Source of the DNA: Nocardiopsis sp. YSL2
Lineage (GTDB): Bacteria; Actinomycetota; Actinomycetes; Streptosporangiales; Streptosporangiaceae
Assembly (NCBI RefSeq): GCF_030555055.1
Contig: NZ_JAMOAO010000001.1
Coordinates: 1,798,001-1,862,000 of the forward strand
Direction: 5' to 3'
DNA length: 64,000 nucleotides
In this document: positions 1 to 64,000 of the stretch, piece after piece
Layout of the letters: each line of letters opens with the position of its first letter
Numbering within the stretch: position 1 is the first letter of the stretch
The notes under the pieces: model-generated
Databases searched by the model: none
The model's input: only the letters and a program-made list of their open reading frames with translations
What the model was told of the DNA's origin: nothing
Made by a program: the position numbers and the translations under genes

Positions 1-129
1 CACGACCCTGTGGCCGATCCGTCCGGCCGCGAGCCGGACCTGGTCCGGGGTGTCGGCTATCTCGCCCTCCACGAGGCGCACCCCGTACTCACCGAAGAGC
101 TGTTTGGCCTCGTACTCATGGAGATCCAC
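1..129 (-). CDS. Succinyl-CoA ligase beta-subunit-like protein (N-terminal 43 residues, cut by window edge)
   Basis: The visible start (GTG, positions 129-127) follows a GGAGG ribosome site at 135-139. The peptide begins MDLHEYEAKQLFGEYG, the hallmark N-terminus of the ATP-grasp beta subunit of succinyl-CoA synthetase (SucC) and its malate-CoA ligase relatives. These enzymes join a carboxylate to CoA with ATP or GTP. The gene runs off the left edge and an alpha-subunit partner is expected beyond it. It is divergent from the oxalate-type genes and shares their operator-bearing intergenic region. It may therefore be a dedicated catabolic CoA ligase rather than the TCA-cycle enzyme; that is inference. 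The family call is firm; the substrate is unknown. Confidence 0.85.
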   Translation of the reverse strand, partial: MDLHEYEAKQLFGEYGVRLVEGEIADTPDQVRLAAGRIGHRVV

Positions 130-172
130 CGTGCCTCCTTGTCGCCTGGGTCCCGACTCTTCAGTGGTACTC

Positions 173-189
173 CATACTGTATGCAGTAT
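173..189. promoter_or_regulatory. Palindromic operator O1 (ATAC-T-GTAT core)
   Basis: CATACTGTATG (173-183) is a perfect palindrome around T178. It overlaps the wider inverted repeat ATACTG...CAGTAT (174-189). It lies in the divergent region, 44 bp upstream of the sucC-like start. The same core recurs at 251-267 and 1679-1693, so it is probably a binding site for one regulator. Its size and symmetry suit a GntR/FadR-type repressor. No such regulator is encoded in the window. Confidence 0.7.
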
Positions 190-250
190 TCAATACCCCC
201 TCCGGTGAAAAATGTGCCCTGCGCCACCCCTTCCCAGGTCGCCAGTGGAT

Positions 251-267
251 TTGCATACTGTATGCAA
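251..267. promoter_or_regulatory. Palindromic operator O2 overlapping the transporter ribosome site
   Basis: TTGCATACTGTATGCAA is a perfect 17-bp palindrome with a central T. It runs directly into the AAGGAGG ribosome site of the transporter gene that starts at 280. A protein bound here would block transcript initiation or elongation into the operon. It is the most symmetric of the three copies and the best reference for the motif. Confidence 0.8.
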
Positions 268-279
268 GGAGGTCGCGCC

Positions 280-1671
280 ATGTCAGGACACCCCACCCCC
301 GACCCTCCGCACCCGGCCCGCACCGAGATCGTGCGCGACTGGCGGGGCCGCAGCTACCGTGTCGGTCCGACCGCCCGCGTACTCACCGGCGTCTCCCGCC
401 CCGTCGTGCTCGCCCGCGCGCTGGCCGCCGTCGCGGCGATCGGCGTACTGCAGTTCGGCTACGGCACCGCGGTGCCCGTCCTGATCGACGCGCACGGCTG
501 GTCCCCCGCCCTGGCGCTCGTGCCGTTCCTGCTCTGGGCCCTGTTCCAGGGCGCCACCGCGCCCCTGCCGCACCACCTCGCGGCCAGGCGCCTGCTGACC
601 CCGGGCCAGACCATCGGCACGGGCGCCGCCCTGTGCGCCGCCGCGCTGACGGCGCTCGGCCACGTGTCGACCCCCGTCCCCGCCGCCCTCGCCTACGGCG
701 TCCTGGGCGGCGTGGGCGCCGGACTCGTCTACCACTCCTGCGCCGACCTGGTCGGCGGCTGGTTCCCCGACCGGCCCGGAATCCGGTTCGGCGCCGTCGG
801 GGGCGCCTTCGCGCTCGGCGCGGCCCCCCTGGTGCCCGCCCTGGCCCTGGCCCCCTCCCCCGCTCCGCTGCCCGCGGCCGCCACCGCGCTCGCCGCGTCC
901 GTCCTTTTCCTGGGCCTGGTGGGCGGGGTCGGCCAGCGCCACGCCCCGCGCCGGTGGTGGCCACCGGGCGCCGACCCCCGCGCGCTCGCGCTGCGCGGGA
1001 ACGCCGACCCGCCGGCCGCGGCGGACTTCAGCACCGCCCAGGCCTGGGCCAGCGGCCCGTCCCTGCCGGCCCTGCACGCGGTCGTGGCCCTGTCCGGCGC
1101 GGGCGGGCTGTTCACGATCGCCGTCCTGCCGCTGGTGCTGGTCGCGGCCGACCGCCCCGCCGCGGAGACCGCCACCGCGGCCACGGCCTTCGCCGCGGCC
1201 AGCGGCCTGGGCCGGATCGTCTCCGGGGCGGCCGTGGAGCGGACCGGTCGGCGCCGCCTGCTCGGCGTACTGCTGGGCGCGGCCGCGCTCGCCCTGGCCG
1301 GCCTCGCCGCCGTCGCGGAGGCCGGCCCGACCGCCCTCGTGGTGGCGCTGGCGGCGGTGGCGGGCGCCGGGACCGGGTCCTGCTACCCGCTCAGCCGAGC
1401 GGTCACCGAGGCCCATTTCGGGTCGGACCGCGCGGCGGGGATCCCCCGCCTGGTCCACAGCTCCAAGGCGGTCGGCGGACTGCTCGGGGTGGGCGGGGCG
1501 GTCGCCCTGCTGGCCCTGGCGCCCGCGACGGCGTCCTGGCTGTTCGCCGCCGCCGCGGCGCTCGCCGCAGGGGCCCTGCTCACGGGTGCGCTGCGCCGCC
1601 CGTTCCCGGTCCGGACGCTGCCGATCCGCCAGAGGATCTGGACAGCGCGGCGGCGGCGTGCTCCAATGTGA
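280..1671 (+). CDS. OFA-family (oxalate/formate antiporter-like) MFS transporter
   Basis: 463 residues with about twelve hydrophobic segments and an MFS-like layout: two six-helix halves joined by a polar loop near residues 225-255. The second half carries an RIVSGAAVERTGRR loop typical of MFS loop 8-9. The start is the ATG at 280, 4-5 nt behind AAGGAGG; an upstream in-frame extension runs through the operators and lacks a ribosome site. The gene lies just before an Oxc-like enzyme and formyl-CoA transferase, which supports exchange of oxalate for formate or another small dicarboxylate across the cytoplasmic membrane. Three ATAC-n-GTAT operators flank it. The MFS family is clear; substrate is inferred from context. 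Confidence 0.8.
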   Translation: MSGHPTPDPPHPARTEIVRDWRGRSYRVGPTARVLTGVSRPVVLARALAAVAAIGVLQFGYGTAVPVLIDAHGWSPALALVPFLLWALFQGATAPLPHHLAARRLLTPGQTIGTGAALCAAALTALGHVSTPVPAALAYGVLGGVGAGLVYHSCADLVGGWFPDRPGIRFGAVGGAFALGAAPLVPALALAPSPAPLPAAATALAASVLFLGLVGGVGQRHAPRRWWPPGADPRALALRGNADPPAAADFSTAQAWASGPSLPALHAVVALSGAGGLFTIAVLPLVLVAADRPAAETATAATAFAAASGLGRIVSGAAVERTGRRRLLGVLLGAAALALAGLAAVAEAGPTALVVALAAVAGAGTGSCYPLSRAVTEAHFGSDRAAGIPRLVHSSKAVGGLLGVGGAVALLALAPATASWLFAAAAALAAGALLTGALRRPFPVRTLPIRQRIWTARRRRAPM

Positions 1672-1678
1672 TGCAGAC

Positions 1679-1693
1679 GGTATACAGTATCCC
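1679..1693. promoter_or_regulatory. Operator O3 upstream of the Oxc-like gene
   Basis: GGTATACAGTATCCC is an imperfect palindrome around A1686 with six of seven pairs matching. It contains the same ATAC-n-GTAT core as O1 and O2. It begins 7 bp after the transporter stop and 124 bp before the Oxc-like start. This suggests a second, co-regulated promoter for the enzyme genes. Confidence 0.65.
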
Positions 1694-1816
1694 GCCTACA
1701 GAAGACACCCACCTGGACACCGTCCCCCGTGTCGCTCACGCACCACATGAGCACCGGCACCCAGCACCCAGCACCCACATCAGCACGGAACCCGCACGAA
1801 AGGGGTCGTCGCACCG

Positions 1817-3520
1817 ATGGCCGAGGGCACACCCAACACCAGCACCAGTAGCGACACCACGATCTCCGGCGGCCACCTGGTGGCCAAAGCGCTCAAGGCC
1901 GAGGGCGTCGACGTCATCTACACGCTCTGCGGTGGACACATCATCGACATCTACGACGGCTGCGCCGACGAGGGCATCGACGTCATCGACGTCCGCCACG
2001 AGCAGGTCGCCGCGCACGCCGCCGACGGCTACGCCCGCATCACCGGCAAGCCCGGCTGCGCCGTCGTCACCGCGGGCCCCGGCACCACGGACGCGGTCAC
2101 CGGGATCGCCAACGCCTATCGCGCGGAGAGCCCGATGCTCGTCATCGGCGGCCAGGGCGCCCTCAGCCAGCACAAGATGGGCTCGCTGCAGGACCTGCCG
2201 CACGTCGACATGATCAACCCGATCTCCAAGTTCGCCGCCACCGTCCCGCACACCGAGCGCGTGGCCGACCTGGTCTCCATGGCCTTCCGCGAGTCGCTCA
2301 ACGGCGCCCCCGGCCCCTCCTTCCTGGAGATCCCCCGCGACATCCTGGACGCGCGGGTCCCCCTCGACCAGGCGCGCATCCCCGCCAAGGGCCGCTACCG
2401 CGCCTCCACCCGCCAGGCCGGCGACCCCGCCGACATCGAGCGGCTGGCCGACCTCATCGTGCGCTCCGAGCGCCCCAGCATCCTGCTCGGCAACCAGGTG
2501 TGGACCACCCGCGCCACCGACACCTCCGTCGAGCTCGTCCGCGCGCTCAACATCCCCGCGTACATGAACGGCGCCGGACGCGGCACGCTACCCCCGGGCG
2601 ACCCCCACCACTTCCAGCTCTCCCGCCGCTACGCCTTCACCAACTCCGACCTCATCATCATCGTCGGCACGCCGTTCGACTTCCGGATGGGCTACGGCAA
2701 GCGGCTCTCCCCCGACGCCACCGTCGTCCAGATCGACCTGAACTACGCGACCGTCGGCAAGAACCGCGACATCGACCTCGGCCTGGTCGGGGACGCCGAC
2801 GCGATCCTGTCCGCCGTCCTGCAGGCCACGTCCGCCTACGGCGACACCGGCGCCCAGGGCCGCAAGAGCTGGCTGGAGGAGCTGCGCACCCAGGAGCAGG
2901 CCGCGCTCGACAAGCGCGCCCACCTGCTCACCTCCGACTCCACGCCGATCCACCCCTACCGGCTGGTCAACGAGATCAACGAGTTCCTCACCGAGGACTC
3001 CGTCTACGTCGGCGACGGCGGCGACATCGTCACCTTCTCCGGACAGGTCGTGCAGCCCAAGTCGCCCGGCCACTGGATGGACCCGGGGCCCCTGGGCACC
3101 CTCGGCGTGGGCATCCCGTTCGTCATGGCGGCCAAGCAGGCCCTCCCGCACAAGGAGGTCGTCGCGCTCTTCGGCGACGGTGCCTTCAGCCTCACCGGCT
3201 GGGACTTCGAGACCCTGGTCCGCTTCGACCTGCCCTTCGTCGGGATCGTCGGCAACAACTCGTCCATGAACCAGATCCGCTACGGCCAGATCGCCAAATA
3301 CGGCGCCGACCGCGGCGAGATCGGCAACACCCTGGGCGACGTCAACTACGCCGAGTTCGCCACGATGCTCGGCGGGCACGGGGAAGAGGTCCGCGATCCG
3401 GCCGACATCGCGCCCGCGCTGCGCCGCGCCCGCGAGTCGGGCAAGCCCTCCCTGATCAACGTCTGGATCGACCCCGAGGTCTACGCGCCCGGAACGATGA
3501 ACCAGACGATGTACAAGTAG
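1817..3520 (+). CDS. Thiamine-diphosphate enzyme, oxalyl-CoA decarboxylase-like (or 2-hydroxyacyl-CoA lyase)
   Basis: 567 residues with the full three-domain ThDP layout. The N-terminal pyrimidine domain carries the catalytic Glu in RHEQ (E62). The C-terminal domain has the ThDP/Mg motif GDG (453-455) followed by NN (480-481) at the usual spacing. Oxalyl-CoA decarboxylase splits oxalyl-CoA into formyl-CoA and CO2, and the next gene is formyl-CoA transferase, which is the main reason for the call. However, the Tyr-Glu pair of known Oxc proteins appears here as Leu124-Gln125, as in acetolactate-synthase-like enzymes, and the C-terminal Ser/Arg CoA-pocket residues are not evident (tail APGTMNQTMYK). 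Automated annotation would probably read acetolactate synthase. The real substrate is uncertain. Confidence 0.7.
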   Translation: MAEGTPNTSTSSDTTISGGHLVAKALKAEGVDVIYTLCGGHIIDIYDGCADEGIDVIDVRHEQVAAHAADGYARITGKPGCAVVTAGPGTTDAVTGIANAYRAESPMLVIGGQGALSQHKMGSLQDLPHVDMINPISKFAATVPHTERVADLVSMAFRESLNGAPGPSFLEIPRDILDARVPLDQARIPAKGRYRASTRQAGDPADIERLADLIVRSERPSILLGNQVWTTRATDTSVELVRALNIPAYMNGAGRGTLPPGDPHHFQLSRRYAFTNSDLIIIVGTPFDFRMGYGKRLSPDATVVQIDLNYATVGKNRDIDLGLVGDADAILSAVLQATSAYGDTGAQGRKSWLEELRTQEQAALDKRAHLLTSDSTPIHPYRLVNEINEFLTEDSVYVGDGGDIVTFSGQVVQPKSPGHWMDPGPLGTLGVGIPFVMAAKQALPHKEVVALFGDGAFSLTGWDFETLVRFDLPFVGIVGNNSSMNQIRYGQIAKYGADRGEIGNTLGDVNYAEFATMLGGHGEEVRDPADIAPALRRARESGKPSLINVWIDPEVYAPGTMNQTMYK

Positions 3521-3537
3521 CCCGGGAAGGAGAACCC

Positions 3538-4767
3538 ATGGGCAAGGCACTCGACGGGATCCGCGTCCTGGACATGACACACGTCCAGTCGGGCCCCTCG
3601 GCGACACAGATCCTGGCCTGGATGGGCGCCGACGTCCTCAAGGTCGAGGCGGTCACCGGCGACATCACCCGGCGCCAACTGCGGGACAAGCCCGGCGTGG
3701 ACAGCCTGTACTTCACGATGCTCAACTCCAACAAGCGCAGCGTCACGCTCAACACCAAGAGCGAGCGCGGCAAGGAGATCTTCCTCGACCTGGTCCGGCG
3801 CAGCGACGTCCTGGTGGAGAACTTCGCGCCGGGCGCCCTGGACCGGATGGGCTTCACCTGGGAGGTGCTCCAGGAGGCCAACCCCCGCCTGGTCTACGCC
3901 TCGATCAAGGGCTTCGGGCCCGGTGCCTACGCCGACTTCAAGGCCTACGAGGTCATCGCGCAGGCCATGGGGGGCTCGATGAGCACCACCGGCTTCGAGG
4001 ACGGGCCGCCGATGGCCACGGGCGCGCAGATCGGCGATTCGGGCACGGGAATGCATACAGTGGCCGGTATCCTCGCCGCGCTGCTCCAGCGCACCGGCAC
4101 CGGGCAGGGCCAGCGCGTCCAGGTCGCCATGCAGGACGCCGTCCTCAACCTGTGCCGCGTCAAACTGCGCGACCAGCAGCGGCTGGAGCACGGGCCCCTC
4201 GCGGAGTACCCCAACGAGGACTTCGGCGACGAGGTCCCCCGCTCGGGCAACGCCTCCGGCGGCGGACAGCCCGGCTGGGCGGTGCGCACCGCGCCCGGCG
4301 GACCCAACGACTACGTCTACGTCATCATCCAACCCCCGGGCTGGGCGCCCATCACCACGCTCATCGGCCGGCCCGAGCTGGTCGAGGACCCCGAGTGGGC
4401 CACGCCCGAGGCCCGGCTGGACAAGCTCGACAAGGTCTTCTCCCTGATCGAGGAGTGGTCCAGCCGGCTCCCCAAGTGGGAGGTCCTGGCCGAACTGAAC
4501 AAGCACAACATCCCCTGCGGGCCCATCCTGTCCACCCGGGAGATCATCGACGACCCCACGCTGCGCGCCAACGGAGTCGTCACCACGGTCGAGCACCCCG
4601 AGCGCGGCGAGTACCACACCGTCGCCTCGCCGATCCGGCTCTCCGACTCGCCGGTGGACGTCGAACGCTCCCCCCTGCTCGGCGAGCACAACGAGGACGT
4701 CTACGGCGGCGAACTGGGCCTGACCGCCGAAGAGCTGGCCGAACTCTCATCGAACGGAGTGATCTAG
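3538..4767 (+). CDS. frc: Formyl-CoA:oxalate CoA-transferase (class III CoA transferase)
   Basis: 409 residues, near the usual 416-428 of Frc. This CaiB/BaiF family enzyme moves CoA from formyl-CoA to oxalate. The catalytic aspartate is visible as D167 in IGDSGTGMH, equivalent to Asp169 of Oxalobacter Frc, and Gln17 is conserved. The glycine loop GNASGGGQPGW, which closes over the active site, is present and separates Frc from other CaiB relatives. The ATG at 3538 sits behind GGGAAGGAG, 17 nt after the Oxc-like stop. The following acyl-CoA synthetase starts 4 nt after this stop, so the three enzyme genes form one operon. Confidence 0.88.
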   Translation: MGKALDGIRVLDMTHVQSGPSATQILAWMGADVLKVEAVTGDITRRQLRDKPGVDSLYFTMLNSNKRSVTLNTKSERGKEIFLDLVRRSDVLVENFAPGALDRMGFTWEVLQEANPRLVYASIKGFGPGAYADFKAYEVIAQAMGGSMSTTGFEDGPPMATGAQIGDSGTGMHTVAGILAALLQRTGTGQGQRVQVAMQDAVLNLCRVKLRDQQRLEHGPLAEYPNEDFGDEVPRSGNASGGGQPGWAVRTAPGGPNDYVYVIIQPPGWAPITTLIGRPELVEDPEWATPEARLDKLDKVFSLIEEWSSRLPKWEVLAELNKHNIPCGPILSTREIIDDPTLRANGVVTTVEHPERGEYHTVASPIRLSDSPVDVERSPLLGEHNEDVYGGELGLTAEELAELSSNGVI

Positions 4768-4771
4768 ACCC

Positions 4772-6925
4772 ATGGCCGTCTACACCCCCGAGCGGTCCGA
4801 CCACGACCGCGCCGCCGTGCGCGAGGTCCTGGACCGCGCACGCGCGGCGGGCCGCACCGCGCTCACCGCGCCCGAGGGCCTGGCACTCGCCCAGGCCTAC
4901 GGCATCCCCGTTCCAGGGGAGGCGCTGGCGACCTCCGCCGAGGAGGCCGCCGCCCTGGCCCAGGAACTGGGCCTGCCCGTGGTCGCCAAGATCGTCTCCC
5001 CCGACATCCTGCACAAGACCGACGCCGGCGGCGTCGAGGTGGGCCTGGACACCGCCGAGGCGGTGAACGCGGCCTACGAGCGCATCGTGGCCAACGCCCG
5101 CGCCTACGACGCCGACGCCCGGATCGACGGCGTGCAGATCCAGCAGATGGTGGGCGGCGGCCTGGAGGTGCTCATCGGCGCCACCACCGACCCCACCTTC
5201 GGCAAGGTGGTGGTGTTCGGCCTGGGCGGCGTGCTGGTGGAGGTCCTCAAGGACGTGTCCTTCCGGCTGGCACCGCTGACCCGTGGGGAGGCGCTGTCCC
5301 AGATCGGCGACATCCGCACGGCCGAGGTGCTCGACGGAGTGCGCGGAGCCGCGGCGGTGGACCGCGAGGCGCTGGCCGACATCCTGGTCAGGCTCTCGGA
5401 CCTGGTCGCGGACTTCCCCGAGATCGCCGAGGCCGACCTCAACCCCGTGTTCGCGTCCGAGGACGGCGCGATCGCCGCCGACCTGCGCTTCGTGCTGGAC
5501 TTCGAGCCCGCCCAGGGCCCGCGCACGTTCTCCCGTGAGGAGATCCTGGGGTCGATGGAGCGCATCTTCAAGCCCCGCTCGATCGCGATCGTCGGCGCCT
5601 CCAACGAGGCGGGCAAGATCGGCAACTCCGTCATCCGCAACATCGTCGACGGCGGGTACGAGGGCGAGATCCACCCGGTCAACCCCAAGGCGCCCGAGGT
5701 CTACGGCCGGACGGCCTACGCCTCGATCGCCGACGTCCCCGGCGACGTGGACGTCGCGGTCTTCGCCATCCCCGCCGCGTCCGTCGCGGCGGCCCTGGAG
5801 GACGCCGGACGCAAGGGCGTGGCGGGCGCGATCCTCATTCCGTCGGGCTTCGCCGAGACCGGCGAGCACGAACTCCAGGCGGAGGTCCTGGAGGTGGCCC
5901 GCCGACACGGCGTGCGCCTCCTGGGCCCCAACATCTACGGCTACTACTACACGCCCCAGAAGCTGTCGGCGACCTTCTGCACCCCCTACGACGTGGCCGG
6001 GGGCACCGCGCTGACCTCCCAGTCCGGTGGCATCGGCATGGCGATCCTGGGCTACAGCCGCAGCACCCGCACGGGGGTCTCCGCGATCGTCGGCGTCGGC
6101 AACAAGGCCGACATCGACGAGGACGACCTGCTCACCTTCTTCGGCCAGGACGAGAACACGAACGCCGTGGCCATGCACCTGGAGGACCTCAAGGACGGCC
6201 GGGCGTTCGTCGCCGCCGCCCGCGAGGTCGTACCGAAGAAGCCCGTCATCGTGCTCAAGGCGGGCCGTACCTCCGCCGGCGCCCGCGCCGCGGGTTCGCA
6301 CACGGGCGCGCTCGCCGGCGACGACAAGGTCTACGACGACATCCTGCGCCAGGCGGGCGTGGTCCGGGCTCCGGGCCTGACCGAGCTGCTGGAGTACGGC
6401 CGGGCGCTGCCCGTCATGGCCGCCCCGTCCGGTGAGAACGTCGTCATCATCACCGGAGCCGGCGGTTCGGGCGTCCTGCTGTCCGACGCCGTGGTGGACA
6501 ACGGGATGTCGCTGTACGAGATCCCGACGGACCTGGACGAGGCCTTCCGCGCCTTCATCCCGCCGTTCGGTGCCGCCGGGAACCCGGTGGACATCACCGG
6601 CGGGGAGCCGCCCTCCACCTACGAGAAGACCATCCGCCTCGGCCTGGAGGACCCCCGGGTGCACTCCCTGGTCCTGGGTTACTGGCACACCATCGTCACC
6701 CCGCCGCTGGTCTTCGCCGACGTCGTCATCGACGTGGCGACCAGGGCCCGCGCGGCGGGGATCGACAAACCGATCGTGGCCTCGCTCTCGGGTGACACCG
6801 AGGTGGAGGCCGCCAGCGCCAAGCTGTTCGACCACGGGATCGTCGCCTATCCCTACACCACCGAGATGCCGGTGAAGGTGCTGGGCGCGAAGTACCGCTG
6901 GGCCCGCTCGGCCGGGCTGCTCTGA
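4772..6925 (+). CDS. Fused ADP-forming acyl-CoA (acetate-CoA ligase type) synthetase
   Basis: 717 residues. An ATP-grasp domain (about 30-245, with LPVVAKIVSPDILHKT and GLGGVLVEVLKD) is followed by a CoA-binding Rossmann domain (about 265-390, IAIVGASNEAGKIGNS) and succinyl-CoA-ligase-like domains. These contain the phospho-histidine H510 in AGSHTGALAG. Such enzymes interconvert acyl-CoA + ADP + Pi with acid + ATP. The beta-before-alpha order is the reverse of the common fused form. The usual GPNCLG signature reads GPNIYGYYY, so the acyl pocket may differ. The start is 4 nt after frc, so it is cotranscribed. It may activate oxalate or recover ATP from formyl-CoA; substrate is not shown by sequence. 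Confidence 0.82.
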   Translation: MAVYTPERSDHDRAAVREVLDRARAAGRTALTAPEGLALAQAYGIPVPGEALATSAEEAAALAQELGLPVVAKIVSPDILHKTDAGGVEVGLDTAEAVNAAYERIVANARAYDADARIDGVQIQQMVGGGLEVLIGATTDPTFGKVVVFGLGGVLVEVLKDVSFRLAPLTRGEALSQIGDIRTAEVLDGVRGAAAVDREALADILVRLSDLVADFPEIAEADLNPVFASEDGAIAADLRFVLDFEPAQGPRTFSREEILGSMERIFKPRSIAIVGASNEAGKIGNSVIRNIVDGGYEGEIHPVNPKAPEVYGRTAYASIADVPGDVDVAVFAIPAASVAAALEDAGRKGVAGAILIPSGFAETGEHELQAEVLEVARRHGVRLLGPNIYGYYYTPQKLSATFCTPYDVAGGTALTSQSGGIGMAILGYSRSTRTGVSAIVGVGNKADIDEDDLLTFFGQDENTNAVAMHLEDLKDGRAFVAAAREVVPKKPVIVLKAGRTSAGARAAGSHTGALAGDDKVYDDILRQAGVVRAPGLTELLEYGRALPVMAAPSGENVVIITGAGGSGVLLSDAVVDNGMSLYEIPTDLDEAFRAFIPPFGAAGNPVDITGGEPPSTYEKTIRLGLEDPRVHSLVLGYWHTIVTPPLVFADVVIDVATRARAAGIDKPIVASLSGDTEVEAASAKLFDHGIVAYPYTTEMPVKVLGAKYRWARSAGLL

Positions 6926-6934
6926 TCGCGGGTG

Positions 6935-6959
6935 GGGGCGCCCTTGGCCGGGACGCCCC
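6935..6959 (+). terminator. Probable terminator after the oxalate-type operon
   Basis: GGGGCGCCC (6935-6943) and GGGACGCCCC (6950-6959) form a nine-pair G/C stem with one bulged A and a 6-nt loop. It starts 9 bp after the synthetase stop. There is no T-run, which is usual in this G+C range. Confidence 0.5.
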
Positions 6960-7142
6960 GTCCACCCGTCACCCGCCATCGCCCGGGAGGGCACGCGAAG
7001 CCGCCGTGTGCTCCCCCGGACCACCCGACACCATCGGTACCACCGGGAGCCGCCCCGGTGTCCAGCGAGAGGAGAGCGTGTCCCTGGGGGCTGTAGGGGG
7101 CAGTGAAACACACATGTGACAAGTAGATGAGGGAGTCCTCAG

Positions 7143-8705
7143 ATGACCCCACCCCCCGATCCCTCCGAACACGCGGGCACCGAGCCCCGGTCCGAGAAGA
7201 CCTACGACCGCCCGCACATCCCCGCACAGCGCTCCACCGAGCCGGACACCTCCGCCGGACCCTCCGGCCCGACGGGCACCGACCAGCCACCCGGCCCGGC
7301 CGACCGTCCGCCCCCCGCGGACACCGGCACACCGTCCCCCGCCGAGGCGGACGCCCCCCGCAGGAGCATCCGCCTCGAGGCGCCCGGCACGGGCGTGCGC
7401 GACACGTGGCGGGCCATGGGCCCGGGTATCGCCGCGGCCATGACCGGCATCGGGGCCAGCCACATCATGCACGGACCCACGGCCGGAGCGCAGTACGGAT
7501 ACGTGCTCCTGTGGGTCATCCCGTTCGCCTACCTGCTCAAGTACTGCGCCTTCGAGTTCGCGCACCGCTACACGCTGGTGCGCGGCGAGAGCATCATGGA
7601 GGCCTACGAGCGCACCGGCAAGGGGCGCGGCAACTGGCCCCTGTGGTATCTGGGCTTCCAGTCGCTCGCCAACACCTTCGGGATCGCGGGCAGGGCCCTG
7701 GGAGCCGCCGCGATGCTGTGGGCGGCCTTCCCCTTCCTCCCGTTGACGGCCTGGGCCGTCCTCGTCCTGCTCTCCAGCGTCGCCGTCCTGTGGGCGGGCA
7801 AGTACAAGGCGCTGGAACTCGCGGTCAAGATCGCCATCATCGTGTTCGCGGCGTGCGTGCTCCTGGCCTTCGTCCTGCAGAGCCCGCCGCCCGGGGAGTA
7901 CCTGACGCGGCTGGCTCCCACCCTCCCCCCGGTGGGCGCGCTCCTGCTCTTCGGCGCCATGTGGGGGTACTTCCCCACGACCGTCGAGGTCGCGCCCATG
8001 CAGTCCAACTGGGCCGTGGACAAGAAGAGCGGCATGGTCCGCGTACGTGAGCTGGAGCGGGAGGGGTACCGGGTCGACCTGGCCCCGAACTATCTGCGCA
8101 ACCACCTGAAGCTGTTCAAGCGCGACATGAACATCTCCTACGTGATCTCCATGATCACGGGGATGGCGTTCCTCATCGTCGGCGCCGTGGTCCTCAACCC
8201 GCGCGGGATCGTCCCGGAGTCGAGTGAGATGGGCCTGACGATCGCGAGCATCTACACCGAGACGTTCGGTGTGTGGATCTTCCCGGTCATCATCGCCGGC
8301 GGCGTGGCCGCGCTGTGGTCGACGGTCTTCACCTACTTCGACGGCCAGGCACGGATCTTCGAGGAGGTGTGCGTGCGGCTCCACCGCGCGTGGGACACCC
8401 CCGGCATCCGCGCGTTCATCTACCGGGGCTTCCAGATCCTGTGGGTAGTGGCGGGCACCGCGATCATCTTCGGACTGCCCGAGCCCATCCTCGTGGTGCA
8501 GATCGCGTCGTTCCTGGCCCTGCTGTTCTCCCCGGTTCTGTACTGGCTCAACATCAAGGCCATCAAGGACAACTTCACCTCGGAGGACGCACCGTTCCTG
8601 CCGTCCAGGTTCATGTTCGCCTGGGCCTGGACCGGCGTGGCCGGGCTCCTCGGGATCAGCTGCTACATCCTCTACCTGGAGTACCTGCAGCCGCTGTTCG
8701 GCTGA
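7143..8705 (+). CDS. Nramp-related membrane transporter lacking the canonical metal motifs
   Basis: 520 residues: a Pro/Ser/Thr-rich, probably disordered tail (1-88), then about eleven membrane segments of the Nramp (SLC11) fold starting MGPGIAAAM and running into AGAQYGYVLLW. In metal-transporting Nramps the first helix carries DPGN and helix 6 carries MPH. Here these regions read IGASHIMHGP and MWGYFPTT, so the Asp, Asn, Met and His ligands are missing. This matches the Nramp-related group thought to move Mg2+ or other substrates rather than Mn2+/Fe2+. ATG 7143 has GAGGGAG upstream (about 7128-7134). It appears monocistronic, ending at a very strong hairpin. Confidence 0.78.
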   Translation: MTPPPDPSEHAGTEPRSEKTYDRPHIPAQRSTEPDTSAGPSGPTGTDQPPGPADRPPPADTGTPSPAEADAPRRSIRLEAPGTGVRDTWRAMGPGIAAAMTGIGASHIMHGPTAGAQYGYVLLWVIPFAYLLKYCAFEFAHRYTLVRGESIMEAYERTGKGRGNWPLWYLGFQSLANTFGIAGRALGAAAMLWAAFPFLPLTAWAVLVLLSSVAVLWAGKYKALELAVKIAIIVFAACVLLAFVLQSPPPGEYLTRLAPTLPPVGALLLFGAMWGYFPTTVEVAPMQSNWAVDKKSGMVRVRELEREGYRVDLAPNYLRNHLKLFKRDMNISYVISMITGMAFLIVGAVVLNPRGIVPESSEMGLTIASIYTETFGVWIFPVIIAGGVAALWSTVFTYFDGQARIFEEVCVRLHRAWDTPGIRAFIYRGFQILWVVAGTAIIFGLPEPILVVQIASFLALLFSPVLYWLNIKAIKDNFTSEDAPFLPSRFMFAWAWTGVAGLLGISCYILYLEYLQPLFG

Positions 8706-8722
8706 CGCGGCACGGACCTCCG

Positions 8723-8772
8723 GCACACGGACGGCCCCCGGCGACGTGCTCCGCCGGGGGCCGTCCGTGTGC
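8723..8772 (+). terminator. Very strong terminator hairpin (21-bp perfect stem)
   Basis: Arms 8723-8743 and 8752-8772 are exact reverse complements over 21 bp with an 8-nt loop. The hairpin starts 18 bp after the Nramp-related gene and has no T-tract. It should separate that gene from terC. Confidence 0.85.
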
Positions 8773-9066
8773 CCCGGGGACGCCCCTCCGCCGGGGCCGC
8801 CGTCAGCGCCGCCGCGGGGCTCGGCGGTCCCCCGGCCCGGTGCCCGGTACTGTGTGCTCCTGGCGCGAGGGGTCTTCGGCACCGGCGCGGCGGCGCCCCC
8901 GGCGCGTGCCGGTGCGCGGACCCTGCCCTGGCCCGGCCGACCGGCTCCTGTGCCGGTACGGCGGGGCCGAGCGAGCGCTGCTGCACGGACCACCCCGTCC
9001 ACCCCGACCACCGACGACGGGCCCCAGGGCCCGTCGAAAGCCCCCGAACACCTCCTGACCGTCACC

Positions 9067-9110
9067 GTGGTGCCGGCGGAGCGGCCTCGCCGCCACTCCG
9101 CCGGCACCAC
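9067..9110 (+). promoter_or_regulatory. Stem-loop in the leader just upstream of terC
   Basis: GTGGTGCCGGCGGAG (9067-9081) pairs perfectly with CTCCGCCGGCACCAC (9096-9110), with a smaller GC-rich hairpin in the loop. It ends 32 bp before the chosen terC start. The remaining gap from 8773 shows no further gene. It could be an attenuator or protein site; terC genes elsewhere are often under Mn2+ riboswitches, but I cannot match that consensus here. Confidence 0.45.
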
Positions 9111-9142
9111 TGTGCCCGCACGAGCACATGGAGACAGACAAC

Positions 9143-10198
9143 GTGGACATCCAACCGTGGGTCTGGGCCGTCACCATCACGGTCCTCCTGGCCGTCATCG
9201 CGGTCGACTTCGTCATCATCGCGCGCAGACCCCATGAGCCCTCGATGCGGGAGTCGGCCGCCTGGATCGGCGTCTACGTGTCCCTGGCCGTCGTCTTCGG
9301 CATCGGCCTCGGCTTCCTGAGCACCCCGGCCCAGAGCCTGGACTTCTTCACCGGCTGGATCGTCGAGTACTCGATGAGCGTCGACAACCTGTTCGTCTTC
9401 ATCCTGATCCTGGGGTCGTTCGCGGTCCCGGCCGAGCACCGCCAGCGGGTGCTGCTGGTGGGCATCGCGCTCGCCCTGCTGTTCCGGGGCCTGTTCATCG
9501 CCCTGGGCGCGGCGGTCGTGAACGCCTTCGCCGGCGTGTTCTTCCTCTTCGGTGCGTTCCTGCTGTACACGGCGTGGAAGCTGATCACCGAGTCGGGAGA
9601 GGAAGAGGAGGGTTACCAGGAGAACGGTGCGGTCCGGATGGTCCGGCGGTTCCTGCCGACCACCGACCGGTACCACGAGGCCAGGCTGACCGTGCGCATC
9701 GACGGCAGGCGCGTGGTCACGCCGATGCTGATGGTGATGATCGCCGTCGGCCTCACCGACATCCTGTTCGCGCTCGACTCGATCCCCGCCATCTTCGGCA
9801 TCACCCAGGAGCCCTACCTGGTCTTCACCGCCAACGCCTTCGCACTGATGGGGCTGCGCCAGCTGTACTTCCTCATCGGTGGGCTGCTGACGAAGCTCGT
9901 GCACCTGAACAAGGGCCTGTCCGTGATCCTGGGCTTCATCGGACTGAAGCTCATCCTGCACGCCCTGCACGAGACCACCGACTGGCACGTGCCCGAGATC
10001 GGCACCGTGACGTCCCTGCTCGTCATCCTGGCCACGCTCGCCATCACGACCGTGACCAGCCTGATCAGCGTCAGGGCCAAGGCCCCCAAGGCCGTCGACG
10101 TCGACGGCGCCGAGGACGCGTCCGCATCGGCCGGCGCCGCTGCCGCCCAGGGGCGGCCTGAGGACGACGACGAGGTCCCCACCCGCGTGGGCGGGTGA
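9143..10198 (+). CDS. TerC-family integral membrane protein (probable metal export)
   Basis: 351 residues with eight to nine membrane helices and both TerC signatures: EYSMSVDNLFVF in the first half and TDILFALDSIPAIFGIT in the second, whose Asp residues line the presumed ion path. TerC/Alx proteins are linked to tellurite tolerance, Mn2+ export and metalation of secreted proteins. GTG 9143 (VDIQPWVWAV) is preferred over ATG 9128 because GGAG lies 8-9 nt before it and the family N-terminus starts there. The C-terminus ends in an acidic Ala-rich tail. It stands alone, next to the Nramp-related transporter, so the two may share a metal-homeostasis theme. Confidence 0.88.
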   Translation: MDIQPWVWAVTITVLLAVIAVDFVIIARRPHEPSMRESAAWIGVYVSLAVVFGIGLGFLSTPAQSLDFFTGWIVEYSMSVDNLFVFILILGSFAVPAEHRQRVLLVGIALALLFRGLFIALGAAVVNAFAGVFFLFGAFLLYTAWKLITESGEEEEGYQENGAVRMVRRFLPTTDRYHEARLTVRIDGRRVVTPMLMVMIAVGLTDILFALDSIPAIFGITQEPYLVFTANAFALMGLRQLYFLIGGLLTKLVHLNKGLSVILGFIGLKLILHALHETTDWHVPEIGTVTSLLVILATLAITTVTSLISVRAKAPKAVDVDGAEDASASAGAAAAQGRPEDDDEVPTRVGG

Positions 10199-10288
10199 GC
10201 CCCGCGCGGGGCCGCGCCCGCGCGCGTGCGGTCCCGCCGGTGACCCCCGGCAGATCGTTCCGCCGGGGCCGCGCGTTCGCGGTGATAT

Positions 10289-10299
10289 CGAAAGTTTCG
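10289..10299. promoter_or_regulatory. CGAAAGTTTCG box (xylanolytic-type)
   Basis: CGAAAGTTTCG is a perfect 11-bp palindrome, and a half copy CCGAAATTT follows at about 10309-10317. Related CGAAA-n-TTTCG boxes are known upstream of xylanase and arabinofuranosidase genes of actinomycetes. The gene here is a GH62 enzyme, so the match is coherent. A possible -35 TTGACT lies at 10322. Confidence 0.6.
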
Positions 10300-10436
10300 G
10301 AGTTCTCACCGAAATTTACTCTTGACTTCCGGTGCACCATGCCTCAGATTCAACGGCAGGGGCGAAGGCGCCCCTGACCTTCGGGCAGAACCCGGCGCGG
10401 CGGAGCATGACTCGGTCGGCGCCGAGCGGCCCGTCT

Positions 10437-10450
10437 TGTTAGCGCTAACA
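10437..10450. promoter_or_regulatory. LacI-family operator TGTTAGCGCTAACA
   Basis: TGTTAGCGCTAACA is a perfect 14-bp palindrome with the central CG step typical of LacI/GalR-family operators. It lies 25 bp before the GH62 start codon, probably downstream of the promoter, where a sugar-responsive repressor would block transcription. No LacI regulator is encoded in the window. Confidence 0.75.
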
Positions 10451-10475
10451 CCCCCGAGCGCTGGAGGTAGAGACC

Positions 10476-11981
10476 ATGTCCCCATCGAGTACGTCCGTGA
10501 TCGCACCGCCCCCACGGTGGCGAGGACGGCTACTGCGAGCCTTCATCGCCTGCGTGATCGCGATGGCGGTCGGCAGCGCGGGTTCCGCGCTGCTGCCGAC
10601 GCCCGCCGCGGCGGCCACGGTCGACACCGACGCGTGGTACGTGCTGGTGAACCGCGGCAGCGGCAAGGCGTTGGACGTGTACAACCGGGCCACCGAGGAC
10701 GGTGCGCGGATCACCCAGTGGGCACGCAACGACCAGCACCAGCAGCAGTGGCGGTTCGTCGGCTCCGGCGACGGCCACTACCGGCTGCGGTCACGGCTGT
10801 CGGACAAGGTGCTGGACGTCCACGACTGGTCGACCGCCAACGGCGCCGACATCGTGCAATGGACCGACCACGACCAGGCCAACCAGCAGTTCCGCTTGGC
10901 GGACTCACCCGGCGGCCACGTACGGCTGGTCAACCGGCACAGCGGCAAGGCCGTCGAGGTGCAGGGCGGCTCGACCGCCGACGGTGCGAACATCGTGCAG
11001 TACGACGACTGGGGCGGCGACAATCAGCAGTGGCGGCTCGTCCGCGTCGACGGAGACGGGCCGGACGACACGTGCGCCCTTACCTCGACGTACGACTGGA
11101 CATCGACCGGCCCGCTGGCACAGCCGGGGCCGGGCTGGGTCTCGCTCAAGGACTTCACCCACGCCCCGTACGACGGCGGACACCTCGTCTACGGGACGAC
11201 CCACGACACGGGAACGTCGTGGGGCTCGATGAACTTCGACGTCTTCGACGACTGGTCCAGCATGGCCTCGGCCGGCCAGAACCCGATGCCCTTCTCCGCC
11301 GTCGCACCGTCGCTGTTCTACTTCGCCCCCGATGACGTCTGGGTGCTCGCCTACCAGTGGGGCGGGCCAGCCTTCTCCTACCGGACCTCGTCCGATCCCG
11401 CCGACGTCAACAGCTGGTCGCCGCCGCGGACACTCTTCGACGGCAGCATCGCCGACTCCCCCACCGGACCCATCGACCAGGCGCTCATCGGCGACAGCAC
11501 GGACATGTACCTGTTCTTCGCCGGAGACAACGGCAGGATCTACCGGGCCGACATGCCGATCGGTGACTTCCCGGGCAGCTTCGGCTCGACGTCGACGACC
11601 ATCATGTCCGACAGCACCGACGACCTGTTCGAGGCGGTTCAGGTCTACCGCGTCCAGGGCCAGGACCAGTACCTGATGATCGTCGAGGCGATCGGGGCGC
11701 GCGGCGACCGCTACTTCCGCTCGTTCACGGCCTCCAGCCTGGACGGCGCGTGGACACCGCAGGCCACCAGTGAGGGCGAACCCTTCGCCGGCCAGGCCAA
11801 CAGCGGCGCCACCTGGACCGACAGCATCAGCCACGGCGAACTGATCCGCACCGGACCCGACCAGACCATGACCGTCGACGCCTGCGACATGCGGTTCCTC
11901 TACCAGGGGATCTCCCCCGACGCCGGCGGCGACTACGGCCTCCTCCCCTACCGTCCCGGCCTGCTGACCCTCCAGCGCTGA
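10476..11981 (+). CDS. Secreted GH62 alpha-L-arabinofuranosidase with N-terminal ricin-type (CBM13) domain
   Basis: 501 residues. A Sec signal peptide (about 1-47, cut near PAAAA) is followed by a ricin-B/CBM13 trefoil (about 52-190) with three QxW/QxF repeats (QQQWRF, NQQFRL, NQQWRL). A GH62 five-bladed propeller spans about 205-500. GH62 enzymes remove arabinose side chains from arabinoxylan outside the cell. Visible catalytic candidates are D226 (SLKDFTHAP) as general base, D334 (GPIDQAL) and E386 (LFEAVQVY) as acid. ATG 10476 follows CTGGAGG. Two sugar-type operators upstream support induction by plant polysaccharide products. Confidence 0.9.
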
Positions 11982-12116
11982 CGGGGACGAGCCGACACGG
12001 GACAGGGTCGTCCACTCGGGGGTCGGTCGTGTGGTCCGCACGGTCGACCGCCCCAACGCCCGCCGGGCCCGGACGGCCCGGTCCCGCGTCGGGGACGGAC
12101 CGGACGCGGGCACAGG

Positions 12117-12151
12117 ACCGGCCGCCCGGAGCGGGGACGCGGGCGGCCGGT
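12117..12151. terminator. Bidirectional terminator between convergent GH62 and protease genes
   Basis: ACCGGCCGCCCG (12117-12128) pairs perfectly with CGGGCGGCCGGT (12140-12151) around an 11-nt loop. It lies between two genes that end towards each other. Confidence 0.75.
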
Positions 12152-12169
12152 GGCGAAGGGACCCGTGGG

Positions 12170-13321
12170 TCAGCCGGTGAGCAGCGTCAGGTTCCACTGC
12201 TCCAGGATCGGGTTGACCGGCTGGAAGTAGGTCGTTCCACCGGAGGTGCAGTTGCCGGAACCACCGGAGGTCACGCCCTGGGCCTGCGTGCCCGACACCC
12301 AGGAGCCGCCGGAGTCGCCGCCCTCGGCGCACGCGGTGGTGCGGGTGAGGCCGTTGACGATGTCACCGCCGTAGTTGACGCTCTGGTCCTTGGCCTGGAT
12401 GGTGCCGCAGTGCCAGCCGGTGGTCTGTCCCGACCGGCAGACCGCGCCGCCGACCGGGGTCTCCTGGGAGCCGGTGACCGTCACGGCGCCGCCCGCGTGG
12501 TCGTCGACCCGCGGGGTGGGGGTGTGGCCCGCGGCCGAGCGCACCCAGGCGGCGTCCTGGCCCGGGAAGACCGACTCGGCGACCGTCCCGAGCTGGTCCG
12601 GGCCGCCCACCTGGAGCCAGGTGGCCGAGCCCGCCGCCCCGCAGTGGCCCGCGGTGACGTAGCCGCCCTGCACGCCGAAGCCGACGGAGCACACGAACCA
12701 GTCCGAGCCCTGCTGGAAGTAGTACGGGGTGCCGCCGACGATGTCGGCGTAGGTACGGGGCTCCTCCGTGCCCTCCTCGACGGTGAAGGTGTCGACGTCC
12801 AGGCCCGCTTCGGCGGCCAGCGCCTCGGCGTCCTCGGCCGCGCCCTCGGCGGCCTCGATGACGACGGTGTCCAGTTCGGCGTCGGCGTACCAGCCGTGGA
12901 CGCCCTCGGAGGCGGCCTCCTCGGCGCCGTTGAGCGCCTCGACGGCCGCCTCCAGCTCCGGCGCGCCGTGCTCGACGCGCTCGGGAACGGCGCCGGCCTC
13001 GCGTACGGCGTCGTTGGAGGACTGGTCCGTGACGCGAACGGTCAGTTCGCGGGTGTCGGTGTCGAAGACGGCGCCGCCGAAGTCGGCGCCGAGTTCGTCA
13101 CGCAGCTCGGCCTCCAGTTCGGCGGCCTCGGCCTGGGCGTCGAGGAGGTCGGTGACACCGGCCTCGGAGAGGCCGAAGGCCTCCTGCATGGCGGCCATCT
13201 GGTCGGGGTCGAGTGCGGGGGTACCGGCCGTGTCGGCCGAAGCCGCGGTGACGGGGGCCAGGAACAGTCCGGAGGCGAGTGCGGCGGTGGCCGCGAGACG
13301 CCCGAGAGGGGGAATCGACAA
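12170..13321 (-). CDS. Secreted alpha-lytic/NAPase-type serine protease precursor (S1E)
   Basis: 383 residues: signal peptide (1-29), pro-region (30-191) with alpha-lytic-type folding segments, and mature protease from about A192 (ADIVGG). The catalytic triad is H226 (TAGHCG), D256 (FPGQDAAW) and S337 (GGDSGGSW). Six cysteines (211, 227, 295, 305, 331, 358) can form the three family disulfides. The mature part closely resembles Nocardiopsis alkaline proteases (RSGQTTGWHCGTIQA). The pro-region acts as a folding chaperone and is cut off outside the cell. The start must be TTG 13321, because an in-frame TAG lies 15 nt upstream; AAAGGG provides the ribosome site. It is monocistronic. Confidence 0.93.
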   Translation of the reverse strand: MSIPPLGRLAATAALASGLFLAPVTAASADTAGTPALDPDQMAAMQEAFGLSEAGVTDLLDAQAEAAELEAELRDELGADFGGAVFDTDTRELTVRVTDQSSNDAVREAGAVPERVEHGAPELEAAVEALNGAEEAASEGVHGWYADAELDTVVIEAAEGAAEDAEALAAEAGLDVDTFTVEEGTEEPRTYADIVGGTPYYFQQGSDWFVCSVGFGVQGGYVTAGHCGAAGSATWLQVGGPDQLGTVAESVFPGQDAAWVRSAAGHTPTPRVDDHAGGAVTVTGSQETPVGGAVCRSGQTTGWHCGTIQAKDQSVNYGGDIVNGLTRTTACAEGGDSGGSWVSGTQAQGVTSGGSGNCTSGGTTYFQPVNPILEQWNLTLLTG

Positions 13322-13788
13322 CGTCTGCCCTTTCTAGCGGGGGTGTCAAGGCAGGGGGCACACACGTGCCCAGGGGCGACGGCTCCTGGGCTGTGGGGAC
13401 CCTGAGCCATCTTTCGCCCACACGGTGTGAACGTCGAGCAAAAGTAAAGGATCGATGCGTAGAGGGGCAATAGCCGAATACTCTCCGCGTTCGCCACGAT
13501 TCCCCACGGACTCCGACGTGGCCTCACCACGGAGCGGGACCGATCGACTCCACTACGCCCGAGTAACAAGAAGTGGAGCGTGCCCGCCCGCGCGACGCGC
13601 CTAGCACGCACCCGCGCACGGCGAAAGAGGGGTTCGGTGGCCAGAAACGGCCATTAGTCATCACATTGCGTCACTGCCCAGGTGGGCCCCGGCCCGCCGT
13701 CCACCGCACACGCGCAGCGTCCGCCCCGCCCTCCGAGCGGACGGAGCGGACACGGTCGGGCCCGGCGCCCGCCGAGGGCCCAGCGGCT
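13322..13788. other. 467-bp gap: protease promoter region and 3' flank of the SMR gene
   Basis: No gene is supported on either strand. The protease-proximal part is relatively A/T-rich (about 13430-13500, with AAAAGTAAAGG) and probably holds the protease promoter. I could not assign -10/-35 boxes with confidence. Confidence 0.5.
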
Positions 13789-14103
13789 TCAGTGGAGCAG
13801 TTTGAGGCCGACGAGGCCGACGACGACCAGCATCAGGCACAGCAGCTTGGGGAGGCTGAAGCCCTCACCCAGGAAGAACATCCCCGCCAGCGCGGTACCG
13901 ACCACGCCGACGCCGACCCACACCGCGTACCCGGTACCGACCGGAATGGTGCGCAGCGCGTAGGCGAGCCCGCCCATGCTGAGCACGAGGGACACACCGA
14001 AGACCACCGACGGCCACAGACGGGTGAAACCGCGGCTCGCGTCGAGCGCGACCGCCCAGACGGTTTCCAGCAGACCTGAGACGACCAGAACGAGCCATGC
14101 CAT
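13789..14103 (-). CDS. gdx: SMR-family guanidinium exporter (Gdx/SugE type)
   Basis: 104 residues and four membrane helices. The proton/substrate glutamate is E13 in SGLLETVWAVAL, and the Gdx-type motif PVGTGYAVWVGVG follows. Gdx proteins swap protons for guanidinium and are distinct from promiscuous drug-exporting EmrE. The specific assignment rests on the guanidine-III riboswitch immediately upstream (14136-14175). ATG 14103 is preceded by GGAGG at 14111-14115. It appears monocistronic. The protein probably works as an antiparallel dimer in the cytoplasmic membrane, as established for the family. Confidence 0.93.
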   Translation of the reverse strand: MAWLVLVVSGLLETVWAVALDASRGFTRLWPSVVFGVSLVLSMGGLAYALRTIPVGTGYAVWVGVGVVGTALAGMFFLGEGFSLPKLLCLMLVVVGLVGLKLLH

Positions 14104-14135
14104 GAGGGGACCTCCGGGGACGCGGGCGCACGTAC

Positions 14136-14175
14136 GCGCCGTCTTGTCCTACCGGGTACGGCGCACCTCGTCCGG
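14136..14175 (-). promoter_or_regulatory. Guanidine-III (ykkC-III) riboswitch
   Basis: Read on the minus strand, 14175 to 14136 begins CCGGACGAGGTGCGCC, continues GTACCCGGTAGGAC and ends AAGACGGCGC. This matches the compact pseudoknotted guanidine-III aptamer almost base for base as I remember the Thermobifida form. It ends 32 nt before the gdx start codon, with the ribosome site in between. Guanidinium binding should favour translation of the exporter. Confidence 0.93.
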
Positions 14176-14519
14176 GGTCGCATGAGCGTCCTCCGCCCCG
14201 GGCCCGCCGGGCCTCTGGGACGGTCCGGCTCCGCGGCCGGTCGTACGGTACAACGCCGCGCCCCCCGGGGGGCGTTCCGGACAACGCGGTCAGACGGATC
14301 ACCGCGGGCCACCGCTCGCCGACCGCTCACCGCACGACGCGACCGCTCATCGCGCACTGGGCGACCACTCGGCGACATCACTCCGCGTTCGGCGCGCATT
14401 GGGGCGCACCCCCTCCACGTGCGGAGTGTCGCTCCTTACAGTTCCGAGTAACGCAGGTCACATCCCCGAAACACGCACGACATCACCCTCTCCGCCAATC
14501 CCCCCGGAGGATTCGCACC
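14176..14519. other. Gap: divergent promoters of gdx and the symporter operon
   Basis: No gene is seen. The 14290-14470 part carries CACTCGGCGACATCACTCCG-like low-complexity C/A sequence and then GGAGTGTCGCTCC, an imperfect inverted repeat. A CGGAGGA ribosome site for the next gene is at about 14506-14512. Confidence 0.45.
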
Positions 14520-14912
14520 ATGACGACCGACAGGAAGAACCAGGGATCGGACCCGCCGGGTCCGGACCAGACGAGCAACGCGGCCTACATCGCGATGCAC
14601 GGCGACCCGCGCTTTCTCGCGCTCAAGCGGAGCCTCTACTCGTTCATCTTCCCGATGAGCATCGCCTTCTTGGCGTGGTACCTGCTCTACGTGCTGCTGT
14701 CCGCGTTCGGTCGCGACTTCATGGGCACCGTCCTCTTCGGCAGCGTCAACGTCGCGCTGGTCTTCGGCATCCTCCAGTTCGTGTCCACCTTCGGGATCGC
14801 CATCCTCTACACGGGCTACGCCCGCAAGAGGCTGGACGCCCAGGCGACCGAGCTGCGCGAGGAGCTCGTCAAGAGCGACGCCCGCCAGAAGAACCAGGAG
14901 GGCACGCGATGA
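14520..14912 (+). CDS. DUF485 (YjcH-like) small membrane protein
   Basis: 130 residues with two membrane helices (about 42-65 and 75-100) between a polar N-terminus and a charged C-terminal tail. The DUF485 core HGDPRFLALKRSLYSFIFP is clear. These proteins are almost always encoded just before acetate/pyruvate-type SSS symporters and are thought to assist them. ATG 14520 follows CGGAGGATTCGCACC. Its stop codon overlaps the next start in an ATGA junction, which means translational coupling. Confidence 0.88.
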   Translation: MTTDRKNQGSDPPGPDQTSNAAYIAMHGDPRFLALKRSLYSFIFPMSIAFLAWYLLYVLLSAFGRDFMGTVLFGSVNVALVFGILQFVSTFGIAILYTGYARKRLDAQATELREELVKSDARQKNQEGTR

Positions 14913-16588
14913 TGCTCGCGCAGGAGGCCGTCAACGAGAGCGGCCGGCTCGTCACCCTCGTCCTCTTCGGCCTGATGGTCGCGGCGACCCTCGGCATCAC
15001 CGTCTGGGCCAGCCGCCGCAGCTACTCGGCCGCCGACTTCCACTCCGGCGGCCGCGGGTTCTCCCCGCTCCAGAACGGCCTGGCCATCGGCAGTGACTAC
15101 ATGTCCGCCGCGTCGTTCCTCGGCATCGCCGGACTCATCGCCCTGGCCGGCTACGACGGCTTCCTCTACTCCATCGGGTTCCTGGTGGCGTGGCTGGTCG
15201 CCCTGCTGCTCGTCGCCGAGCTGCTGCGCAACTCCGGCCGCTACACCATGGGCGACGTGCTGTCCTACCGGATGCAGCAGCGCCCGGTCCGCACCGCCGC
15301 CGCCGTCTCCACGCTGACGGTGTCGATCTTCTACCTGCTCGCGCAGATGGTCGGCGCCGGCGCGCTCATCGCGCTGCTGCTCGGCATCCAGGAGGGCCAG
15401 ACCTTCCTGGGCATGGACGCCGCCACCGCCAAGATCGTCGGCATCGTCGTCGTCGGCCTGCTGATGACCGTCTACGTCACCATCGGCGGCATGAAGGGCA
15501 CCACCTGGGTGCAGATCGTCAAGGCCGTCATCCTGATGTCGGGCGCGGCCCTGCTGACGGTGCTCACCCTGTCCCTGTACGGCTTCAACCTCGGCGCCCT
15601 CATGAGCGACGCCGCCGACGCCAGCGGCCAGGGCGCGGCCTTCCTGGAGCCCGGCCTGCGCTACGGCGTCGAGGTCGCGGGCGACCCGGTGGCGACCATG
15701 TGGAACAAGCTGGACATGGTCAGCCTCAGCATGGCGCTGGTCCTGGGCACCGCGGGCCTGCCGCACATCCTCATCCGCTTCTACACGGTTCCCGACTCCC
15801 AGAGCGCCCGGAAGTCGGTCAACTGGGGCATCGGCCTCATCGGCACCTTCTACCTGATGACGCTGGTGCTGGGCTTCGGCGCCGCGGCCCTGGTGGGACG
15901 CGAGGCCATCACCGCCCAGAACGCGGCGGGCAACACGGCCGCACCGCAGCTGGCGGAGACGGTCGGACAGGCGGTCGGCGGCAACCTCGCCGGGTCGGTC
16001 CTGCTCGCCCTGATCGCCTCGGCGGCCTTCGCGGCCATCCTGTCGACGGTCGCCGGCCTGGTCATCGCGTCCTCGTCCTCCCTCGCGCACGACTTCTACA
16101 ACTCCGTGCTGCGCAAGGGCAGGGCTCCCGGACGCGAGGAGGTCCGGGTCGCCAAGCTCTCCGCCCTGGGCATCGGCGCGGTCGCCATCGTCCTGGCGAT
16201 CTTCGCGCAGAGCCTCAACGTGGCCTTCCTGGTCGCGCTGGCCTTCGCGATCGCCGCCTCGGCCAACCTGCCGACCCTGCTGCTCAGCCTCTTCTGGAAG
16301 CGGTTCAACACGGCGGGCGCCGTGTCCGGTATCTACGGCGGCCTCATCAGCGCCGTCGGCCTGGTGTTCTTCTCGCCGGTCGTGTCCGGTTCGGAGAAGG
16401 CGCTCATCCCGACCGCCGACTTCGCCTGGTTCCCGATGCCGAACCCGGCCCTGGTGTCGGTGCCGCTGGGCCTGCTCTGCGCGGTCGTCGGAACGTTCAT
16501 GTCCAAGGAGCGCGACTTCGACAAGTTCGCGATGCTCCAGGTACGGGCGCTCACGGGCGCCGGGGCGGAGAAGGCCTCCGACCACTAG
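14909..16588 (+). CDS. ActP-type monocarboxylate (acetate) : cation symporter, SSS family
   Basis: 559 residues and about thirteen membrane helices. The family marks are the N-terminal RSYSAADFHSGGRGFSPLQN, the conserved GSDYMSAASFLGIAGLIAL, and AAFAAILSTVAGLVIASSS in the helix that carries the sodium-site serines. It is expected to import acetate, propionate or pyruvate with a cation. The start is ATG 14909 (or 14912); GGAGGG at 14897-14902 serves either. It overlaps DUF485 by 4 nt and ends before a clear terminator. A two-component system and a second symporter of the same class lie just downstream, which may regulate uptake. Confidence 0.88.
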   Translation: MMLAQEAVNESGRLVTLVLFGLMVAATLGITVWASRRSYSAADFHSGGRGFSPLQNGLAIGSDYMSAASFLGIAGLIALAGYDGFLYSIGFLVAWLVALLLVAELLRNSGRYTMGDVLSYRMQQRPVRTAAAVSTLTVSIFYLLAQMVGAGALIALLLGIQEGQTFLGMDAATAKIVGIVVVGLLMTVYVTIGGMKGTTWVQIVKAVILMSGAALLTVLTLSLYGFNLGALMSDAADASGQGAAFLEPGLRYGVEVAGDPVATMWNKLDMVSLSMALVLGTAGLPHILIRFYTVPDSQSARKSVNWGIGLIGTFYLMTLVLGFGAAALVGREAITAQNAAGNTAAPQLAETVGQAVGGNLAGSVLLALIASAAFAAILSTVAGLVIASSSSLAHDFYNSVLRKGRAPGREEVRVAKLSALGIGAVAIVLAIFAQSLNVAFLVALAFAIAASANLPTLLLSLFWKRFNTAGAVSGIYGGLISAVGLVFFSPVVSGSEKALIPTADFAWFPMPNPALVSVPLGLLCAVVGTFMSKERDFDKFAMLQVRALTGAGAEKASDH

Positions 16589-16681
16589 TCCACATCGGGA
16601 ACCGGGTCGGCCATGGGGGCCGATCACTCCAACCGGGAGTCCACTCCGTTCCCGGGCGGCCTCCCCCGGTTCCTCCTCCAA

Positions 16682-16716
16682 CGGGCCCACCGCTCTCCTC
16701 CCGGGCGGTGGGCCCG
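16682..16716 (+). terminator. Terminator after the ActP-type operon
   Basis: CGGGCCCACCGC (16682-16693) pairs perfectly with GCGGTGGGCCCG (16705-16716) around an 11-nt loop. It lies 94 bp after the symporter stop. Confidence 0.75.
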
Positions 16717-16858
16717 CCCCTTGCCCGCCATCGCCCGGCGGCGCGCAACGGGGTGCCGGGCCACCGCCCCCGACGGACGGCCTCCGGCCGCAGCCTCCCA
16801 CGGAAGGACGGCACAGCAACGTGAGCGCCGACACATCTGTCTGGGATAGGGTCGTTCT

Positions 16859-17953
16859 GTGTCATATCGGTGGCTGTCGTGGAAGCTCCCCTTCCGACGG
16901 CGCCCGGCGTCGGCCCCTCTGGCGAGCGTCGAGTTGATGCGCCAGGTACACGCCCTGGGCGTCGACCTTCAGGACGGACTGCACGGCAAGGGCGTGCCCG
17001 CCGCGGCCCGTCGGCTCCGCCAACTGCTCGCCGCCGACTGCGTCGTCCTGGCCGACCTCGACGGCCCGGTGGCCTCCCACGGCCCCTCGCCCTCCTCCGA
17101 CGAGGTGGAGGGCCTACTGGCCCAGGTGTTCGAGTACGGCGCCAGCGCCCGTACCCGCCTCCCCGACGGCGGCGCGGTGTGCGCGGTACCGCTGAACGTG
17201 GCCAACGAGATCGCCGGCGCCCTGGTGGCCTCCGGCCGCCCCGCGGAGGCCGACGTCGAGGCGGCGGCGGCCCTGGTGGCGGACTGCCTGGACCACGCGG
17301 CCCTGCGCCGCACGCGCGACCGCATCGCCGCGGCCGACCTGCGCACCCTGCGCGCACAGATCTCCCCGCACTTCGTGCACAACGCGCTCGCGGTCATCGC
17401 CGCCCTGGTACGCACCGACCCGGACCGCGCCCGGCACCTGCTCTCGGACTTCGCCGACTACCTGCGCTACGGGTTCGCCGAACGCGGCGACTACGCGACG
17501 GTCGCCGACGAACTGGAGGCCACCCAGACCTACCTCGAACTCCAACGGGCCCGCTTCCACGACCGGTTGGACATCACCGTGCGGATGGCGCCGGAGGTCC
17601 TGCCGGTGGCGATCCCGTTCCTGGTCGTCCAGCCGATCGTGGAGAACGCGATCCGGCACGGCCTGGAGCGCAAGGAGGGCGCCGGGCACATCAGCGTGTC
17701 GGGTTTCGGCGAGGGACCGCTGTGCGTCATCGAGATCGAGGACGATGGCATCGGCATGCACCCCGACCTGGCCCGGTCACTGCTGGCGGGCACCGGCCCG
17801 GAGTCGCGCAGCGTGGGGCTGGCCAACGTCGACCAGCGGCTGCGCACGGTCTACGGTCCCGAGTACGGTCTGGTGATCGAGACCGCGCTGGGAGAAGGGA
17901 CGAAGGTGACCGTGCGCGTACCGAGGTTCACCCGGGGGGTGGTGGCACAGTGA
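16859..17953 (+). CDS. LytS-type sensor histidine kinase (cytoplasmic, GAF-like input)
   Basis: 364 residues. The N-terminal half (about 25-150) looks like a GAF-type sensory fold and has no membrane helix, so signal entry is cytoplasmic or through a partner. The His_kinase domain has the phospho-acceptor H171 in AQISPHFVHNAL. The HATPase domain shows PIVENAIRHGLE (N box), EDDGIGM (G1) and SVGLANVDQRL (G2). GTG 16859 is the start, with AGGG about 8 nt upstream. The stop overlaps the response-regulator start in a GTGA junction. Context with an SSS symporter recalls LytS/LytTR systems that sense pyruvate or acetate and control their uptake. Confidence 0.88.
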   Translation: MSYRWLSWKLPFRRRPASAPLASVELMRQVHALGVDLQDGLHGKGVPAAARRLRQLLAADCVVLADLDGPVASHGPSPSSDEVEGLLAQVFEYGASARTRLPDGGAVCAVPLNVANEIAGALVASGRPAEADVEAAAALVADCLDHAALRRTRDRIAAADLRTLRAQISPHFVHNALAVIAALVRTDPDRARHLLSDFADYLRYGFAERGDYATVADELEATQTYLELQRARFHDRLDITVRMAPEVLPVAIPFLVVQPIVENAIRHGLERKEGAGHISVSGFGEGPLCVIEIEDDGIGMHPDLARSLLAGTGPESRSVGLANVDQRLRTVYGPEYGLVIETALGEGTKVTVRVPRFTRGVVAQ

Positions 17954-18777
17954 AGCCCGAACTCAAGGTGCTCGTGGTCGAGGACGAGGCGTCGACCCGC
18001 CAGGAGATGGCCGCGCTGCTCGGTGACATGCCGGAGGTCGCCGAGGTCCTCGTCGCGGACAACGGCGCGACCGCGGTGCGGCTGCTGGGCACGACCGCCA
18101 TCGACGCGGCGTTCCTGGACATCCTCATGCCCGGGCTGGACGGCATGGACGTGGCGCGGGTGCTGAGCGTGCTCTCGGAGCCGCCCTCGATCGTGTTCGT
18201 CACCGCCTCCGAGGCCCACGCCGTGGAGGCGTTCGGAATCGGCGCCGTGGACTACCTGCTCAAACCGATCCGCCCGGAGCGGCTGGCCGAGGCGGTCGGC
18301 CGTATCGCGCAGCTGCGGAGTACGGGCGGGGCCGCTCCGCCGGCCGAGGACATGCACGTGGTGCAGATCGACACCGGGCGCCGCACGGTGTTCGTCAAGC
18401 GCGACGACGTGCAGTTCGTCGAGGCGCAGGGCGACTACGTGCGGCTGCACACCGCCGACGGCGGCCACCTGATCCGCCTGTCGCTGTCGTACCTGGAGGA
18501 GGTGTGGGCGTCGGCGGGGTTCGTGCGCGTGCACCGCGGCTACCTCATCGCCATCCCGTGGGTGCGCGATCTGCGCGTCACCTCGTCCTCGGGCCTGGTC
18601 GCGGGCACACCGGCCGGCGACGTGCCGGTGAGCCGCAGGCACGGGCGCCACCTGCGCGCCCAACTGCTGGAGGCGGCCCGCCGCGACCAGCTGGGCGGCC
18701 GGGCCGCCAACCCCCCGGGCCCCACGGCGCGCCCCCGGGACGGTGAGCCGGACCAGCAGCCGCGGCAGTCGCCATGA
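17950..18777 (+). CDS. LytTR-family response regulator
   Basis: 275 residues. The receiver domain (about 5-120) has acidic residues E11/D12, phospho-acceptor D57 (FLDILMPG) and the conserved Lys in YLLKPI. The LytTR DNA-binding domain (about 140-240) shows FVEAQGDYVRLHT and FVRVHRGYLIAI. The C-terminal 35 residues are Pro/Gly-rich and probably disordered. GTG 17950 overlaps the kinase stop by 4 nt, and its own stop overlaps the next ATG by 4 nt. It should bind paired direct repeats at target promoters, most likely those of the neighbouring symporter genes; that target is inferred. Confidence 0.9.
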   Translation: MKPELKVLVVEDEASTRQEMAALLGDMPEVAEVLVADNGATAVRLLGTTAIDAAFLDILMPGLDGMDVARVLSVLSEPPSIVFVTASEAHAVEAFGIGAVDYLLKPIRPERLAEAVGRIAQLRSTGGAAPPAEDMHVVQIDTGRRTVFVKRDDVQFVEAQGDYVRLHTADGGHLIRLSLSYLEEVWASAGFVRVHRGYLIAIPWVRDLRVTSSSGLVAGTPAGDVPVSRRHGRHLRAQLLEAARRDQLGGRAANPPGPTARPRDGEPDQQPRQSP

Positions 18778-19190
18778 GTCCGCGCCGGGAGAAGCTGACC
18801 AGTCCGCAGACCCGCATCGCGCTGGCGCGGGGCAACCGGCCCGCGCAGCACCTGCTGCCGATCCCCGAGCCGGTGGACACCGAGGCGGCGCGACGGCTGT
18901 TCCGCGTCCAGCGGCGGACGGCACTGCGCACGGTGGTCCTGTTGTCGGTCCTGCTGTTCGGGATGAGCGGTGCCTTCGCGGCCGCGCCGCAGCTGAGCGA
19001 GATCCGCTGGGCGGGCGTCCCGCTGTCCTGGCTGCTGCTGACGACGGCGGTGTACCCCGCTCTGTTCTTCCTGGGCCTGTGGCACACCCGCACCGCCGAG
19101 CGCGCCGAGGACCGTGCCGAGGCGGTCGCCGACCGGGCCCGCCGCGACTCCGGCGACGGCCGTGACCACGGCCGCGGGCGGCGGACGTGA
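18774..19190 (+). CDS. Small two-helix membrane protein, probable symporter partner
   Basis: 138 residues. A basic N-terminal tail (1-50) is followed by membrane helices at about 50-72 and 82-105, then a charged Arg/Glu/Asp-rich tail. The size, topology and position directly before an SSS symporter copy the DUF485 protein at 14520, although sequence similarity by eye is weak. ATG 18774 overlaps the regulator stop (ATGA) and its stop overlaps the next start (GTGA). It therefore sits inside a fully coupled four-gene unit. Function is inferred only from position and topology. Confidence 0.75.
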   Translation: MSPRREKLTSPQTRIALARGNRPAQHLLPIPEPVDTEAARRLFRVQRRTALRTVVLLSVLLFGMSGAFAAAPQLSEIRWAGVPLSWLLLTTAVYPALFFLGLWHTRTAERAEDRAEAVADRARRDSGDGRDHGRGRRT

Positions 19191-20839
19191 TCGCGGTCCT
19201 GGCCATCGGCCTCGTGCTGGCGACGAGCCTGATCGTCGGCGTGTACGGGGTGCGCGCGGCCCGCTCCACGTCGGACTTCCTGGTGGCGTCGCGCCGGGTG
19301 TCCCCGACGTGGAACGCGATGGCGATCGCGGGCGAGTACCTGTCCGCGGCCTCGATCCTGGGACTGGCGGGGCTCCTGCTCAAGAACGGGCTCGGCACCA
19401 TGTGGTACGCGGTGGGCTTCACCGCGGGCTACGTCGCGGTGGTCGCCCTGGTGGCCGGGCCGATGCGCCGGTCGGGGGCGTTCACGGTGCCCGACTTCGC
19501 CGAGTACCGCCTGGGCGCGCCCCGGCTCCGCAAGCTCTGCGGACTGGTGGTGCTGGTCATCATGCTGCTGTACCTGGTGCCCCAGTTCAAGGGCGCCGGT
19601 GTGGTGCTGAGCCTGGTCAGCGGCACCCCCTACTGGGTCGGCGTGGTCCTGGCCGGGCTCGTGGTGAGCGGTTCGATCGCGGCGGGCGGCATGCGGTCGG
19701 CGACCTACGTGCAGGCCTTCCACTACGTCGTGAAGCTGGCCTTCATCGGCGGGCCGGCGCTGTTCCTGGTGGTGACGGCGGGGGTCGAGACCCGGGCCGA
19801 GGCGCTGCACCCGGAGTGGGGCACGCACTTCCCCGACACCACGCCGGTCGAGTTCACCGTGGGGACCCGGTTCACCCTGGACGAGCCGGTGGAGGTCACC
19901 GACCGGGACGGCGGTACGGTCGCCCTGAACGAGGGCGAGCACACGGTGCCCGCGGGGACCGAGTACGTGTTCCCCGAGGGCGCCGCGGTGCCCAGGCCCG
20001 ACGGCCTGCCGGAACTGGGCGGCCGGGCCTGGAGCACCCCGCTGCTCCACGTGGGCGGGTATCCGCTGTTCGAGACGTGGTCGACGCTGCTCGCGATCAC
20101 GGCGGGCTGTATGGGCCTGCCGCACGTCATCATGCGCTTCCACACGAGCCCGAGCGCCCGGATCGCGCGCAGGGTCGCGGTCGGGGTCATCGCGCTGCTC
20201 GGCCTGTTCTACGTGTTCCCCGCCGTGTACGGGCTCCTCGGCCGGGTCCTGACGCCCCACCTGGTCCTGTTCCAGGGCACCGACACGGTGGCCGTGGTGC
20301 TGCCGGCCCAGGCCGTGCCGGGATCGGTCGGCGCGGTCCTGACCGCGCTGGTGGCGGCGGGGGCGTTCGGCGCGTTCCTGTCGACGTCGTCGGGCCTGCT
20401 GCTCGCGCTCGCGGGCGGTCTGTCGCACGACCTGTTCCAGGGCAGTGTGCCCCGCCTGCGCCTGGCCGTCGCGGTGGGCGCGTGCGTGGCGGTGCTGTTG
20501 GCCCTGCCGGCCCAGCGCATCGACATCAACGTGCTGGTGGTGTGGGCCTTCACCGTGGCCGCGTCGACGTTCTGCCCGCTGCTCGTCCTGGGGATCTGGT
20601 GGCGGCGGCTCACGCTGCCCGGTGCAGCGGCGGGTCTGACGGTCGGCGCGGTGACCGCCACCGGCGCGGTCGGCTGGTCGATCCTGCTGCCGACGCCCGG
20701 CGGTTGGGGGGCGGTGCTGCTCGCTCAGCCCGCCGCCTGGACGATCCCCCTGGCGTTCGCGACGATGATGACGGTGTCGTGGTCGACCCGGCCGCCGGAC
20801 TGGGCCGAACACGCGGTCCTGCGGCTGCACTCTCCCTGA
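19187..20839 (+). CDS. SSS-family cation : monocarboxylate symporter (second copy)
   Basis: 550 residues with about thirteen membrane helices. It shares STSDFLVASRRVSPTWNAMA and GEYLSAASILGLAGLLL with ActP-type transporters. A long extracytoplasmic insertion (about 205-285) is rich in Glu/Asp/Gly/Val and is not typical of bacterial ActP. AGAFGAFLSTSSGLLLALAGG corresponds to the sodium-site helix. GTG 19187 overlaps the previous stop by 4 nt. As last gene of the kinase-regulator unit it is the likely transport output or co-sensor. Related two-component/SSS pairs use the transporter as part of the signal input. Confidence 0.86.
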   Translation: MIAVLAIGLVLATSLIVGVYGVRAARSTSDFLVASRRVSPTWNAMAIAGEYLSAASILGLAGLLLKNGLGTMWYAVGFTAGYVAVVALVAGPMRRSGAFTVPDFAEYRLGAPRLRKLCGLVVLVIMLLYLVPQFKGAGVVLSLVSGTPYWVGVVLAGLVVSGSIAAGGMRSATYVQAFHYVVKLAFIGGPALFLVVTAGVETRAEALHPEWGTHFPDTTPVEFTVGTRFTLDEPVEVTDRDGGTVALNEGEHTVPAGTEYVFPEGAAVPRPDGLPELGGRAWSTPLLHVGGYPLFETWSTLLAITAGCMGLPHVIMRFHTSPSARIARRVAVGVIALLGLFYVFPAVYGLLGRVLTPHLVLFQGTDTVAVVLPAQAVPGSVGAVLTALVAAGAFGAFLSTSSGLLLALAGGLSHDLFQGSVPRLRLAVAVGACVAVLLALPAQRIDINVLVVWAFTVAASTFCPLLVLGIWWRRLTLPGAAAGLTVGAVTATGAVGWSILLPTPGGWGAVLLAQPAAWTIPLAFATMMTVSWSTRPPDWAEHAVLRLHSP

Positions 20840-20900
20840 GATCCTGCCCACCTGTGCCGAACGCCCCCGGCACCACGCAGCGGACACGTACGATCACTCC

Positions 20901-21599
20901 GTGACTACCCTCGACCGCCGATCCCCCGTCACAGCTCTGTCCTGTCTGCTGTCCGCGGGGCTGCTCGTCCTCGCCTGCGGTGCCGCTCCCGCGCTCGCCC
21001 GGGGAAGCGACCCGACCGTCGGCGCCGACCCGGCCGGAGTGCACGTCGACGACGGCACCCACCAGGTGGACGTGCGCCCGGGCGGGGTGCGCGTGGACAC
21101 TCCGGGCGCGTACGTCGACGTCGCGCCCGAGCACGTCCTGGTGTGCGCGGGCGGAGCGCGCGTGGTCGTGCACGCGGGGCGTGCGCCGACCTGTCCCGCA
21201 CCACCGCCGGAGCCCGCGCCACCCGTACCGCCCCCGGAGCCCGTCGAGCCGGAGGAGCCGGCGCCACCGCCCCGGCGGGAGGCGCCCCCGGCCGCCCCCG
21301 ACGAGCCGGGGGAGGTCCTCCCCCCGTCCGCCCCGGGGACCGGACCCGAACCCGGAGCGGCCCCGGAGCCGGGCACCGAGGCGGTCTCCGAACAGCGGCC
21401 GGAGCCGACCCCCGCCCCCGCACCGCCCGCGGAGCCCTCGGAGGCCGTCCGGGAACTCCTGGTGGACACCGCCGCGCCCGCCCAGGCCCAGGCCGCGGGT
21501 GTGTTCACTCCGATGCGCACGATGGTGGTCGTCACGATCGTCGCGGTCGGGGCCGCGGGCGGGGCCGGGCGTGCCGCCGCGGCCCGCGCCCACCGCTAG
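20901..21599 (+). CDS. Secreted/cell-envelope Pro-rich protein of unknown function
   Basis: 232 residues. Signal peptide (about 1-34, cut near PALA-RG), a short beta-rich segment with repeated VHVDDG/VRVDTPGAYVDV-type phrases (about 42-90), a long Pro/Glu linker (about 95-190), and one C-terminal membrane helix (about 207-225) followed by Arg residues. This predicts an exported protein anchored by its C-terminus with a wall-spanning linker. There is no LPXTG motif. GTG 20901 has no clear ribosome site and may be leaderless. It lies 61 bp after the symporter gene on the same strand. I do not recognise the family. Confidence 0.65.
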   Translation: MTTLDRRSPVTALSCLLSAGLLVLACGAAPALARGSDPTVGADPAGVHVDDGTHQVDVRPGGVRVDTPGAYVDVAPEHVLVCAGGARVVVHAGRAPTCPAPPPEPAPPVPPPEPVEPEEPAPPPRREAPPAAPDEPGEVLPPSAPGTGPEPGAAPEPGTEAVSEQRPEPTPAPAPPAEPSEAVRELLVDTAAPAQAQAAGVFTPMRTMVVVTIVAVGAAGGAGRAAAARAHR

Positions 21600-21611
21600 G
21601 GCGTGTTCCGC

Positions 21612-21638
21612 CCGTCCCGCCGGTCCTCGGCGGGACGG
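21612..21638. terminator. Bidirectional terminator
   Basis: CCGTCCCGCCG (21612-21622) and CGGCGGGACGG (21628-21638) form a perfect 11-bp stem with a 5-nt loop, between two genes that converge. Confidence 0.75.
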
Positions 21639-21644
21639 ATCGGC

Positions 21645-22418
21645 CTACCGGGACCCCAGTGCGAGGTCGGCGCGGTCGAAGCCGGCGATCGCCTCCTCGA
21701 TGCCGCCCGCGTCGTTGGCCAGCACGCCGGAGTACGGGGTGCCCATGGAGAACAGCAGCGCGATCGTGGCGAACACGAACGCCAGGTTCACCGCGGCCCA
21801 GAAGTAGGCCACCCGGGACCCCTGCTTGATCATCGCGAAGGGCAGCACCGCGACGACCACCGCCGTCGTCACCGAGATCACCGTCAGGACCAGCGGGATC
21901 CCGTCCCCGGCCGCGTCGGCCCGCTCCCCCCGGGCCTGATTGAGCTCGGTCGCCTCCTGGCGCGCGGTCAGCCGGTCCAGTCCGTCTCCGCTGTCGGACA
22001 CCGACAGCACCCGCACGGAGGCGGACAGGGCGGCGAGGTCGTCGTCCCCCTGCCCGCTCAGCTCTCCACGGGCCTCCATCCGCGGCCAGTCCTCCTCCAC
22101 CACCGTGGTCAGGTAGGTGCGCAGGTGGTCGCGCACGGCCGCGCCCTCCTCCTCGGGGAAGGCCGTGCTACTCCAGTACAGCTCCTGGGCGGCCTGGGCC
22201 TCGGCGATCAGGCCGTCCTCGGCCGCCTTGTAGTCCTCCCAGCCGATCACCACGGCCATCGCGGCCGCGACGAGGTACAACGACAGCACGCAGGGCGCGA
22301 TGATGATGCCGACCGCGCCCCCGGAGAAGTCGTCGGCGATCCGAAACCGCCAGGCGGCCAGAACGGCGCCACCGACCATCGCGGCCAGGACAGCGAGAAG
22401 GGCGAAGAACGTCAGCAT
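21645..22418 (-). CDS. DUF4239 (bestrophin-like) membrane protein
   Basis: 257 residues with four membrane helices: one at the N-terminus (MLTFFALLAVLAAMVGGA), one at about 30-52, and two near the C-terminus (about 170-190 and 200-222). A long acidic loop (about 60-165) lies between the pairs. This arrangement and the DYKAAEDG...A..LYWSS segment fit the DUF4239 family, described as bestrophin-like and of unknown role. The ATG at 22418 is chosen because the hydrophobic N-terminus begins there; an upstream in-frame extension is low-complexity and not protein-like. It appears monocistronic. Confidence 0.78.
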   Translation of the reverse strand: MLTFFALLAVLAAMVGGAVLAAWRFRIADDFSGGAVGIIIAPCVLSLYLVAAAMAVVIGWEDYKAAEDGLIAEAQAAQELYWSSTAFPEEEGAAVRDHLRTYLTTVVEEDWPRMEARGELSGQGDDDLAALSASVRVLSVSDSGDGLDRLTARQEATELNQARGERADAAGDGIPLVLTVISVTTAVVVAVLPFAMIKQGSRVAYFWAAVNLAFVFATIALLFSMGTPYSGVLANDAGGIEEAIAGFDRADLALGSR

Positions 22419-22703
22419 GGGGTTCCCAGGGAGTCGCGGCACAGGACGGGTACATGCGTAACACGGAACCGGACGGGGTTTCCGGGGAAGACCCGAAACG
22501 TCACCGAGAATCACCGACTCCCTACCCCGACCTTTCGTACATGTCCTGACCTGCCGGGACACGACGCTGACCGGTCGTCCGCCCAGCGGATGACGCGGGT
22601 CCCCGTTGGTCCCGGGTACGCGGAGGTCCGTCCCGGCGCCCCGGATACCGGGGACCGCCGGCTCCGCGCCCGACACCGCCTCGGACCCACCCGGCCTGCG
22701 CCG

Positions 22704-23519
22704 TCACGCCCCCTCCCCAGCGGTCCGCCCCGGACGGCGCGCCGGCGGGGCGCCCACGGCCCGGGACTGGGCCGACTCGGTGTCCTGGACGGAGCGCGGG
22801 TCACACGCCTGGAAGCCGACATGGCCCCGCGCGCACGTGCGGTCCCTCTGGAGGTAGGCGATCTCGGCCGTGAGCGGCCTGCGCCGGGGGTCGGGCGGAC
22901 CGGTCTCGGAGAGCGTGATCCGTACGGTCACCGGCAGCCAGAACAGGGGTCGGTGGAACTCGAACCCGAAGCCGTAGAGGACGGGCTGGACCGGCGGCTG
23001 GCCGCGCTCGACCGGGTAGAGCGCCCTGGCCGCCCAGGTCAACCCCTGGATGGCGGCCTCGACGAGGAGTTCGCCGGGCAGTTGTCGGCCGCGGCCCGCG
23101 TGCTCGCGCATGACGCGGTTGCCGTCCGCGACGGCGAGCGCGAACTCGACCGTGCCGTCGTCGATCCAGGGCGCGGCCACGACCACGTCCTCCTGGGCGG
23201 GCACGGAGACCTCAGCCCGCGCGACGGGACGGGGCGGCGGTGCGGCCAGGGTGACCGAGCCGACCAGGCCCGCTCCGGCGACCCGGTCGGCCAGATGGTC
23301 CCAGTCCAGGGGGCCCACGCCGAGCGAGGGCACGAGGCGGACGTGACGGAGTTCGCCGATGGAAAGGGCGCGGTGGATGTCCCCGAGAGTGCGCACCCCG
23401 GGGCAGGGAAGGGCAGTGGGGCAGGCGTCGCCGACCACCCACAGGGCGTCAGACAATCGAACCCCCCACCCCGGACCCAACTCTCGCCCGACCGGCGACA
23501 ACGGCACGACAAGCGCCAT
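22704..23519 (-). CDS. Hypothetical protein with possible hotdog (AfsA-like) fold
   Basis: 271 residues from ATG 23519; an in-frame GTG at 23609 would add 30 residues. No signal peptide or membrane helix. The segment LPGELLVEAAIQGLTWAARALYP resembles the central helix of hotdog-fold acyl enzymes, including AfsA butenolide/butyrolactone synthases. The following strands (YGFGFEFHRPLFWLPVTVRITLSETG) fit a substrate-shell sheet. A second half-domain before residue 130 would give the tandem layout of AfsA. The assignment is by eye and tentative. If real, it may take part in signalling-molecule or acyl-thioester chemistry. The gene faces an unusually A/T-rich upstream region. Confidence 0.5.
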   Translation of the reverse strand: MALVVPLSPVGRELGPGWGVRLSDALWVVGDACPTALPCPGVRTLGDIHRALSIGELRHVRLVPSLGVGPLDWDHLADRVAGAGLVGSVTLAAPPPRPVARAEVSVPAQEDVVVAAPWIDDGTVEFALAVADGNRVMREHAGRGRQLPGELLVEAAIQGLTWAARALYPVERGQPPVQPVLYGFGFEFHRPLFWLPVTVRITLSETGPPDPRRRPLTAEIAYLQRDRTCARGHVGFQACDPRSVQDTESAQSRAVGAPPARRPGRTAGEGA

Positions 23520-23979
23520 TCGTGCACCCGAAGTACGTGACCGTCCCAGGCACTCCGGGAGGTTTTCCGGACGCGGGAGCGACGCCCGGCCCCTGGGCGG
23601 ACCCGTCACGATGAGAACGGCGGACAGTGGCTTCGACGTGGTGTTTCATGAACTCCACCAAGGTCAGAGGGGAGTACATCCGGGGCGGTCGGCCACTCCT
23701 CCCGCGGACTTCTTCATTTCCGATATTCCCCAGAGGGCAACACACAAACGACATCGTCACTGTAAGTTAGATGTCATTATACGAACACCTGTCGAACAGG
23801 ATCGGAGTTTTCCCTAGAGAAACGCACCCGAACGCCATGACCGCAGTTCGCAGCGGTGCGTCCGACGAATGTTCCGTATTCAACTTCCGCCGGGTACGCG
23901 TCCTCTGCAGAGAAAACCGGGAAAGGACGGCCCCCGCGCGCCCCTGCCCGTGCGACCCGGCGCACCCGGCCCGTGTGTG
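23520..23979. other. Gene-poor, relatively A/T-rich intergenic stretch
   Basis: No convincing gene on either strand. The segment around 23700-23900 is clearly poorer in G+C than its surroundings (for example GTAAGTTAGATGTCATTATA at about 23762). It has a small hairpin CCTGT-CGA-ACAGG near 23789-23801. It could hold the promoter of the minus-strand gene ending at 22704 or an unannotated small RNA. Confidence 0.5.
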
Positions 23980-24019
23980 CTCCCCGCCCGCGCGGCCCCT
24001 CGTACGCGCGGGCGGGGAG
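23980..24019. terminator. Strong terminator below the small HTH gene
   Basis: CTCCCCGCCCGCGCG (23980-23994) pairs perfectly over 15 bp with CGCGCGGGCGGGGAG (24005-24019) around a 10-nt loop. It lies 28 bp past the end of the minus-strand HTH gene. Confidence 0.78.
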
Positions 24020-24046
24020 ATCGGAAGGTGCCGGGCACGGCCCGGC

Positions 24047-24367
24047 TCAGGGCCGAAGGGTGTCGATCAGCCTGCGGATGTCGGCGGCCTCGGCCACCGC
24101 GCCGATGCTCAGCGCGAGCTCCCGCACGGCCTCCAGCGCACCCAGCGCCTCGGCCAGGGCGTCGCCGCGTTCCACCAGGTCGAGTACCTGGTCGCGCGGG
24201 TGGCCCACGCCGCCGTCCCCCATCGGCACCGAGGGCACCTTCCCGGCCCGCGCCCACAGGGCCACGGTCACCGGCCGGACACGGAGGAGGTCCGCCACCT
24301 CGCGGGTGGTCAGCAGGTCGCGCCCCCGACGGACCGTCCGGGACGGGAGCCGGTCGGTGGCGGTCAC
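24047..24367 (-). CDS. Small MerR/excisionase-like (BldC-type) HTH protein
   Basis: 106 residues. A winged HTH segment (about 18-60) reads LLTTREVADLLRVRPVTVALWARAGKVPS, as in BldC and DNA-binding excisionase families. A C-terminal Ala/Leu/Glu-rich helix (about 65-104) may dimerise. No effector domain is present. GTG 24367 has GAGGGGG upstream. It is divergent from the XRE-DUF5753 gene at 24598 across a 230-bp region, so the two may share regulation. A transcriptional regulator is likely; the targets are unknown. Confidence 0.75.
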   Translation of the reverse strand: MTATDRLPSRTVRRGRDLLTTREVADLLRVRPVTVALWARAGKVPSVPMGDGGVGHPRDQVLDLVERGDALAEALGALEAVRELALSIGAVAEAADIRRLIDTLRP

Positions 24368-24597
24368 GCGGCCCCCTCACCCGCGGCGCCCCCGGCCCGC
24401 GGCACGACGCGGCGCACTTCCCTCCGGAGCACAGTCCCCACGCGAACCTCCCTGTGTTCGTCGATAGGCACCACACTGACCGAATCCGGGACCGCGCACC
24501 CCGAACATCACCAAAGAGTCACAGTTGGTCGTTATCTGCGGTATGCGGTGGCCGTGTCGTCTTGCATTGGCGCTATTGGCGATGACACGGAGTTGGA

Positions 24598-25431
24598 GTG
24601 CGCTACGTGGAGCGAGAGACCAAACCCGCCTGGCGGCGGCTGGGCAGGGAGATCGTGGCCGCCCGCAGACGAGCGCGCAAGACGCAGGGCCAGGTGGCGC
24701 GGGAGTTGGGCGTGGTGCAGTCGACGGTCTCGGCCTGGGAGCGCGGCACGCGGGGACTCCAGGAACAGCAGGCCGCTGAACTGGACGAGCTCTTCGGCAC
24801 GTCCGGTGTCGTTCTGCGCGCGTGGGGCCGGGCGAATTCACCCGAGGTACTACCGGAGTCCTATGAGGAGGTCGAGCAGCTTGAGGCGAATGTGACGGAA
24901 CTGCGCGAGTACCAGCCGCTGGTCTTCCCGGGCCTGGTGCAGACGAAGGAGTACACCAGGGCGCTGCTCCTGGACACCGGCCCCTGGCGCTCGGCCAAGG
25001 AGATCGACCAGATGGTCGAGGCGCGGGCCAAGCGCCGGCGCAACCTGGACAAGGATCCGGCCCCGGTCGTGTCGATCGTCGTCGAGGAGTACGTGCTCCG
25101 ACGCGTGGTCGGCGGTCGGCGCGACGTCCTGCGCGGCCAGCTCGACACCGTCCTCGCCCTGCTCGACGCGGGCCGCTTCCGGATCCAGGTGATCCCGGAC
25201 GACGCCGACTGCCACCCGGGAGGATCGGGTCCCTTCTGCGTCTACGCGTTCCCCGACCGGCCGATGGTCGCTTCCGCCGAACACATGAAGGGCGAGCAGT
25301 TCATGGATGACATGATGCAGGTGCAACACTGCGCCATGCTCTTCGGCATCCTGCAGTCCGAGGCGCTCTCTCCCCGCTTGAGCCGGGATTTGATCAGGAA
25401 GGCCAAGGAAGAACTCGATGACCACACGTGA
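24598..25431 (+). CDS. XRE-family regulator with DUF5753 domain (copy 1)
   Basis: 277 residues. An N-terminal HTH (about 15-65: RARKTQGQVARELGVVQSTVSAWERG) is followed by the DUF5753 domain (about 95-270) with YQPLVFPGLVQTKEYTRALL, a signature of the WhiJ/Scr1 group of actinomycete regulators. GTG 24598 or the in-frame GTG 24607 may be the start; GGAG at 24595-24598 is better spaced for 24607. The DUF397 gene overlaps its 3' end by 14 nt. Such pairs behave like antitoxin-like regulators controlling development and antibiotic production in Streptomyces; here the target is unknown. Confidence 0.88.
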   Translation: MRYVERETKPAWRRLGREIVAARRRARKTQGQVARELGVVQSTVSAWERGTRGLQEQQAAELDELFGTSGVVLRAWGRANSPEVLPESYEEVEQLEANVTELREYQPLVFPGLVQTKEYTRALLLDTGPWRSAKEIDQMVEARAKRRRNLDKDPAPVVSIVVEEYVLRRVVGGRRDVLRGQLDTVLALLDAGRFRIQVIPDDADCHPGGSGPFCVYAFPDRPMVASAEHMKGEQFMDDMMQVQHCAMLFGILQSEALSPRLSRDLIRKAKEELDDHT

Positions 25432-25603
25432 GCCCCGTTGGCACAAGAGCAGCTACAGCGCCCAGGAAGGCCGTTGCGTCGAGGTGGCCGAGGGATCGAG
25501 CGTCCTCGTCCGGGACACCGGACACCGGGCCCTCGGGCACATCCCCTACTCCACCGACGCCTGGGCCTCGTTCCTGCTCAGCCTCACGACGAACCGGCCC
25601 TGA
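25418..25603 (+). CDS. DUF397 small protein (partner of copy 1)
   Basis: 61 residues. It has the family pattern WHKSSYSAQEGRCVEVAEG...VLVRDTGHR and a C-terminal W-x-x-FLLSL. DUF397 proteins act with the preceding XRE-DUF5753 regulator, probably as the bound partner that sets its activity. It overlaps the regulator gene by 14 nt, so translation is coupled. Confidence 0.88.
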   Translation: MTTREPRWHKSSYSAQEGRCVEVAEGSSVLVRDTGHRALGHIPYSTDAWASFLLSLTTNRP

Positions 25604-25776
25604 CCCCGCGCCGGTAGCGGACGGCCGGCCCCTCGGCCGACCGCCGCCCCGTGTCCACCGCGCCGTGACCCCGCCGGACCGGGGCCTTGCCCGCGTCACC
25701 CGACGCGGCCTCCACCGCCTTCCCGGGCATCCGCTCAGGTGCTGCCGCCAGGCGCACGCCCCGCCGGAGAACCTCC

Positions 25777-25821
25777 GCGCCGACGGCCCCGGGGGCGCGC
25801 TCCCCCCGGGGCCGTCGGCGC
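25777..25821. terminator. Bidirectional terminator (19-bp perfect stem)
   Basis: Arms 25777-25795 and 25803-25821 are exact reverse complements over 19 bp with a 7-nt loop. It lies 10 bp past the pullulanase stop and also downstream of the convergent DUF397 gene. Confidence 0.85.
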
Positions 25822-25831
25822 CGCTCGCGGG

Positions 25832-28663
25832 TCAGTCCGCCACGAACACGGCGACGGTGCGCGGCGGGACGGTCAGCGTCCCGCCGTCCGCGGCGAAGGA
25901 CGCGGTGCGCACGACCTCGTCGGCGGACTCCTCCTGCACCGGGTGCAGGGTCACGTCAGCGCCGTCCAGTGTCGGCACGCTCTGCTCCGCCGTCTCGGGG
26001 GTCGCGTTGAACACGACCGTCACCGACGACCACCCGCCCTCCAGCCCGGCGGTGTCGACGTGCATCGTGATGACGCCGGGAAGCTCCCCGGCTCCGCTGG
26101 TCGGGAAGGACACGCGTTCCTGGACCGCTTCGGCCGTGCCCAGCGAGAACGCCGGGGTGGACGCGCGGATCCGCAGCATCTCGCCGAAGCGCTCCCGGCT
26201 GTCCTCGATGGCCGCGCAGTCCGCGACCAGCGCCGGGTCGGCCAGCAGCGGCCGGGCGTAGTCCCACTTGTCCTCGTTGTCCCAGGCCGGGGGCAGCCCC
26301 ACGCCGAAGTTGTTGCCGTCGGCGCAGTCCCAGTTCAGCCGGTTGAACCAGTCACCGGAGTCGTAGGAGTTGCGGTCCAGCGACTTCGAGCGCAGCCTCT
26401 CGCTGCCGGCGTGCACGAACACCGTGCCCTGCCCGAACACCGCGGTTCCCAGGGACAGCGCCTGCATCCGCACCCGGTCGTCCATCGGGGTGTCCTGCGG
26501 CAGCTTGTAGGCGAGCGCGTCGTACAGGGTCTCGTTGTCGTGGGCGTCCACGTAGGTCACGGCCTCGCCCGGGGCCAGGGTGTACCCGGCCGGCGCGCCG
26601 TTGTAGTCCACCTCCGCGCCGGTCACCTCCCGGCCGGAGGAGTCCGTGAACCGATAGTCGCGCAAGTTGCCCGCCAGCCCCACCTTGATGAGGTCCTGGT
26701 AGCCGAGCAGTCGCGCGAGCTGTTCCTCCTCGGTCCCGTTGGCGGGCGATCCGTTGGGGTCGGTGTAGAGCCCCGAGCCGAAGCCCTGCACGCCCGGGTC
26801 CTGGTCGAAGGGCCCGCCACCGCGCACGCCGTCGCGCAGCCGGTCGTTGAACGTCCCGATGCCGGTCCCGGCCATGTTCGCCTGGGTGGCCTGCTCGAAG
26901 CGGGCGTCGTCGGCGACCTCGCCGAAGTTCCATCCCTCGCCATAGAGCAGGACCGACGACCCGTCGACCCCGTCCTCCTCCAGCGTGAGCCCGTCCAGCG
27001 CCGCGCGCACGTCCAGCATGTTCTGCTTGGGGTGGTGTCCCATGAGGTCGAAGCGGAAGCCGTCGATCTTGTGGTCACGGGCCCAGGTGACCACCGAGTC
27101 CACGACGAGCCTGCCCATCATGAGGTGCTCGGGCGCCGTGTTGGGGCAGCACGTGGACGTGGCCACGCCGCCGTCCGCGTCCAGGCGGTGGTAGTAGCCG
27201 GGCACGATCCGGTCCAGGACCGACTGCTCGTCCTGTCCGGCCTGGTGGGTGTGGTTGTAGACCACGTCCATGACCACGCGCAGTCCGGCGCCGTTGAGGC
27301 CCGCCACCATCTGCCGGAACTCGGTGACGCGGGCCGCGCCCTCGGGGTCGGTGGCGTAGGAGCCCTCGGGAGCCGTGTAGTGGTACGGGTCGTAGCCCCA
27401 GTTGAAGGCGTCCGTGGCGCGCACCCCGGCGACGCACGCCTGCTGCTCCTCGGAGTCGGGCGCGAAGGCGTCCAGGTCGCAGGAGGGCTCGGCGCGGTCG
27501 GCCGGGTCCTCGGGCACCGAGCCGATGTCGAAGACGGGCAACAGGTGGACGTAGTCGACGCCGTCCTCGGCCAGGGCGGCGAGCTCGCGCATACCCGCGG
27601 ATCCGGGCCGCCCGAACGCCGCGTAGGTGCCGCGCAGCTCCTCGGGAACGGTCGCGTCGGAGGCCGAGTGGTCGCGCACGTGGAGTTCGTGGACCGCCGC
27701 CGCCTCGGGGGGCACGGCGGCGGGCTTGGCCAGGTCCGACCAGCCGTCGGGGGCCAGCTCCGGGTCGGTGAGGTCGACCAGGTGGGAGCGGGTGGAGCCG
27801 GTGGACAGCGAGACGCTGTAGGGGTCGGTGACGCGGTTGTCCACGACGGCGCCCCGGCCCTCGTCGGCGGAGGGGGAGAACACCCGCACGTCGAAGGTGT
27901 AGTAGAGCCCCGACCAGTCCGGGCGGCCCTTGACCGACCACACGCCGGTCCTGGGATGGCGCCGCATGTCCACGGTGCGCGGGGTGTCCGCGGTGGCGTC
28001 GTCGTACAGCTCCAGGCTGACGGACCGGGCGGTGGGCGCCCACAGCGAGACGGTCGGGCGTCCGCGGGAGTCCCAGACGGCGCCGAGGTCGGCGTCGGCC
28101 GCGTCCGCGTAGACGTCGTCCAGCACGCCGGGGATCTGGACACCGGTCGCGGCGGTGACCGTGCCCTCGCCGTCGCGCTCCACGACGGCGAGCTGCCCGG
28201 TGAGCGCGTCGGCCACCCGCGGGCGGTTGGCGCCCTCCACGGTCAGGGCCGCCAGGTAGGCCAGGTGCGGCCAGGCCGCGCGCTGGTCGCCGTCGGGGCC
28301 CTCCGGGTCGGGGGTCAGGTCGAGGACCGTGTCGGCGGCGGGTTCCCCGTCCGCGGGGTCGAGGCCGCCGTCGGCGGCGGAGACGAGGGTGTAGGTGTGC
28401 TCGGGGTCGGTGCCGCCCGGCCAGAGCACGGTCGTGCGGTCGATCCAGTGGGCGCGCTGTTCGGTGAGGTCCACGCCCACGTCCTGCCCGCCGGGCTCGG
28501 CCGGAACCGGGAGGGCCGCGGCGCTCGCCGCGGGGCCGAAGAGCAGGGGGACGGCGAGGGCCAGGACGAGGAGTCCGGAGGTCGCGGTGCGGACGGCACC
28601 GGTGGCGTGCGGGACACGGGGTCCGGTGCGCGAGCGCGCGGGCGGGGGGTGCGGGGGCCTCAT
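25832..28663 (-). CDS. Secreted pullulanase-type alpha-1,6-glucosidase (GH13)
   Basis: 943 residues. Signal peptide (about 1-49), N-terminal beta domain, CBM48 (about 195-300), and a GH13 barrel with the pullulanase mark [10 protein letters not shown] (421-430). Conserved regions are MDVVYNH (I), DGFRFDLMG with nucleophile D539 (II), LLYGEGWN with acid/base E576 (III) and VDAHDNET with D709 (IV). It cuts alpha-1,6 branches in pullulan and starch outside the cell, releasing linear maltodextrins. The start is ATG 28663 with AGAGGA upstream. Two CTTGC-type boxes in the promoter suggest MalR control. It is monocistronic. Confidence 0.93.
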
Positions 28664-28728
28664 AGGGGGTGCCGGTCCTCTCAGGTGAGCACGGGGTGTT
28701 CACCGGCACGCTAATGAGACCCCGCTCA

Positions 28729-28772
28729 CTTCTGCAAGAGTTTCCACGACTTTTCTGAAACCTTGCAGCAAG
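28729..28772 (-). promoter_or_regulatory. Two MalR-like boxes upstream of pullulanase
   Basis: CTTGCAGCAAG (28762-28772) is a perfect palindrome around its central A. CTTCTGCAAG (28729-28738) is a near copy. Their centres are about 33 bp apart, i.e. three helical turns. CTTGCAG/CTGCAAG repeats are known in Streptomyces amylase promoters under the LacI-family repressor MalR. Confidence 0.65.
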
Positions 28773-28824
28773 CTGGCATCGCCATCGCACAAGCCGGATC
28801 GGGCAGCGGAACCGCCGCCCCGGA

Positions 28825-29493
28825 TCAGGGCAGGTTGAGCCAGATCGCGACCGCGGGGACGTCGGACTGGTTGGAGATGCGGTGCGGCGTGGTCGAGGGG
28901 TAGGAGATGGTGTCGCCCGGACCGAGCCGGTGGGTGTCGAACCCGGTGTCCACCACCAGCTCGCCGCTCACCACCAGGCCGACCTCGTGGCCGCTGTGGC
29001 GCACGTACTCCGCGTTCTGGCTGGAGAAGGCACCCGGCGGGTAGGTCGACTCGAAGTAGCTCATGCCGGGGACCTGCTCCGGCGTGAGCCGCCGGTAGCG
29101 CACCCCGTGGTGGAGTTCCAGCACGGCCGCGTCGTCGGCCCGGGTGACCGCCACGTGGTCGGACAGCACCCGCGAGGGAGGCGCCTCCGGAGCCCCCTCC
29201 GCCACCGGCGGCCCGTTCCATCCGGGGCCGTCCCCGTCGGGCGACGCCTCCTCCTCGCCTTCGAAGACCGCGGACATGGGTTCGCCCAGCTCGGACATGA
29301 TCTGGTACAGGCGCGTCACCGACGGGCGCATCTTGCCGCGTTCGATCTGGGACAGCGCGCTGGCGCTGATGTCCAGCCTGTCGGCGAGCGCGCGCAGGGA
29401 GAGTCCGCGCGCGTTGCGCAGGGCGCGGATGCGACCGCCGATCCGCTGCTCGTCGTGGTCGGTGCCGGGAGGGTCTGCAGAGGGGCTCGTCAT
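28825..29493 (-). CDS. XRE-cupin transcriptional regulator
   Basis: 222 residues. HTH_3 domain at about 18-72 ([25 protein letters not shown]), acidic linker, then a cupin barrel at about 145-218 ([20 protein letters not shown] and [19 protein letters not shown]). This architecture is typical of regulators of small-molecule catabolic genes, the cupin sensing the ligand. It diverges from the racemase/NCS1 operon across 182 bp with two matching palindromes. It is therefore the probable local regulator of that operon and of itself. Confidence 0.88.
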
Positions 29494-29522
29494 AGCGGTG
29501 TTAAGTCTACGTAGCGAGCCCG

Positions 29523-29561
29523 TGAAGTGATTGCTTTAGGGATGTTGAAGTTATAGCTTCA
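29523..29561. promoter_or_regulatory. Tandem operators TGAAGT-n4-GCTTCA
   Basis: TGAAGTGATTGCTTTA (29523-29538) and TGAAGTTATAGCTTCA (29546-29561) are two direct copies of one inverted-repeat motif, 23 bp apart. The second is the more symmetric. They sit between the XRE-cupin gene and the racemase operon and are likely its binding sites. Confidence 0.65.
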
Positions 29562-29675
29562 CAAGCCTACGGTGTTCCCAAGGAGTGATCCACGACACAG
29601 AACTCCCCGGACAGGGCCGCCGCGCGCACCCGCGCGAGCGCCACGGACCAAGCCCCGCAGTGCGGAAGGACGAGG

Positions 29676-30479
29676 ATGCGCATCCTGCTGGTGAACGTCA
29701 ACACCACCGACTCCGTCACCGAGGTGATCGCCGGCCAGGCACGGTCGGTGGCCGCGCCCGGCACCGAGATCGTGCCGCTCACCCCCTTCTTCGGCCCGGA
29801 GTCCGTGGAGGGCAACTTCGAGAGCTACCTGTCCGCCGTCGCCGTGATGGACCGCGTCGTCTCCTTCGACGAACCCTATGACGCCGTCGTCCAGGCGGGG
29901 TTCGGCGAACACGGCCGCGAAGGGCTCCAGGAACTCTGCGACGTCCCCGTCATCGACATCACCGAGGCCGCCGCGCACCTGGCCTGCCTCGTCGGGCGCC
30001 GCTACTCCGTGGTGACCAGCCTCGACCGCACCGTCCCGCAGATCCTGGACCGGCTGGCCCTGGCCCGCCTCGACGGCCGCTGCGCCTCCGTCCGCTCCAG
30101 CGGCCTGGGCGTCCTGGACATCGAGCGCGACCGCGCGGCCGCCACAGCCGCCGTCGCCGCGCAGGCCCGCGCCGCCGTCGAGGAGGACGGCGCCGAGGTC
30201 GTCTGCCTGGGATGCGCCGGCATGGCCGGACTGGACGAGGCCGTCCGCGCCGCCACCGACGTCCCCGTCATCGACGGTGTCACCGCGGCGGTCCCCCTGG
30301 CCGAGTCCCTCGTGCGCCTGGGCCTGTCCACGAGCAAGATCCGCACCTACGCCCGGCCCCGTCCCAAGGCCGTGACCGGCTGGCCCCTGCACACCCGAGC
30401 CGTGCCGACCGCGTCCACGGCCGCCGTCCCAGCGTCCGCGCCCCCGCCCCGCCTGGGCGCCGCGCTCGAACTGCCCTGA
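29676..30479 (+). CDS. Asp/Glu/hydantoin racemase-superfamily protein with Gly in place of the first catalytic Cys
   Basis: 267 residues. The N-terminus MRILLVNVNTTDSVT and C-terminal LGCAGMAGLDEAV place it with hydantoin/Asp-Glu racemases. Racemases of this fold use two cysteines. The second is present (C180), but the position of the first, normally ACFGDPG, reads AGFGEHG with G75. Arylmalonate decarboxylase has exactly this Gly/Cys arrangement, so the protein may be a decarboxylase or one-base isomerase rather than a racemase. ATG 29676 follows GGAAGGACGAGG. Two NCS1 permease genes follow (gaps 24 and 69 bp). The substrate is probably a hydantoin- or allantoin-like compound. Confidence 0.8.
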   Translation: MRILLVNVNTTDSVTEVIAGQARSVAAPGTEIVPLTPFFGPESVEGNFESYLSAVAVMDRVVSFDEPYDAVVQAGFGEHGREGLQELCDVPVIDITEAAAHLACLVGRRYSVVTSLDRTVPQILDRLALARLDGRCASVRSSGLGVLDIERDRAAATAAVAAQARAAVEEDGAEVVCLGCAGMAGLDEAVRAATDVPVIDGVTAAVPLAESLVRLGLSTSKIRTYARPRPKAVTGWPLHTRAVPTASTAAVPASAPPPRLGAALELP

Positions 30480-30503
30480 GCAGAGCGAAGGAGTCATCCC
30501 CCC

Positions 30504-32015
30504 ATGGAACAACCGTCCGTTCCTCCGCGATCGGCCGACCGCCCGGCCGACCACCTCCTCGAAGAGTCGATCCTGCCCACCTGGCTGACCCAGCGCCCCA
30601 TCGGGCTGTGGGGCTTCATCTGGATCTGGGTCGGGCTGGCCGTGGTCATCGTGACCTTCCAGTACGGCGCCAACGGTGTCGAGGGCGGTGTGACCCTGCC
30701 CGTGGTCATGGCCATCGTCCTCACGGCCACGATGACGCTCGCGATCGTCATGACCCTCACCGCCGACATCGGCACCGAGCACGGCCTGTCCTTCGCCGTC
30801 TACCTGCGCGCGCCGTTCGGCACCATCGGCACCCACCTGCCCTCCGTCTCGCGCGGGATCGTCGCCGCCTGCTGGTTCGGCATCCAGACCTACCTGGGCG
30901 CGCTGGCCATCAACGGGCTCGTGGAGTACTGGACCGGGTTCAGCTCGTGGCCGCTGTGGTACGCGGTGTTCCTGGTGGTCCAGGTGATCAACGTGGCCCT
31001 GGGCATCAAGGCGATCGAGCGCCTGGCCGCCGTCGCCGCGCCCTGCATCCTGGCCATCTCCCTGTGGATGTACTTCACGCTCGACGGCATCGCCGAGCTG
31101 GAGGGAGCCAACATCTGGACGTTCGCGGGCAGCGGCGACACCTCGCTCGCGGCACTGTTCATCGTCAACATGGCGGTGTGGGCGCCGGTCTCCGTCGACA
31201 TCCCCAACATCACCCGGTTCGTGGCCACGCCCTCCGGCGAGCGCCGCTTCCTGCGCCGCAACCGCAACATCCTCATCGCGCAGTTCGTGGTGCTGCCGGT
31301 GATGCAGATGTGGATCGCGTTCATCGGCGCGGTCTCGGTCATCGTCACCGGGAACTGGAACCCCATCGACGTCATCCAGGGCGAGAGCACGGGCTTCGTG
31401 CTCGGCATCCTGCTGGTGATGATCGTGCTGGCCCAGTGGTCGACCAACACCGCGGCCAACGTCGTGCCGGCGGCGCTGAACTTCGTCAACGCCCTGGCCC
31501 CGTGGCTGTCCTACCGGTACGGAGTGGTCATGGCCGGCGTGGTCGCCACCGCCGTCATGCCGTGGCTGCTGCTGGACAACCTCTTCACGTTCCTCAGCTA
31601 CTACGGCGGCTTCATCGCGGCGATCGCCGGGATCATGATCGCCGACTTCCACCTCATCCGCCGGCGCCGCCTCAACGTGCCGCACCTGTTCCGCTCCGAC
31701 GGCCAGTACCGCTACGTCCGGGGCGTCAACCCGGCGGCACTGATCGCCTGGGGCACCGCCTCCGTCGCCGCCCTGTTCGCCCTCGACTACGCCTACGTCA
31801 TCGGCTTCCCGATCGCCTTCACGGTCTACCTCGTGCTCATGCGGGTGTGGATCCTGCCGCGCTTCCCGCAGGCGGAGCTCTCCCCGTCGGGGCCGGACGA
31901 CTTCCTGGCCACCAGCACCGGGCGCAGCTGGGTGCACGACCCCGACACCGGCGGATTCGACCTCGTGCCGACCGACCGGCTGGCCGACCGCGCCACCGGG
32001 CGCGAGGACATCTGA
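30504..32015 (+). CDS. NCS1-family nucleobase/hydantoin/allantoin permease (copy 1)
   Basis: 503 residues and twelve membrane helices, with the NCS1 features RPIGLWGFIWIWVGLAVVI and the loop IADFHLIRRRRLNV before helix 11. The family (Mhp1, CodB, PucI) imports hydantoins, cytosine, allantoin or related rings with Na+ or H+. Here the helix 1 region is more like the cytosine/allantoin branch. The last 45 residues form a polar tail. ATG 30504 follows GAAGGAG. It is the second gene of a probable three-gene operon with the racemase-like protein. Confidence 0.83.
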   Translation: MEQPSVPPRSADRPADHLLEESILPTWLTQRPIGLWGFIWIWVGLAVVIVTFQYGANGVEGGVTLPVVMAIVLTATMTLAIVMTLTADIGTEHGLSFAVYLRAPFGTIGTHLPSVSRGIVAACWFGIQTYLGALAINGLVEYWTGFSSWPLWYAVFLVVQVINVALGIKAIERLAAVAAPCILAISLWMYFTLDGIAELEGANIWTFAGSGDTSLAALFIVNMAVWAPVSVDIPNITRFVATPSGERRFLRRNRNILIAQFVVLPVMQMWIAFIGAVSVIVTGNWNPIDVIQGESTGFVLGILLVMIVLAQWSTNTAANVVPAALNFVNALAPWLSYRYGVVMAGVVATAVMPWLLLDNLFTFLSYYGGFIAAIAGIMIADFHLIRRRRLNVPHLFRSDGQYRYVRGVNPAALIAWGTASVAALFALDYAYVIGFPIAFTVYLVLMRVWILPRFPQAELSPSGPDDFLATSTGRSWVHDPDTGGFDLVPTDRLADRATGREDI

Positions 32016-32084
32016 CCCCCTCCACCCGCCGCGCGGACACCCGTCCCCGCGCCACCGGCCCCTACCCTCCACTGGAGCACGACC

Positions 32085-33569
32085 ATGAAACCCGACACCA
32101 CCACCGCGCGGGAGCCACTGCCCGCCGAGTCCCTCGACGTCCACGACCCGGACCCGGGCCTGTACAACGATGACCTCGCTCCCCTGCCCGTGTCGAAGCG
32201 GGGGTGGGGCGCCTTCGAGATCTTCAACGTCTGGTCCAACGACATCCAGAGCCTGTTCGGCTACACGCTGGCCGCCACGCTGTTCATCTCCTACGGGCTG
32301 AACGGGTGGTCGGTGTTCGCGGCGATCGTGCTCTCCGGGCTGATCGTCATGGTGCTGGTCAACCTCGTCGGCCGACCGAGCGTGCGGTACGGCATCCCGT
32401 TCGCGGTGATGGCCCGCGCGAGTCTGGGCGTGCACGGTTCCCAGTTCCCCACCCTGGTCCGGGGCGTGGTGGCGATCTTCTGGTTCGGGGCGCAGACCTA
32501 CCTGGCCTCGACCGCGATCGCGCTGCTGATCACCGCCCTGTTCGGCCCCGGGCCGGAGACCACGTTCCTGGGCATGTCCCTGGTCGGGTGGGTGTCGTAC
32601 ACCATCGTCGCGGCGTTCCAGGTCGCGCTGTTCATCCGCGGCATCGCCTGGATCGGCAACTTCCTCAACTGGGCCGGACCGGCCGTGTACATCGTCATGA
32701 TCGTGCTGCTGGCGGTCATCTGGGCCCAGGCCGGCAACGGCCTGTTCTCCGAGATCGGCCAGGTGTTCGCCGGCGGCGGCGACTACGAGGGCGGCCCCGT
32801 GGCGGCGTTCTCGGCGATCGTCGGCACGATGGTGGCCTACTTCGCGGCCGTGGTCATCAACTACGGCGACTTCTCACGGTTCGTGCGCACCGAGAAGGCG
32901 ATGCGCCGGGGCAACCTCCTGGGGCTCCCGGTGAGCCTGGCGCTGTTCTCGTTCCTGGCGCTGTTCATCACCGCCGGGACCGCGGTGCTGCATGGTGAGG
33001 CGCTGACCAACCCGGCCGACATCGTGGAGCGGGTGGACAACATCTGGCTCACCGTGGTCGCCTCGCTGACCTTCTTCGTGGCCACGGTCGGCATCAACGT
33101 GGTGGCCAACTTCGTCCCGCCCGCCTACGGCCTGGCCAACCTGGCGCCGTCGAAGATCAGTGCGCGCACCGGGGGACTGATCACCGCCGCGGTGGCGTTC
33201 GTCATCGGCGGCCTGTGGGTCGGCTTCATCGAACAGATCGGGATCGCGGCCTTCGTCGACACCCTGGGCGCGGTCCTGGCCCCGCTCTACGGGATCATCG
33301 TCGCCGACTACTACCTGATCCGGCGTCGTCGCATGGTGGTCAGCGACCTCTACTCGACCTCGCCGACCGGCGCCTACCACTACACCCGCGGCTGGAACAT
33401 GCGCGCCCTGTCGGCGTTCGTGCTGGCCTCGGTGTTCTCCGTGGCGACCGTGTGGGTGCCCGCGCTCTCCGGCCTGTCCGGCTACGCCTGGCTCCTGGGT
33501 GCCCTGGTCGGAGCGGCCGCCCACGTGGTGTTCGCCCGCCTGGGCTCCCGCACCCCGGCCGCCGCCTGA
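32085..33569 (+). CDS. NCS1-family permease (copy 2)
   Basis: 494 residues and twelve membrane helices. NDDLAPLPVSKRGWGAFEIFNVWSND is the classic NCS1 N-terminus (as in Mhp1 and PucI: N-D-L.P...R.W....N...W). The loop IVADYYLIRRRRMVVSDLY is also typical. It is closer to the allantoin/hydantoin/uracil branch than copy 1, so the two may take up different members of one pathway. It starts 69 bp after copy 1 and ends before a strong palindromic terminator. Confidence 0.86.
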   Translation: MKPDTTTAREPLPAESLDVHDPDPGLYNDDLAPLPVSKRGWGAFEIFNVWSNDIQSLFGYTLAATLFISYGLNGWSVFAAIVLSGLIVMVLVNLVGRPSVRYGIPFAVMARASLGVHGSQFPTLVRGVVAIFWFGAQTYLASTAIALLITALFGPGPETTFLGMSLVGWVSYTIVAAFQVALFIRGIAWIGNFLNWAGPAVYIVMIVLLAVIWAQAGNGLFSEIGQVFAGGGDYEGGPVAAFSAIVGTMVAYFAAVVINYGDFSRFVRTEKAMRRGNLLGLPVSLALFSFLALFITAGTAVLHGEALTNPADIVERVDNIWLTVVASLTFFVATVGINVVANFVPPAYGLANLAPSKISARTGGLITAAVAFVIGGLWVGFIEQIGIAAFVDTLGAVLAPLYGIIVADYYLIRRRRMVVSDLYSTSPTGAYHYTRGWNMRALSAFVLASVFSVATVWVPALSGLSGYAWLLGALVGAAAHVVFARLGSRTPAAA

Positions 33570-33591
33570 GCGGTTCCGTACACACGCGTCG

Positions 33592-33619
33592 GGGGCGCGG
33601 GCACATGTGCCCGCGCCCC
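33592..33619. terminator. Bidirectional terminator (28-bp perfect palindrome)
   Basis: Positions 33592-33605 and 33606-33619 are exact reverse complements (GGGGCGCGGGCACA half). The stem sits between the convergent NCS1 and PEP carboxykinase genes, and TT follows on the plus strand. Confidence 0.8.
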
Positions 33620-33665
33620 TTCGGCCGGTCCGTTGCACGGAAAGGGGGGACCGGCCAGGGATGTC

Positions 33666-35483
<1,818 letters not shown>

Positions 35484-35547
35484 AGCCGCTCCTCTTACGA
35501 AAGTCGAGATCTCTCGCATCATGAACGACGACGACCAGCGGTGACCA

Positions 35548-35576
35548 ATTGGTATAGGCCAATGGTCTATATCAAT
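35548..35576. promoter_or_regulatory. Two overlapping dre-like (DasR-type) operators upstream of pckG
   Basis: ATTGGTATAGGCCAAT (35548-35563) matches the DasR consensus ACTGGTCTAGACCACT at 12 of 16 positions. AATGGTCTATATCAAT (35561-35576) matches about 12 of 16. The sites share 3 bp and lie 65 bp upstream of the start codon. Confidence 0.6.
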
Positions 35577-35590
35577 GCCGCACAGACCCC

Positions 35591-35641
35591 GGATTCCCCT
35601 GCACAGCAAGGGAATCCACCGATCCGGGACCGTGCCGGATC
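35591..35641 (-). terminator. Two small hairpins after the DUF1996 gene
   Basis: GGATTCCC (35591-35598) pairs with GGGAATCC (35610-35617), and GATCCGG (35621-35627) with CCGGATC (35635-35641). They lie 220-270 bp past the DUF1996 stop and upstream of pckG. The rest of 35642-35861 shows no gene. Confidence 0.45.
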
Positions 35642-35861
35642 CGACATCCTCCGCACGGACCGACGCACTGCTCATCACGGGTTTCCCCTGCACCACGGCC
35701 AGGTGCCCCACCAGCACCAACGGCCGGTGCTGTTCGTCACACGACAGACACCGACCGCCGGAGGCCATGACTAGACCTTTCCGTCGGGCCCCGCCACCGC
35801 GTCCACGCGTTCACGCAGGTACGGGTGGACGGACCGGGGCCCGGCCGGAAGGGAGGGCCGG

Positions 35862-37046
35862 TCAGCAGTCCCGACCGCTGTTCACGCAGTCGACCACCTC
35901 GTTCATCAGTTCACGCGGCATGACGTTGATGTGGTCGGAGTGGTCGGTGATCGGGGCGTGCCGCTCCTCGGGGAACCCGTCGACGGCGAAGGCCGGGCCG
36001 TCGGGCACGTCGTAGACCAGGGTCTGGCGCAGTCGCGGCACGGCCGTGAAGCCCTGCGGACAGCGGCCGTCCTCCTCGGCGAAGACGATGTGCGAACGGT
36101 TGTCCTCGCTCTCGATGTTGCGCCCGTCCCAGCAGTTCGGGAAGTCGAAGACGCGCACGACCTCGCTGCCCTCGGGGCAGAGCGGGTAGCGGTCGGGGAA
36201 CGCCCGGTCCTCGAATCCCGTGCAGGTCCACTGGGCGTTCGCGTTGGCGCCCTCCTGCGTGCCCGCCTTGGCGTTGCCGGTGATGATCTGGAGGAACTCC
36301 GGCATCGCGGTCACCGGCCCCTGGCCGTGTCCGAGGAACTCGATGGTCGCCGACGACGCGGTCAGGATCCGGCCGACGTTGCCGTCCAGGCCGCCGCCCG
36401 GCTGGTCGGCGTCCCCTCCCTCGGCGGTGAGGTCGCGCAGCACCGGCCAGTAGTGCATGGACCGGTCCCCGTCCGCGCAGGTGGTGTCCCCCTTGGCGAG
36501 GATCCGGTTGTTGGTGCCGACGTCGTCGGTGAACCGGCCGACGTCCTGGTTGCCCACGTAGTCGTGGGTGTGCTGGGCGCCGTTGGGCACACCGGGGGCC
36601 ACGATGATGTTCTCGGAGTTGAACAGGCCGTTCTCGTTGGTACCGCAGTCGATCGTGAAGCTGCCGGTGGAGGCGTCGCGGCCGGGTGCGGGCCCGTCCT
36701 CGCGCGGCGGGGCCTGCCCGATGTCGGCGAAGTCCTCGGGCCGGGGGCCGCCGGGCGGGTTTCCACCGTCGCCCGGGTCCCCGTCGCCGCCCGGATCGCC
36801 GGGTCCGCCGGGGTCACCGGGCTTGCCGTGGCCACCGGTATCGGGTCGGCGGTCGGCGCCCTCGCCACCGCCGGACGGGTACCAGTGGCCGAAGCCCACC
36901 AGCTGTCCCTCGTCGGAGGGGCCGGCGTCGGCGAGGACCACCGACGCCCCCGCCGCGGCCAGCAGCAGTGCGGCCGCGGCCCCGACCATGACACGTGCGC
37001 GGCCGTTCTCCCGGAACCGGCCCGGAGGCCGTGGTCGTTCGTCCAT
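35862..37046 (-). CDS. Secreted/anchored DUF1996 protein with Gly-Pro-Asp linker
   Basis: 394 residues. A basic N-terminus and a membrane/signal helix (about 19-40), a collagen-like GDPGGPGDPGGDGDPGDGG linker (about 70-105), then the DUF1996 domain (about 125-390) with PNGAQHTHDYVGN, MHYWPVL and HSDHINVMP. DUF1996 is found in secreted proteins of actinomycetes and fungi and has no assigned activity; its conserved His residues suggest metal or polymer binding. Paired Cys residues are consistent with export. It lies on the same strand as the DUF4142 and lipoprotein genes, 279 bp downstream of the former. Confidence 0.85.
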   Translation of the reverse strand: MDERPRPPGRFRENGRARVMVGAAAALLLAAAGASVVLADAGPSDEGQLVGFGHWYPSGGGEGADRRPDTGGHGKPGDPGGPGDPGGDGDPGDGGNPPGGPRPEDFADIGQAPPREDGPAPGRDASTGSFTIDCGTNENGLFNSENIIVAPGVPNGAQHTHDYVGNQDVGRFTDDVGTNNRILAKGDTTCADGDRSMHYWPVLRDLTAEGGDADQPGGGLDGNVGRILTASSATIEFLGHGQGPVTAMPEFLQIITGNAKAGTQEGANANAQWTCTGFEDRAFPDRYPLCPEGSEVVRVFDFPNCWDGRNIESEDNRSHIVFAEEDGRCPQGFTAVPRLRQTLVYDVPDGPAFAVDGFPEERHAPITDHSDHINVMPRELMNEVVDCVNSGRDC

Positions 37047-37325
37047 CTGTCTCGTGCTCCTCGGTTGTTCGGACGGGCGGCAGCGGTCGCGCCGCCCGTC
37101 GGCGGGGTGGAACGCGCGGTGCCCCGGACGGGGCGTGCGCGGAGGAGGGGACCGGGCCCGCCGGGGCCTGGTCTCCCGAGGGTCTCGGCCGCCCGCGGGA
37201 GGGGGCGGCGGAGGCGTGCGGGGGGCGGGGCACCGGAGGGGGCCGGGTACGTCGGGGGACGGGGACGCCGGGCTCCCCTCCGGTGCCCCTGTGGGGGGTG
37301 GGGGTGTGGTCCGGGCCGACCGGGC

Positions 37326-38036
37326 TCAGTTCTGCGGGCGCCGCTCCGGCGGGCGGGGCTCGGGCAGGTCCTCGTACTCGACCAGGCCGGTGCTCTCCAG
37401 CAGTGTGATGTGCCTGAGCACCATGAGCATGCCGTGCTGGCAGAAGGACCTGACCAGCTCGTTCCGGGTGCCGGCCCGGACCTCGGCCAGGACCGCGATG
37501 ACCTCGCCGTGCGCGAAGCGCAGCCGGTTGGCGAAGACCCGGTCGAACTCCGCCCCGGACAGCCCGGACAGCTCGTCCATCCAGCGCTGCTGGTCGGGGT
37601 TGGGCGTGCTCGGCAGCCGCACGTCGAGCTGGGCGGCGACGCCGCGCAGCTGCTCGTCCATGAGGATGTGGTCCTCGGCCAGGGTCGCGCCGACCTCGCG
37701 GACCCGGTCCAGCTGCGCCCGGTCCTGGGCCTGCTGGCCGACCGGGATCTCCCACAGCCCGGCCTGGCGCACCTTGATCAGCGCGTCCACGTCGGCCGGC
37801 CCGAGGGGACCGAACTCGGTGCTCACCCAGTCGTTCCAGAACACGCCCGACACGCTCGTGGAGCCGTTGGGCGCGATCATGAAGACGGTCAGCGCGGCCA
37901 CGACCAGGAAGCCGGCGACGCCGACCAGTTCGACCGAGCGGGGTGAGCGCCGGCGCAGCCGTCGGACGGCGGTACCGGACCCGGTGTCGGTGCGGTCGGC
38001 CCCCTCGTCCTGGCGGGGGGTGCTCCGGAGAACCAT
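37326..38036 (-). CDS. DUF4142 exported protein
   Basis: 236 residues. A basic cytoplasmic tail, one N-terminal membrane helix (about 36-55), then an alpha-helical DUF4142 domain (about 75-215) with LAEDHILMDEQL, an LP-x-x-PNPDQQ turn and a late LRHITLLE. The helical bundle resembles ferritin-like DUF305/DUF4142 folds whose His/Glu residues may bind metal. It ends in a Pro/Arg-rich tail. It starts 5 bp after the lipoprotein gene ends, so the two form an operon. The role is unknown but fits an envelope redox or stress function with the neighbours. Confidence 0.83.
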   Translation of the reverse strand: MVLRSTPRQDEGADRTDTGSGTAVRRLRRRSPRSVELVGVAGFLVVAALTVFMIAPNGSTSVSGVFWNDWVSTEFGPLGPADVDALIKVRQAGLWEIPVGQQAQDRAQLDRVREVGATLAEDHILMDEQLRGVAAQLDVRLPSTPNPDQQRWMDELSGLSGAEFDRVFANRLRFAHGEVIAVLAEVRAGTRNELVRSFCQHGMLMVLRHITLLESTGLVEYEDLPEPRPPERRPQN

Positions 38037-38041
38037 CGCGA

Positions 38042-38734
38042 TCAGCTCCCGGACGGAGCGGGGGCGCCCGGGGTCGTCACGCGTGCGGCCGGCGTCGACC
38101 GGTCGTCGCCGCCGTACGCGCCACCGTCGCCGTAGCCGCCGCCGGAGCCGTCGGAACCGCCGGCGCCGGCCTGCCCGGGCTCGCCGGCGCCCTCCTGGGC
38201 GGCGGTGATCATCTGCCCGGCGGGACTGACGACGTACCAGGCCCCGCCCACGCCCTGACCGTTGACGTCACCGGGGGCGGCGTCTCCGGCGTAGGTGTAC
38301 AGGGGCCATTCGGCGTAGGTCAGCTGCGGCGCGCCGTCGTCGCGCTCGATGGTGCCGACGAGGTCAGCGGTGGCCGCGCCCTGCGCGCCGACGGGGGCGT
38401 CCGCGGCCTCGGCGCGCAGGGGCGGCCAGGTCTCGGCACACCCGTCGAAGCACGTGGACGTGCCGGGGCCGTCGTCGGTGAAGAGGTAGAGGACGTTGCC
38501 GTCACCGTCGGTGAGGACGTCGCCGAAGCGGTCGTCCGCGACCGAGCCCAGGGCGGCGCCGCCCTCCCCGGCCGCCTCCTCCCCTGGACCTGCGGATGCC
38601 CCGTCGTCGGCTGGAGGTTCCTCGGGGTCGGCGACGCCGGCGGGGTCGGGGGTCGGGTCGTCGGTGGAACAACCGGTGACCAGGAGGAACGTGGCCAGGC
38701 CGAGCGCCGCGGCGCTCTTCGCCTCAGTGTTCAC
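38042..38734 (-). CDS. Lipoprotein with Yx(FWY)xxD-type repeats (COG4315-like)
   Basis: 230 residues. Lipoprotein signal peptide with lipobox LVTGC (Cys22), an acidic Pro-rich spacer (about 25-60), then the secreted-repeat domain (about 65-180) with LTDGDGNVLYLFTDDGPGTSTCFDGCAETWPPL and later WPLYTYAGDAAPGDVNGQG. The Cys pair in STCFDGCAETWPP is typical. A Gly/Ser-rich tail ends the protein. GTG 38734 follows GAGAGG. This family is often found next to electron-transfer genes in actinomycetes. It is divergent from the haem-b/NuoF-like pair, so the two units probably share a promoter region. Confidence 0.85.
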   Translation of the reverse strand: MNTEAKSAAALGLATFLLVTGCSTDDPTPDPAGVADPEEPPADDGASAGPGEEAAGEGGAALGSVADDRFGDVLTDGDGNVLYLFTDDGPGTSTCFDGCAETWPPLRAEAADAPVGAQGAATADLVGTIERDDGAPQLTYAEWPLYTYAGDAAPGDVNGQGVGGAWYVVSPAGQMITAAQEGAGEPGQAGAGGSDGSGGGYGDGGAYGGDDRSTPAARVTTPGAPAPSGS

Positions 38735-39065
38735 AGACCTCTCCCATCAGTGATGTTGCCGCTGGAATTTATCCGAACGTGATCGCTCGGAGATTGGCCA
38801 GTATGGACCTTTCGGTGGATTCACTGATGCCGAGAACTGGAACTCGGAACCGGACGGCACCGCTGAACTGGGGATTCGATCCAGAAAAAAATCCCACCGA
38901 GGCCTTGACACCACAGCCCGTCCACAGGATTCGCCCCGAACACCTGACGAGGGCGCCCGAACGGTGCTATCTTCGGCCGCTACGATCCCCAGTCGTAAAC
39001 CTCCTACCAATTTCGCAGCGCCGCGCGGAACCGTACCGCCCGGCGTTTGACGAGGGGTGGACAGC
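38735..39065. other. Divergent promoter region of the redox island
   Basis: 331 bp without a gene. It contains an A-rich run (CCAGAAAAAAATCCC at about 38881-38895), a possible -35 TTGACA at about 38904 and a possible -10 TATCTT at about 38968 for the plus strand. Assignment of the boxes is uncertain. Confidence 0.45.
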
Positions 39066-39875
39066 ATGTTCGGAAAACGCCGGGGACCCGGCCGGAACTC
39101 CCTCACCCGCAACGCCCGGAGGCGCCCGGCCGGCAACCGCGCACCGCGCCGCACACACTCGTGGATGTGGATATCACTGCTGGTGGGAGCAGTGGCAGCG
39201 AATACCCTCCTGGCCCTGACCGTGCCGGGGAGCCGCACCGTGATGCGCGCCGCCCAGGACGCACTGTGGACCTATTCCGGCGTGCTCGCGCTGGTCGGCC
39301 TCACCGTGACAACAGTTCTTGGCATTATCGCCACTGACCGCGTCTTCACCACTCCGCGCCAGCGCATAATCCACCAATCGTCCCACCGGTCCGTCGCTCT
39401 GATTTCCGTCGGATTCCTCTTTTCCCACGTCGCGCTCCAGATCTCCTTCACCCGCTTGAACGTCGGTAACGCATTGCTTCCGTTCGGTGCCGACGCGGCC
39501 GTGGTGTGTGGAATCCTCGCCAGCGACCTGCTTCTGGTCATCGTCGTCACCGGTGTGCTGCGGGGCCGGTTCGCCGGCGCCGCCCACGCGTGGACCTGGC
39601 GCGCCACACACCTGGCCGCCTACCTGTGCTGGCCGCTGGCCCTCGTGCACGGTCTGACCGCCGGACGCGCTGCGCCCGTGTGGGTCGTCGTCGCCTACAT
39701 GCTGTGCCTGGTGGCCGTGTGCGCCGCCCTGGTGCTGCGCCTGGTGGTGACCTCGCGTCCCGAGTTCGTCGACCAGGAGGCCCCGCGCGCCGACTCCGAG
39801 CTGCTCTCCCCGCACGGCTCCACCGACGACGAACTGGAGTTCTGGTCGTCCATGCGCCCGGGAGGACGCCCATGA
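39066..39875 (+). CDS. Multi-helix membrane protein, probable haem-b (ferric-reductase-like) electron carrier
   Basis: 269 residues from ATG 39066, which has GAGGGG about 8 nt upstream; GTG 39057 is an alternative. A very basic N-terminus is followed by about six membrane helices. Histidines fall in paired helical positions (IIHQSSHRSVALISVGFLFSH and ATHLAAYLCWPLALVHG), as in ferric-reductase-like or cytochrome b561-like domains where they hold two haems. Its stop overlaps the NuoF-ferredoxin start in an ATGA junction. This suggests electrons pass from NADH through that flavoprotein to this membrane haem protein. Haem binding is inferred. Confidence 0.72.
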   Translation: MFGKRRGPGRNSLTRNARRRPAGNRAPRRTHSWMWISLLVGAVAANTLLALTVPGSRTVMRAAQDALWTYSGVLALVGLTVTTVLGIIATDRVFTTPRQRIIHQSSHRSVALISVGFLFSHVALQISFTRLNVGNALLPFGADAAVVCGILASDLLLVIVVTGVLRGRFAGAAHAWTWRATHLAAYLCWPLALVHGLTAGRAAPVWVVVAYMLCLVAVCAALVLRLVVTSRPEFVDQEAPRADSELLSPHGSTDDELEFWSSMRPGGRP

Positions 39876-41326
39876 CCACCGTCACCATCGGCCGGCCCCG
39901 CCTGACCGCGGGGCTGGACGCACACGAACGCGTCGACCACGACACCCACGTGCGCCTGCACGGCGGCCTGCCGCGGCTGGCCGCCGACGACCTCATCGCA
40001 CTCGCCGGGCTCGGCGGCCTGCGCGGCCGCGGCGGCGCCGGGTTCCCCTTCGCCCGCAAGCTCCGCGCCGTGCAGCGCTCGGCGCACCACCGCCAGACCC
40101 CCGCCCGGGTGGTGGTCAACGCCGCCGAGGGCGAACCCGGTAGCGCCAAGGACGCGATGCTGGTGGAACGCGTGCCCCACCTGGTGCTCGACGGCGCCGA
40201 ACTGGCGGCCCGCGCCCTCGGGGCGCGCGAGGTGGTGGTGGGGATCGCCGACCGGGCCGGCCGCGGCACCGACGACCCACTCCAGGAGTCGCTGCGCGCG
40301 GCGGTGGCCGAGCGCCGGTCCACCATCGGCTTCCGGGTGGTGCGGATGCCCCACCGGTTCGTGTCCGGACAGGCCGGCGCGCTCGTACAGGGCATCAACG
40401 GCAGGGCGCCGGTGCCGCCCGGCAACCCTCGGCGCACGAGCGAGAGCGGGGTCGCGGGCCTGCCGACGCTGCTGTCCAACGCCGAGACCTACGCCCACGT
40501 GGCACTGCTGGCCCTGGGCGGGGCCGACCAGTACGCGGCGGTGGGCACGGCCGACCAACCCGGGACGGTCCTGCTCACGGTCGGCGGATCCACGGTCGTG
40601 GAGGCACCCGCCGGTACCCCGCTGACGCGGGTCCTGCACGTGTGCGGGGTCTCCCCGGGCCAGGCGGTGCTCGTCGGCGGCTACCACGGCGCCTGGCTGG
40701 CTCCCGACGTCGTGGCCCGCGCGCACCTGTCGCGCCGGGAGATGGCCGACGTCGGGGGGACCCTGGGCGCGGGCATCGTCCTGCCGCTGTCCCGGACGAC
40801 CTGCCCGCTGGGCGAGGTCGCCCGCGTCCTGCGCTATCTGGCCGACGAGAGCGCCGGCCAGTGCGGTCCGTGCCTGCGCGGCCTGCCCGCCCTCGCCGAG
40901 TCGTTCACCGCTCTGATCGGCGGCGAGGGCGCCCCGGAGGCCGTGCTCACCGCCGCGGGGGTCGGTGAGGGCAAGGGCGCGTGCGCGCACCCGGACGGCA
41001 GCGCGGTCTTCGCGCGCAGCGCGCTGGCGGTGTTCGCCGAGGACATGTCCACCCACGCCCTCACCGGGGGGTGCGGGCGCCCGGTCGTGGGCGAGCTGCC
41101 GCTGACCGACGAACCGGACCACCGGCACGCCCGGCTGCTGCTGGACTGGTCGCGCTGCGACGGGCACGGGCTGTGCGCGGAACTCCTGCCGGAGCTGGTC
41201 CGGCTGGACCGCAACGGCTACCCGGAGGAGCCGGACGTCCCGGTGCCCGAGCCGCTGGCCGGCGACGCCGAGCTGGCCGTGCGGATGTGCCCGGCCCTGG
41301 CCCTGCGCGTGCGCCAACCCTCGTAG
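39872..41326 (+). CDS. NuoF-like NADH-binding flavoprotein fused to a ferredoxin, altered Fe-S site
   Basis: 484 residues. The NuoF/HoxF-like part (about 30-395) has the FMN/NADH motifs LRGRGGAGFPFARK and NAAEGEPGSAKDAML and an SLBB-like segment near 235-280. The 4Fe-4S (N3-like) motif, normally S-C-G-x-C-x-P-C plus a later Cys, reads SAGQCGPC. The first Cys is Ala328, leaving C331, C334 and C371. A C-terminal single-cluster ferredoxin domain (about 420-480) has C429, C435 and C473, the three-Cys pattern of 3Fe-4S ferredoxins. It overlaps the membrane haem gene by 4 nt. It likely transfers NADH electrons to that protein, independent of complex I. Confidence 0.85.
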   Translation: MTTVTIGRPRLTAGLDAHERVDHDTHVRLHGGLPRLAADDLIALAGLGGLRGRGGAGFPFARKLRAVQRSAHHRQTPARVVVNAAEGEPGSAKDAMLVERVPHLVLDGAELAARALGAREVVVGIADRAGRGTDDPLQESLRAAVAERRSTIGFRVVRMPHRFVSGQAGALVQGINGRAPVPPGNPRRTSESGVAGLPTLLSNAETYAHVALLALGGADQYAAVGTADQPGTVLLTVGGSTVVEAPAGTPLTRVLHVCGVSPGQAVLVGGYHGAWLAPDVVARAHLSRREMADVGGTLGAGIVLPLSRTTCPLGEVARVLRYLADESAGQCGPCLRGLPALAESFTALIGGEGAPEAVLTAAGVGEGKGACAHPDGSAVFARSALAVFAEDMSTHALTGGCGRPVVGELPLTDEPDHRHARLLLDWSRCDGHGLCAELLPELVRLDRNGYPEEPDVPVPEPLAGDAELAVRMCPALALRVRQPS

Positions 41327-41432
41327 CGGGAGAGCTCCCGCCCCGGTCGGGGCCCGCCGCCCTTGGACTGGTCCCCGACTCGCACGCGGCACCCGCCCGG
41401 CGGAGCCCGACGAAGCGGACCGTCCGCCGGGG

Positions 41433-42341
41433 TCAGCGCACGATGGCGACCGGGCCCCTGGCTCCGTGCAGGACGGAGTGGCTGACCGAGCCCAGCAGCA
41501 GGCCGCGGAAGCCGCCGCGCCCCCGGGAGCCCACGACGATGAGGTCGGCGGGCGTGGCCTCCTCCAACAGGGCGACCACCGGGTGCGCGCGCACCACCCG
41601 GGTGCTCACGGTCACCCCGGGGTGGCGCAGCCGCGGCTCGGCGATCTCCTCCTCCAGCGACTGGCGCGCGGCCTCGGCGGCGGTGGCGTCGTCGAAGAGC
41701 TCGGGCGGGATGGGGCCGGTCGCCGCGGCGAAGGCCACCAGCGGCTGCCAGGCGCTCACCGCCACGAGTTCGGTCCGCGCGAACTCCGCGTGGCGGAACG
41801 CGACGTCGACCGCCCGCCGGCTGGGCTCGGATCCGTCGGTCCCCACGATCACCCGTCCCCGCACCCCGTGGGCCGAGGCGTGCTCGCGGGGCAGCACGAC
41901 CACCGGCACCGGGGCGCGGGCGGCCAGTTCGATGCCCACCGAACCCACGAACGCGGCGACGATCCCGCCCAGTCCGCGCGAGCCGACCACCACCGCCGCG
42001 CACCCCTCGGCGGAGGCCTCGGCCAGCAGGGCGTCGACCGGCCGCGCGTAGGACAACCGGGTCTGGACCTCCAGTTCGGGGAACAGACGGGCGACCCAGT
42101 CGCCGGCGTAGTCGAGCAGGAGGGACGCACCGCTGGTGTCGGTGTCGTCCGGGGGCACGGGTTCGGCGTCGCCGAGCCCGGTGAACGCGCCCACGCCCGC
42201 CAGCGGCCCCGCCGCCGTCACGATGCGGACTCCGAGGCCGCGTTGCGCGGCCTGGTTGGCCGCCCACTCCAACGCGTGGCGACTGGACTCGGTGCCGTCC
42301 ACCCCCACGACCACCCACCGTGTCGTGGTTGCGCCGTCCAT
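41433..42341 (-). CDS. Tandem universal stress protein (two UspA domains)
   Basis: 302 residues with two UspA domains (about 8-155 and 162-300). Each has the ATP-binding G-x2-G-x9-G-S type motif: VVVGSRGLGG...VGSVG and IVVGSRGRGG...LGSVS. The strands RWVVVGVDGTESS and GRVIVGTDGSEPS open each domain. Tandem Usps in actinomycetes bind ATP and respond to stationary phase or redox stress. ATG 42341 has AAAGG 8 nt upstream; the long upstream extension is not protein-like. It is downstream of and convergent with the redox island. Confidence 0.9.
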   Translation of the reverse strand: MDGATTTRWVVVGVDGTESSRHALEWAANQAAQRGLGVRIVTAAGPLAGVGAFTGLGDAEPVPPDDTDTSGASLLLDYAGDWVARLFPELEVQTRLSYARPVDALLAEASAEGCAAVVVGSRGLGGIVAAFVGSVGIELAARAPVPVVVLPREHASAHGVRGRVIVGTDGSEPSRRAVDVAFRHAEFARTELVAVSAWQPLVAFAAATGPIPPELFDDATAAEAARQSLEEEIAEPRLRHPGVTVSTRVVRAHPVVALLEEATPADLIVVGSRGRGGFRGLLLGSVSHSVLHGARGPVAIVR

Positions 42342-42558
42342 CGCGTGCGCCTTTCTTGTCGGTCGTCGCCCCCGGTTTCCCCGGGACGTCCTGATCGGTG
42401 TCTCCCGATCATCACCCGAGAACACGCACCCGCGCATAACGGTGCCGATGCGAGTCGGGTGAAGTAGTGTCCCAGCACGGTCGTCGACGTGGCGCGAGGG
42501 GTAGACCGATCCCGTTCGGCCCGTCGTCGCCCAACGTCGCGGGAACAGGGAGCGCGCC

Positions 42559-43278
42559 ATGCCCCACACCATTTCGGACCATGTGCACTGGGACCAGCGG
42601 GACGGTCGTGTCGCGGCCGTGGCCGCCTCGATCGTCTTCAGTTTCTGGGTCGTGGAGGTCGTCCTGCCGGGTGTCGGGGCGGCGCAGGGCGTCCTGGCCG
42701 ATCCCGACTCGTCCTTCGGCCGGTTCCTGGACGACGCGCACCGCATCGCGTCGATCCTGGTCGTGCTCGCCGCCGCCCTGGGCCTGTCCCTGGGCGCGCG
42801 CTGGTCGCGCCGGTGGCTGACGGTGTCGTGGGCCTCGATGGCGGTGTTCGGCGCCGCCTCGCTCACCGCGTCCGTGCTGCCCGGCCCGTGCGCGGTGTCC
42901 ACCGACGTCGCGTGCGCCGCGGAGTCCCTGGTCGAGGGGCTCGCCGGAGCCACCGTGGCCCAGGCGGCGGTGTCCGTGGTCGCCATGCTCGCGGGCCTGC
43001 TGGGCGTGGTGTCCCTGGCGGTGAGCCTGCGGCTCCACGGGATCCGGTCGTGGCTGCCGGTGGCCGTCGTCGCCGCGCTCCAGGCCGTGGCTGTCACGGC
43101 CGTGCTGGTCCTGGCGGGCCGCGTGCTGGCCACTGACGGCTCCGGAGCCCCGGGGGTCACGCTCGGGCTCCTGGAACGCGCCCACCTGGTGACGGTCGCA
43201 CTGTGGCTGCTCTGCGCCGGCGTCCTCCCCGGCCCGTGGAAGCGGACCCCCCGCAGCAGCCTCTCCGCGTCCGGCTAG
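42559..43278 (+). CDS. DUF998 membrane protein
   Basis: 239 residues, six membrane helices, with LDDAHRIASILVVLAAALGLSL and ERAHLVTVALWLLCAGV, consistent with DUF998. The family is an integral membrane group of unknown function. Cys residues in the loop GPCAVSTDVACAAESL may form an external disulfide. ATG 42559 follows GGGAACAGGGAGCGCGCC. It is divergent from the Usp gene across about 217 bp and stands alone. Confidence 0.8.
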   Translation: MPHTISDHVHWDQRDGRVAAVAASIVFSFWVVEVVLPGVGAAQGVLADPDSSFGRFLDDAHRIASILVVLAAALGLSLGARWSRRWLTVSWASMAVFGAASLTASVLPGPCAVSTDVACAAESLVEGLAGATVAQAAVSVVAMLAGLLGVVSLAVSLRLHGIRSWLPVAVVAALQAVAVTAVLVLAGRVLATDGSGAPGVTLGLLERAHLVTVALWLLCAGVLPGPWKRTPRSSLSASG

Positions 43279-43417
43279 CGGACTGTCCGGCTTCCCCCGG
43301 CGGGCATGACGGGCCCAGCCTGGGTGTGCCACTCCTGGGCGGAGTCCGGCCTGGTCGCCGGGGTGTCCGAAGGTCAGGGTGGAAGCGTCCCTGCCCCACA
43401 CCTTCGGAAGTTGGACC

Positions 43418-43658
43418 ATGAACACCAGGCTGTTCGACCAGAGCCTCTTGGAGACCATCACCGCCGAGCCGGGGCGTCCGCTGCTGTTCGTCAACGCCAC
43501 CGTGCGCACGCTCGACCCGGTGATCGGCGACCTGGACGGCGCCGACCTGCTCCTGGGAACGAGGGAGATCGTCGGAGTGGGCCCCGGCCTGCGCGGGGCT
43601 GACCATCGTGCCGGGCGTCGTGGAGAACGGCACCGTCGCCGGGCTGGCCACACACGCC
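43418..43658 (+). pseudogene. Broken amidohydrolase-like N-terminal remnant
   Basis: From ATG 43418 the frame reads MNTRLFDQSLLETITAEPG, then RPLLFVNATVRTLDPVIGDL and DGADLLLGTREIVGVGPGL, a typical amidohydrolase beta-sandwich start. After position ~43590 homology jumps to the +1 frame, CAGLTIVPGVVENGTVAGL, which matches the next conserved strand (D-G-L-T-x-x-P-G). A deletion/frameshift of roughly ten residues' worth has therefore occurred, and the sequence then runs into the convergent helicase gene. No catalytic barrel remains. It may alternatively be a standalone amidohydrolase-like stub, as some actinomycetes carry. Confidence 0.6.
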
Positions 43659-45731
43659 CTAGCCGAGGGCGGCGGGCAGCGGGCGGGCGTGGACCACGTG
43701 CAGGGTGCTCACCGCGCGGGTGAGCACCACGTAGAGGCGGTTGGTTCCGCGCTCCTCCGCCTCCACGATGGCCGCGGGCTCGGCGACCACCACCGCGTCG
43801 AACTCCAGACCCTTGGCCAGGCTCGCCGGGACCGCGACCAGGCGGGCGGCGTCCAGACCGGTGTCGCCCTCCCCCAGCAGCGGTGTCGGCAGCCCCTCCT
43901 CCGCCAGGGCCTCCCTCAGCGCGGCGAGCTGGTCGTCGGCGGCGATCAGCCCGACCGAGCCCTCCCCCTCCAACGCGCCGCGGCACGCCTCGGCGACGCC
44001 CGCCGCCAGGCCGTCCCGCGCGTGGCTGACCCGCAGGGCCCCCGGCGCGCGGCGCACCGCCACCGGGGCGCCCAGCCCGGGGGCGATCTCGGGCAGCAGC
44101 CGCGCGGCGAAGTCGATGATCTGCGCCGGGACCCGGTAGCCCCGGTCCAGGACGCGCAGATGGCCGGTCGGCTTGTCCAGGTGCTCCAGCAGCGTCGACC
44201 AGTTCGCGGCGGCCGCCGGGCTCGTGCCCTGGGCGATGTCGCCGAGCACGGTCAGCGACCCCGAGGCGCAGCGCCGTCCCACGGCGCGCGCCTGCATCGG
44301 GCTCAGGTCCTGTGCCTCGTCCACCACGACGTGCCCGAGGCCCACGGGGCGCTCGATCATCGCGGCGGCCTCGTCGATGAGCACCAGGTCCTCCAGCGAC
44401 CACCGGGCCGACTTCGGCCCGCGCGGGCGCCCCGGCAGCAGCACGGCGGCCTGTTCCTCGGCGGTGAGCAGGCCGTCGGCCGCGCGGGCGAGGCGTTCGG
44501 GGTCGGTGAGCAGCCCCAGCACCATCTTGTGCGGGTCGACCTTGGGCCACAGGGCCGTGACCGCCGAGCGCACCGCCGGGTCCCGGCGCACCTGCTGGTG
44601 GGTGCGGTCGTCGCAGACCTCCCCGGCGCCCTCCATGAGCGACAGGACCGCGTGGGCGATCCGGTGCGACAGCAGGTCCCGCCCGGATCCGTAGGCGACG
44701 CCGCGGGTGGCGAGCTCGTCCAGCAGCGGGCGCAGGTCCTCCGGGTACAGGCGCCAGCGGCGCGAGCCCCGGCGCACCATGACGGTCTCCTCCGGGGAGC
44801 GCAGGTGCGCCCACAGGTCGCGCCGCAGCACCTCGGCCATCCGCGCCTGCCCCTTGACCCGCGCCGCGGCGGGCTCCTCCACCCGGCGTACGGGCAGTCC
44901 CGTGCCCACCAGCTCCTCGACGGTGGTCTGGGCGACGTCGACCTCGCCCAGGGCCGGCAGGACGTCGCGGATGTAGGACAGGAACGACCGGTTGGGGCCG
45001 ATGATCGCCACTCCGGACCGGGACAGCCGCTCGCGCTCGGTGTACAGCAGGAAGGCGATGCGGTGCAGGCCCACGGCGGTCTTACCGGTCCCCGGCGCGC
45101 CCTGCACGCACAGGGTGGTCTCCAGCGGGGCGCGGACCAGGTCGTCCTGTTCGGGCTGGATGGTGGCGACGATGTCGCGCATGGGGCCCGTGCGCGGACG
45201 CTCGATCTCCGTGGCGAGCAGGTCGCCCCCGGCGTCCGCCGCCGGCGTGTCACCGACCAGGTCCTCGTCCTCGAAGGCCGTCAGGAGGGCCCCGCCGCCG
45301 AAGCCGTACCGCCGGCGCACGCGCACGCCCATCCGGTCGCCGGGCGAGGCCCGGTAGTAGGCGACGCACACCGGCGCCCGCCAGTCGAGCACCATGGGCC
45401 GCCCGTCGGGGTCGTGCACGTGGCGCCGCCCGATGTGCACGCGGTCGGCGTCGCCGTCCTCGTGCAGGAAGACCGTGCCGGGGTCGAAGTCCAGGCGGCC
45501 GAAGAACAGGGGCGCGCCGGGCACGTCGGCCAGCGCGGCGATCCGCCGCTCCCGGCCCTTGCGCAGCGCGGCGTTGGTGACCTTGTCGTTGACGACGTCG
45601 CCGAGCATCAGTTCGGTGCCCTCGACGTTCTCGCGCATCCGCCGCAGCGCGGCGCGGGCGGCGTCGAGGTGGTCGCGTTCGGCCTGGAGCTCAGGGCTCA
45701 CGGGCGTCGCGGAGGGATCGGTCGTGGTCAT
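43659..45731 (-). CDS. HelD-type UvrD/Rep superfamily 1 helicase (RNA polymerase-associated)
   Basis: 690 residues. The coiled-coil N-terminus (about 10-65, charged heptads) is typical of HelD and inserts into the RNA polymerase secondary channel. The ATPase has the Walker A motif QGAPGTGKTAVGLHR (211-218), HVVVDEAQDLSPMQ (Walker B/DEAQD), LTVLGDIAQGTSP, and late VPASLAKGLEFDAVVV and NRLYVVLTRAV. HelD/HelR proteins strip stalled polymerase from DNA and in actinomycetes can give rifamycin tolerance. ATG 45731 is the start. No rifamycin-associated element was found upstream. A GCACCCC-AA-GGGGTGC palindrome lies about 100 bp upstream. Confidence 0.9.
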   Translation of the reverse strand: MTTTDPSATPVSPELQAERDHLDAARAALRRMRENVEGTELMLGDVVNDKVTNAALRKGRERRIAALADVPGAPLFFGRLDFDPGTVFLHEDGDADRVHIGRRHVHDPDGRPMVLDWRAPVCVAYYRASPGDRMGVRVRRRYGFGGGALLTAFEDEDLVGDTPAADAGGDLLATEIERPRTGPMRDIVATIQPEQDDLVRAPLETTLCVQGAPGTGKTAVGLHRIAFLLYTERERLSRSGVAIIGPNRSFLSYIRDVLPALGEVDVAQTTVEELVGTGLPVRRVEEPAAARVKGQARMAEVLRRDLWAHLRSPEETVMVRRGSRRWRLYPEDLRPLLDELATRGVAYGSGRDLLSHRIAHAVLSLMEGAGEVCDDRTHQQVRRDPAVRSAVTALWPKVDPHKMVLGLLTDPERLARAADGLLTAEEQAAVLLPGRPRGPKSARWSLEDLVLIDEAAAMIERPVGLGHVVVDEAQDLSPMQARAVGRRCASGSLTVLGDIAQGTSPAAAANWSTLLEHLDKPTGHLRVLDRGYRVPAQIIDFAARLLPEIAPGLGAPVAVRRAPGALRVSHARDGLAAGVAEACRGALEGEGSVGLIAADDQLAALREALAEEGLPTPLLGEGDTGLDAARLVAVPASLAKGLEFDAVVVAEPAAIVEAEERGTNRLYVVLTRAVSTLHVVHARPLPAALG

Positions 45732-45831
45732 GGCGGGACCTCGGAGGGTGCGGCGGGACAGTGACGCGGCGGCGCGCGTGCGCGGGTCCCGCCCCGGTCG
45801 CCACGAGGGCCCGGTTCGTTCCGATCCATGG

Positions 45832-45847
45832 GCACCCCAAGGGGTGC
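45832..45847. promoter_or_regulatory. 16-bp palindrome upstream of helD-type gene
   Basis: GCACCCC-AA-GGGGTGC is a perfect inverted repeat with a 2-bp centre, 101 bp before the start codon. It may be an operator; the regulator is unknown. Confidence 0.45.
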
Positions 45848-45939
45848 GCCGCCAAAAGAGCCATCAGCCTAGCGCCGCCCCGCCCCAGGGGCCAAACCGG
45901 GCTCGCGGGCCCCGGCCACAGGGGGTTCGCGAGGGGCGC

Positions 45940-46058
45940 GCCAGTGTTCTGCAGGCCGAGGGCGTAGCTGAAGCGAGGAACGAGCGCCAGCACGAACGAG
46001 GCCGAAGAACACTGGCTCTCCAGCGCCCCGAGCACGGGCCAAAGCGAAGCGGAGGCCC
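45940..46058. repeat. Structured intergenic element downstream of coaA
   Basis: GCCAGTGTTCT (45940-45950) pairs exactly with AGAACACTGGC (46006-46016), enclosing GGCC/GGCC and GGCG/CGCC inner pairings. A second hairpin GGGCC...GGCCC spans 46036-46058. The segment is rich in GAAGCGAGGAACGAGCG-like words, reminiscent of dispersed extragenic repeats in actinomycetes. It lies in the 334-bp gap between coaA and helD and may be a terminator, REP-like repeat or small RNA. Confidence 0.5.
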
Positions 46059-46065
46059 AAAGGAG

Positions 46066-47010
46066 CTACGTCTTGCGCAACCGCACCCGGCGCACCCGGT
46101 GGTCGTCGCCCTTGTACAGGACCAGCGTGGCCCGCCCCCGCGTCGGGCGGATGTTCTCGACCAGGTTGATCTCGTTGATCGTCCGCCACGTGTTGGCCGC
46201 GAACTCCAGCGCCTCCTCCTCGCTGATGGAGGTGGCCATGTGGTGGAAGTACGAGCGGGGGTCGGAGAACGCCGTCCGCCGCAGCTCCCGGAAGCGGTCC
46301 AGGTACCACCCGCGGATGTTCTCGACCTTGGCGTCGACGTAGATCGAGTAGTCGAAGAAGTCCGCCACGGAGAGCCGGCCGGCCGTGGCCGGCTGGAGCA
46401 CGTTGATGCCCTCGACGATGAGGATGTCCGGGCGCAGCACCGTCTGCTTCTCCCGCGGCACCACGTCGTAGCTCAGGTGCGAGTAGACGGGGATGTCGAT
46501 GCGCTCCGCCCCGGCCTTCATCTCCGACACGAACCGCACCAGCGCGCGGCGGTCGTAGCTCTCCGGGAAGCCCTTCCTCCGCATCAGCCCGCGCGACTGC
46601 AGCACCGCGTTCGGGTAGAGGAAGTTGTCGGTGCTGACCAGCTCCACGTTCGGATGGTTGGGCCACTGCGCCAGCAGGGACCTCAGCAGCCGGGCCGTGG
46701 TGGACTTGCCGACCGCGACGCTTCCGGCCACACCGATGATGAACGGCGAAGGGCGGTCCGCCTCCCCCAGGAACGCGCGCACGGCGGCGTGCCGCTGCTG
46801 CGTGGCGCCCACGTAGAGGTTGAGCAGGCGAGACAGCGGCAGGTAGATGTCGCGCACGTCGTCCAGGGACGTGGGGTCCGTGGTACCCCGCAGGACGGCG
46901 AGATCCTCTTCGGTCAGGGACAGGGGTGTGGAGGCCCGGAGGGCCGCCCAGGCCTCCCGGTCCAGCTCCACGTACGGCGATGACAGGCCGTTCTTCGTCG
47001 TCTGGGACAC
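46066..47010 (-). CDS. coaA: Type I pantothenate kinase
   Basis: 314 residues, the standard length. It phosphorylates pantothenate, the first step of CoA synthesis. The P-loop [12 protein letters not shown] (93-104), the [10 protein letters not shown] segment and [26 protein letters not shown] fit bacterial CoaA. GTG 47010 ([21 protein letters not shown]) has AGGGTGG upstream and the family N-terminus. It is monocistronic, followed by a structured intergenic element, and divergent from glmS. Confidence 0.95.
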
Positions 47011-47213
47011 GAGTGACCACCCTAGACGAGGGCCCCCACCGCGCTTCGCACCCGGTCGCCCCCAGCCCGGACCTGGGCGTACAACGTGGGCGAAACCACA
47101 CGTTCACCCGCGCGTTCCCGAAGGTTTTTCGGCCGGCGGCGGACGTGCCGAAATCCGCTCCACTCGGCACCCCCATCGGCCCCCCACCTGCGTGGTCTAC
47201 CACCCATACACCA

Positions 47214-47229
47214 AATGGTCTATACCGCT
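47214..47229. promoter_or_regulatory. dre-like (DasR-type) operator upstream of glmS
   Basis: AATGGTCTATACCGCT matches the DasR consensus ACTGGTCTAGACCACT at 13 of 16 positions. It lies 74 bp upstream of glmS, at the expected distance for the promoter below. GTGGTCTACCAC at 47192-47203 is a related but shorter palindrome. DasR control of aminosugar genes is established in Streptomyces. Confidence 0.68.
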
Positions 47230-47290
47230 ACCTGCGAAAACAACCAGTGGTATGGGTGAGTGGTTGGTCGAAACAGCGCCCCTTTTCGCC

Positions 47291-47296
47291 TACGCT
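47291..47296 (+). promoter_or_regulatory. -10 box TACGCT of a probable leaderless glmS transcript
   Basis: TACGCT ends 7 bp before the ATG, and no ribosome site is present. This spacing places transcription start at or next to the A of ATG. The same TACGCTGG arrangement precedes argS. Confidence 0.5.
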
Positions 47297-47303
47297 GGCG
47301 GCC

Positions 47304-49157
47304 ATGTGCGGAATCGTTGGCTACGTCGGGCCGCAACCGGCGCTAGAGGTCGTCGTGAACGGCCTCGCAAGGTTGGAGTACCGCGGATACGACTCCGCGG
47401 GTGTGGCCGTCATCGGTGACGGCGTCCTGCGGAGCGAGAAGCGGGCGGGCAAGCTCGCCAACCTGCGCAGCGCTCTGGAAGCCGCCCCCATCAGTGGTGA
47501 CGGCGCCGGGATCGGGCATACGCGGTGGGCCACCCACGGCGCCCCGAACGATGTCAACGCCCACCCCCATGTCGACAACGACAACCGGGTCGCGGTGGTC
47601 CACAACGGCATCATCGAGAACTTCGCCTCCCTGCGCCTGGAGCTGGAGGAGAGGGGCTGCAAGTTCCTCTCGGAGACCGACACCGAGGTCGCCTCCCACC
47701 TGCTCTCCACCGAGCTGGCCGACCGCGGCGACGGCGACCTGGCGGGCGCCATGCGCAGCGTGTGCCGCCGCCTGGAGGGCGCCTTCACCCTCGTGGCCGC
47801 CTCCGTGCACGACCCCGGGCTGGTCGTCGCGGCCCGCCGCAACTCCCCGCTCGTCGTCGGCCGCGGCGAGGGCGAGAACTTCCTGGCCAGTGACGTCGCC
47901 GCGTTCATCGCGCACACCCGCGAGGCCGTCGAGCTGGGCCAGGACCAGGTCGTGGAGCTGCGCGCCGACTCCGTCGCCGTCACCGACTACGACGGCAACC
48001 CGGTGGACGTGCGCGAGTACCACGTGGACTGGGACGCCTCCGCCGCCGAGAAGGGCGGCTACGAGTACTTCATGCTCAAGGAGATCGTCGAGCAGCCCCA
48101 GGCGGTCGCCGACACCCTCCTGGGCCGTGTCTCGGTCGACGGGCAGCTCACGCTCGACGAGATGCGCCTGACCCCCCAGGAACTGCGCTCGGTCGAGAAG
48201 ATCGTCATCATCGCCTGCGGCACCTCCTACCACGCGGGCCTGATCGCCAAGTACGCGATCGAGCACTGGTGCCGCATCCCGTGCGAGGTGGAGGTCGCCA
48301 GCGAGTTCCGCTACCGCGACCCCATCCTGGACCAGCAGACCCTGGTCATCGCCATCTCCCAGTCCGGCGAGAGCATGGACACCCTGATGGCGGTCCGCTA
48401 CGCCCGCGAGCAGCGCGCCCGCGTGCTGGCGATCTGCAACGTCAACGGGTCCACGATCCCGCGCGAGTCCGACGGCGTGCTCTACACCCACGCCGGGCCC
48501 GAGGTCGGCGTGGCCGCCACCAAGACCTTCCTCACCCAGCTGGCGGCCTGCTACCTCATCGGCCTCTACCTGGCGCAGGTGCGCGGGCTGAAGTTCGGCG
48601 ACGAGATCAACACGGTCATCGCCCAGCTGGCCACCATGCCCGAGCAGGTGGAGCGGGTCCTGGACACGGTGCAGCCGGTCCGCGAGCTGGCCCGGTCCCT
48701 GGCCGACGTCGACACGGTGCTGTTCCTGGGCCGCCACGTCGGCTATCCGGTGGCGATGGAGGGCGCGCTCAAGCTCAAGGAGCTCGCCTACATGCACGCC
48801 GAGGCGTTCGCGGCCGGCGAGCTCAAGCACGGGCCGATCGCGCTGATCGAGGACGGCCTCCCGGTCGTCGTCGTGGTGCCCTCGCCCAAGGGGCGCAGCG
48901 TGCTGCACGACAAGATCGTGTCGAACATCCAGGAGGTGCGCGCCCGCGGCGCCCGCACCATCGTCATCGCCGAGGAGGGCGACGAGTCGGTGCGCCCGTA
49001 CTCGGACGTGCTCATCGAGATCCCGGCCGTGCCGACCCTGCTCCAGCCGATCGTGTCGACGATCCCGATGCAGGTGTTCGCGTGCGAGCTGGCGCTGGCC
49101 AAGGGCAACGACGTGGACCAGCCGCGCAACCTCGCCAAGAGCGTCACGGTGGAGTAG
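47304..49157 (+). CDS. glmS: Glutamine-fructose-6-phosphate aminotransferase (isomerizing)
   Basis: 617 residues. It makes glucosamine-6-phosphate from fructose-6-phosphate and glutamine for the cell wall. The start CGIVGYVG exposes the nucleophile Cys2 after Met removal. The glutaminase domain (2-240) has RLEYRGYDSAGVAV, GHTRWATHG and HNGIIENF. Two SIS domains follow (ACGTSYHAG, SQSGESMDTL, GPEVGVAATKTFLTQ), ending in the conserved DQPRNLAKSVTVE tail. The start is certain because Cys2 is required. A dre-like site and a leaderless-type -10 box precede it. No glmS ribozyme is seen. Confidence 0.96.
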   Translation: MCGIVGYVGPQPALEVVVNGLARLEYRGYDSAGVAVIGDGVLRSEKRAGKLANLRSALEAAPISGDGAGIGHTRWATHGAPNDVNAHPHVDNDNRVAVVHNGIIENFASLRLELEERGCKFLSETDTEVASHLLSTELADRGDGDLAGAMRSVCRRLEGAFTLVAASVHDPGLVVAARRNSPLVVGRGEGENFLASDVAAFIAHTREAVELGQDQVVELRADSVAVTDYDGNPVDVREYHVDWDASAAEKGGYEYFMLKEIVEQPQAVADTLLGRVSVDGQLTLDEMRLTPQELRSVEKIVIIACGTSYHAGLIAKYAIEHWCRIPCEVEVASEFRYRDPILDQQTLVIAISQSGESMDTLMAVRYAREQRARVLAICNVNGSTIPRESDGVLYTHAGPEVGVAATKTFLTQLAACYLIGLYLAQVRGLKFGDEINTVIAQLATMPEQVERVLDTVQPVRELARSLADVDTVLFLGRHVGYPVAMEGALKLKELAYMHAEAFAAGELKHGPIALIEDGLPVVVVVPSPKGRSVLHDKIVSNIQEVRARGARTIVIAEEGDESVRPYSDVLIEIPAVPTLLQPIVSTIPMQVFACELALAKGNDVDQPRNLAKSVTVE

Positions 49158-49312
49158 CGGGAAGTCCGGCACCGGGGTGTGTCCGGTAGGGGTCGCGACC
49201 TCTGCGGACGCACCCCGTTGTCGTCCGCGGGTCTGCGCGCGGTGCGCGGGACCGCCCCGGGCCTTCCGGGCGAACGCACGGGGGCCGGGCCGACGATCGC
49301 CGCCGGAACGCC

Positions 49313-49684
49313 TCAGCGGCGTCGGGGCGCGGGGACCATCGAGCGGTGCGCGGCCAGTGCCGTGTCGACGTCGGGGTGGGTGGGCAGGACCGCGTGCAGC
49401 GCCAGGACGTCCAGGATGCGCGTGAGCTGCGCGGGCGGGTTGGCCAGCGCCAGGTGGTGGTGGGCGCGTACGGCGGCGCGCATGGCGCCCACGAGGGCGT
49501 TGACGCCTGAGGCGTCGATGAACTCCACCTCGGACAGGTCGACGACGACGCAGCCCTCGGAGGCCGCCGTCACCAGGTCGGCGAACACCTGGTCGGCGGT
49601 AGCGATGTCGATCTCACCGCTCAGCTCGACGACGGTCGTGCCGTCACACACGAACCGGCCCTGTCCCGTGTCCAGTACGGCCAC
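49313..49684 (-). CDS. STAS-domain anti-anti-sigma factor
   Basis: 123 residues: a single STAS domain with VVELSGEIDIATADQV, VVVDLSEVEFIDASGVNAL and a C-terminal basic tail. The phosphorylatable serine is S59 in DASG, equivalent to Ser58 of SpoIIAA. Unphosphorylated forms bind anti-sigma kinases and free a sigma factor. The nearest such kinase-like protein is the next gene upstream (49832), about 147 bp away on the same strand, so they may form a switch. No sigma factor gene is present. Confidence 0.88.
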   Translation of the reverse strand: MAVLDTGQGRFVCDGTTVVELSGEIDIATADQVFADLVTAASEGCVVVDLSEVEFIDASGVNALVGAMRAAVRAHHHLALANPPAQLTRILDVLALHAVLPTHPDVDTALAAHRSMVPAPRRR

Positions 49685-49831
49685 GCCTCACTCCCGGGCT
49701 CGGATGGAAGGGTTGTCTGTCCTGATCGGCCGAAAGCCGATTTGTATAGCCAGACTACTCGCTCCGGGCGACGATCCGCTGCCGTCCACATCCCGGCGCG
49801 ATGCCCCTCGCGCGCCCCTCGCCCCGACCCT

Positions 49832-50392
49832 CTAGCGCCTGGTCTCCTCGGCGCCGCAGATGGCCCAGACGACCTTGCCGAAGCCCGGAACCGGGTTCCA
49901 GCCCCAGTCACGGCTGAACGCCGAGACCAGCCCCAGGCCCCTGCCGGACTCGGCGAAGTGGTGGGCGTCCACCCGCATCGGCGCGCGCGGGCTGGAGTCG
50001 GCGACCACGCACGCCACCGCCGACCGGTCGCGCAGCAGCCGCACCTGGACCAGGACGCGCACACGTGCCGGGTCCGCACCCGCGGGGACGGCGTGCCGAC
50101 AGGCGTTGCCCACCAGCTCGGAGGCGACCAGGCGCAGGTCCTCGGCGACTCCCGTCAGGCCCCATTCGGCCACGGTCTCGGCCACGAATCGCCGGGCCGC
50201 GCTCACCGAGTCCGCCGTGGAGGGGAAGGCCTGTGCGGCGCCCTCGGGGGTGCGTACGCGCTCGCCCACCCGAAGCCGGCCCAGGGCGTTCTCCCACCAG
50301 CCGCCGGGGGAGTCGTCGGCGACCTCCGCGAGACGAGCGGGGGGACGGGATGCCTCGGTGTCCAGCTCCGACGGCACCAGCTCTGCGTTCAT
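49832..50392 (-). CDS. Anti-sigma/AbaA-A-like HATPase_c protein
   Basis: 186 residues with a GHKL ATPase fold (about 60-185): SELVGNACRHAVPAG (N box), ADSSPRAPMRVD (G1-like, the usual DxGxG weakened) and GRGLGLVSAFSRDWG (G2). The N-terminal 50 residues are acidic and less ordered. It resembles RsbW-type anti-sigma kinases and the ATPase that accompanies whiJ/abaA regulators in Streptomyces. ATG 50392 has TGAGGACCGTG before it. It is divergent from a XRE-DUF5753 gene, which favours the whiJ/abaA-type assignment. Confidence 0.85.
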   Translation of the reverse strand: MNAELVPSELDTEASRPPARLAEVADDSPGGWWENALGRLRVGERVRTPEGAAQAFPSTADSVSAARRFVAETVAEWGLTGVAEDLRLVASELVGNACRHAVPAGADPARVRVLVQVRLLRDRSAVACVVADSSPRAPMRVDAHHFAESGRGLGLVSAFSRDWGWNPVPGFGKVVWAICGAEETRR

Positions 50393-50469
50393 CACGGTCC
50401 TCACCATGTGACGTCGGGTCGTGCGTACCGGCCAGGGGCGCCGGTTGTGGCTTACATCGGTAAGACACA

Positions 50470-50481
50470 GATGCACGTGCA
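50470..50481. promoter_or_regulatory. GATGCACGTGCA motif, copy 1
   Basis: GATGCACGTGCA contains the palindrome TGCACGTGCA. It lies 78 bp upstream of the anti-sigma-like gene. The same 12-mer recurs at 51926-51937, before the DUF397 gene, with CAC(A/C)-type sequence 5' of both. It is a candidate shared operator. Confidence 0.5.
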
Positions 50482-50640
50482 GTTCAACGTCCGGCCACAC
50501 TATAGGACGATCAGCACTTATTGGTAGATGTCATTGCAAGAATTCACACAGGAACACCGCACGCGACACATGGATCGCGCGTCACGGACCGCCCGAACGA
50601 GGACTTCAGCGACCCCCTGTCCCAAACCAGACCTGCTCGG

Positions 50641-50646
50641 TATACT
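50641..50646 (+). promoter_or_regulatory. -10 box TATACT of the WhiJ-like gene
   Basis: TATACT matches the TATAAT consensus at five of six positions, 40 bp before the GTG start, in the only A/T-rich part of this spacer. The -35 region is not consensus. Confidence 0.45.
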
Positions 50647-50685
50647 GAGCGGTCGCTCGCGCCAAAGCCGCTACAGGGAGGCGAA

Positions 50686-51606
50686 GTGGTCGCCGATCAT
50701 GCAATGAACCTGCAGGTCAGTGAGGATTTCCTGGCTAATTCCAGTGGCGGTCCCACTGTGCTGCGCATTCTCCTCGGAACCCAGCTCAGGAGGCTGCGGA
50801 AGGAGAAGGGTATTTCCCGGCACGACGCCGGGTACGCCATCCGTGCCTCGCACGCCAAGATCAGCCGGATGGAACTCGGCCAGGTCAGCTTCAAGCGCCG
50901 CGACGTCGACGACCTGCTCAAGCTCTACGGAGTCGACGACGCCGACCAGCGCGAGGCGCTCCTCGGGCTCATCTCCAGCGCCAACGCGCAGGGCTGGTGG
51001 CACAAGTACGGCGACGTCCTGCCCCAGTGGTTCGGCGTCTACGTCGGGTTGGAGGAGGCCGCCTCGGTCATCCGTACGTTCGAGGTCCAGTTCGTGCCCG
51101 GCCTGCTCCAGACCCGCGAGTACGCGCGGTCCGTGGTGCGCCTGTCCCGTACCGCGAGGTCCGACGAGGACGTCGACAGTCGTGTGCAGATGCGCATGCG
51201 CCGCCAGGCGCGCTTCGCCGAACCGGAGGCGCCGGCGGACGCCCCGCGCCTGTGGGCCGTCATCGACGAGGCCGTCCTGCACCGCCCCTACGGAGGACCC
51301 GGGGTGATGCGGGAGCAGATCGAGTACCTGATCCGGATCGCCCGCCGCCCCAACGTCACCATCCAGATCGCGACGTTCGCCATGGGCGGCCACCCGGCCG
51401 CGGGCGGCCCGTTCAGCATCCTGCGCTTCCCCACGCCGCAACTGCCCGACGTGGTCTACCTGGAGCAGCTGAACAGCGCCCTGTACTTCGACAAGTTCGA
51501 CGACACCCACCGGTACGCGCAGACGATGGACCACCTGGCCACGCAGGCCCCGCCTCCGACCAGGACCGAGGAGATCCTGAGCGGGTTCCTGGAGCGCTAC
51601 TCCTAG
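50686..51606 (+). CDS. XRE-DUF5753 regulator, WhiJ/AbaA-B-like (copy 2)
   Basis: 306 residues. The HTH (about 24-80) reads LRRLRKEKGISRHDAGYAIRASHAKISRMELG, and the DUF5753 domain (about 110-300) has VQFVPGLLQTREYARSVV. GTG 50686 is chosen because AGGGAGG sits 4-5 nt upstream; ATG 50704 is an alternative. With the divergent ATPase gene (49832) and the downstream DUF397 gene (52107) it reconstructs the three parts of a whiJ/abaA-type developmental regulatory locus. Here the DUF397 gene is unusually far (500 bp) and may have its own promoter. Confidence 0.88.
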   Translation: MVADHAMNLQVSEDFLANSSGGPTVLRILLGTQLRRLRKEKGISRHDAGYAIRASHAKISRMELGQVSFKRRDVDDLLKLYGVDDADQREALLGLISSANAQGWWHKYGDVLPQWFGVYVGLEEAASVIRTFEVQFVPGLLQTREYARSVVRLSRTARSDEDVDSRVQMRMRRQARFAEPEAPADAPRLWAVIDEAVLHRPYGGPGVMREQIEYLIRIARRPNVTIQIATFAMGGHPAAGGPFSILRFPTPQLPDVVYLEQLNSALYFDKFDDTHRYAQTMDHLATQAPPPTRTEEILSGFLERYS

Positions 51607-52106
51607 GACCCACGACGCCGTTCGCGTCCGGGCGCCCCTCCGCCCGACCTCCCTCTCCCCTTCCCTGCTTTCCTCCCCCCTCCCGTCCGGCTTCTTCTCC
51701 CGCCGCTCCCGAGCGTTCACGGACCTCGCAGGCCCACCCCCAGTGTCGTCACCCTCCGTCGCACCACAGGAGCACTGCGCAGCGATCGTGACCGGCTTCG
51801 GCCACGACACGGCAACGATCCCCGTTCACTGAACCGTCACTCAACCGCGCGCGTTAGCCATGACATGCGGTTTCGTCCGCCGATGACTACGGGTTCATCC
51901 AGATGTACTTACGGCTGCAATCACGGATGCACGTGCATGGGCTACTCTGTGGACCCGCACCGGGACAAACCGGACGGAGCGATCGGCCACCCCTGGCCGG
52001 GCCCCGTCCTCCCACCCCCCGGTGGTCGGACACGTCTGGTGCGGCGGACTGGACCGCCGCGCGTGAACCCCCGCTCACGCGTCCGCCCGGAGTTCAGGAG
52101 GTTGAG
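51607..52106. other. 500-bp gap with C-rich tract and GATGCACGTGCA motif copy 2
   Basis: No gene is supported. 51640-51720 is C/T-rich on the plus strand. GATGCACGTGCA occurs at 51926-51937 (extended palindrome ATGCACGTGCAT, 51927-51938), identical to 50470-50481. This probably marks a separate promoter for the DUF397 gene. Confidence 0.5.
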
Positions 52107-52343
52107 ATGCAGCCGATCTACAACGGCGTCCCCGCCGGTCAACTGCCCAAGGTCGTATGGACCAAGAGCAGCTGGAGCAATCCGGACGGGAACTGCGTTG
52201 AGGTCGCCACCCTGCCGGACGGCGACATCGCCGTCCGCAATTCGCGAGACCCGCACGGCCCCGCCCTCGTCTACACGCCCAGCGAGATCGAGGCCTTCGT
52301 CCGCGGCGCCAAGACCGGCGAGTTCGACCAACTGCTGGGCTGA
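52107..52343 (+). CDS. DUF397 small protein (partner of copy 2)
   Basis: 78 residues with VVWTKSSWSNPDGNCVEVATLPDGDIAVRNSRDPHG, the DUF397 signature, and a C-terminal helix. ATG 52107 has AGGAGG at 52096-52101. It is longer at both ends than the other two DUF397 proteins in the window. It should pair with the WhiJ-like regulator at 50686. Confidence 0.88.
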   Translation: MQPIYNGVPAGQLPKVVWTKSSWSNPDGNCVEVATLPDGDIAVRNSRDPHGPALVYTPSEIEAFVRGAKTGEFDQLLG

Positions 52344-52470
52344 CGACGGGCCCGGGCCCCGACGCCCCTTCCCACGACGAAGACCAGCCCGGATACGCGC
52401 CCGCTCCGGGGGTCCGCGCGGTCTCCCCCGGCCGCGCACGGCCCTTCCGTCCACGGAGCAGGCGCGCGAG

Positions 52471-52504
52471 AGGAGCCCGGCACCCCGAGGGGTGCCGGGC
52501 TCCT
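52471..52504. terminator. Bidirectional terminator
   Basis: AGGAGCCCGGCACCCC (52471-52486) is the exact reverse complement of GGGGTGCCGGGCTCCT (52489-52504), and TTG follows. It lies between the convergent DUF397 and KamA genes. Confidence 0.85.
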
Positions 52505-52575
52505 TGTCGGTCCCATCACCGGGCCGGCTCGGTCGGCTGTGGCGGACCACGGCCGACCGGGCCGCGCCGGAGGCG

Positions 52576-53940
52576 CTAGAGGCGCGTGGGGTCCACCAGA
52601 CCGCCCGCGGACGCGACCGGCGCGTTCTCCCACGGGAAGTGGGTGGCGCCGAGAGCGGGCTTGAGGTCGAACAGCCAGGCGGCCTTCTCGTCGTACTTGG
52701 CGAAGAAGGGGCGGCCTACGAGTTCGGGGTCGCGCGCCTGGATGAAGTGCAGGACGAAGACCTTCTCGCCCGCCACCTCGGTCACGCCGTCGACGCACAC
52801 CTTGCCCGGCGTCGCCGACATCGACGGCCCCCGCACGGTACGGGCCAGGCCCGACACGTTCTGGTAGGCGTCGCGGAAGATCTCGTAGGCCTCCGCGAGC
52901 GGTACCGCGAAGTAGTCCTGCGGGCCCGTGTCGCGCTCGACGAACATGTAGTACGGGACCATCCCGTGGCGCAGGTGCGTGCGCCACATGGACTCCCAGA
53001 TCGCCGGGTCGTCGTTGATCGTGCGGATCAGCGGCGCCTGGGTCCGGATGACCGCCCCGGTCGAGCGGATGCGGCGCACCGCCTCCTGGACCAGCTCCGG
53101 CTTCATCTCGTTCGGGTGCGAGAAGTGCGCCATGAAGGCCAGGTTCTTGCCCGAGGCGACGACCTTCTCGAACAGCCGCAGCGTGTCGTCGGCGTCCGGG
53201 TCGGTCACGAAGCGCTGCGGCCAGTAGGCCAGCGCCTTCGTCCCGATCCGGATGGCCTCCAGGTGCTCGATCTCCAGCAGCGGCTCGATGTAGCGGGAGA
53301 TGACCCCCTCACCCATGATCATCGGGTCGCCACCGGTGAACAGGACACTGGTGACCTCGGGGTGCGAGCGGACGTACTCGACCAGCTGGTCGATGTCGCT
53401 GGAGGCGAACTTCAGGTCCGCGTCACCGACGAACTGGGCCCAGCGGAAGCAGTACGTGCAGTACGCGTGGCAGGTCTGCCCCTGTTTGGGGAAGAAGAGC
53501 ACGGTCTCCTTGTACTTGTGCTGGACGCCGGGGACGGGCTCCTCGTTGCCGACCTTCGGCACGTTGAGGTCCATCTGGCCCGCGGGGTGCGGGTTCAGGG
53601 TGGCGCGGATGTGGTTCGCGGCCTCGTTGAGCTCCTTGCGCGAGGCACCAGAGCGCAGCAGATCGGCGATCCTGGCCACGTCACCCGACGGCAGCATGTC
53701 GGCCTGCGGGAAGACCAGCCGGTAGATCGGATCGTCCGGAGCGGCATCCCAGTCGATCAGCTCGTCGACGACGTAGCTGTTGACCCGGAACGGCAGCACC
53801 TGGGCCACCGCCTGGACCGCGAGCCGCTCGTCAGCGGCGAGACCGGCTCGCGCCGTGAGCTCGTCAAGGTGCTTCGTCGTGTAGGCACGAAACCGACGTC
53901 CGGCGGACGGGGACAGTGCCGCGTCTGGCGTAACGCTCAC
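52576..53940 (-). CDS. KamA-family radical SAM aminomutase (lysine 2,3-aminomutase type)
   Basis: 454 residues. The [4Fe-4S]-SAM motif CHAYCTYC (CX3CX2C) is followed by VTSVLFTGGDPMIMG. The C-terminal part matches lysine/glutamate 2,3-aminomutases (RTQAPLIRTINDD, GMVPYYMFVERDTG). These PLP and SAM enzymes move an amino group between the alpha and beta carbons, giving beta-amino acids used as osmolytes or antibiotic building blocks. GTG 53940 is preferred, with AGGAGAGGAGAGG directly upstream. It is monocistronic, with no acetyltransferase (ablB) beside it, so beta-lysine osmolyte synthesis is not supported by context. Confidence 0.88.
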   Translation of the reverse strand: MSVTPDAALSPSAGRRFRAYTTKHLDELTARAGLAADERLAVQAVAQVLPFRVNSYVVDELIDWDAAPDDPIYRLVFPQADMLPSGDVARIADLLRSGASRKELNEAANHIRATLNPHPAGQMDLNVPKVGNEEPVPGVQHKYKETVLFFPKQGQTCHAYCTYCFRWAQFVGDADLKFASSDIDQLVEYVRSHPEVTSVLFTGGDPMIMGEGVISRYIEPLLEIEHLEAIRIGTKALAYWPQRFVTDPDADDTLRLFEKVVASGKNLAFMAHFSHPNEMKPELVQEAVRRIRSTGAVIRTQAPLIRTINDDPAIWESMWRTHLRHGMVPYYMFVERDTGPQDYFAVPLAEAYEIFRDAYQNVSGLARTVRGPSMSATPGKVCVDGVTEVAGEKVFVLHFIQARDPELVGRPFFAKYDEKAAWLFDLKPALGATHFPWENAPVASAGGLVDPTRL

Positions 53941-54357
53941 GCCTCTCCTCTCCTGCATGTGGGGTGGGCCACCCGATACCGGGCAGCCCTGATCCGGCGG
54001 TTCCGACGCACAGAGGACGCCGACGAACCACCGGAAACCGTCATTGGTGTTGTCATTCGTGTTCGGAGCGTTTCGCAAGACCGAACCAGCGAGCGGGTAT
54101 ACCCCGACAAGGGGCTTTGTACCCAGTCTGTCCAAAATACAGCCCTGACCTGGACATACAGGAAGTATCCTCGCATGAACAGACGAACCCGCCGGACAAC
54201 GGCACCTCACGGGCGACCCGATACCGTGTGGTCACACCACCGGCCGAGCCCCTGACAGGGCACGCTTCGCGGCGCCGCCGGACACCGTAGGACCTGCGCC
54301 GACGGGGAACACCACGTCCTGCGTGCGCCCATCGACCACCCGTGAAGGACACACCTG
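53941..54357. other. Divergent promoter region of the KamA-type and plsX genes
   Basis: 417 bp without a supported gene. 54030-54180 is less G+C-rich (for example GCGGGTATACCCCGACAAGG around 54093). It probably holds both promoters, but clear boxes could not be assigned. AAGGA at 54345-54349 is the plsX ribosome site. Confidence 0.45.
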
Positions 54358-55461
54358 TTGAGTGGCACATCCGACGCGGAGACGTCCGAGGTCCCGCGCA
54401 CGTCCCCGCCGATCATCGCCGTGGACGCGATGGGCGGGGACCACGCGCCCGGGGAGGCCGTGCGGGGTGCGGTGATCGCCGCACGCGAGCACGGGCTCCG
54501 GGTCGTACTCGTGGGTCGGCGCACCGAGATCCACGCCCAGCTGACCGAACTGGACGCCGTGCGCGACATCCCGGTCGTGCACGCCGAGGACAACCTCGCG
54601 ATGCACGAGGGAGCGCTGGCCAGTTGGCGGCGGCCCCGGTCGAGCGCGGCCGTCTCGTGCAGGCTCATCCGGCGCGGGGACGCCGACGCCCTGGTCTCGG
54701 CCGGGTCCACCGGCGGCATCGTGGCGACCTCCACCGTGCGGCTGCGGACCCAGCCCGGCGTGCTGCGGCCGGCGCTGGCGGTGACACTTCCCACCGGCGA
54801 GACACCGACCATCATGGTCGACGCCGGGGCCAACGCCGACGCCAAGCCGGAGATGCTCGTGCAGTTCGCCCACCTGGGCTGTGCCTACGCTCAGACGGCG
54901 TTCGGCGTGCGCAGACCGCGGGTGGGACTGCTCACCATCGGGTCGGAGCCGGGCAAGGGCAACCGTCTGGTCCGGCGGGCCACCGAACTGCTGACCGCCA
55001 CGGCGGAGGGCGCGCACTCCATCGACTTCCGGGGCAACATCGAAGGACACGACCTGCTCGCCGGGAAGGTGGACGTGGTGGTGACCGACGGCCACACCGG
55101 CAACGTGGCGCTCAAGTCCGTGGAGGGCACGGCGGCCTTCGCGATGGAGGCCGTGCGCCAGGCCCTGACCTCGACCAGGCTCGCCAAGGCGGGCGCCTTC
55201 CTCCAGCGCGGCGCGCTCAAGGAGCTGCGCGAGCGGTTGGACAGCGAGACCTACGGAGGCGCCGCTCTGCTGGGGCTGAACGGGACCGTGGTCATCGCGC
55301 ACGGCGACAGCCGCGCCAAGGGCATCGCCCGCGCCTGCCAGCTCGCGCACGACCTGGCGGGCGGGCGGATCGGCGACCAGATCCGGCGGCGGGTGCACAC
55401 CCGGCCGCCGAACTGGCTGCACCGGCTGGCCCAGTCCGAGGAGCGCCGCCCCTCCGACTGA
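54358..55461 (+). CDS. plsX: Phosphate acyltransferase PlsX
   Basis: 367 residues. PlsX makes acyl-phosphate from acyl-ACP for phosphatidic acid synthesis. The N-terminal IIAVDAMGGDHAPGEAV, VSAGSTGGIVATSTV, TGETPTIMVDAGAN and VVTDGHTGNVALKSVEGT are diagnostic. The start is TTG 54358 behind GAAGGA. The first 17 residues are polar and extra to the family core. Unlike the common arrangement, rpmF, acpP and rnc do not follow; the gene stands apart from fatty-acid genes and faces a cassette of small minus-strand genes. It may be a second plsX copy. Confidence 0.92.
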   Translation: MSGTSDAETSEVPRTSPPIIAVDAMGGDHAPGEAVRGAVIAAREHGLRVVLVGRRTEIHAQLTELDAVRDIPVVHAEDNLAMHEGALASWRRPRSSAAVSCRLIRRGDADALVSAGSTGGIVATSTVRLRTQPGVLRPALAVTLPTGETPTIMVDAGANADAKPEMLVQFAHLGCAYAQTAFGVRRPRVGLLTIGSEPGKGNRLVRRATELLTATAEGAHSIDFRGNIEGHDLLAGKVDVVVTDGHTGNVALKSVEGTAAFAMEAVRQALTSTRLAKAGAFLQRGALKELRERLDSETYGGAALLGLNGTVVIAHGDSRAKGIARACQLAHDLAGGRIGDQIRRRVHTRPPNWLHRLAQSEERRPSD

Positions 55462-55517
55462 GCTGAACCCCGGACCGGGCCGGGCCGTCCGCAGCCGGAC
55501 GGACTACGTCGGAGCGG

Positions 55518-55724
55518 TCATGGCGCCTCCCCGTGCCGCCGGGTGAGCAGACGCCACATCTGACGGTGGTCGACGGCGGTGAGGACTTCGTGCGGGTCTC
55601 CGGGGCCGGTCCAGCCGATGGGGCGGTGGGCGACGATCAGCGTGCGGCCGTCGTCGGTGTCCTCGGTGGTGAGGATCCACCGGCCCGCGATCAACGAGTC
55701 CAGGGCCCGGTCGAGCGCGCTCAC
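55518..55724 (-). CDS. Small protein D of the overlapping microcassette
   Basis: 68 residues from GTG 55724, which overlaps the stop of protein C in a GTGA junction; an earlier GTG at 55760 would overlap more. Sequence: SALDRALDSLIAGRWILTTED, then a beta-like RTLIVAHRPIGWTGPGDP and a basic helix MWRLLTRRHGEAP. No signal peptide or known family. It is the last of four coupled small genes (56456 to 55518). I do not recognise it. Confidence 0.65.
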   Translation of the reverse strand: MSALDRALDSLIAGRWILTTEDTDDGRTLIVAHRPIGWTGPGDPHEVLTAVDHRQMWRLLTRRHGEAP

Positions 55725-55957
55725 CGGTTCGCCGGGCCGTGTGCCAGGGGCGAGGACCACACGAGGGGTACCGGGTGGGGGTCGGGGCGGCTCCCCCGGG
55801 CCACGCGCGTCACAGGGCCTCTGGTGGCTCCCCAGACGGGTTCTCCCTCCAGGGTCGGGCCCAGGTAGCGCACCCGGGTGCCGTGCGACCCGGCCCAGGC
55901 CGACAGCGCGCGCAGGCTCGGCAGCTCGCGGATGTCGCAGACCGTGCGGGGCGTCAT
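55721..55957 (-). CDS. Small protein C of the overlapping microcassette
   Basis: 78 residues from ATG 55957, overlapping the stop of protein B by 4 nt. It reads MTPRTVCDIRELPSLRALSA, with WAGSHGTRVRYLGPTLEGEPVW in the middle and a Pro-rich end. The central part looks like a compact alpha/beta fold and is protein-like in composition. No known family. Its stop overlaps the start of protein D. Confidence 0.68.
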   Translation of the reverse strand: MTPRTVCDIRELPSLRALSAWAGSHGTRVRYLGPTLEGEPVWGATRGPVTRVARGSRPDPHPVPLVWSSPLAHGPANR

Positions 55958-56229
55958 CCCCGGCCTCCCGGCACCGCGCTCAGCGTCGGGCGCTCCCCCG
56001 GCGCGGGCCGGTAGCAGAGCGGGAGGTCGTGGAGGGCGTGGTCGAGCCGTTCGACGGCCTCGGTCAGGTCGCCGCTGCTCCGGGCGTGGTCGACGGCCGC
56101 ACGCACGGCCGCCGTACGCCGACGCTCCAGCCTCGCGCGCAGCTCGGCACCGTTCCCGGTCGCGGCGGGAGGAAGGGCGAGAGCGTCCGAGAGCGCGTCG
56201 AGGAGCATCTCCGTGCGGATGTCGATCAT
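55954..56229 (-). CDS. Small helical protein B of the overlapping microcassette
   Basis: 91 residues from ATG 56229, overlapping the stop of protein A (ATGA). The core (about 1-70) is strongly amphipathic helix: MIDIRTEMLLDALSDALALP, then GAELRARLERRRTAAVRAAVD and GDLTEAVERLDHALHDLP. A two-helix hairpin that binds a partner is plausible. A short Pro/Gly tail follows. No known family. Translationally coupled to its neighbours. Confidence 0.68.
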   Translation of the reverse strand: MIDIRTEMLLDALSDALALPPAATGNGAELRARLERRRTAAVRAAVDHARSSGDLTEAVERLDHALHDLPLCYRPAPGERPTLSAVPGGRG

Positions 56230-56456
56230 GCCCACGCCCCCATCCGGAGCAGGGTCGAGACGAGCGCGCCGAGCACGTCGACGGGAGTTCGGGGCCACGG
56301 GATCGGCGGGGGCGCGTAGGCCCGCACCCGGGAGGCCCGACAGGTTCGGCCGGTGCGTATGAGACGCGCGTGGTCATGGGTCAGGTAGCGCACAGGGCGC
56401 CTCCTCAGCATGGAGGCCGGATGGGAGGTCCGGCGGGAGCCTTCAGGTGATTCCAT
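56226..56456 (-). CDS. Small basic protein A, first gene of the overlapping microcassette
   Basis: 76 residues from ATG 56456 (AGAGAG upstream); ATG 56411 is an alternative. It is rich in Arg and His (RRTSHPASMLRRRPVRYLTH) and then turns hydrophobic near the C-terminus (TPVDVLGALVSTLLRMG). It may bind nucleic acid or membranes; this is only composition. Its promoter lies in an A/T-rich spacer shared with the divergent XRE-DUF5753 gene at 56617, which suggests joint control. No known family. Confidence 0.6.
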   Translation of the reverse strand: MESPEGSRRTSHPASMLRRRPVRYLTHDHARLIRTGRTCRASRVRAYAPPPIPWPRTPVDVLGALVSTLLRMGAWA

Positions 56457-56616
56457 AGTGACTCTCTGCATATAGATTTGCAATACCCATTTTAAGAAGG
56501 GTGTAAGAATCCTTCGCGTGATCACCGTCTAGTGATGGGTAGTGCGTAGAATGTCGGCTTCTCAACGCCCGGCCGTAGGATCAGGCACGCAGAAGCGTGA
56601 TCTGAGGAGGTCCCAC

Positions 56617-57474
56617 GTGGCCAGCCCGACCTTGCGGCGACGCCGCCTGTCCAGGCTGCTCCGCGAGCAGCGCGAGGAGCTTGGCTGGACCGCCAGCAAG
56701 GTCGCCAAGGAGGCAAAAGCCCGTTCCGGCAAGCCGCGAGGCTGGTCCGCCAGCAAACTGACCCGTCTGGAAGGCGGCGACTGGAAGCGCGTCAACAGTG
56801 ACGACGTTCTCACTCTGCTCGACGTCTACGGTGTCACCGATCCGTCCGACCGAGAGGCGTACGTCGCTCTGGCCCGGGAGGCCAACCAGCGGGGCTGGTG
56901 GGCGAGTTTCGGCGACGCACTCGGGTCTGGACAGTTCGTCGGCTTGGAGTCCGAAGCATCCTCCATCCGGACCTACGAGTCGATGTGCATTCCAGGGCTT
57001 CTCCAAACGCCGGAGTATGCTCGCGCGATCATCAGTGGCAACGGCCTGGTCGCCGACGAAAACGAGCTGACGACCCGCGTGGACGCCCGGATGTTCAGGA
57101 AGAATGTCTTCACAAAGACAAAGCCGGTGACGTTCTGGGCGGTGCTCGACGAAGCGGCGCTCCTGCGGATCACTCCGGCCCTGAGCGATCAGTTGGAGCA
57201 CCTCTTGCACATGGGCTCCCAGTCGAACATCGGTATCCAGGTGCTCCCCATAGATCGGGGTCCACACGCTGCGATGACGGGGCAGTTCGTCATCATGGAG
57301 TTTCCGCTGCCGGATCCGCCCGTCGTCTACCTTGAGGTCATGTCCGAGGAGCTCTACTTGGAGAAGCCCGAGGAGATCACTCGGTACCAGCACGTATACG
57401 ACTACGTGCAGGCGGAGGCCCTGTCGGTCTCTGACTCGCGACAACTCATCCGCGACCGACTCGCATCACTATGA
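56617..57474 (+). CDS. XRE-DUF5753 regulator (copy 3)
   Basis: 285 residues. HTH at about 10-65 (LRRRRLSRLLREQREELGWTASKVAKEAK), with an Arg/Lys-rich insertion, then DUF5753 (about 95-280) with ESMCIPGLLQTPEYARAIIS. GTG 56617 has GAGGAGG 6 nt upstream. Codon choice is less G+C-biased than neighbouring genes (for example GAGGCAAAAGCC, AAGACAAAGCCG), which may reflect later arrival. A DUF397 gene follows after 14 bp. It diverges from the four-gene microcassette. Confidence 0.88.
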   Translation: MASPTLRRRRLSRLLREQREELGWTASKVAKEAKARSGKPRGWSASKLTRLEGGDWKRVNSDDVLTLLDVYGVTDPSDREAYVALAREANQRGWWASFGDALGSGQFVGLESEASSIRTYESMCIPGLLQTPEYARAIISGNGLVADENELTTRVDARMFRKNVFTKTKPVTFWAVLDEAALLRITPALSDQLEHLLHMGSQSNIGIQVLPIDRGPHAAMTGQFVIMEFPLPDPPVVYLEVMSEELYLEKPEEITRYQHVYDYVQAEALSVSDSRQLIRDRLASL

Positions 57475-57488
57475 AGTAAGGCGCTCCG

Positions 57489-57677
57489 ATGCCTGAGACA
57501 TCCCACCCCAAGTTCCGCAAGTCCTCTTACAGCGGTGCTACCACTCAGAACTGTGTCGAGGTCGCCGACCTCACCAACGCAGCAGCCGTCCGTGACTCCC
57601 AGAACCCTCAACTGGGACACCTGGAGGTTTCGGCCGGGGAGTGGTCTGCACTCCTGCGCGCGGCGACGCGCGACTAG
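57489..57677 (+). CDS. DUF397 small protein (partner of copy 3)
   Basis: 62 residues: HPKFRKSSYSGATTQNCVEVADLTNAAAVRDSQNP and a final WSALLRAATRD, the full DUF397 pattern. It starts 14 bp after the regulator gene and is followed by a clear terminator. Expected to act with the copy 3 regulator. Confidence 0.88.
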   Translation: MPETSHPKFRKSSYSGATTQNCVEVADLTNAAAVRDSQNPQLGHLEVSAGEWSALLRAATRD

Positions 57678-57683
57678 GCGAAA

Positions 57684-57723
57684 ACGACAGCGGCCCCCTG
57701 CGAGTGCAGGGGGCCGCTGTCGT
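57684..57723. terminator. Terminator (18-bp stem, GAGT loop)
   Basis: Arms 57684-57701 and 57706-57723 are exact reverse complements (ACGACAGCGGCCCCCTGC side) with a 4-nt loop and GCTTT after it. It serves the DUF397 gene and, on the other strand, the MscS gene region. Confidence 0.88.
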
Positions 57724-57800
57724 GCTTTACCTGAAAGCATCCCGAGAACACCCTACCGACCGCCCTCGCGACCGACCAGGCTCTACCGAAGCGGGGCCCG

Positions 57801-58775
57801 TCAGGCGGCGCTGCCGTCGCCGGAACGCATCCACACGGTGCGCTGGGGGAACGGGATCTCGATGCCCGAGGAGTCCAGCGCGGCCTTGACGCGGCGGCGC
57901 AGCTCACGGGTCACGCCCCACTGCTCCAGGGGAACGGTCTTGGCGGCCAGACGCACGACGACGCCGTCCGCGTCCAGGGACTGCACGCCCCAGACGGACG
58001 GGTCCTCCAGGAGGAGCTTCCCGAACTCCGGGTCCTCGCGCATCTCCCGGCCGGTCCGCTCCAGGACGTCGTAGACCTTCTCCAGGTTGGACTCGTAGGC
58101 CACGGACACGTCGAGGACGGCGCGGGCCCAGTCCTGGCTGTCGTTGCGCACCCGCTGGATCTCGCCGTTGCGGATGTACCACAGGCCGCCGTTGATGTCG
58201 CGGACCTGGGTGATCCTCAGGCCCACGCTCTCGACCTCGCCGACCGCCTCGCCGAGGTCGACGACGTCGCCGACACCGAACTGGTCCTCGGCCATGATGA
58301 GCAGGCCGGACAGGTAGTCGGCGACGAGGCTCTGGGCGCCGAAGCCGATCGCCAGGCCGACCACGCCCGCGCTGGCCAGCAGCGGGCCGAGGGCGATGCC
58401 GATCTCGCCGAGCACCATCGCCAGGGCCGTCGCCACGATGACGATGGTCGCGAAGCTGCTGAGCACCGAGCCGAGCGTCTTGGCGCGCTGCTGGCGCCGC
58501 TCGTCGGCCCGCGACGGGTCGCGCTGGAGGACGGCGGGGCCCCGCGCGAAGCGGCGCTGCCCGTCGCGGCCCTCGCCGGAACGCAGGACGCGCTCCACGA
58601 GTCGGGAGATCCCGCGGCTGGCCACGGCGCGGATGATCAGCGCGCCGACGACGATCAGGAGGATCCGCAGGGGGACACCGATCAGGAGATCGAGGTTGCC
58701 CTGCAACCACGTTGGCAGGGCGGCCACTTGACTGACGGCTGCGCTGGTCACTACGTCGGGCTCGGCGGGTGCCAT
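57801..58775 (-). CDS. MscS-family small-conductance mechanosensitive channel
   Basis: 324 residues from ATG 58775 (GGAG 8 nt upstream; ATG 58805 has no ribosome site). Three membrane helices, with the pore helix TM3 at LLASAGVVGLAIGFGAQSLVADYLSGLLIMAEDQ followed by the MscS beta domain VGDVVDLGEAVGEVESVGLR. The C-terminal cage spans about 230-310. An Arg/Gly-rich cytoplasmic loop (about 65-100) between TM2 and TM3 is longer than in E. coli MscS. It releases solutes on osmotic downshock. Confidence 0.9.
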   Translation of the reverse strand: MAPAEPDVVTSAAVSQVAALPTWLQGNLDLLIGVPLRILLIVVGALIIRAVASRGISRLVERVLRSGEGRDGQRRFARGPAVLQRDPSRADERRQQRAKTLGSVLSSFATIVIVATALAMVLGEIGIALGPLLASAGVVGLAIGFGAQSLVADYLSGLLIMAEDQFGVGDVVDLGEAVGEVESVGLRITQVRDINGGLWYIRNGEIQRVRNDSQDWARAVLDVSVAYESNLEKVYDVLERTGREMREDPEFGKLLLEDPSVWGVQSLDADGVVVRLAAKTVPLEQWGVTRELRRRVKAALDSSGIEIPFPQRTVWMRSGDGSAA

Positions 58776-58898
58776 GGAAGATGCTCCACTGTGTTGGACG
58801 GACATACGCGACGATCGACGTAGAACGTACTTGCGTCACTCCACGCAGGTCAAAGCCTGTGAGGACGATCCCCGCTCCACCACGGGCCCGCCGCCCGG

Positions 58899-60167
58899 CT
58901 ACCGGGCGGCGACGGTGTCCTCCCACAGGACCGGGTCGTGGGCCCGTACCCGGTCGGCGACGCGGCCCAGCGCCTCCCCCGCGGGCATCGGGTCCAGACG
59001 GCGGCCGCCGCGCAGGCGCAGTGCGACCGATCCGTCGGCGGCCTCCCGCGCTCCGACGACGGCCTGATAGGGCGCCAGGCGGGACCGGCGAACGCGGGCG
59101 CCCAGGCTCCCGCGCTCGGGCCCGACGAGCTCGGCGCGCAGCCCGAGGCCGTCGCACCGCCGGACGAGGTCCTCGGCGGCCCCGGTTTCGGCCCCGGAGA
59201 TCGGCAGGACGACCACCTGGACGGGCGCGAGCCAGGCCGGGAAGGCGCCGCCGTGGTGTTCGAGCAGGTGGGCGACGGCCCGTTCCACACTCCCGACGAC
59301 ACTGCGGTGCACCATGACCGGCCGGTGCCTGGCCCCGTCCGGCCCGATGTAGGACAGCCCGAACTGCTTCGGCTGGTGGAAGTCCACCTGGACGGTGGAC
59401 AGGGTCGACTCGCGGCCGGCGCCGTCGGTGATCTGGACGTCGATCTTGGGCCCGTAGAAGGCCGCCTCCCCCTCCACCGGCTCGTAGGGCACACCGGAGC
59501 GCTCCAGCACCTCGGTGAGCACCTCGGTGGAGCGCCGCCACAGCTCGGGATCGTCGACGTACTTGCCGCCGGGACCGGGGAGCGACAGGCGGTAGCGGCT
59601 GGGCTCGATGCCGAGAGCCCGGTAGGCGCGGCGGATCATCCCCAGGGCCGCCTCCGCCTCGTCGGCGGCCTGTTCCGGGGCGCAGAACACGTGCGCGTCG
59701 TTGAGCTGGATCGCCCGCACCCGGGTCAGGCCGCCGAGGACGCCCGAGAGCTCGGAGCGGTACATCGCGCCCAGTTCGGCCACGCGCAACGGCAGCTCCC
59801 GGTGGCTGCGGGACCGGGACCGGTAGATCAGCGCGTGGTGCGGGCACAGGCTGGGGCGCAACAGCACCTGCTCGGAGCCCAGCTCCATCGGCGGGAACAT
59901 GTCGTCGCGGTAGTGCGCCCAGTGTCCCGACAGCTCGTACAGCTCCCGTTTGCCGAGCACCGGCGAGTACACGTGCCGGTACCCCGCCCGCCGCTCCTCG
60001 GCGCGTACGTACTCCTCCAGGGCGTACCGCACGGTGGCGCCGTCGGGCAGCCAGTACGGCAGGCCCGCTCCGATGAGGGGATCGGTGTCGAACAGCTCCA
60101 GCTCACGGCCGATCCTGCGGTGGTCGCGGCCGTGGGCGCGGTCGGGTGCGGTGGTCGCGTCGGTCAT
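58899..60167 (-). CDS. Short threonyl-tRNA synthetase (catalytic and anticodon domains only)
   Basis: 422 residues. Full ThrRS is about 640-690; the N-terminal TGS and editing domains are absent. The class II core is intact: motif 2 region MYRSELSGVLGGLTRVRA, zinc ligands in RPSLCPHHA, NDAHVFC and VMVHRSVVG, and motif 3 SVERAVAHLLEHHGG. The HGTP anticodon domain follows (about 310-420). ATG 60167 is preceded by GAGGAG. The gene lies behind a leader peptide with three Thr codons and an attenuator hairpin. Without an editing domain it must tolerate Ser-tRNA(Thr) or rely on trans editing. A full-length thrS is expected elsewhere. Confidence 0.9.
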   Translation of the reverse strand: MTDATTAPDRAHGRDHRRIGRELELFDTDPLIGAGLPYWLPDGATVRYALEEYVRAEERRAGYRHVYSPVLGKRELYELSGHWAHYRDDMFPPMELGSEQVLLRPSLCPHHALIYRSRSRSHRELPLRVAELGAMYRSELSGVLGGLTRVRAIQLNDAHVFCAPEQAADEAEAALGMIRRAYRALGIEPSRYRLSLPGPGGKYVDDPELWRRSTEVLTEVLERSGVPYEPVEGEAAFYGPKIDVQITDGAGRESTLSTVQVDFHQPKQFGLSYIGPDGARHRPVMVHRSVVGSVERAVAHLLEHHGGAFPAWLAPVQVVVLPISGAETGAAEDLVRRCDGLGLRAELVGPERGSLGARVRRSRLAPYQAVVGAREAADGSVALRLRGGRRLDPMPAGEALGRVADRVRAHDPVLWEDTVAAR

Positions 60168-60207
60168 CGTGGTCTCCTCGCGTTCGGTGGAGCGAGTGAC
60201 CACAGGA

Positions 60208-60239
60208 CGAAGCCCCGGGGCACTCGCCCCGGGGCTTCG
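60208..60239 (-). terminator. Attenuator hairpin in the thrS leader
   Basis: CGAAGCCCCGGGGC (60208-60221) pairs perfectly over 14 bp with GCCCCGGGGCTTCG (60226-60239) around ACTC. It stands between the leader peptide stop (60252) and the thrS start (60167). In transcription order it therefore follows the peptide by 12 nt, the layout of an attenuator. Confidence 0.75.
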
Positions 60240-60251
60240 ATCAGGCATCGG

Positions 60252-60302
60252 TCAGCGCGCCGGGGGACTCTCCGGCGTCGTCGTCACAAAGGCGCGCTGC
60301 AT
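60252..60302 (-). CDS. Thr-rich leader peptide of the short thrS
   Basis: 16 codons: MQRAFVTTTPESPPAR, stop. Three consecutive ACG threonine codons sit at positions 7-9. AGGGTGGGCGG just upstream of ATG 60302 can serve as ribosome site. The CGCCGG...CCGGCG pairing within the last codons could form an alternative hairpin. Placed before a strong terminator and a threonyl-tRNA synthetase gene, it is a classical ribosome-mediated attenuation leader that reads Thr-tRNA supply. Confidence 0.75.
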   Translation of the reverse strand: MQRAFVTTTPESPPAR

Positions 60303-60440
60303 GCCGCCCACCCTAGCAACGGCGCGACCACCCGTACACGGCATCGCGCCCCACGACGCGAAGGACGGTGGTCCGCCGGGCCCGCCCGGCCAGGCGTCCG
60401 GCCGCGTCCGGCGCCGGGCGGGACAGGCGCCGCCGGTCGG

Positions 60441-60446
60441 TACGCT
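60441..60446 (+). promoter_or_regulatory. -10 box TACGCT of a probable leaderless argS transcript
   Basis: TACGCT ends 6 bp before ATG 60453 and there is no well-spaced ribosome site. The TACGCTGG(T)GGC-ATG layout repeats the one before glmS. Confidence 0.5.
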
Positions 60447-60452
60447 GGTGGC

Positions 60453-62198
60453 ATGGCCGACCCGCAGGAAGTACTCTCGCGACGGGTCCAGTCCGCTCTC
60501 GGCGCCGCCTTCGGCCCCGAGTTCGCCGACACCGACCCCGTCATCCGCCCGTCCCAGTTCGCCGACTACCAGGCGAACGCCGCACTCGCGCTCGCCAAGC
60601 GACTGGGCCGAAAGCCGCGCGAGGTGTCCGCGGCGATCATGGAGCACCTGGACGTGGCCGACGTCTGCCGCGACGTCGAGGTCAGCGGTCCGGGCTTCAT
60701 CAACCTGACCCTGCGCGAGGACTGGATCGCCGGGCAGACCCGCCGCCTGCTGGACGACCCCCGCCTCGGCGTCCCCCACCAGGAGCGGCTGAACATCCCG
60801 CTCGACTACTCCGCGCCCAACGTGGCCAAGGAGATGCACGTCGGGCACCTGCGCACGACCGTGGTCGGCGACTCCCTGGCCCGGACGCTGGAGTTCCTGG
60901 GCCACAACGTGATCCGGCAGAACCACATCGGTGACTGGGGCACGCCCTTCGGCATGCTCATCGAGCACCTGCTGGAGGTCGGCGAGGAGTCCGCGGACGC
61001 GGACCTGCTCACCACCGATCCCAACGCCTTCTACCAGGCGGCGCGCACCAAGTTCGACTCCTCCGGCCCCGAGGCCGACGACTTCGCCGCCCGTGCCCGG
61101 CGCCGCGTGGTCGCCCTCCAGGGCGGCGACGAGGAGACGCTGCGCCTGTGGAGCAAGCTCGTCGGCCTGTCGAAGGTCTACTTCAACAAGGTCTACACCA
61201 AGCTCGGCGTCACCCTCACCGACGACAACCTCGCGGGTGAGAGCACGTACAACGCCATGCTCGCCGACGTGTGCGACGAGCTGGAGGGCAAGGGCATCGC
61301 CGAGGTCAGCGACGGCGCGCTGTGCGTGTTCCTCGACGGCTTCACCGGCCGCGAGGACAAGCCGGTCCCGCTGATCATCCGCAAGAGCGACGGCGGCTAC
61401 GGCTACGCGACCACCGACCTGGCCACCGTCCGCTACCGGGTGGACGACCTCAAGGCCGACCGCATCCTCTACGTCGTCGGCGCCCCGCAGGCCATGCACT
61501 TCAAGATGGTCTGGGCCACCGCCCGCAAGGCCGGGTGGCTGCCGGAGGGTGTCGAGACCACGCACGTGCAGATCGGCAACGTGCTGGGCAGCGACGGCAA
61601 GATCCTGCGCACCCGCAGCGGCGCCCCGGTGCGCCTCATGCAGCTGCTGGAGGAGGCCGTCGAGCGCGCCGCGGCGGTCGTCGCCGAGAACCGGCCCGAC
61701 CTCAGCGCGGCGGAGCAGGCGGAGATCGCCTACGACGTCGGCATCGGCGCGGTCAAGTACGCGGACCTGTCGGTCTCGCACGACACCGAGTACACGTTCG
61801 ACTTCGACCGCATGCTGGCGCTGACCGGCAACACCGGCCCGTACCTGCAGTACGCGCAGGCCCGGATCCGGTCCATCTTCCGCAAGGGCGGGGTGGACGC
61901 CGAGTCGGCGCGCGGGGAGATCACCGTCGCCGAGAGCGCCGAGCGCGACCTCGCGCTCAAGCTGCTGGGCTTCGGCGGGGTCGTGGCGCAGGTCGGCGAC
62001 CTGCTCCAGCCGCACCGGCTGTCGGCGTACCTGTTCGAGCTGGCGCAGGCGCTCACCACGTTCTACGAGCACTGCCCGGTGCTCACCGCCTCCACCGAGG
62101 CCGAGCGCGAGTCGCGGCTGGCGCTGATCGCGGTGGCGCTGCGTGTGCTGGTGCAGGGCCTGGACCTGCTGGGGGTCAACGCGCCCGAGCACATGTAG
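60453..62198 (+). CDS. argS: Arginyl-tRNA synthetase
   Basis: 581 residues. N-terminal Add-1 domain (about 1-110), Rossmann core with SAPNVAKEMHVGHLRTT (HIGH as HVGH), DLATVRYRV and, in place of KMSK, SDGKILRTRSG. The C-terminal DALR anticodon domain spans about 460-581. It charges tRNA(Arg). The start ATG 60453 is fixed by the family N-terminus and the leaderless-type -10 box. It diverges from the short thrS leader across 150 bp. The usual actinomycete partner lysA/hom does not follow here. Confidence 0.95.
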   Translation: MADPQEVLSRRVQSALGAAFGPEFADTDPVIRPSQFADYQANAALALAKRLGRKPREVSAAIMEHLDVADVCRDVEVSGPGFINLTLREDWIAGQTRRLLDDPRLGVPHQERLNIPLDYSAPNVAKEMHVGHLRTTVVGDSLARTLEFLGHNVIRQNHIGDWGTPFGMLIEHLLEVGEESADADLLTTDPNAFYQAARTKFDSSGPEADDFAARARRRVVALQGGDEETLRLWSKLVGLSKVYFNKVYTKLGVTLTDDNLAGESTYNAMLADVCDELEGKGIAEVSDGALCVFLDGFTGREDKPVPLIIRKSDGGYGYATTDLATVRYRVDDLKADRILYVVGAPQAMHFKMVWATARKAGWLPEGVETTHVQIGNVLGSDGKILRTRSGAPVRLMQLLEEAVERAAAVVAENRPDLSAAEQAEIAYDVGIGAVKYADLSVSHDTEYTFDFDRMLALTGNTGPYLQYAQARIRSIFRKGGVDAESARGEITVAESAERDLALKLLGFGGVVAQVGDLLQPHRLSAYLFELAQALTTFYEHCPVLTASTEAERESRLALIAVALRVLVQGLDLLGVNAPEHM

Positions 62199-62544
62199 GC
62201 GCGTGCGGGCCGCCCGGCCCGCCGTCCGACCACGAAGGAGGGGCCGTCCGTGCGGGCAGCCCTTCTTTCGTGTACGCGGGACGCGCGCACGTGCGTGTGG
62301 CCGGGACCTCCGACCTGGCCGGATCCGGCCGCCGACCGGTGTGCGAGAGAACCCGCCACCGGTCGGCGGCATCTCTCGGCAGGGGTGCACCGCCTGGGAG
62401 CGGCCGGTTCCGGGGCACGACGGACGCGGGGACCGAGTCGAAGATCTCGTGTCCGGGTGTCCGGGAACCTGGCGCTCCGGTGGGGCGTCCGACCTAAGGT
62501 GTGTGGACAAAAGTCGCAGACACGACATAAGGGAGAAAACGGAT
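62199..62544. other. Gap between argS and the YceI gene
   Basis: 346 bp without a supported gene. The argS terminator occupies 62231-62272. The last 60 bp are less G+C-rich (GTGGACAAAAGTCGCAGACACG at about 62502) and likely carry the YceI promoter. Confidence 0.5.
62231..62272 (+). terminator. Terminator after argS
   Basis: CACGAAGGAGGGG (62231-62243) pairs with CCCTTCTTTCGTG (62260-62272) over 13 positions with two G-T wobbles and a 16-nt loop. It starts 33 bp after the argS stop. Confidence 0.6.
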
Positions 62545-63153
62545 ATGACGTCAGCTCCTCCCGAAGTGGGGCCCGCACCGGGGACATGGCACCTGGACCC
62601 GCTTCACTCCAGCCTGATCTTCGTCGCCCACTACCTGCGCTACGGCCGGGTCCAGGGCACGTTCGGCCGTGCCGAGGGCCGGGTCGTGGTCACCGAGAAC
62701 CCCGCCGAGTCCAGCGTGGAGGTGACGCTGGAAGCCGGAAGCATCAACACCGGAGTCGGCGCCCGCGACGCCCACCTGCGCTCCCCCGACTTCCTGGACG
62801 TGGACCACCACCCGGAGATCCGCTTCGTGTCCACGGGCTTCGAGGCGAGCCGGCGCGGACGGTACGCCTTCCGGCTGCACGGGGACCTGACCATCCACGG
62901 CACCACCGTCCCGGTCGCCCTGAACGCCCAGTGGGTGGGCGAGTCCCCCGACTACGTGTCCCCGGAGGACACCTACGGGCACTTCTTCTCCGCCACCGCG
63001 CAGATCAGCCTCTCCGCCTTCGGAGTGGGGCTCGGCGGCGAGCTGCCCTGGGGCGGGACCCTCGTCGGCGAGAACCTCGACATCGTCCTGGAGGTCCGCC
63101 TCCAGAACCAGGACCCGGCCCCGTTCCTGAAGCAGATCGGGCACGCCCCCTGA
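62545..63153 (+). CDS. YceI-family protein (isoprenoid-binding lipocalin-like fold)
   Basis: 202 residues. The fold pattern TWHLDPLHSSLIFVAHYLRYGRVQGTF, SINTGVGARDAHLRSPDFLDVDHHPEIRF and LTIHGTTVPVALN is typical of YceI. The family forms a calycin-like barrel that binds long polyprenoid chains or similar lipids. No signal peptide is present, so it is cytoplasmic, as in most actinomycete members. ATG 62545 has GGGAG upstream. It is monocistronic. Confidence 0.92.
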   Translation: MTSAPPEVGPAPGTWHLDPLHSSLIFVAHYLRYGRVQGTFGRAEGRVVVTENPAESSVEVTLEAGSINTGVGARDAHLRSPDFLDVDHHPEIRFVSTGFEASRRGRYAFRLHGDLTIHGTTVPVALNAQWVGESPDYVSPEDTYGHFFSATAQISLSAFGVGLGGELPWGGTLVGENLDIVLEVRLQNQDPAPFLKQIGHAP

Positions 63154-63171
63154 CGGACGCACCCGCGAGGC

Positions 63172-63196
63172 GATCGTGCCGCCGCCCGGCACGATC
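63172..63196. terminator. Bidirectional terminator
   Basis: GATCGTGCCG (63172-63181) and CGGCACGATC (63187-63196) form a perfect 10-bp stem with a 5-nt loop between convergent genes. The rest of 63197-63391 shows no gene. Confidence 0.7.
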
Positions 63197-63391
63197 AGCG
63201 CCCTCGCCCGACGCTCCGCGCTCCCGCACCACGTGACCGCCCGCACAGCCCGTGCGGCGCCTCGACGCCTGCCCGCGGACCACCACGTTCGGCACCCTCG
63301 ACGTCACCGCCCGGAATCATCCCAGGCGGATGGCCCCGACCGGCCCGCCCGGGGAGAACGGTGAGCAGGCGCCTCCGGCGTGCGCGAGGGG

Positions 63392-64000
63392 TCAGGCGTC
63401 GGCGGCGACGTAGGCGGCGACCTCCGCGCGGGTCGGGATGGACGAGGCGGCCCCGTGCCGCTGGACCGACAGCGCGGCGGCGGCCGCGGCGAAGCGCATC
63501 GCGTCCTCGGGGGTGTTGCCCTCGGCCCGGGCCACGGCGAAAGCGCCGCAGTAGGTGTCGCCCGCGGCGGTGGTGTCCACGGCCTCGACCCTGCGCGCGG
63601 GCACGTGCACCGGCTTCGATCCCCGGCGGCCGTGCAGCGAACCCGCCTCTCCCATGGTCAGCAGCACCTCGGGCACCAGCTCGACCAGGGCCTCCAGTGC
63701 CGCGTACGGGTCGGTGAAGCCGGTGATCGCGGCGGCCTCGTGCTCGTTGGGTACCAGCACGTCCACCGACTCCAGCAGTTCGGCGGGCAGCTCGCGGGCG
63801 GGCGCGGGCGTCAGGTACACGGTCACGCCCAGTCGGCGCCCGGTGCGCGCGGCGTCGACCACGGCCTCCATCGGCAGCTCCAACTGGAGCAGCAGGGCGT
63901 CGTGGTCGCCGATGACCGCCGCGTCGCCCTCGACCGTCCCGGTGACCGTGCCGTTGGCGCCCGGCACGACGATGATCGAGTTGCCGCCACCGCCGTCCAC
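63392..64000 (-). CDS. Ribokinase/PfkB-family sugar kinase (C-terminal part, cut by window edge)
   Basis: The visible 202 residues are the C-terminal two thirds of a PfkB-family kinase; the N-terminus lies beyond 64000. The lid/core segment GGGGNSIIVVPGAN, the LVPNEHEAAAITG strand and VDTTAAGDTYCGAFAVA with the catalytic Asp (AAGD) match ribokinase (RbsK) closely. It phosphorylates ribose or a similar sugar with ATP. The end is at 63392, 195 bp from the bidirectional terminator. The exact sugar is not proven. Confidence 0.88.
   Translation of the reverse strand: MDGGGGNSIIVVPGANGTVTGTVEGDAAVIGDHDALLLQLELPMEAVVDAARTGRRLGVTVYLTPAPARELPAELLESVDVLVPNEHEAAAITGFTDPYAALEALVELVPEVLLTMGEAGSLHGRRGSKPVHVPARRVEAVDTTAAGDTYCGAFAVARAEGNTPEDAMRFAAAAAALSVQRHGAASSIPTRAEVAAYVAADA

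Follow-up and report, generated by a model that had tools for sequence, protein, structure and literature searches.

We found that thrS2, a short second threonyl-tRNA synthetase (ThrRS) gene of Nocardiopsis sp. YSL2, is preceded by a small leader ORF whose threonine codons are all ACG, and that its relatives across actinomycetes combine this leader with near-complete avoidance of ACG in the synthetase gene itself. Taken as a whole, the arrangement is probably best explained as a ribosome-stalling leader-peptide switch acting on a spare ThrRS gene. Sensing by the leader peptide appears very likely, and we favor, with moderate assurance, a readout that falls mainly at translation initiation, because no U-run follows the leader hairpin and because the pairings between hairpin loop and spacer and between spacer and Shine-Dalgarno sequence co-vary. 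Within the window (the whole 64,000-nt stretch of DNA that was analyzed), the elements are as follows:

60333..60338, minus strand: possible −35 element TGTACG, 17 nt from the −10 hexamer, a weak assignment from sequence only
60310..60315, minus strand: −10 hexamer TAGGGT, beginning 13 nt before the leader ATG
60252..60302, minus strand: leader ORF, MQRAFVTTTPESPPAR*, 16 codons, 51 nt including the stop
60291..60299, minus strand: 5′ arm of P1, CAGCGCGCC, codons 2 to 4, complementary to 60253-60261
60276..60284, minus strand: three successive threonine codons, all ACG, the candidate sensor, invariant in a 25-row alignment
60272..60276, minus strand: 5′ arm of P2, GCCGG, with its partner at 60259-60263
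60253..60263, minus strand: leader 3′ segment, CCGGCGCGCTG, made up of the P1 and P2 3′ arms; proposed partner of the P3 5′ arm upon stalling
60208..60239, minus strand: P3, a perfect 14-bp hairpin with a GAGT loop at 60225-60222
60221..60226, minus strand: 5′ strand of P4, CGAGTG, the P3 loop plus its closing pair, complementary to spacer positions 60198-60193
60192..60203, minus strand: spacer, GTGGTCACTCGC, with the P3 loop (P4) or the Shine-Dalgarno region (P5) as alternative partners
60169..60181, minus strand: Shine-Dalgarno region, GCGAGGAGACCAC, the 3′ side of P5
58899..60167, minus strand: thrS2, short second ThrRS, 422 amino acids

The first-pass annotation of this DNA had described a 16-codon ORF with three threonine codons ahead of thrS and a 14-bp hairpin 12 nt after its stop codon, and both were found (60302-60252 and 60239-60208, respectively). 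A ThrRS gene does lie downstream; however, it is the short second ThrRS and not the full-length copy, which is encoded at another place in the same genome. The thrS2 protein consists of the catalytic and anticodon-binding domains only, and its gene starts at 60167 with GAGGAG upstream. In the window, P3 begins 12 nt past the leader stop codon and is separated by a 28-nt spacer from the Shine-Dalgarno sequence, where P5 pairs GCGAG (60181-60177) with CTCGC and GACCAC (60174-60169) with GTGGTC. No short ORF containing TT or TxT was present in the 400 nt before the first possible start of the full-length thrS.

thrS2 is an accessory gene, found in 12 of 40 genomes within the genus and in 61 of 394 within the class, and the leader accompanies it closely. 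Within the genus, the 5′ end was intact in 11 of 12 thrS2 genes and the leader was found at all 11. Across the 394 actinomycete genomes of the class, all 59 assessable thrS2 genes of the 61 carry the leader (the two left unjudged, G188 and G324, are both at contig ends); therefore, the association is not due to chance. A search of genome contigs gave 80 named loci among the matches listed, of which 15, at 63 to 79% identity, were of the short type and came from Streptomyces, Kitasatospora, Amycolatopsis, Actinocrispum, and Plantactinospora. The leader was present at 14 of these 15; the other 65 loci (≤49% identity) were left out of this count. At the exception, L020 (3900-3980), thrS2 lacks the leader, P3 and the spacer are kept, and the gene is still free of ACG.

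A covariance model built from 25 leaders matched 61 places in 59 of the 394 genomes. Of the 58 matches with E < 1e-4, 57 had thrS2 downstream and the remaining one extends beyond the end of its contig; in the other direction, 57 of the 61 thrS2 genes had a match to the model. Two further thrS2 genes, in G234 and G243 (L157 and L158; 54% identity), have divergent leaders that retain the 13-nt block ACGACGACGCCGG, which comprises the ACG run plus CCGG and is invariant in the 25-row alignment. In the genus of G378, presumably Streptomyces, 123 of 246 sampled genomes matched the model at 125 places, of which 90 (30 + 60) were taken as new loci, 6 were already in the set, and 29 were left out. Altogether 170 loci were examined and 164 passed the leader rule, the failing ones being L020, L126, L190, L191, L199, and L201. 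A thrS2 start was assigned in 162 of the 164 (without one: L100 and L192), and removal of L134 and L140, which were dropped by the hairpin finder, left the set of 160 leaders used below. L126 has a leader although it fails the rule. L190, L191, and L199 have leader-like ORFs without the −10 hexamer, and L201 has the hexamer and the ACG run in an ORF that reads past the usual stop. By eye, in the 440 to 450 nt fetched for each, L190, L191, and L201 look decayed, the kinds of decay being the lack of an intact hairpin, a seemingly shortened thrS2, and a thrS2 not seen in the stretch.

Loss of the threonine codons among relatives had been set beforehand as one refuting test for leader-peptide control; when this was run, the codons proved to be conserved. 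A short, putatively translated ORF with a run of codons for the amino acid of the downstream enzyme, one hallmark of leader-peptide attenuators, is present and conserved here. The predicted start of the leader transcript points in the same direction. All 25 aligned leaders have a TANNNT hexamer that begins 12 or 13 nt ahead of their ATG, and so does every member of the 160-leader set (117 at −13, 43 at −12; the hexamer was used in choosing this set, which thereby excludes L190, L191, and L199), compared to 13 of 3539 control start triplets. This spacing implies a leaderless transcript, which probably begins at or beside the ATG. A consensus promoter scan reported no promoter at the candidate −35/−10 site of the leader. 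Control by a leader peptide, as put forward in the first-pass annotation, is well supported by the conserved threonine codons, the conserved and predicted leaderless start, and the strict association with thrS2; the terminator and antiterminator parts of the proposal are not, as described below.

We compared RNA pairings by swapping segments between nearest relatives (152 of the 160 leaders could be anchored), using disjoint pairs, which limit the effect of kinship without amounting to a full phylogenetic test. The two arms of P3 co-vary strongly (own versus swapped pairing better, 70:1). Pairing was also better with the own segment for the loop and spacer (P4; 42 own, 8 swapped; P = 5.8e-7) and for the spacer and Shine-Dalgarno region (P5; 48 own, 17 swapped; P = 7.6e-5). 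Control segments that were not expected to pair gave 22:27, 19:29, and 35:30, and the loop tested against the late spacer gave 31:21 (P = 0.11). Therefore P4 and P5, which have the spacer in common, both co-vary. For the P5 helix GTGGTC-A-CTCGC with GCGAG-GA-GACCAC, two-sided changes were seen in 39 cells versus 22.7 in shuffles (reached in 0/500; 71 aligned rows, i.e., 76 minus L016, L028, L137, L157, and L158), and the covariation score was 0.187 versus 0.145 when shuffled (0/500) and ≤0.107 when the segments were slid. When spacers were permuted among species (72 of 76 rows, minus L124, L137, L157, and L158), the P4 energy was −16.36 with the own spacer and −14.53 with permuted spacers (0/2000), the difference persisting for the 17 unusual loops (−15.32 versus −12.77; 0/2000), and the P5 energy was −16.46 versus −14.55 (0/2000). 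Loop and spacer form at least 9 continuous pairs in 88 of 160 leaders, with about 5 expected for shuffled spacers. In six similar loci (L165, L168, L171, L179, L180, and L182) the two have changed jointly, to GCAAG in the loop and CTTGC in the spacer, and the Shine-Dalgarno flank reads GCAAG in three of them and the still-pairing GCAGG in the other three. By eye, the Shine-Dalgarno hairpin in G234 and G243 is likewise paired with other letters (GGGCTCC/GGAGCCC).

In folds of 75 of the 76 rows (without L137), the fold energy was below that of shuffles (mean z of −1.35; below −1 in 45 of 75), and the pairing probability of the Shine-Dalgarno sequence was not above that with shuffled spacers (0.72 versus 0.68; rank ≤10 in 9 of 75). 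Hence a Shine-Dalgarno hairpin with a competing partner, the defining feature of a translational attenuator, is supported here by co-variation and not by pairing probability. P1 and P2, like P3, showed little variation in the 25-row alignment. P1 had no two-sided change in the 25 rows, with 92.7% of cells paired, and the swap test gave no support (5:9); P2 also had no two-sided change, 100% of cells being paired and one pair including one G-U, and its swap ratio of 13:9 was not significant. In L157 and L158, the most distant leaders, counterparts of P1 can be seen by eye (CACACC/GGTGTG and CACGCC/GGCGTG). The leader 3′ segment CCGGCGCGCTG is near-invariant in the 25-row alignment.

The hairpin had been called terminator-like in the first-pass annotation. 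No U-run follows P3 in the window, and in the 160 leaders the 12 nt beyond it never contain more than three consecutive U residues, so that P3 does not qualify as a canonical intrinsic terminator; the co-variation instead favors a Shine-Dalgarno hairpin with a competing loop pairing. The antiterminator pairing, which was offered as a check of the same proposal, fared no better: the leader 3′ segment and the P3 5′ arm gave swap ratios of 7:21 and 21:24, and the modeled duplex was no better than one with a shuffled leader segment (−15.4 versus −15.8). When the P3 3′ arm was blocked, folds of the window and of most of 8 examples did show the antiterminator pairing. With a ribosome placed on the leader, the minimum-energy fold retained P3 in 7 of 8 cases with the first threonine codon in the A site (exception, L110) and in 8 of 8 with the third. 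Because P3 is kept in folds with a stalled ribosome, the decision of the switch would have to fall during transcription, and this is the weakest link of the model. Two further features of the hairpin were noted. Of the 160 leaders, 38 have CGTCGT, the complement of ACGACG, where P3 ends, compared to 1.3 in shuffles; this could be a further pairing. Outside the 160-leader set, L192 (99-272) carries a threonine leader, MSQRSEFFVTTTPESVPVC, with P3 followed by UUUUUU before the thrS2 start, and this variant may terminate transcription.

These observations suggest the following course of events. A leaderless transcript would begin at the leader ATG, as indicated here by the promoter and as reported for Streptomyces lividans. 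With threonyl-tRNA for ACG in short supply, the ribosome would stall at ACG-ACG-ACG and mask GCCGG; in short leaders, the stalled ribosome would also mask CAGCGCGC. A ribosome with the first threonine codon in its A site reaches about 13 nt ahead, which matches the length of the block ACGACGACGCCGG over which it would stall. The freed leader segment CCCGGCGCGC could then hinder the nascent P3, a step to which co-variation lends no support. With P3 hindered, CGAGTG would pair with CACTCG of the spacer (P4), and the Shine-Dalgarno sequence would be uncovered and thrS2 translated; the pairings in this step come from co-variation, and the order of events is our proposal. When threonyl-tRNA is plentiful, the ribosome would reach the stop codon, P3 would form, and P5 would cover the Shine-Dalgarno sequence, leaving thrS2 off. 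A thrS2 message nearly free of ACG could presumably be translated while decoding of ACG fails.

The codon usage of sensor and target is opposite. The runs in the 160 leaders contain 477 threonine codons, 474 of them ACG; in the class set anchored on thrS2 the count is 172 of 174, to which L126, scored by eye, adds three ACG. The window thrS2, in contrast, has 13 ACC and no ACG among these codons. ACG is absent from 98 of 104 full thrS2 genes and occurs once in each of the remaining six, for a share of 0.5% of 1111 threonine codons; 64 of 69 nonredundant genes lack it, as do four additional thrS2 genes and that of L020. In control ORFs the ACG share was 28.5% (60 flanking ORFs) and 30.5% (31 window ORFs), with none of the 91 free of ACG; in-frame ACG occurs at 0.14 per 1000 codons in thrS2 versus 17.5 in controls. 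Out-of-frame ACG is not reduced in thrS2, and GCG, CCG, and TCG are used normally. Housekeeping thrS genes have 22% ACG (169 of 758 threonine codons in 30 genes, 2 of which lack ACG; some, with 8 and 5 threonine codons, were probably misread), and the long ORFs of ten hom-thrC-thrB loci have 33% (203 of 610; all long ORFs were counted, mostly hom, thrC, and thrB as judged by sequence and not by annotation). Given these values, strong avoidance of ACG is specific to thrS2 among the threonine genes tested. We consider it quite probable that the avoidance was selected owing to starved ACG decoding. The thrS2 of L020, free of ACG yet without a leader, counts against the overall model. Depletion of threonine in the ThrRS2 protein was also considered and set aside: 2.6% is low relative to 6.0% in control ORFs, but the same region of housekeeping ThrRS has 3.1%, so that the depletion is modest. 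Insensitivity of ThrRS2 to borrelidin was considered as well: by our own residue mapping, 90 of the 104 proteins carry HQP in place of the QLP of human ThrRS (PMC4389257), but housekeeping copies vary at this place, too.

Why ACG should be the sensor rather than the commoner ACC is a question raised by these data. The genome of the window has one tRNA-Thr gene each for GGU, CGU, and UGU (in a scan that omitted three tRNA hits of 82 to 89 nt), and ACC outnumbers ACG two to one. With single tRNA copies and a commoner ACC, gene dosage does not predict an ACG sensor; by dosage, ACC and not ACG would starve first. Two explanations offer themselves: tRNA-Thr(CGU) may be in short supply or poorly charged, or the circuit may concern that isoacceptor. 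In the latter case, loss of charged tRNA-Thr(CGU) alone would be sensed, and not a general shortage of threonine, and thrS2 would mend it. This is possible, though doubtful: the sensor is ACG only and the target ACG free, and threonine biosynthesis ORFs do not avoid ACG, as general starvation might have selected; however, an isoacceptor preference of ThrRS2 is hypothetical, and if tRNA-Thr(CGU) were scarce, selective charging would produce an identical pattern whenever ThrRS became limiting in general. We put forward only tentatively the complete codon-partitioned circuit, in which an ACG-only sensor measures decoding by tRNA-Thr(CGU) and the relay from loop to spacer to Shine-Dalgarno sequence answers at initiation on an ACG-free target. 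It also seems unlikely that the ACG bias has another cause, namely conservation of the leader block for the sake of RNA pairing and avoidance of ACG in the gene on account of its expression level. The leader block is indeed invariant at the nucleotide level in the 25 rows, and the CGTCGT at the end of P3 is consistent with such pairing; nevertheless, the remaining codon families are normal in thrS2 and its out-of-frame ACG is unreduced.

The readout is open to a different interpretation as well. Under classical transcription attenuation, P3 would terminate without a U-run or with the help of Rho, a threonine stall would lead to the antiterminator, and P5 would be secondary. The layout is like that of trp and leu attenuators, no helix is stronger than P3 or has arms that co-vary more clearly, L192 combines a similar leader and P3 with six U residues, and the folds favor a decision while the RNA is being made. 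Nevertheless, we regard this reading as rather improbable: the U-run is lacking throughout the 160 leaders, though two related genomes (L154 and L155) have, at a different leader, a hairpin followed by a U-run (see below), the antiterminator is unsupported by co-variation, and the co-variation among loop, spacer, and Shine-Dalgarno sequence would be left unexplained. Repression by a protein, with ThrRS2 or ThrRS binding the leader, was a mode named in the first-pass annotation and agrees with a structured leader before a ThrRS gene; Escherichia coli ThrRS binds its own messenger. Here, the loops (GAGT, GAGC, AAGT, GCAC, GAAC, and others) have no common anticodon-like triplet, and the conserved threonine codons would be unexplained, making such repression very improbable.

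The window leader is not the first of its kind. The first-pass annotation considered it a notable example among ThrRS genes; in print, however, S. lividans TK24 has thrL (SLIV_19412), encoding MKRVRPFLETTPGFVPAR, as a leaderless ORF before thrS (SLIV_19410), with one hairpin, no uridine-rich sequence, and termination called unclear (PMC8079986). L210, which was found with the leader covariance model, encodes MKRVRPFLETTPGFVPAR exactly, which suggests that it comes from S. lividans or a close relative. Sharing the covariance model, the leader, and the downstream gene, as well as the leaderless start and the single hairpin without a U-run, the published thrL and the window leader are the same element, the former with two threonine codons and the latter with three. 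The passages on thrL in that paper, one row of a table and a brief paragraph, describe neither its spread nor the P4/P5 pairings nor the codon pattern; the additions made here are the pairings and the ACG pattern. Among the matches listed in a search of open-license full texts, no other title reporting this threonine leader element was seen. A translational readout offers an answer to how the published thrL might function without a clear terminator.

Like the Thr_leader of proteobacterial thr operons and the actinobacterial trp, leu, and ilv attenuators (as described in part in PMC1262725), the element has a run of codons for the regulated amino acid followed by a strong hairpin; unlike them, it precedes a different gene and lacks a U-run. 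For actinobacterial threonine operons, the part of that study concerned reports no conserved upstream RNA structures. Rfam models matched neither Thr_leader nor T-box, at the gathering threshold or at E up to 10. Elsewhere in the window, a Guanidine-III riboswitch was matched at 14133-14195 on the minus strand (57.8 bits, E of 2.4e-9). In translational attenuators of the ermC type, a stalled ribosome frees the Shine-Dalgarno sequence of the next gene, as we propose here; the stall proposed for thrS2 differs in arising from codon starvation instead of a drug, and there is an extra relay through loop, spacer, and Shine-Dalgarno sequence. Bacillus subtilis also has a second ThrRS, thrZ, a spare apparently kept for shortage of threonyl-tRNA, which is under the control of a T-box, an element that reads tRNA directly. 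Like thrZ, thrS2 is a spare ThrRS gene, with no T-box found at it.

According to the theory of selective charging, leaders use the codon whose reading responds most strongly when the amino acid runs short (Elf and Ehrenberg 2005; PMC1183508). Relative to that theory, as set out in the part of the paper that bears on it, the thrS2 pattern is nearly absolute, includes avoidance in the target gene, and involves a codon that dosage does not predict. The element offers a naturally occurring and widespread example of a putative starvation switch whose sensor and target draw on opposite codons of a single family, and with it selective tRNA charging becomes directly testable outside E. coli. Three weak matches to the covariance model fell outside the element and were rejected. 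L153 has neither leader nor thrS2, and L154 and L155 have a different leader that is not a threonine leader. The latter two (408-482 and 408-479, respectively) contain a leaderless-looking, aromatic-rich leader, MQRKFWRFYGYRP..., with a hairpin and a U-run, preceding a gene that by its look resembles DAHP synthase; this leader and the threonine leader have a CAGCG/CGCTG end pairing in common.
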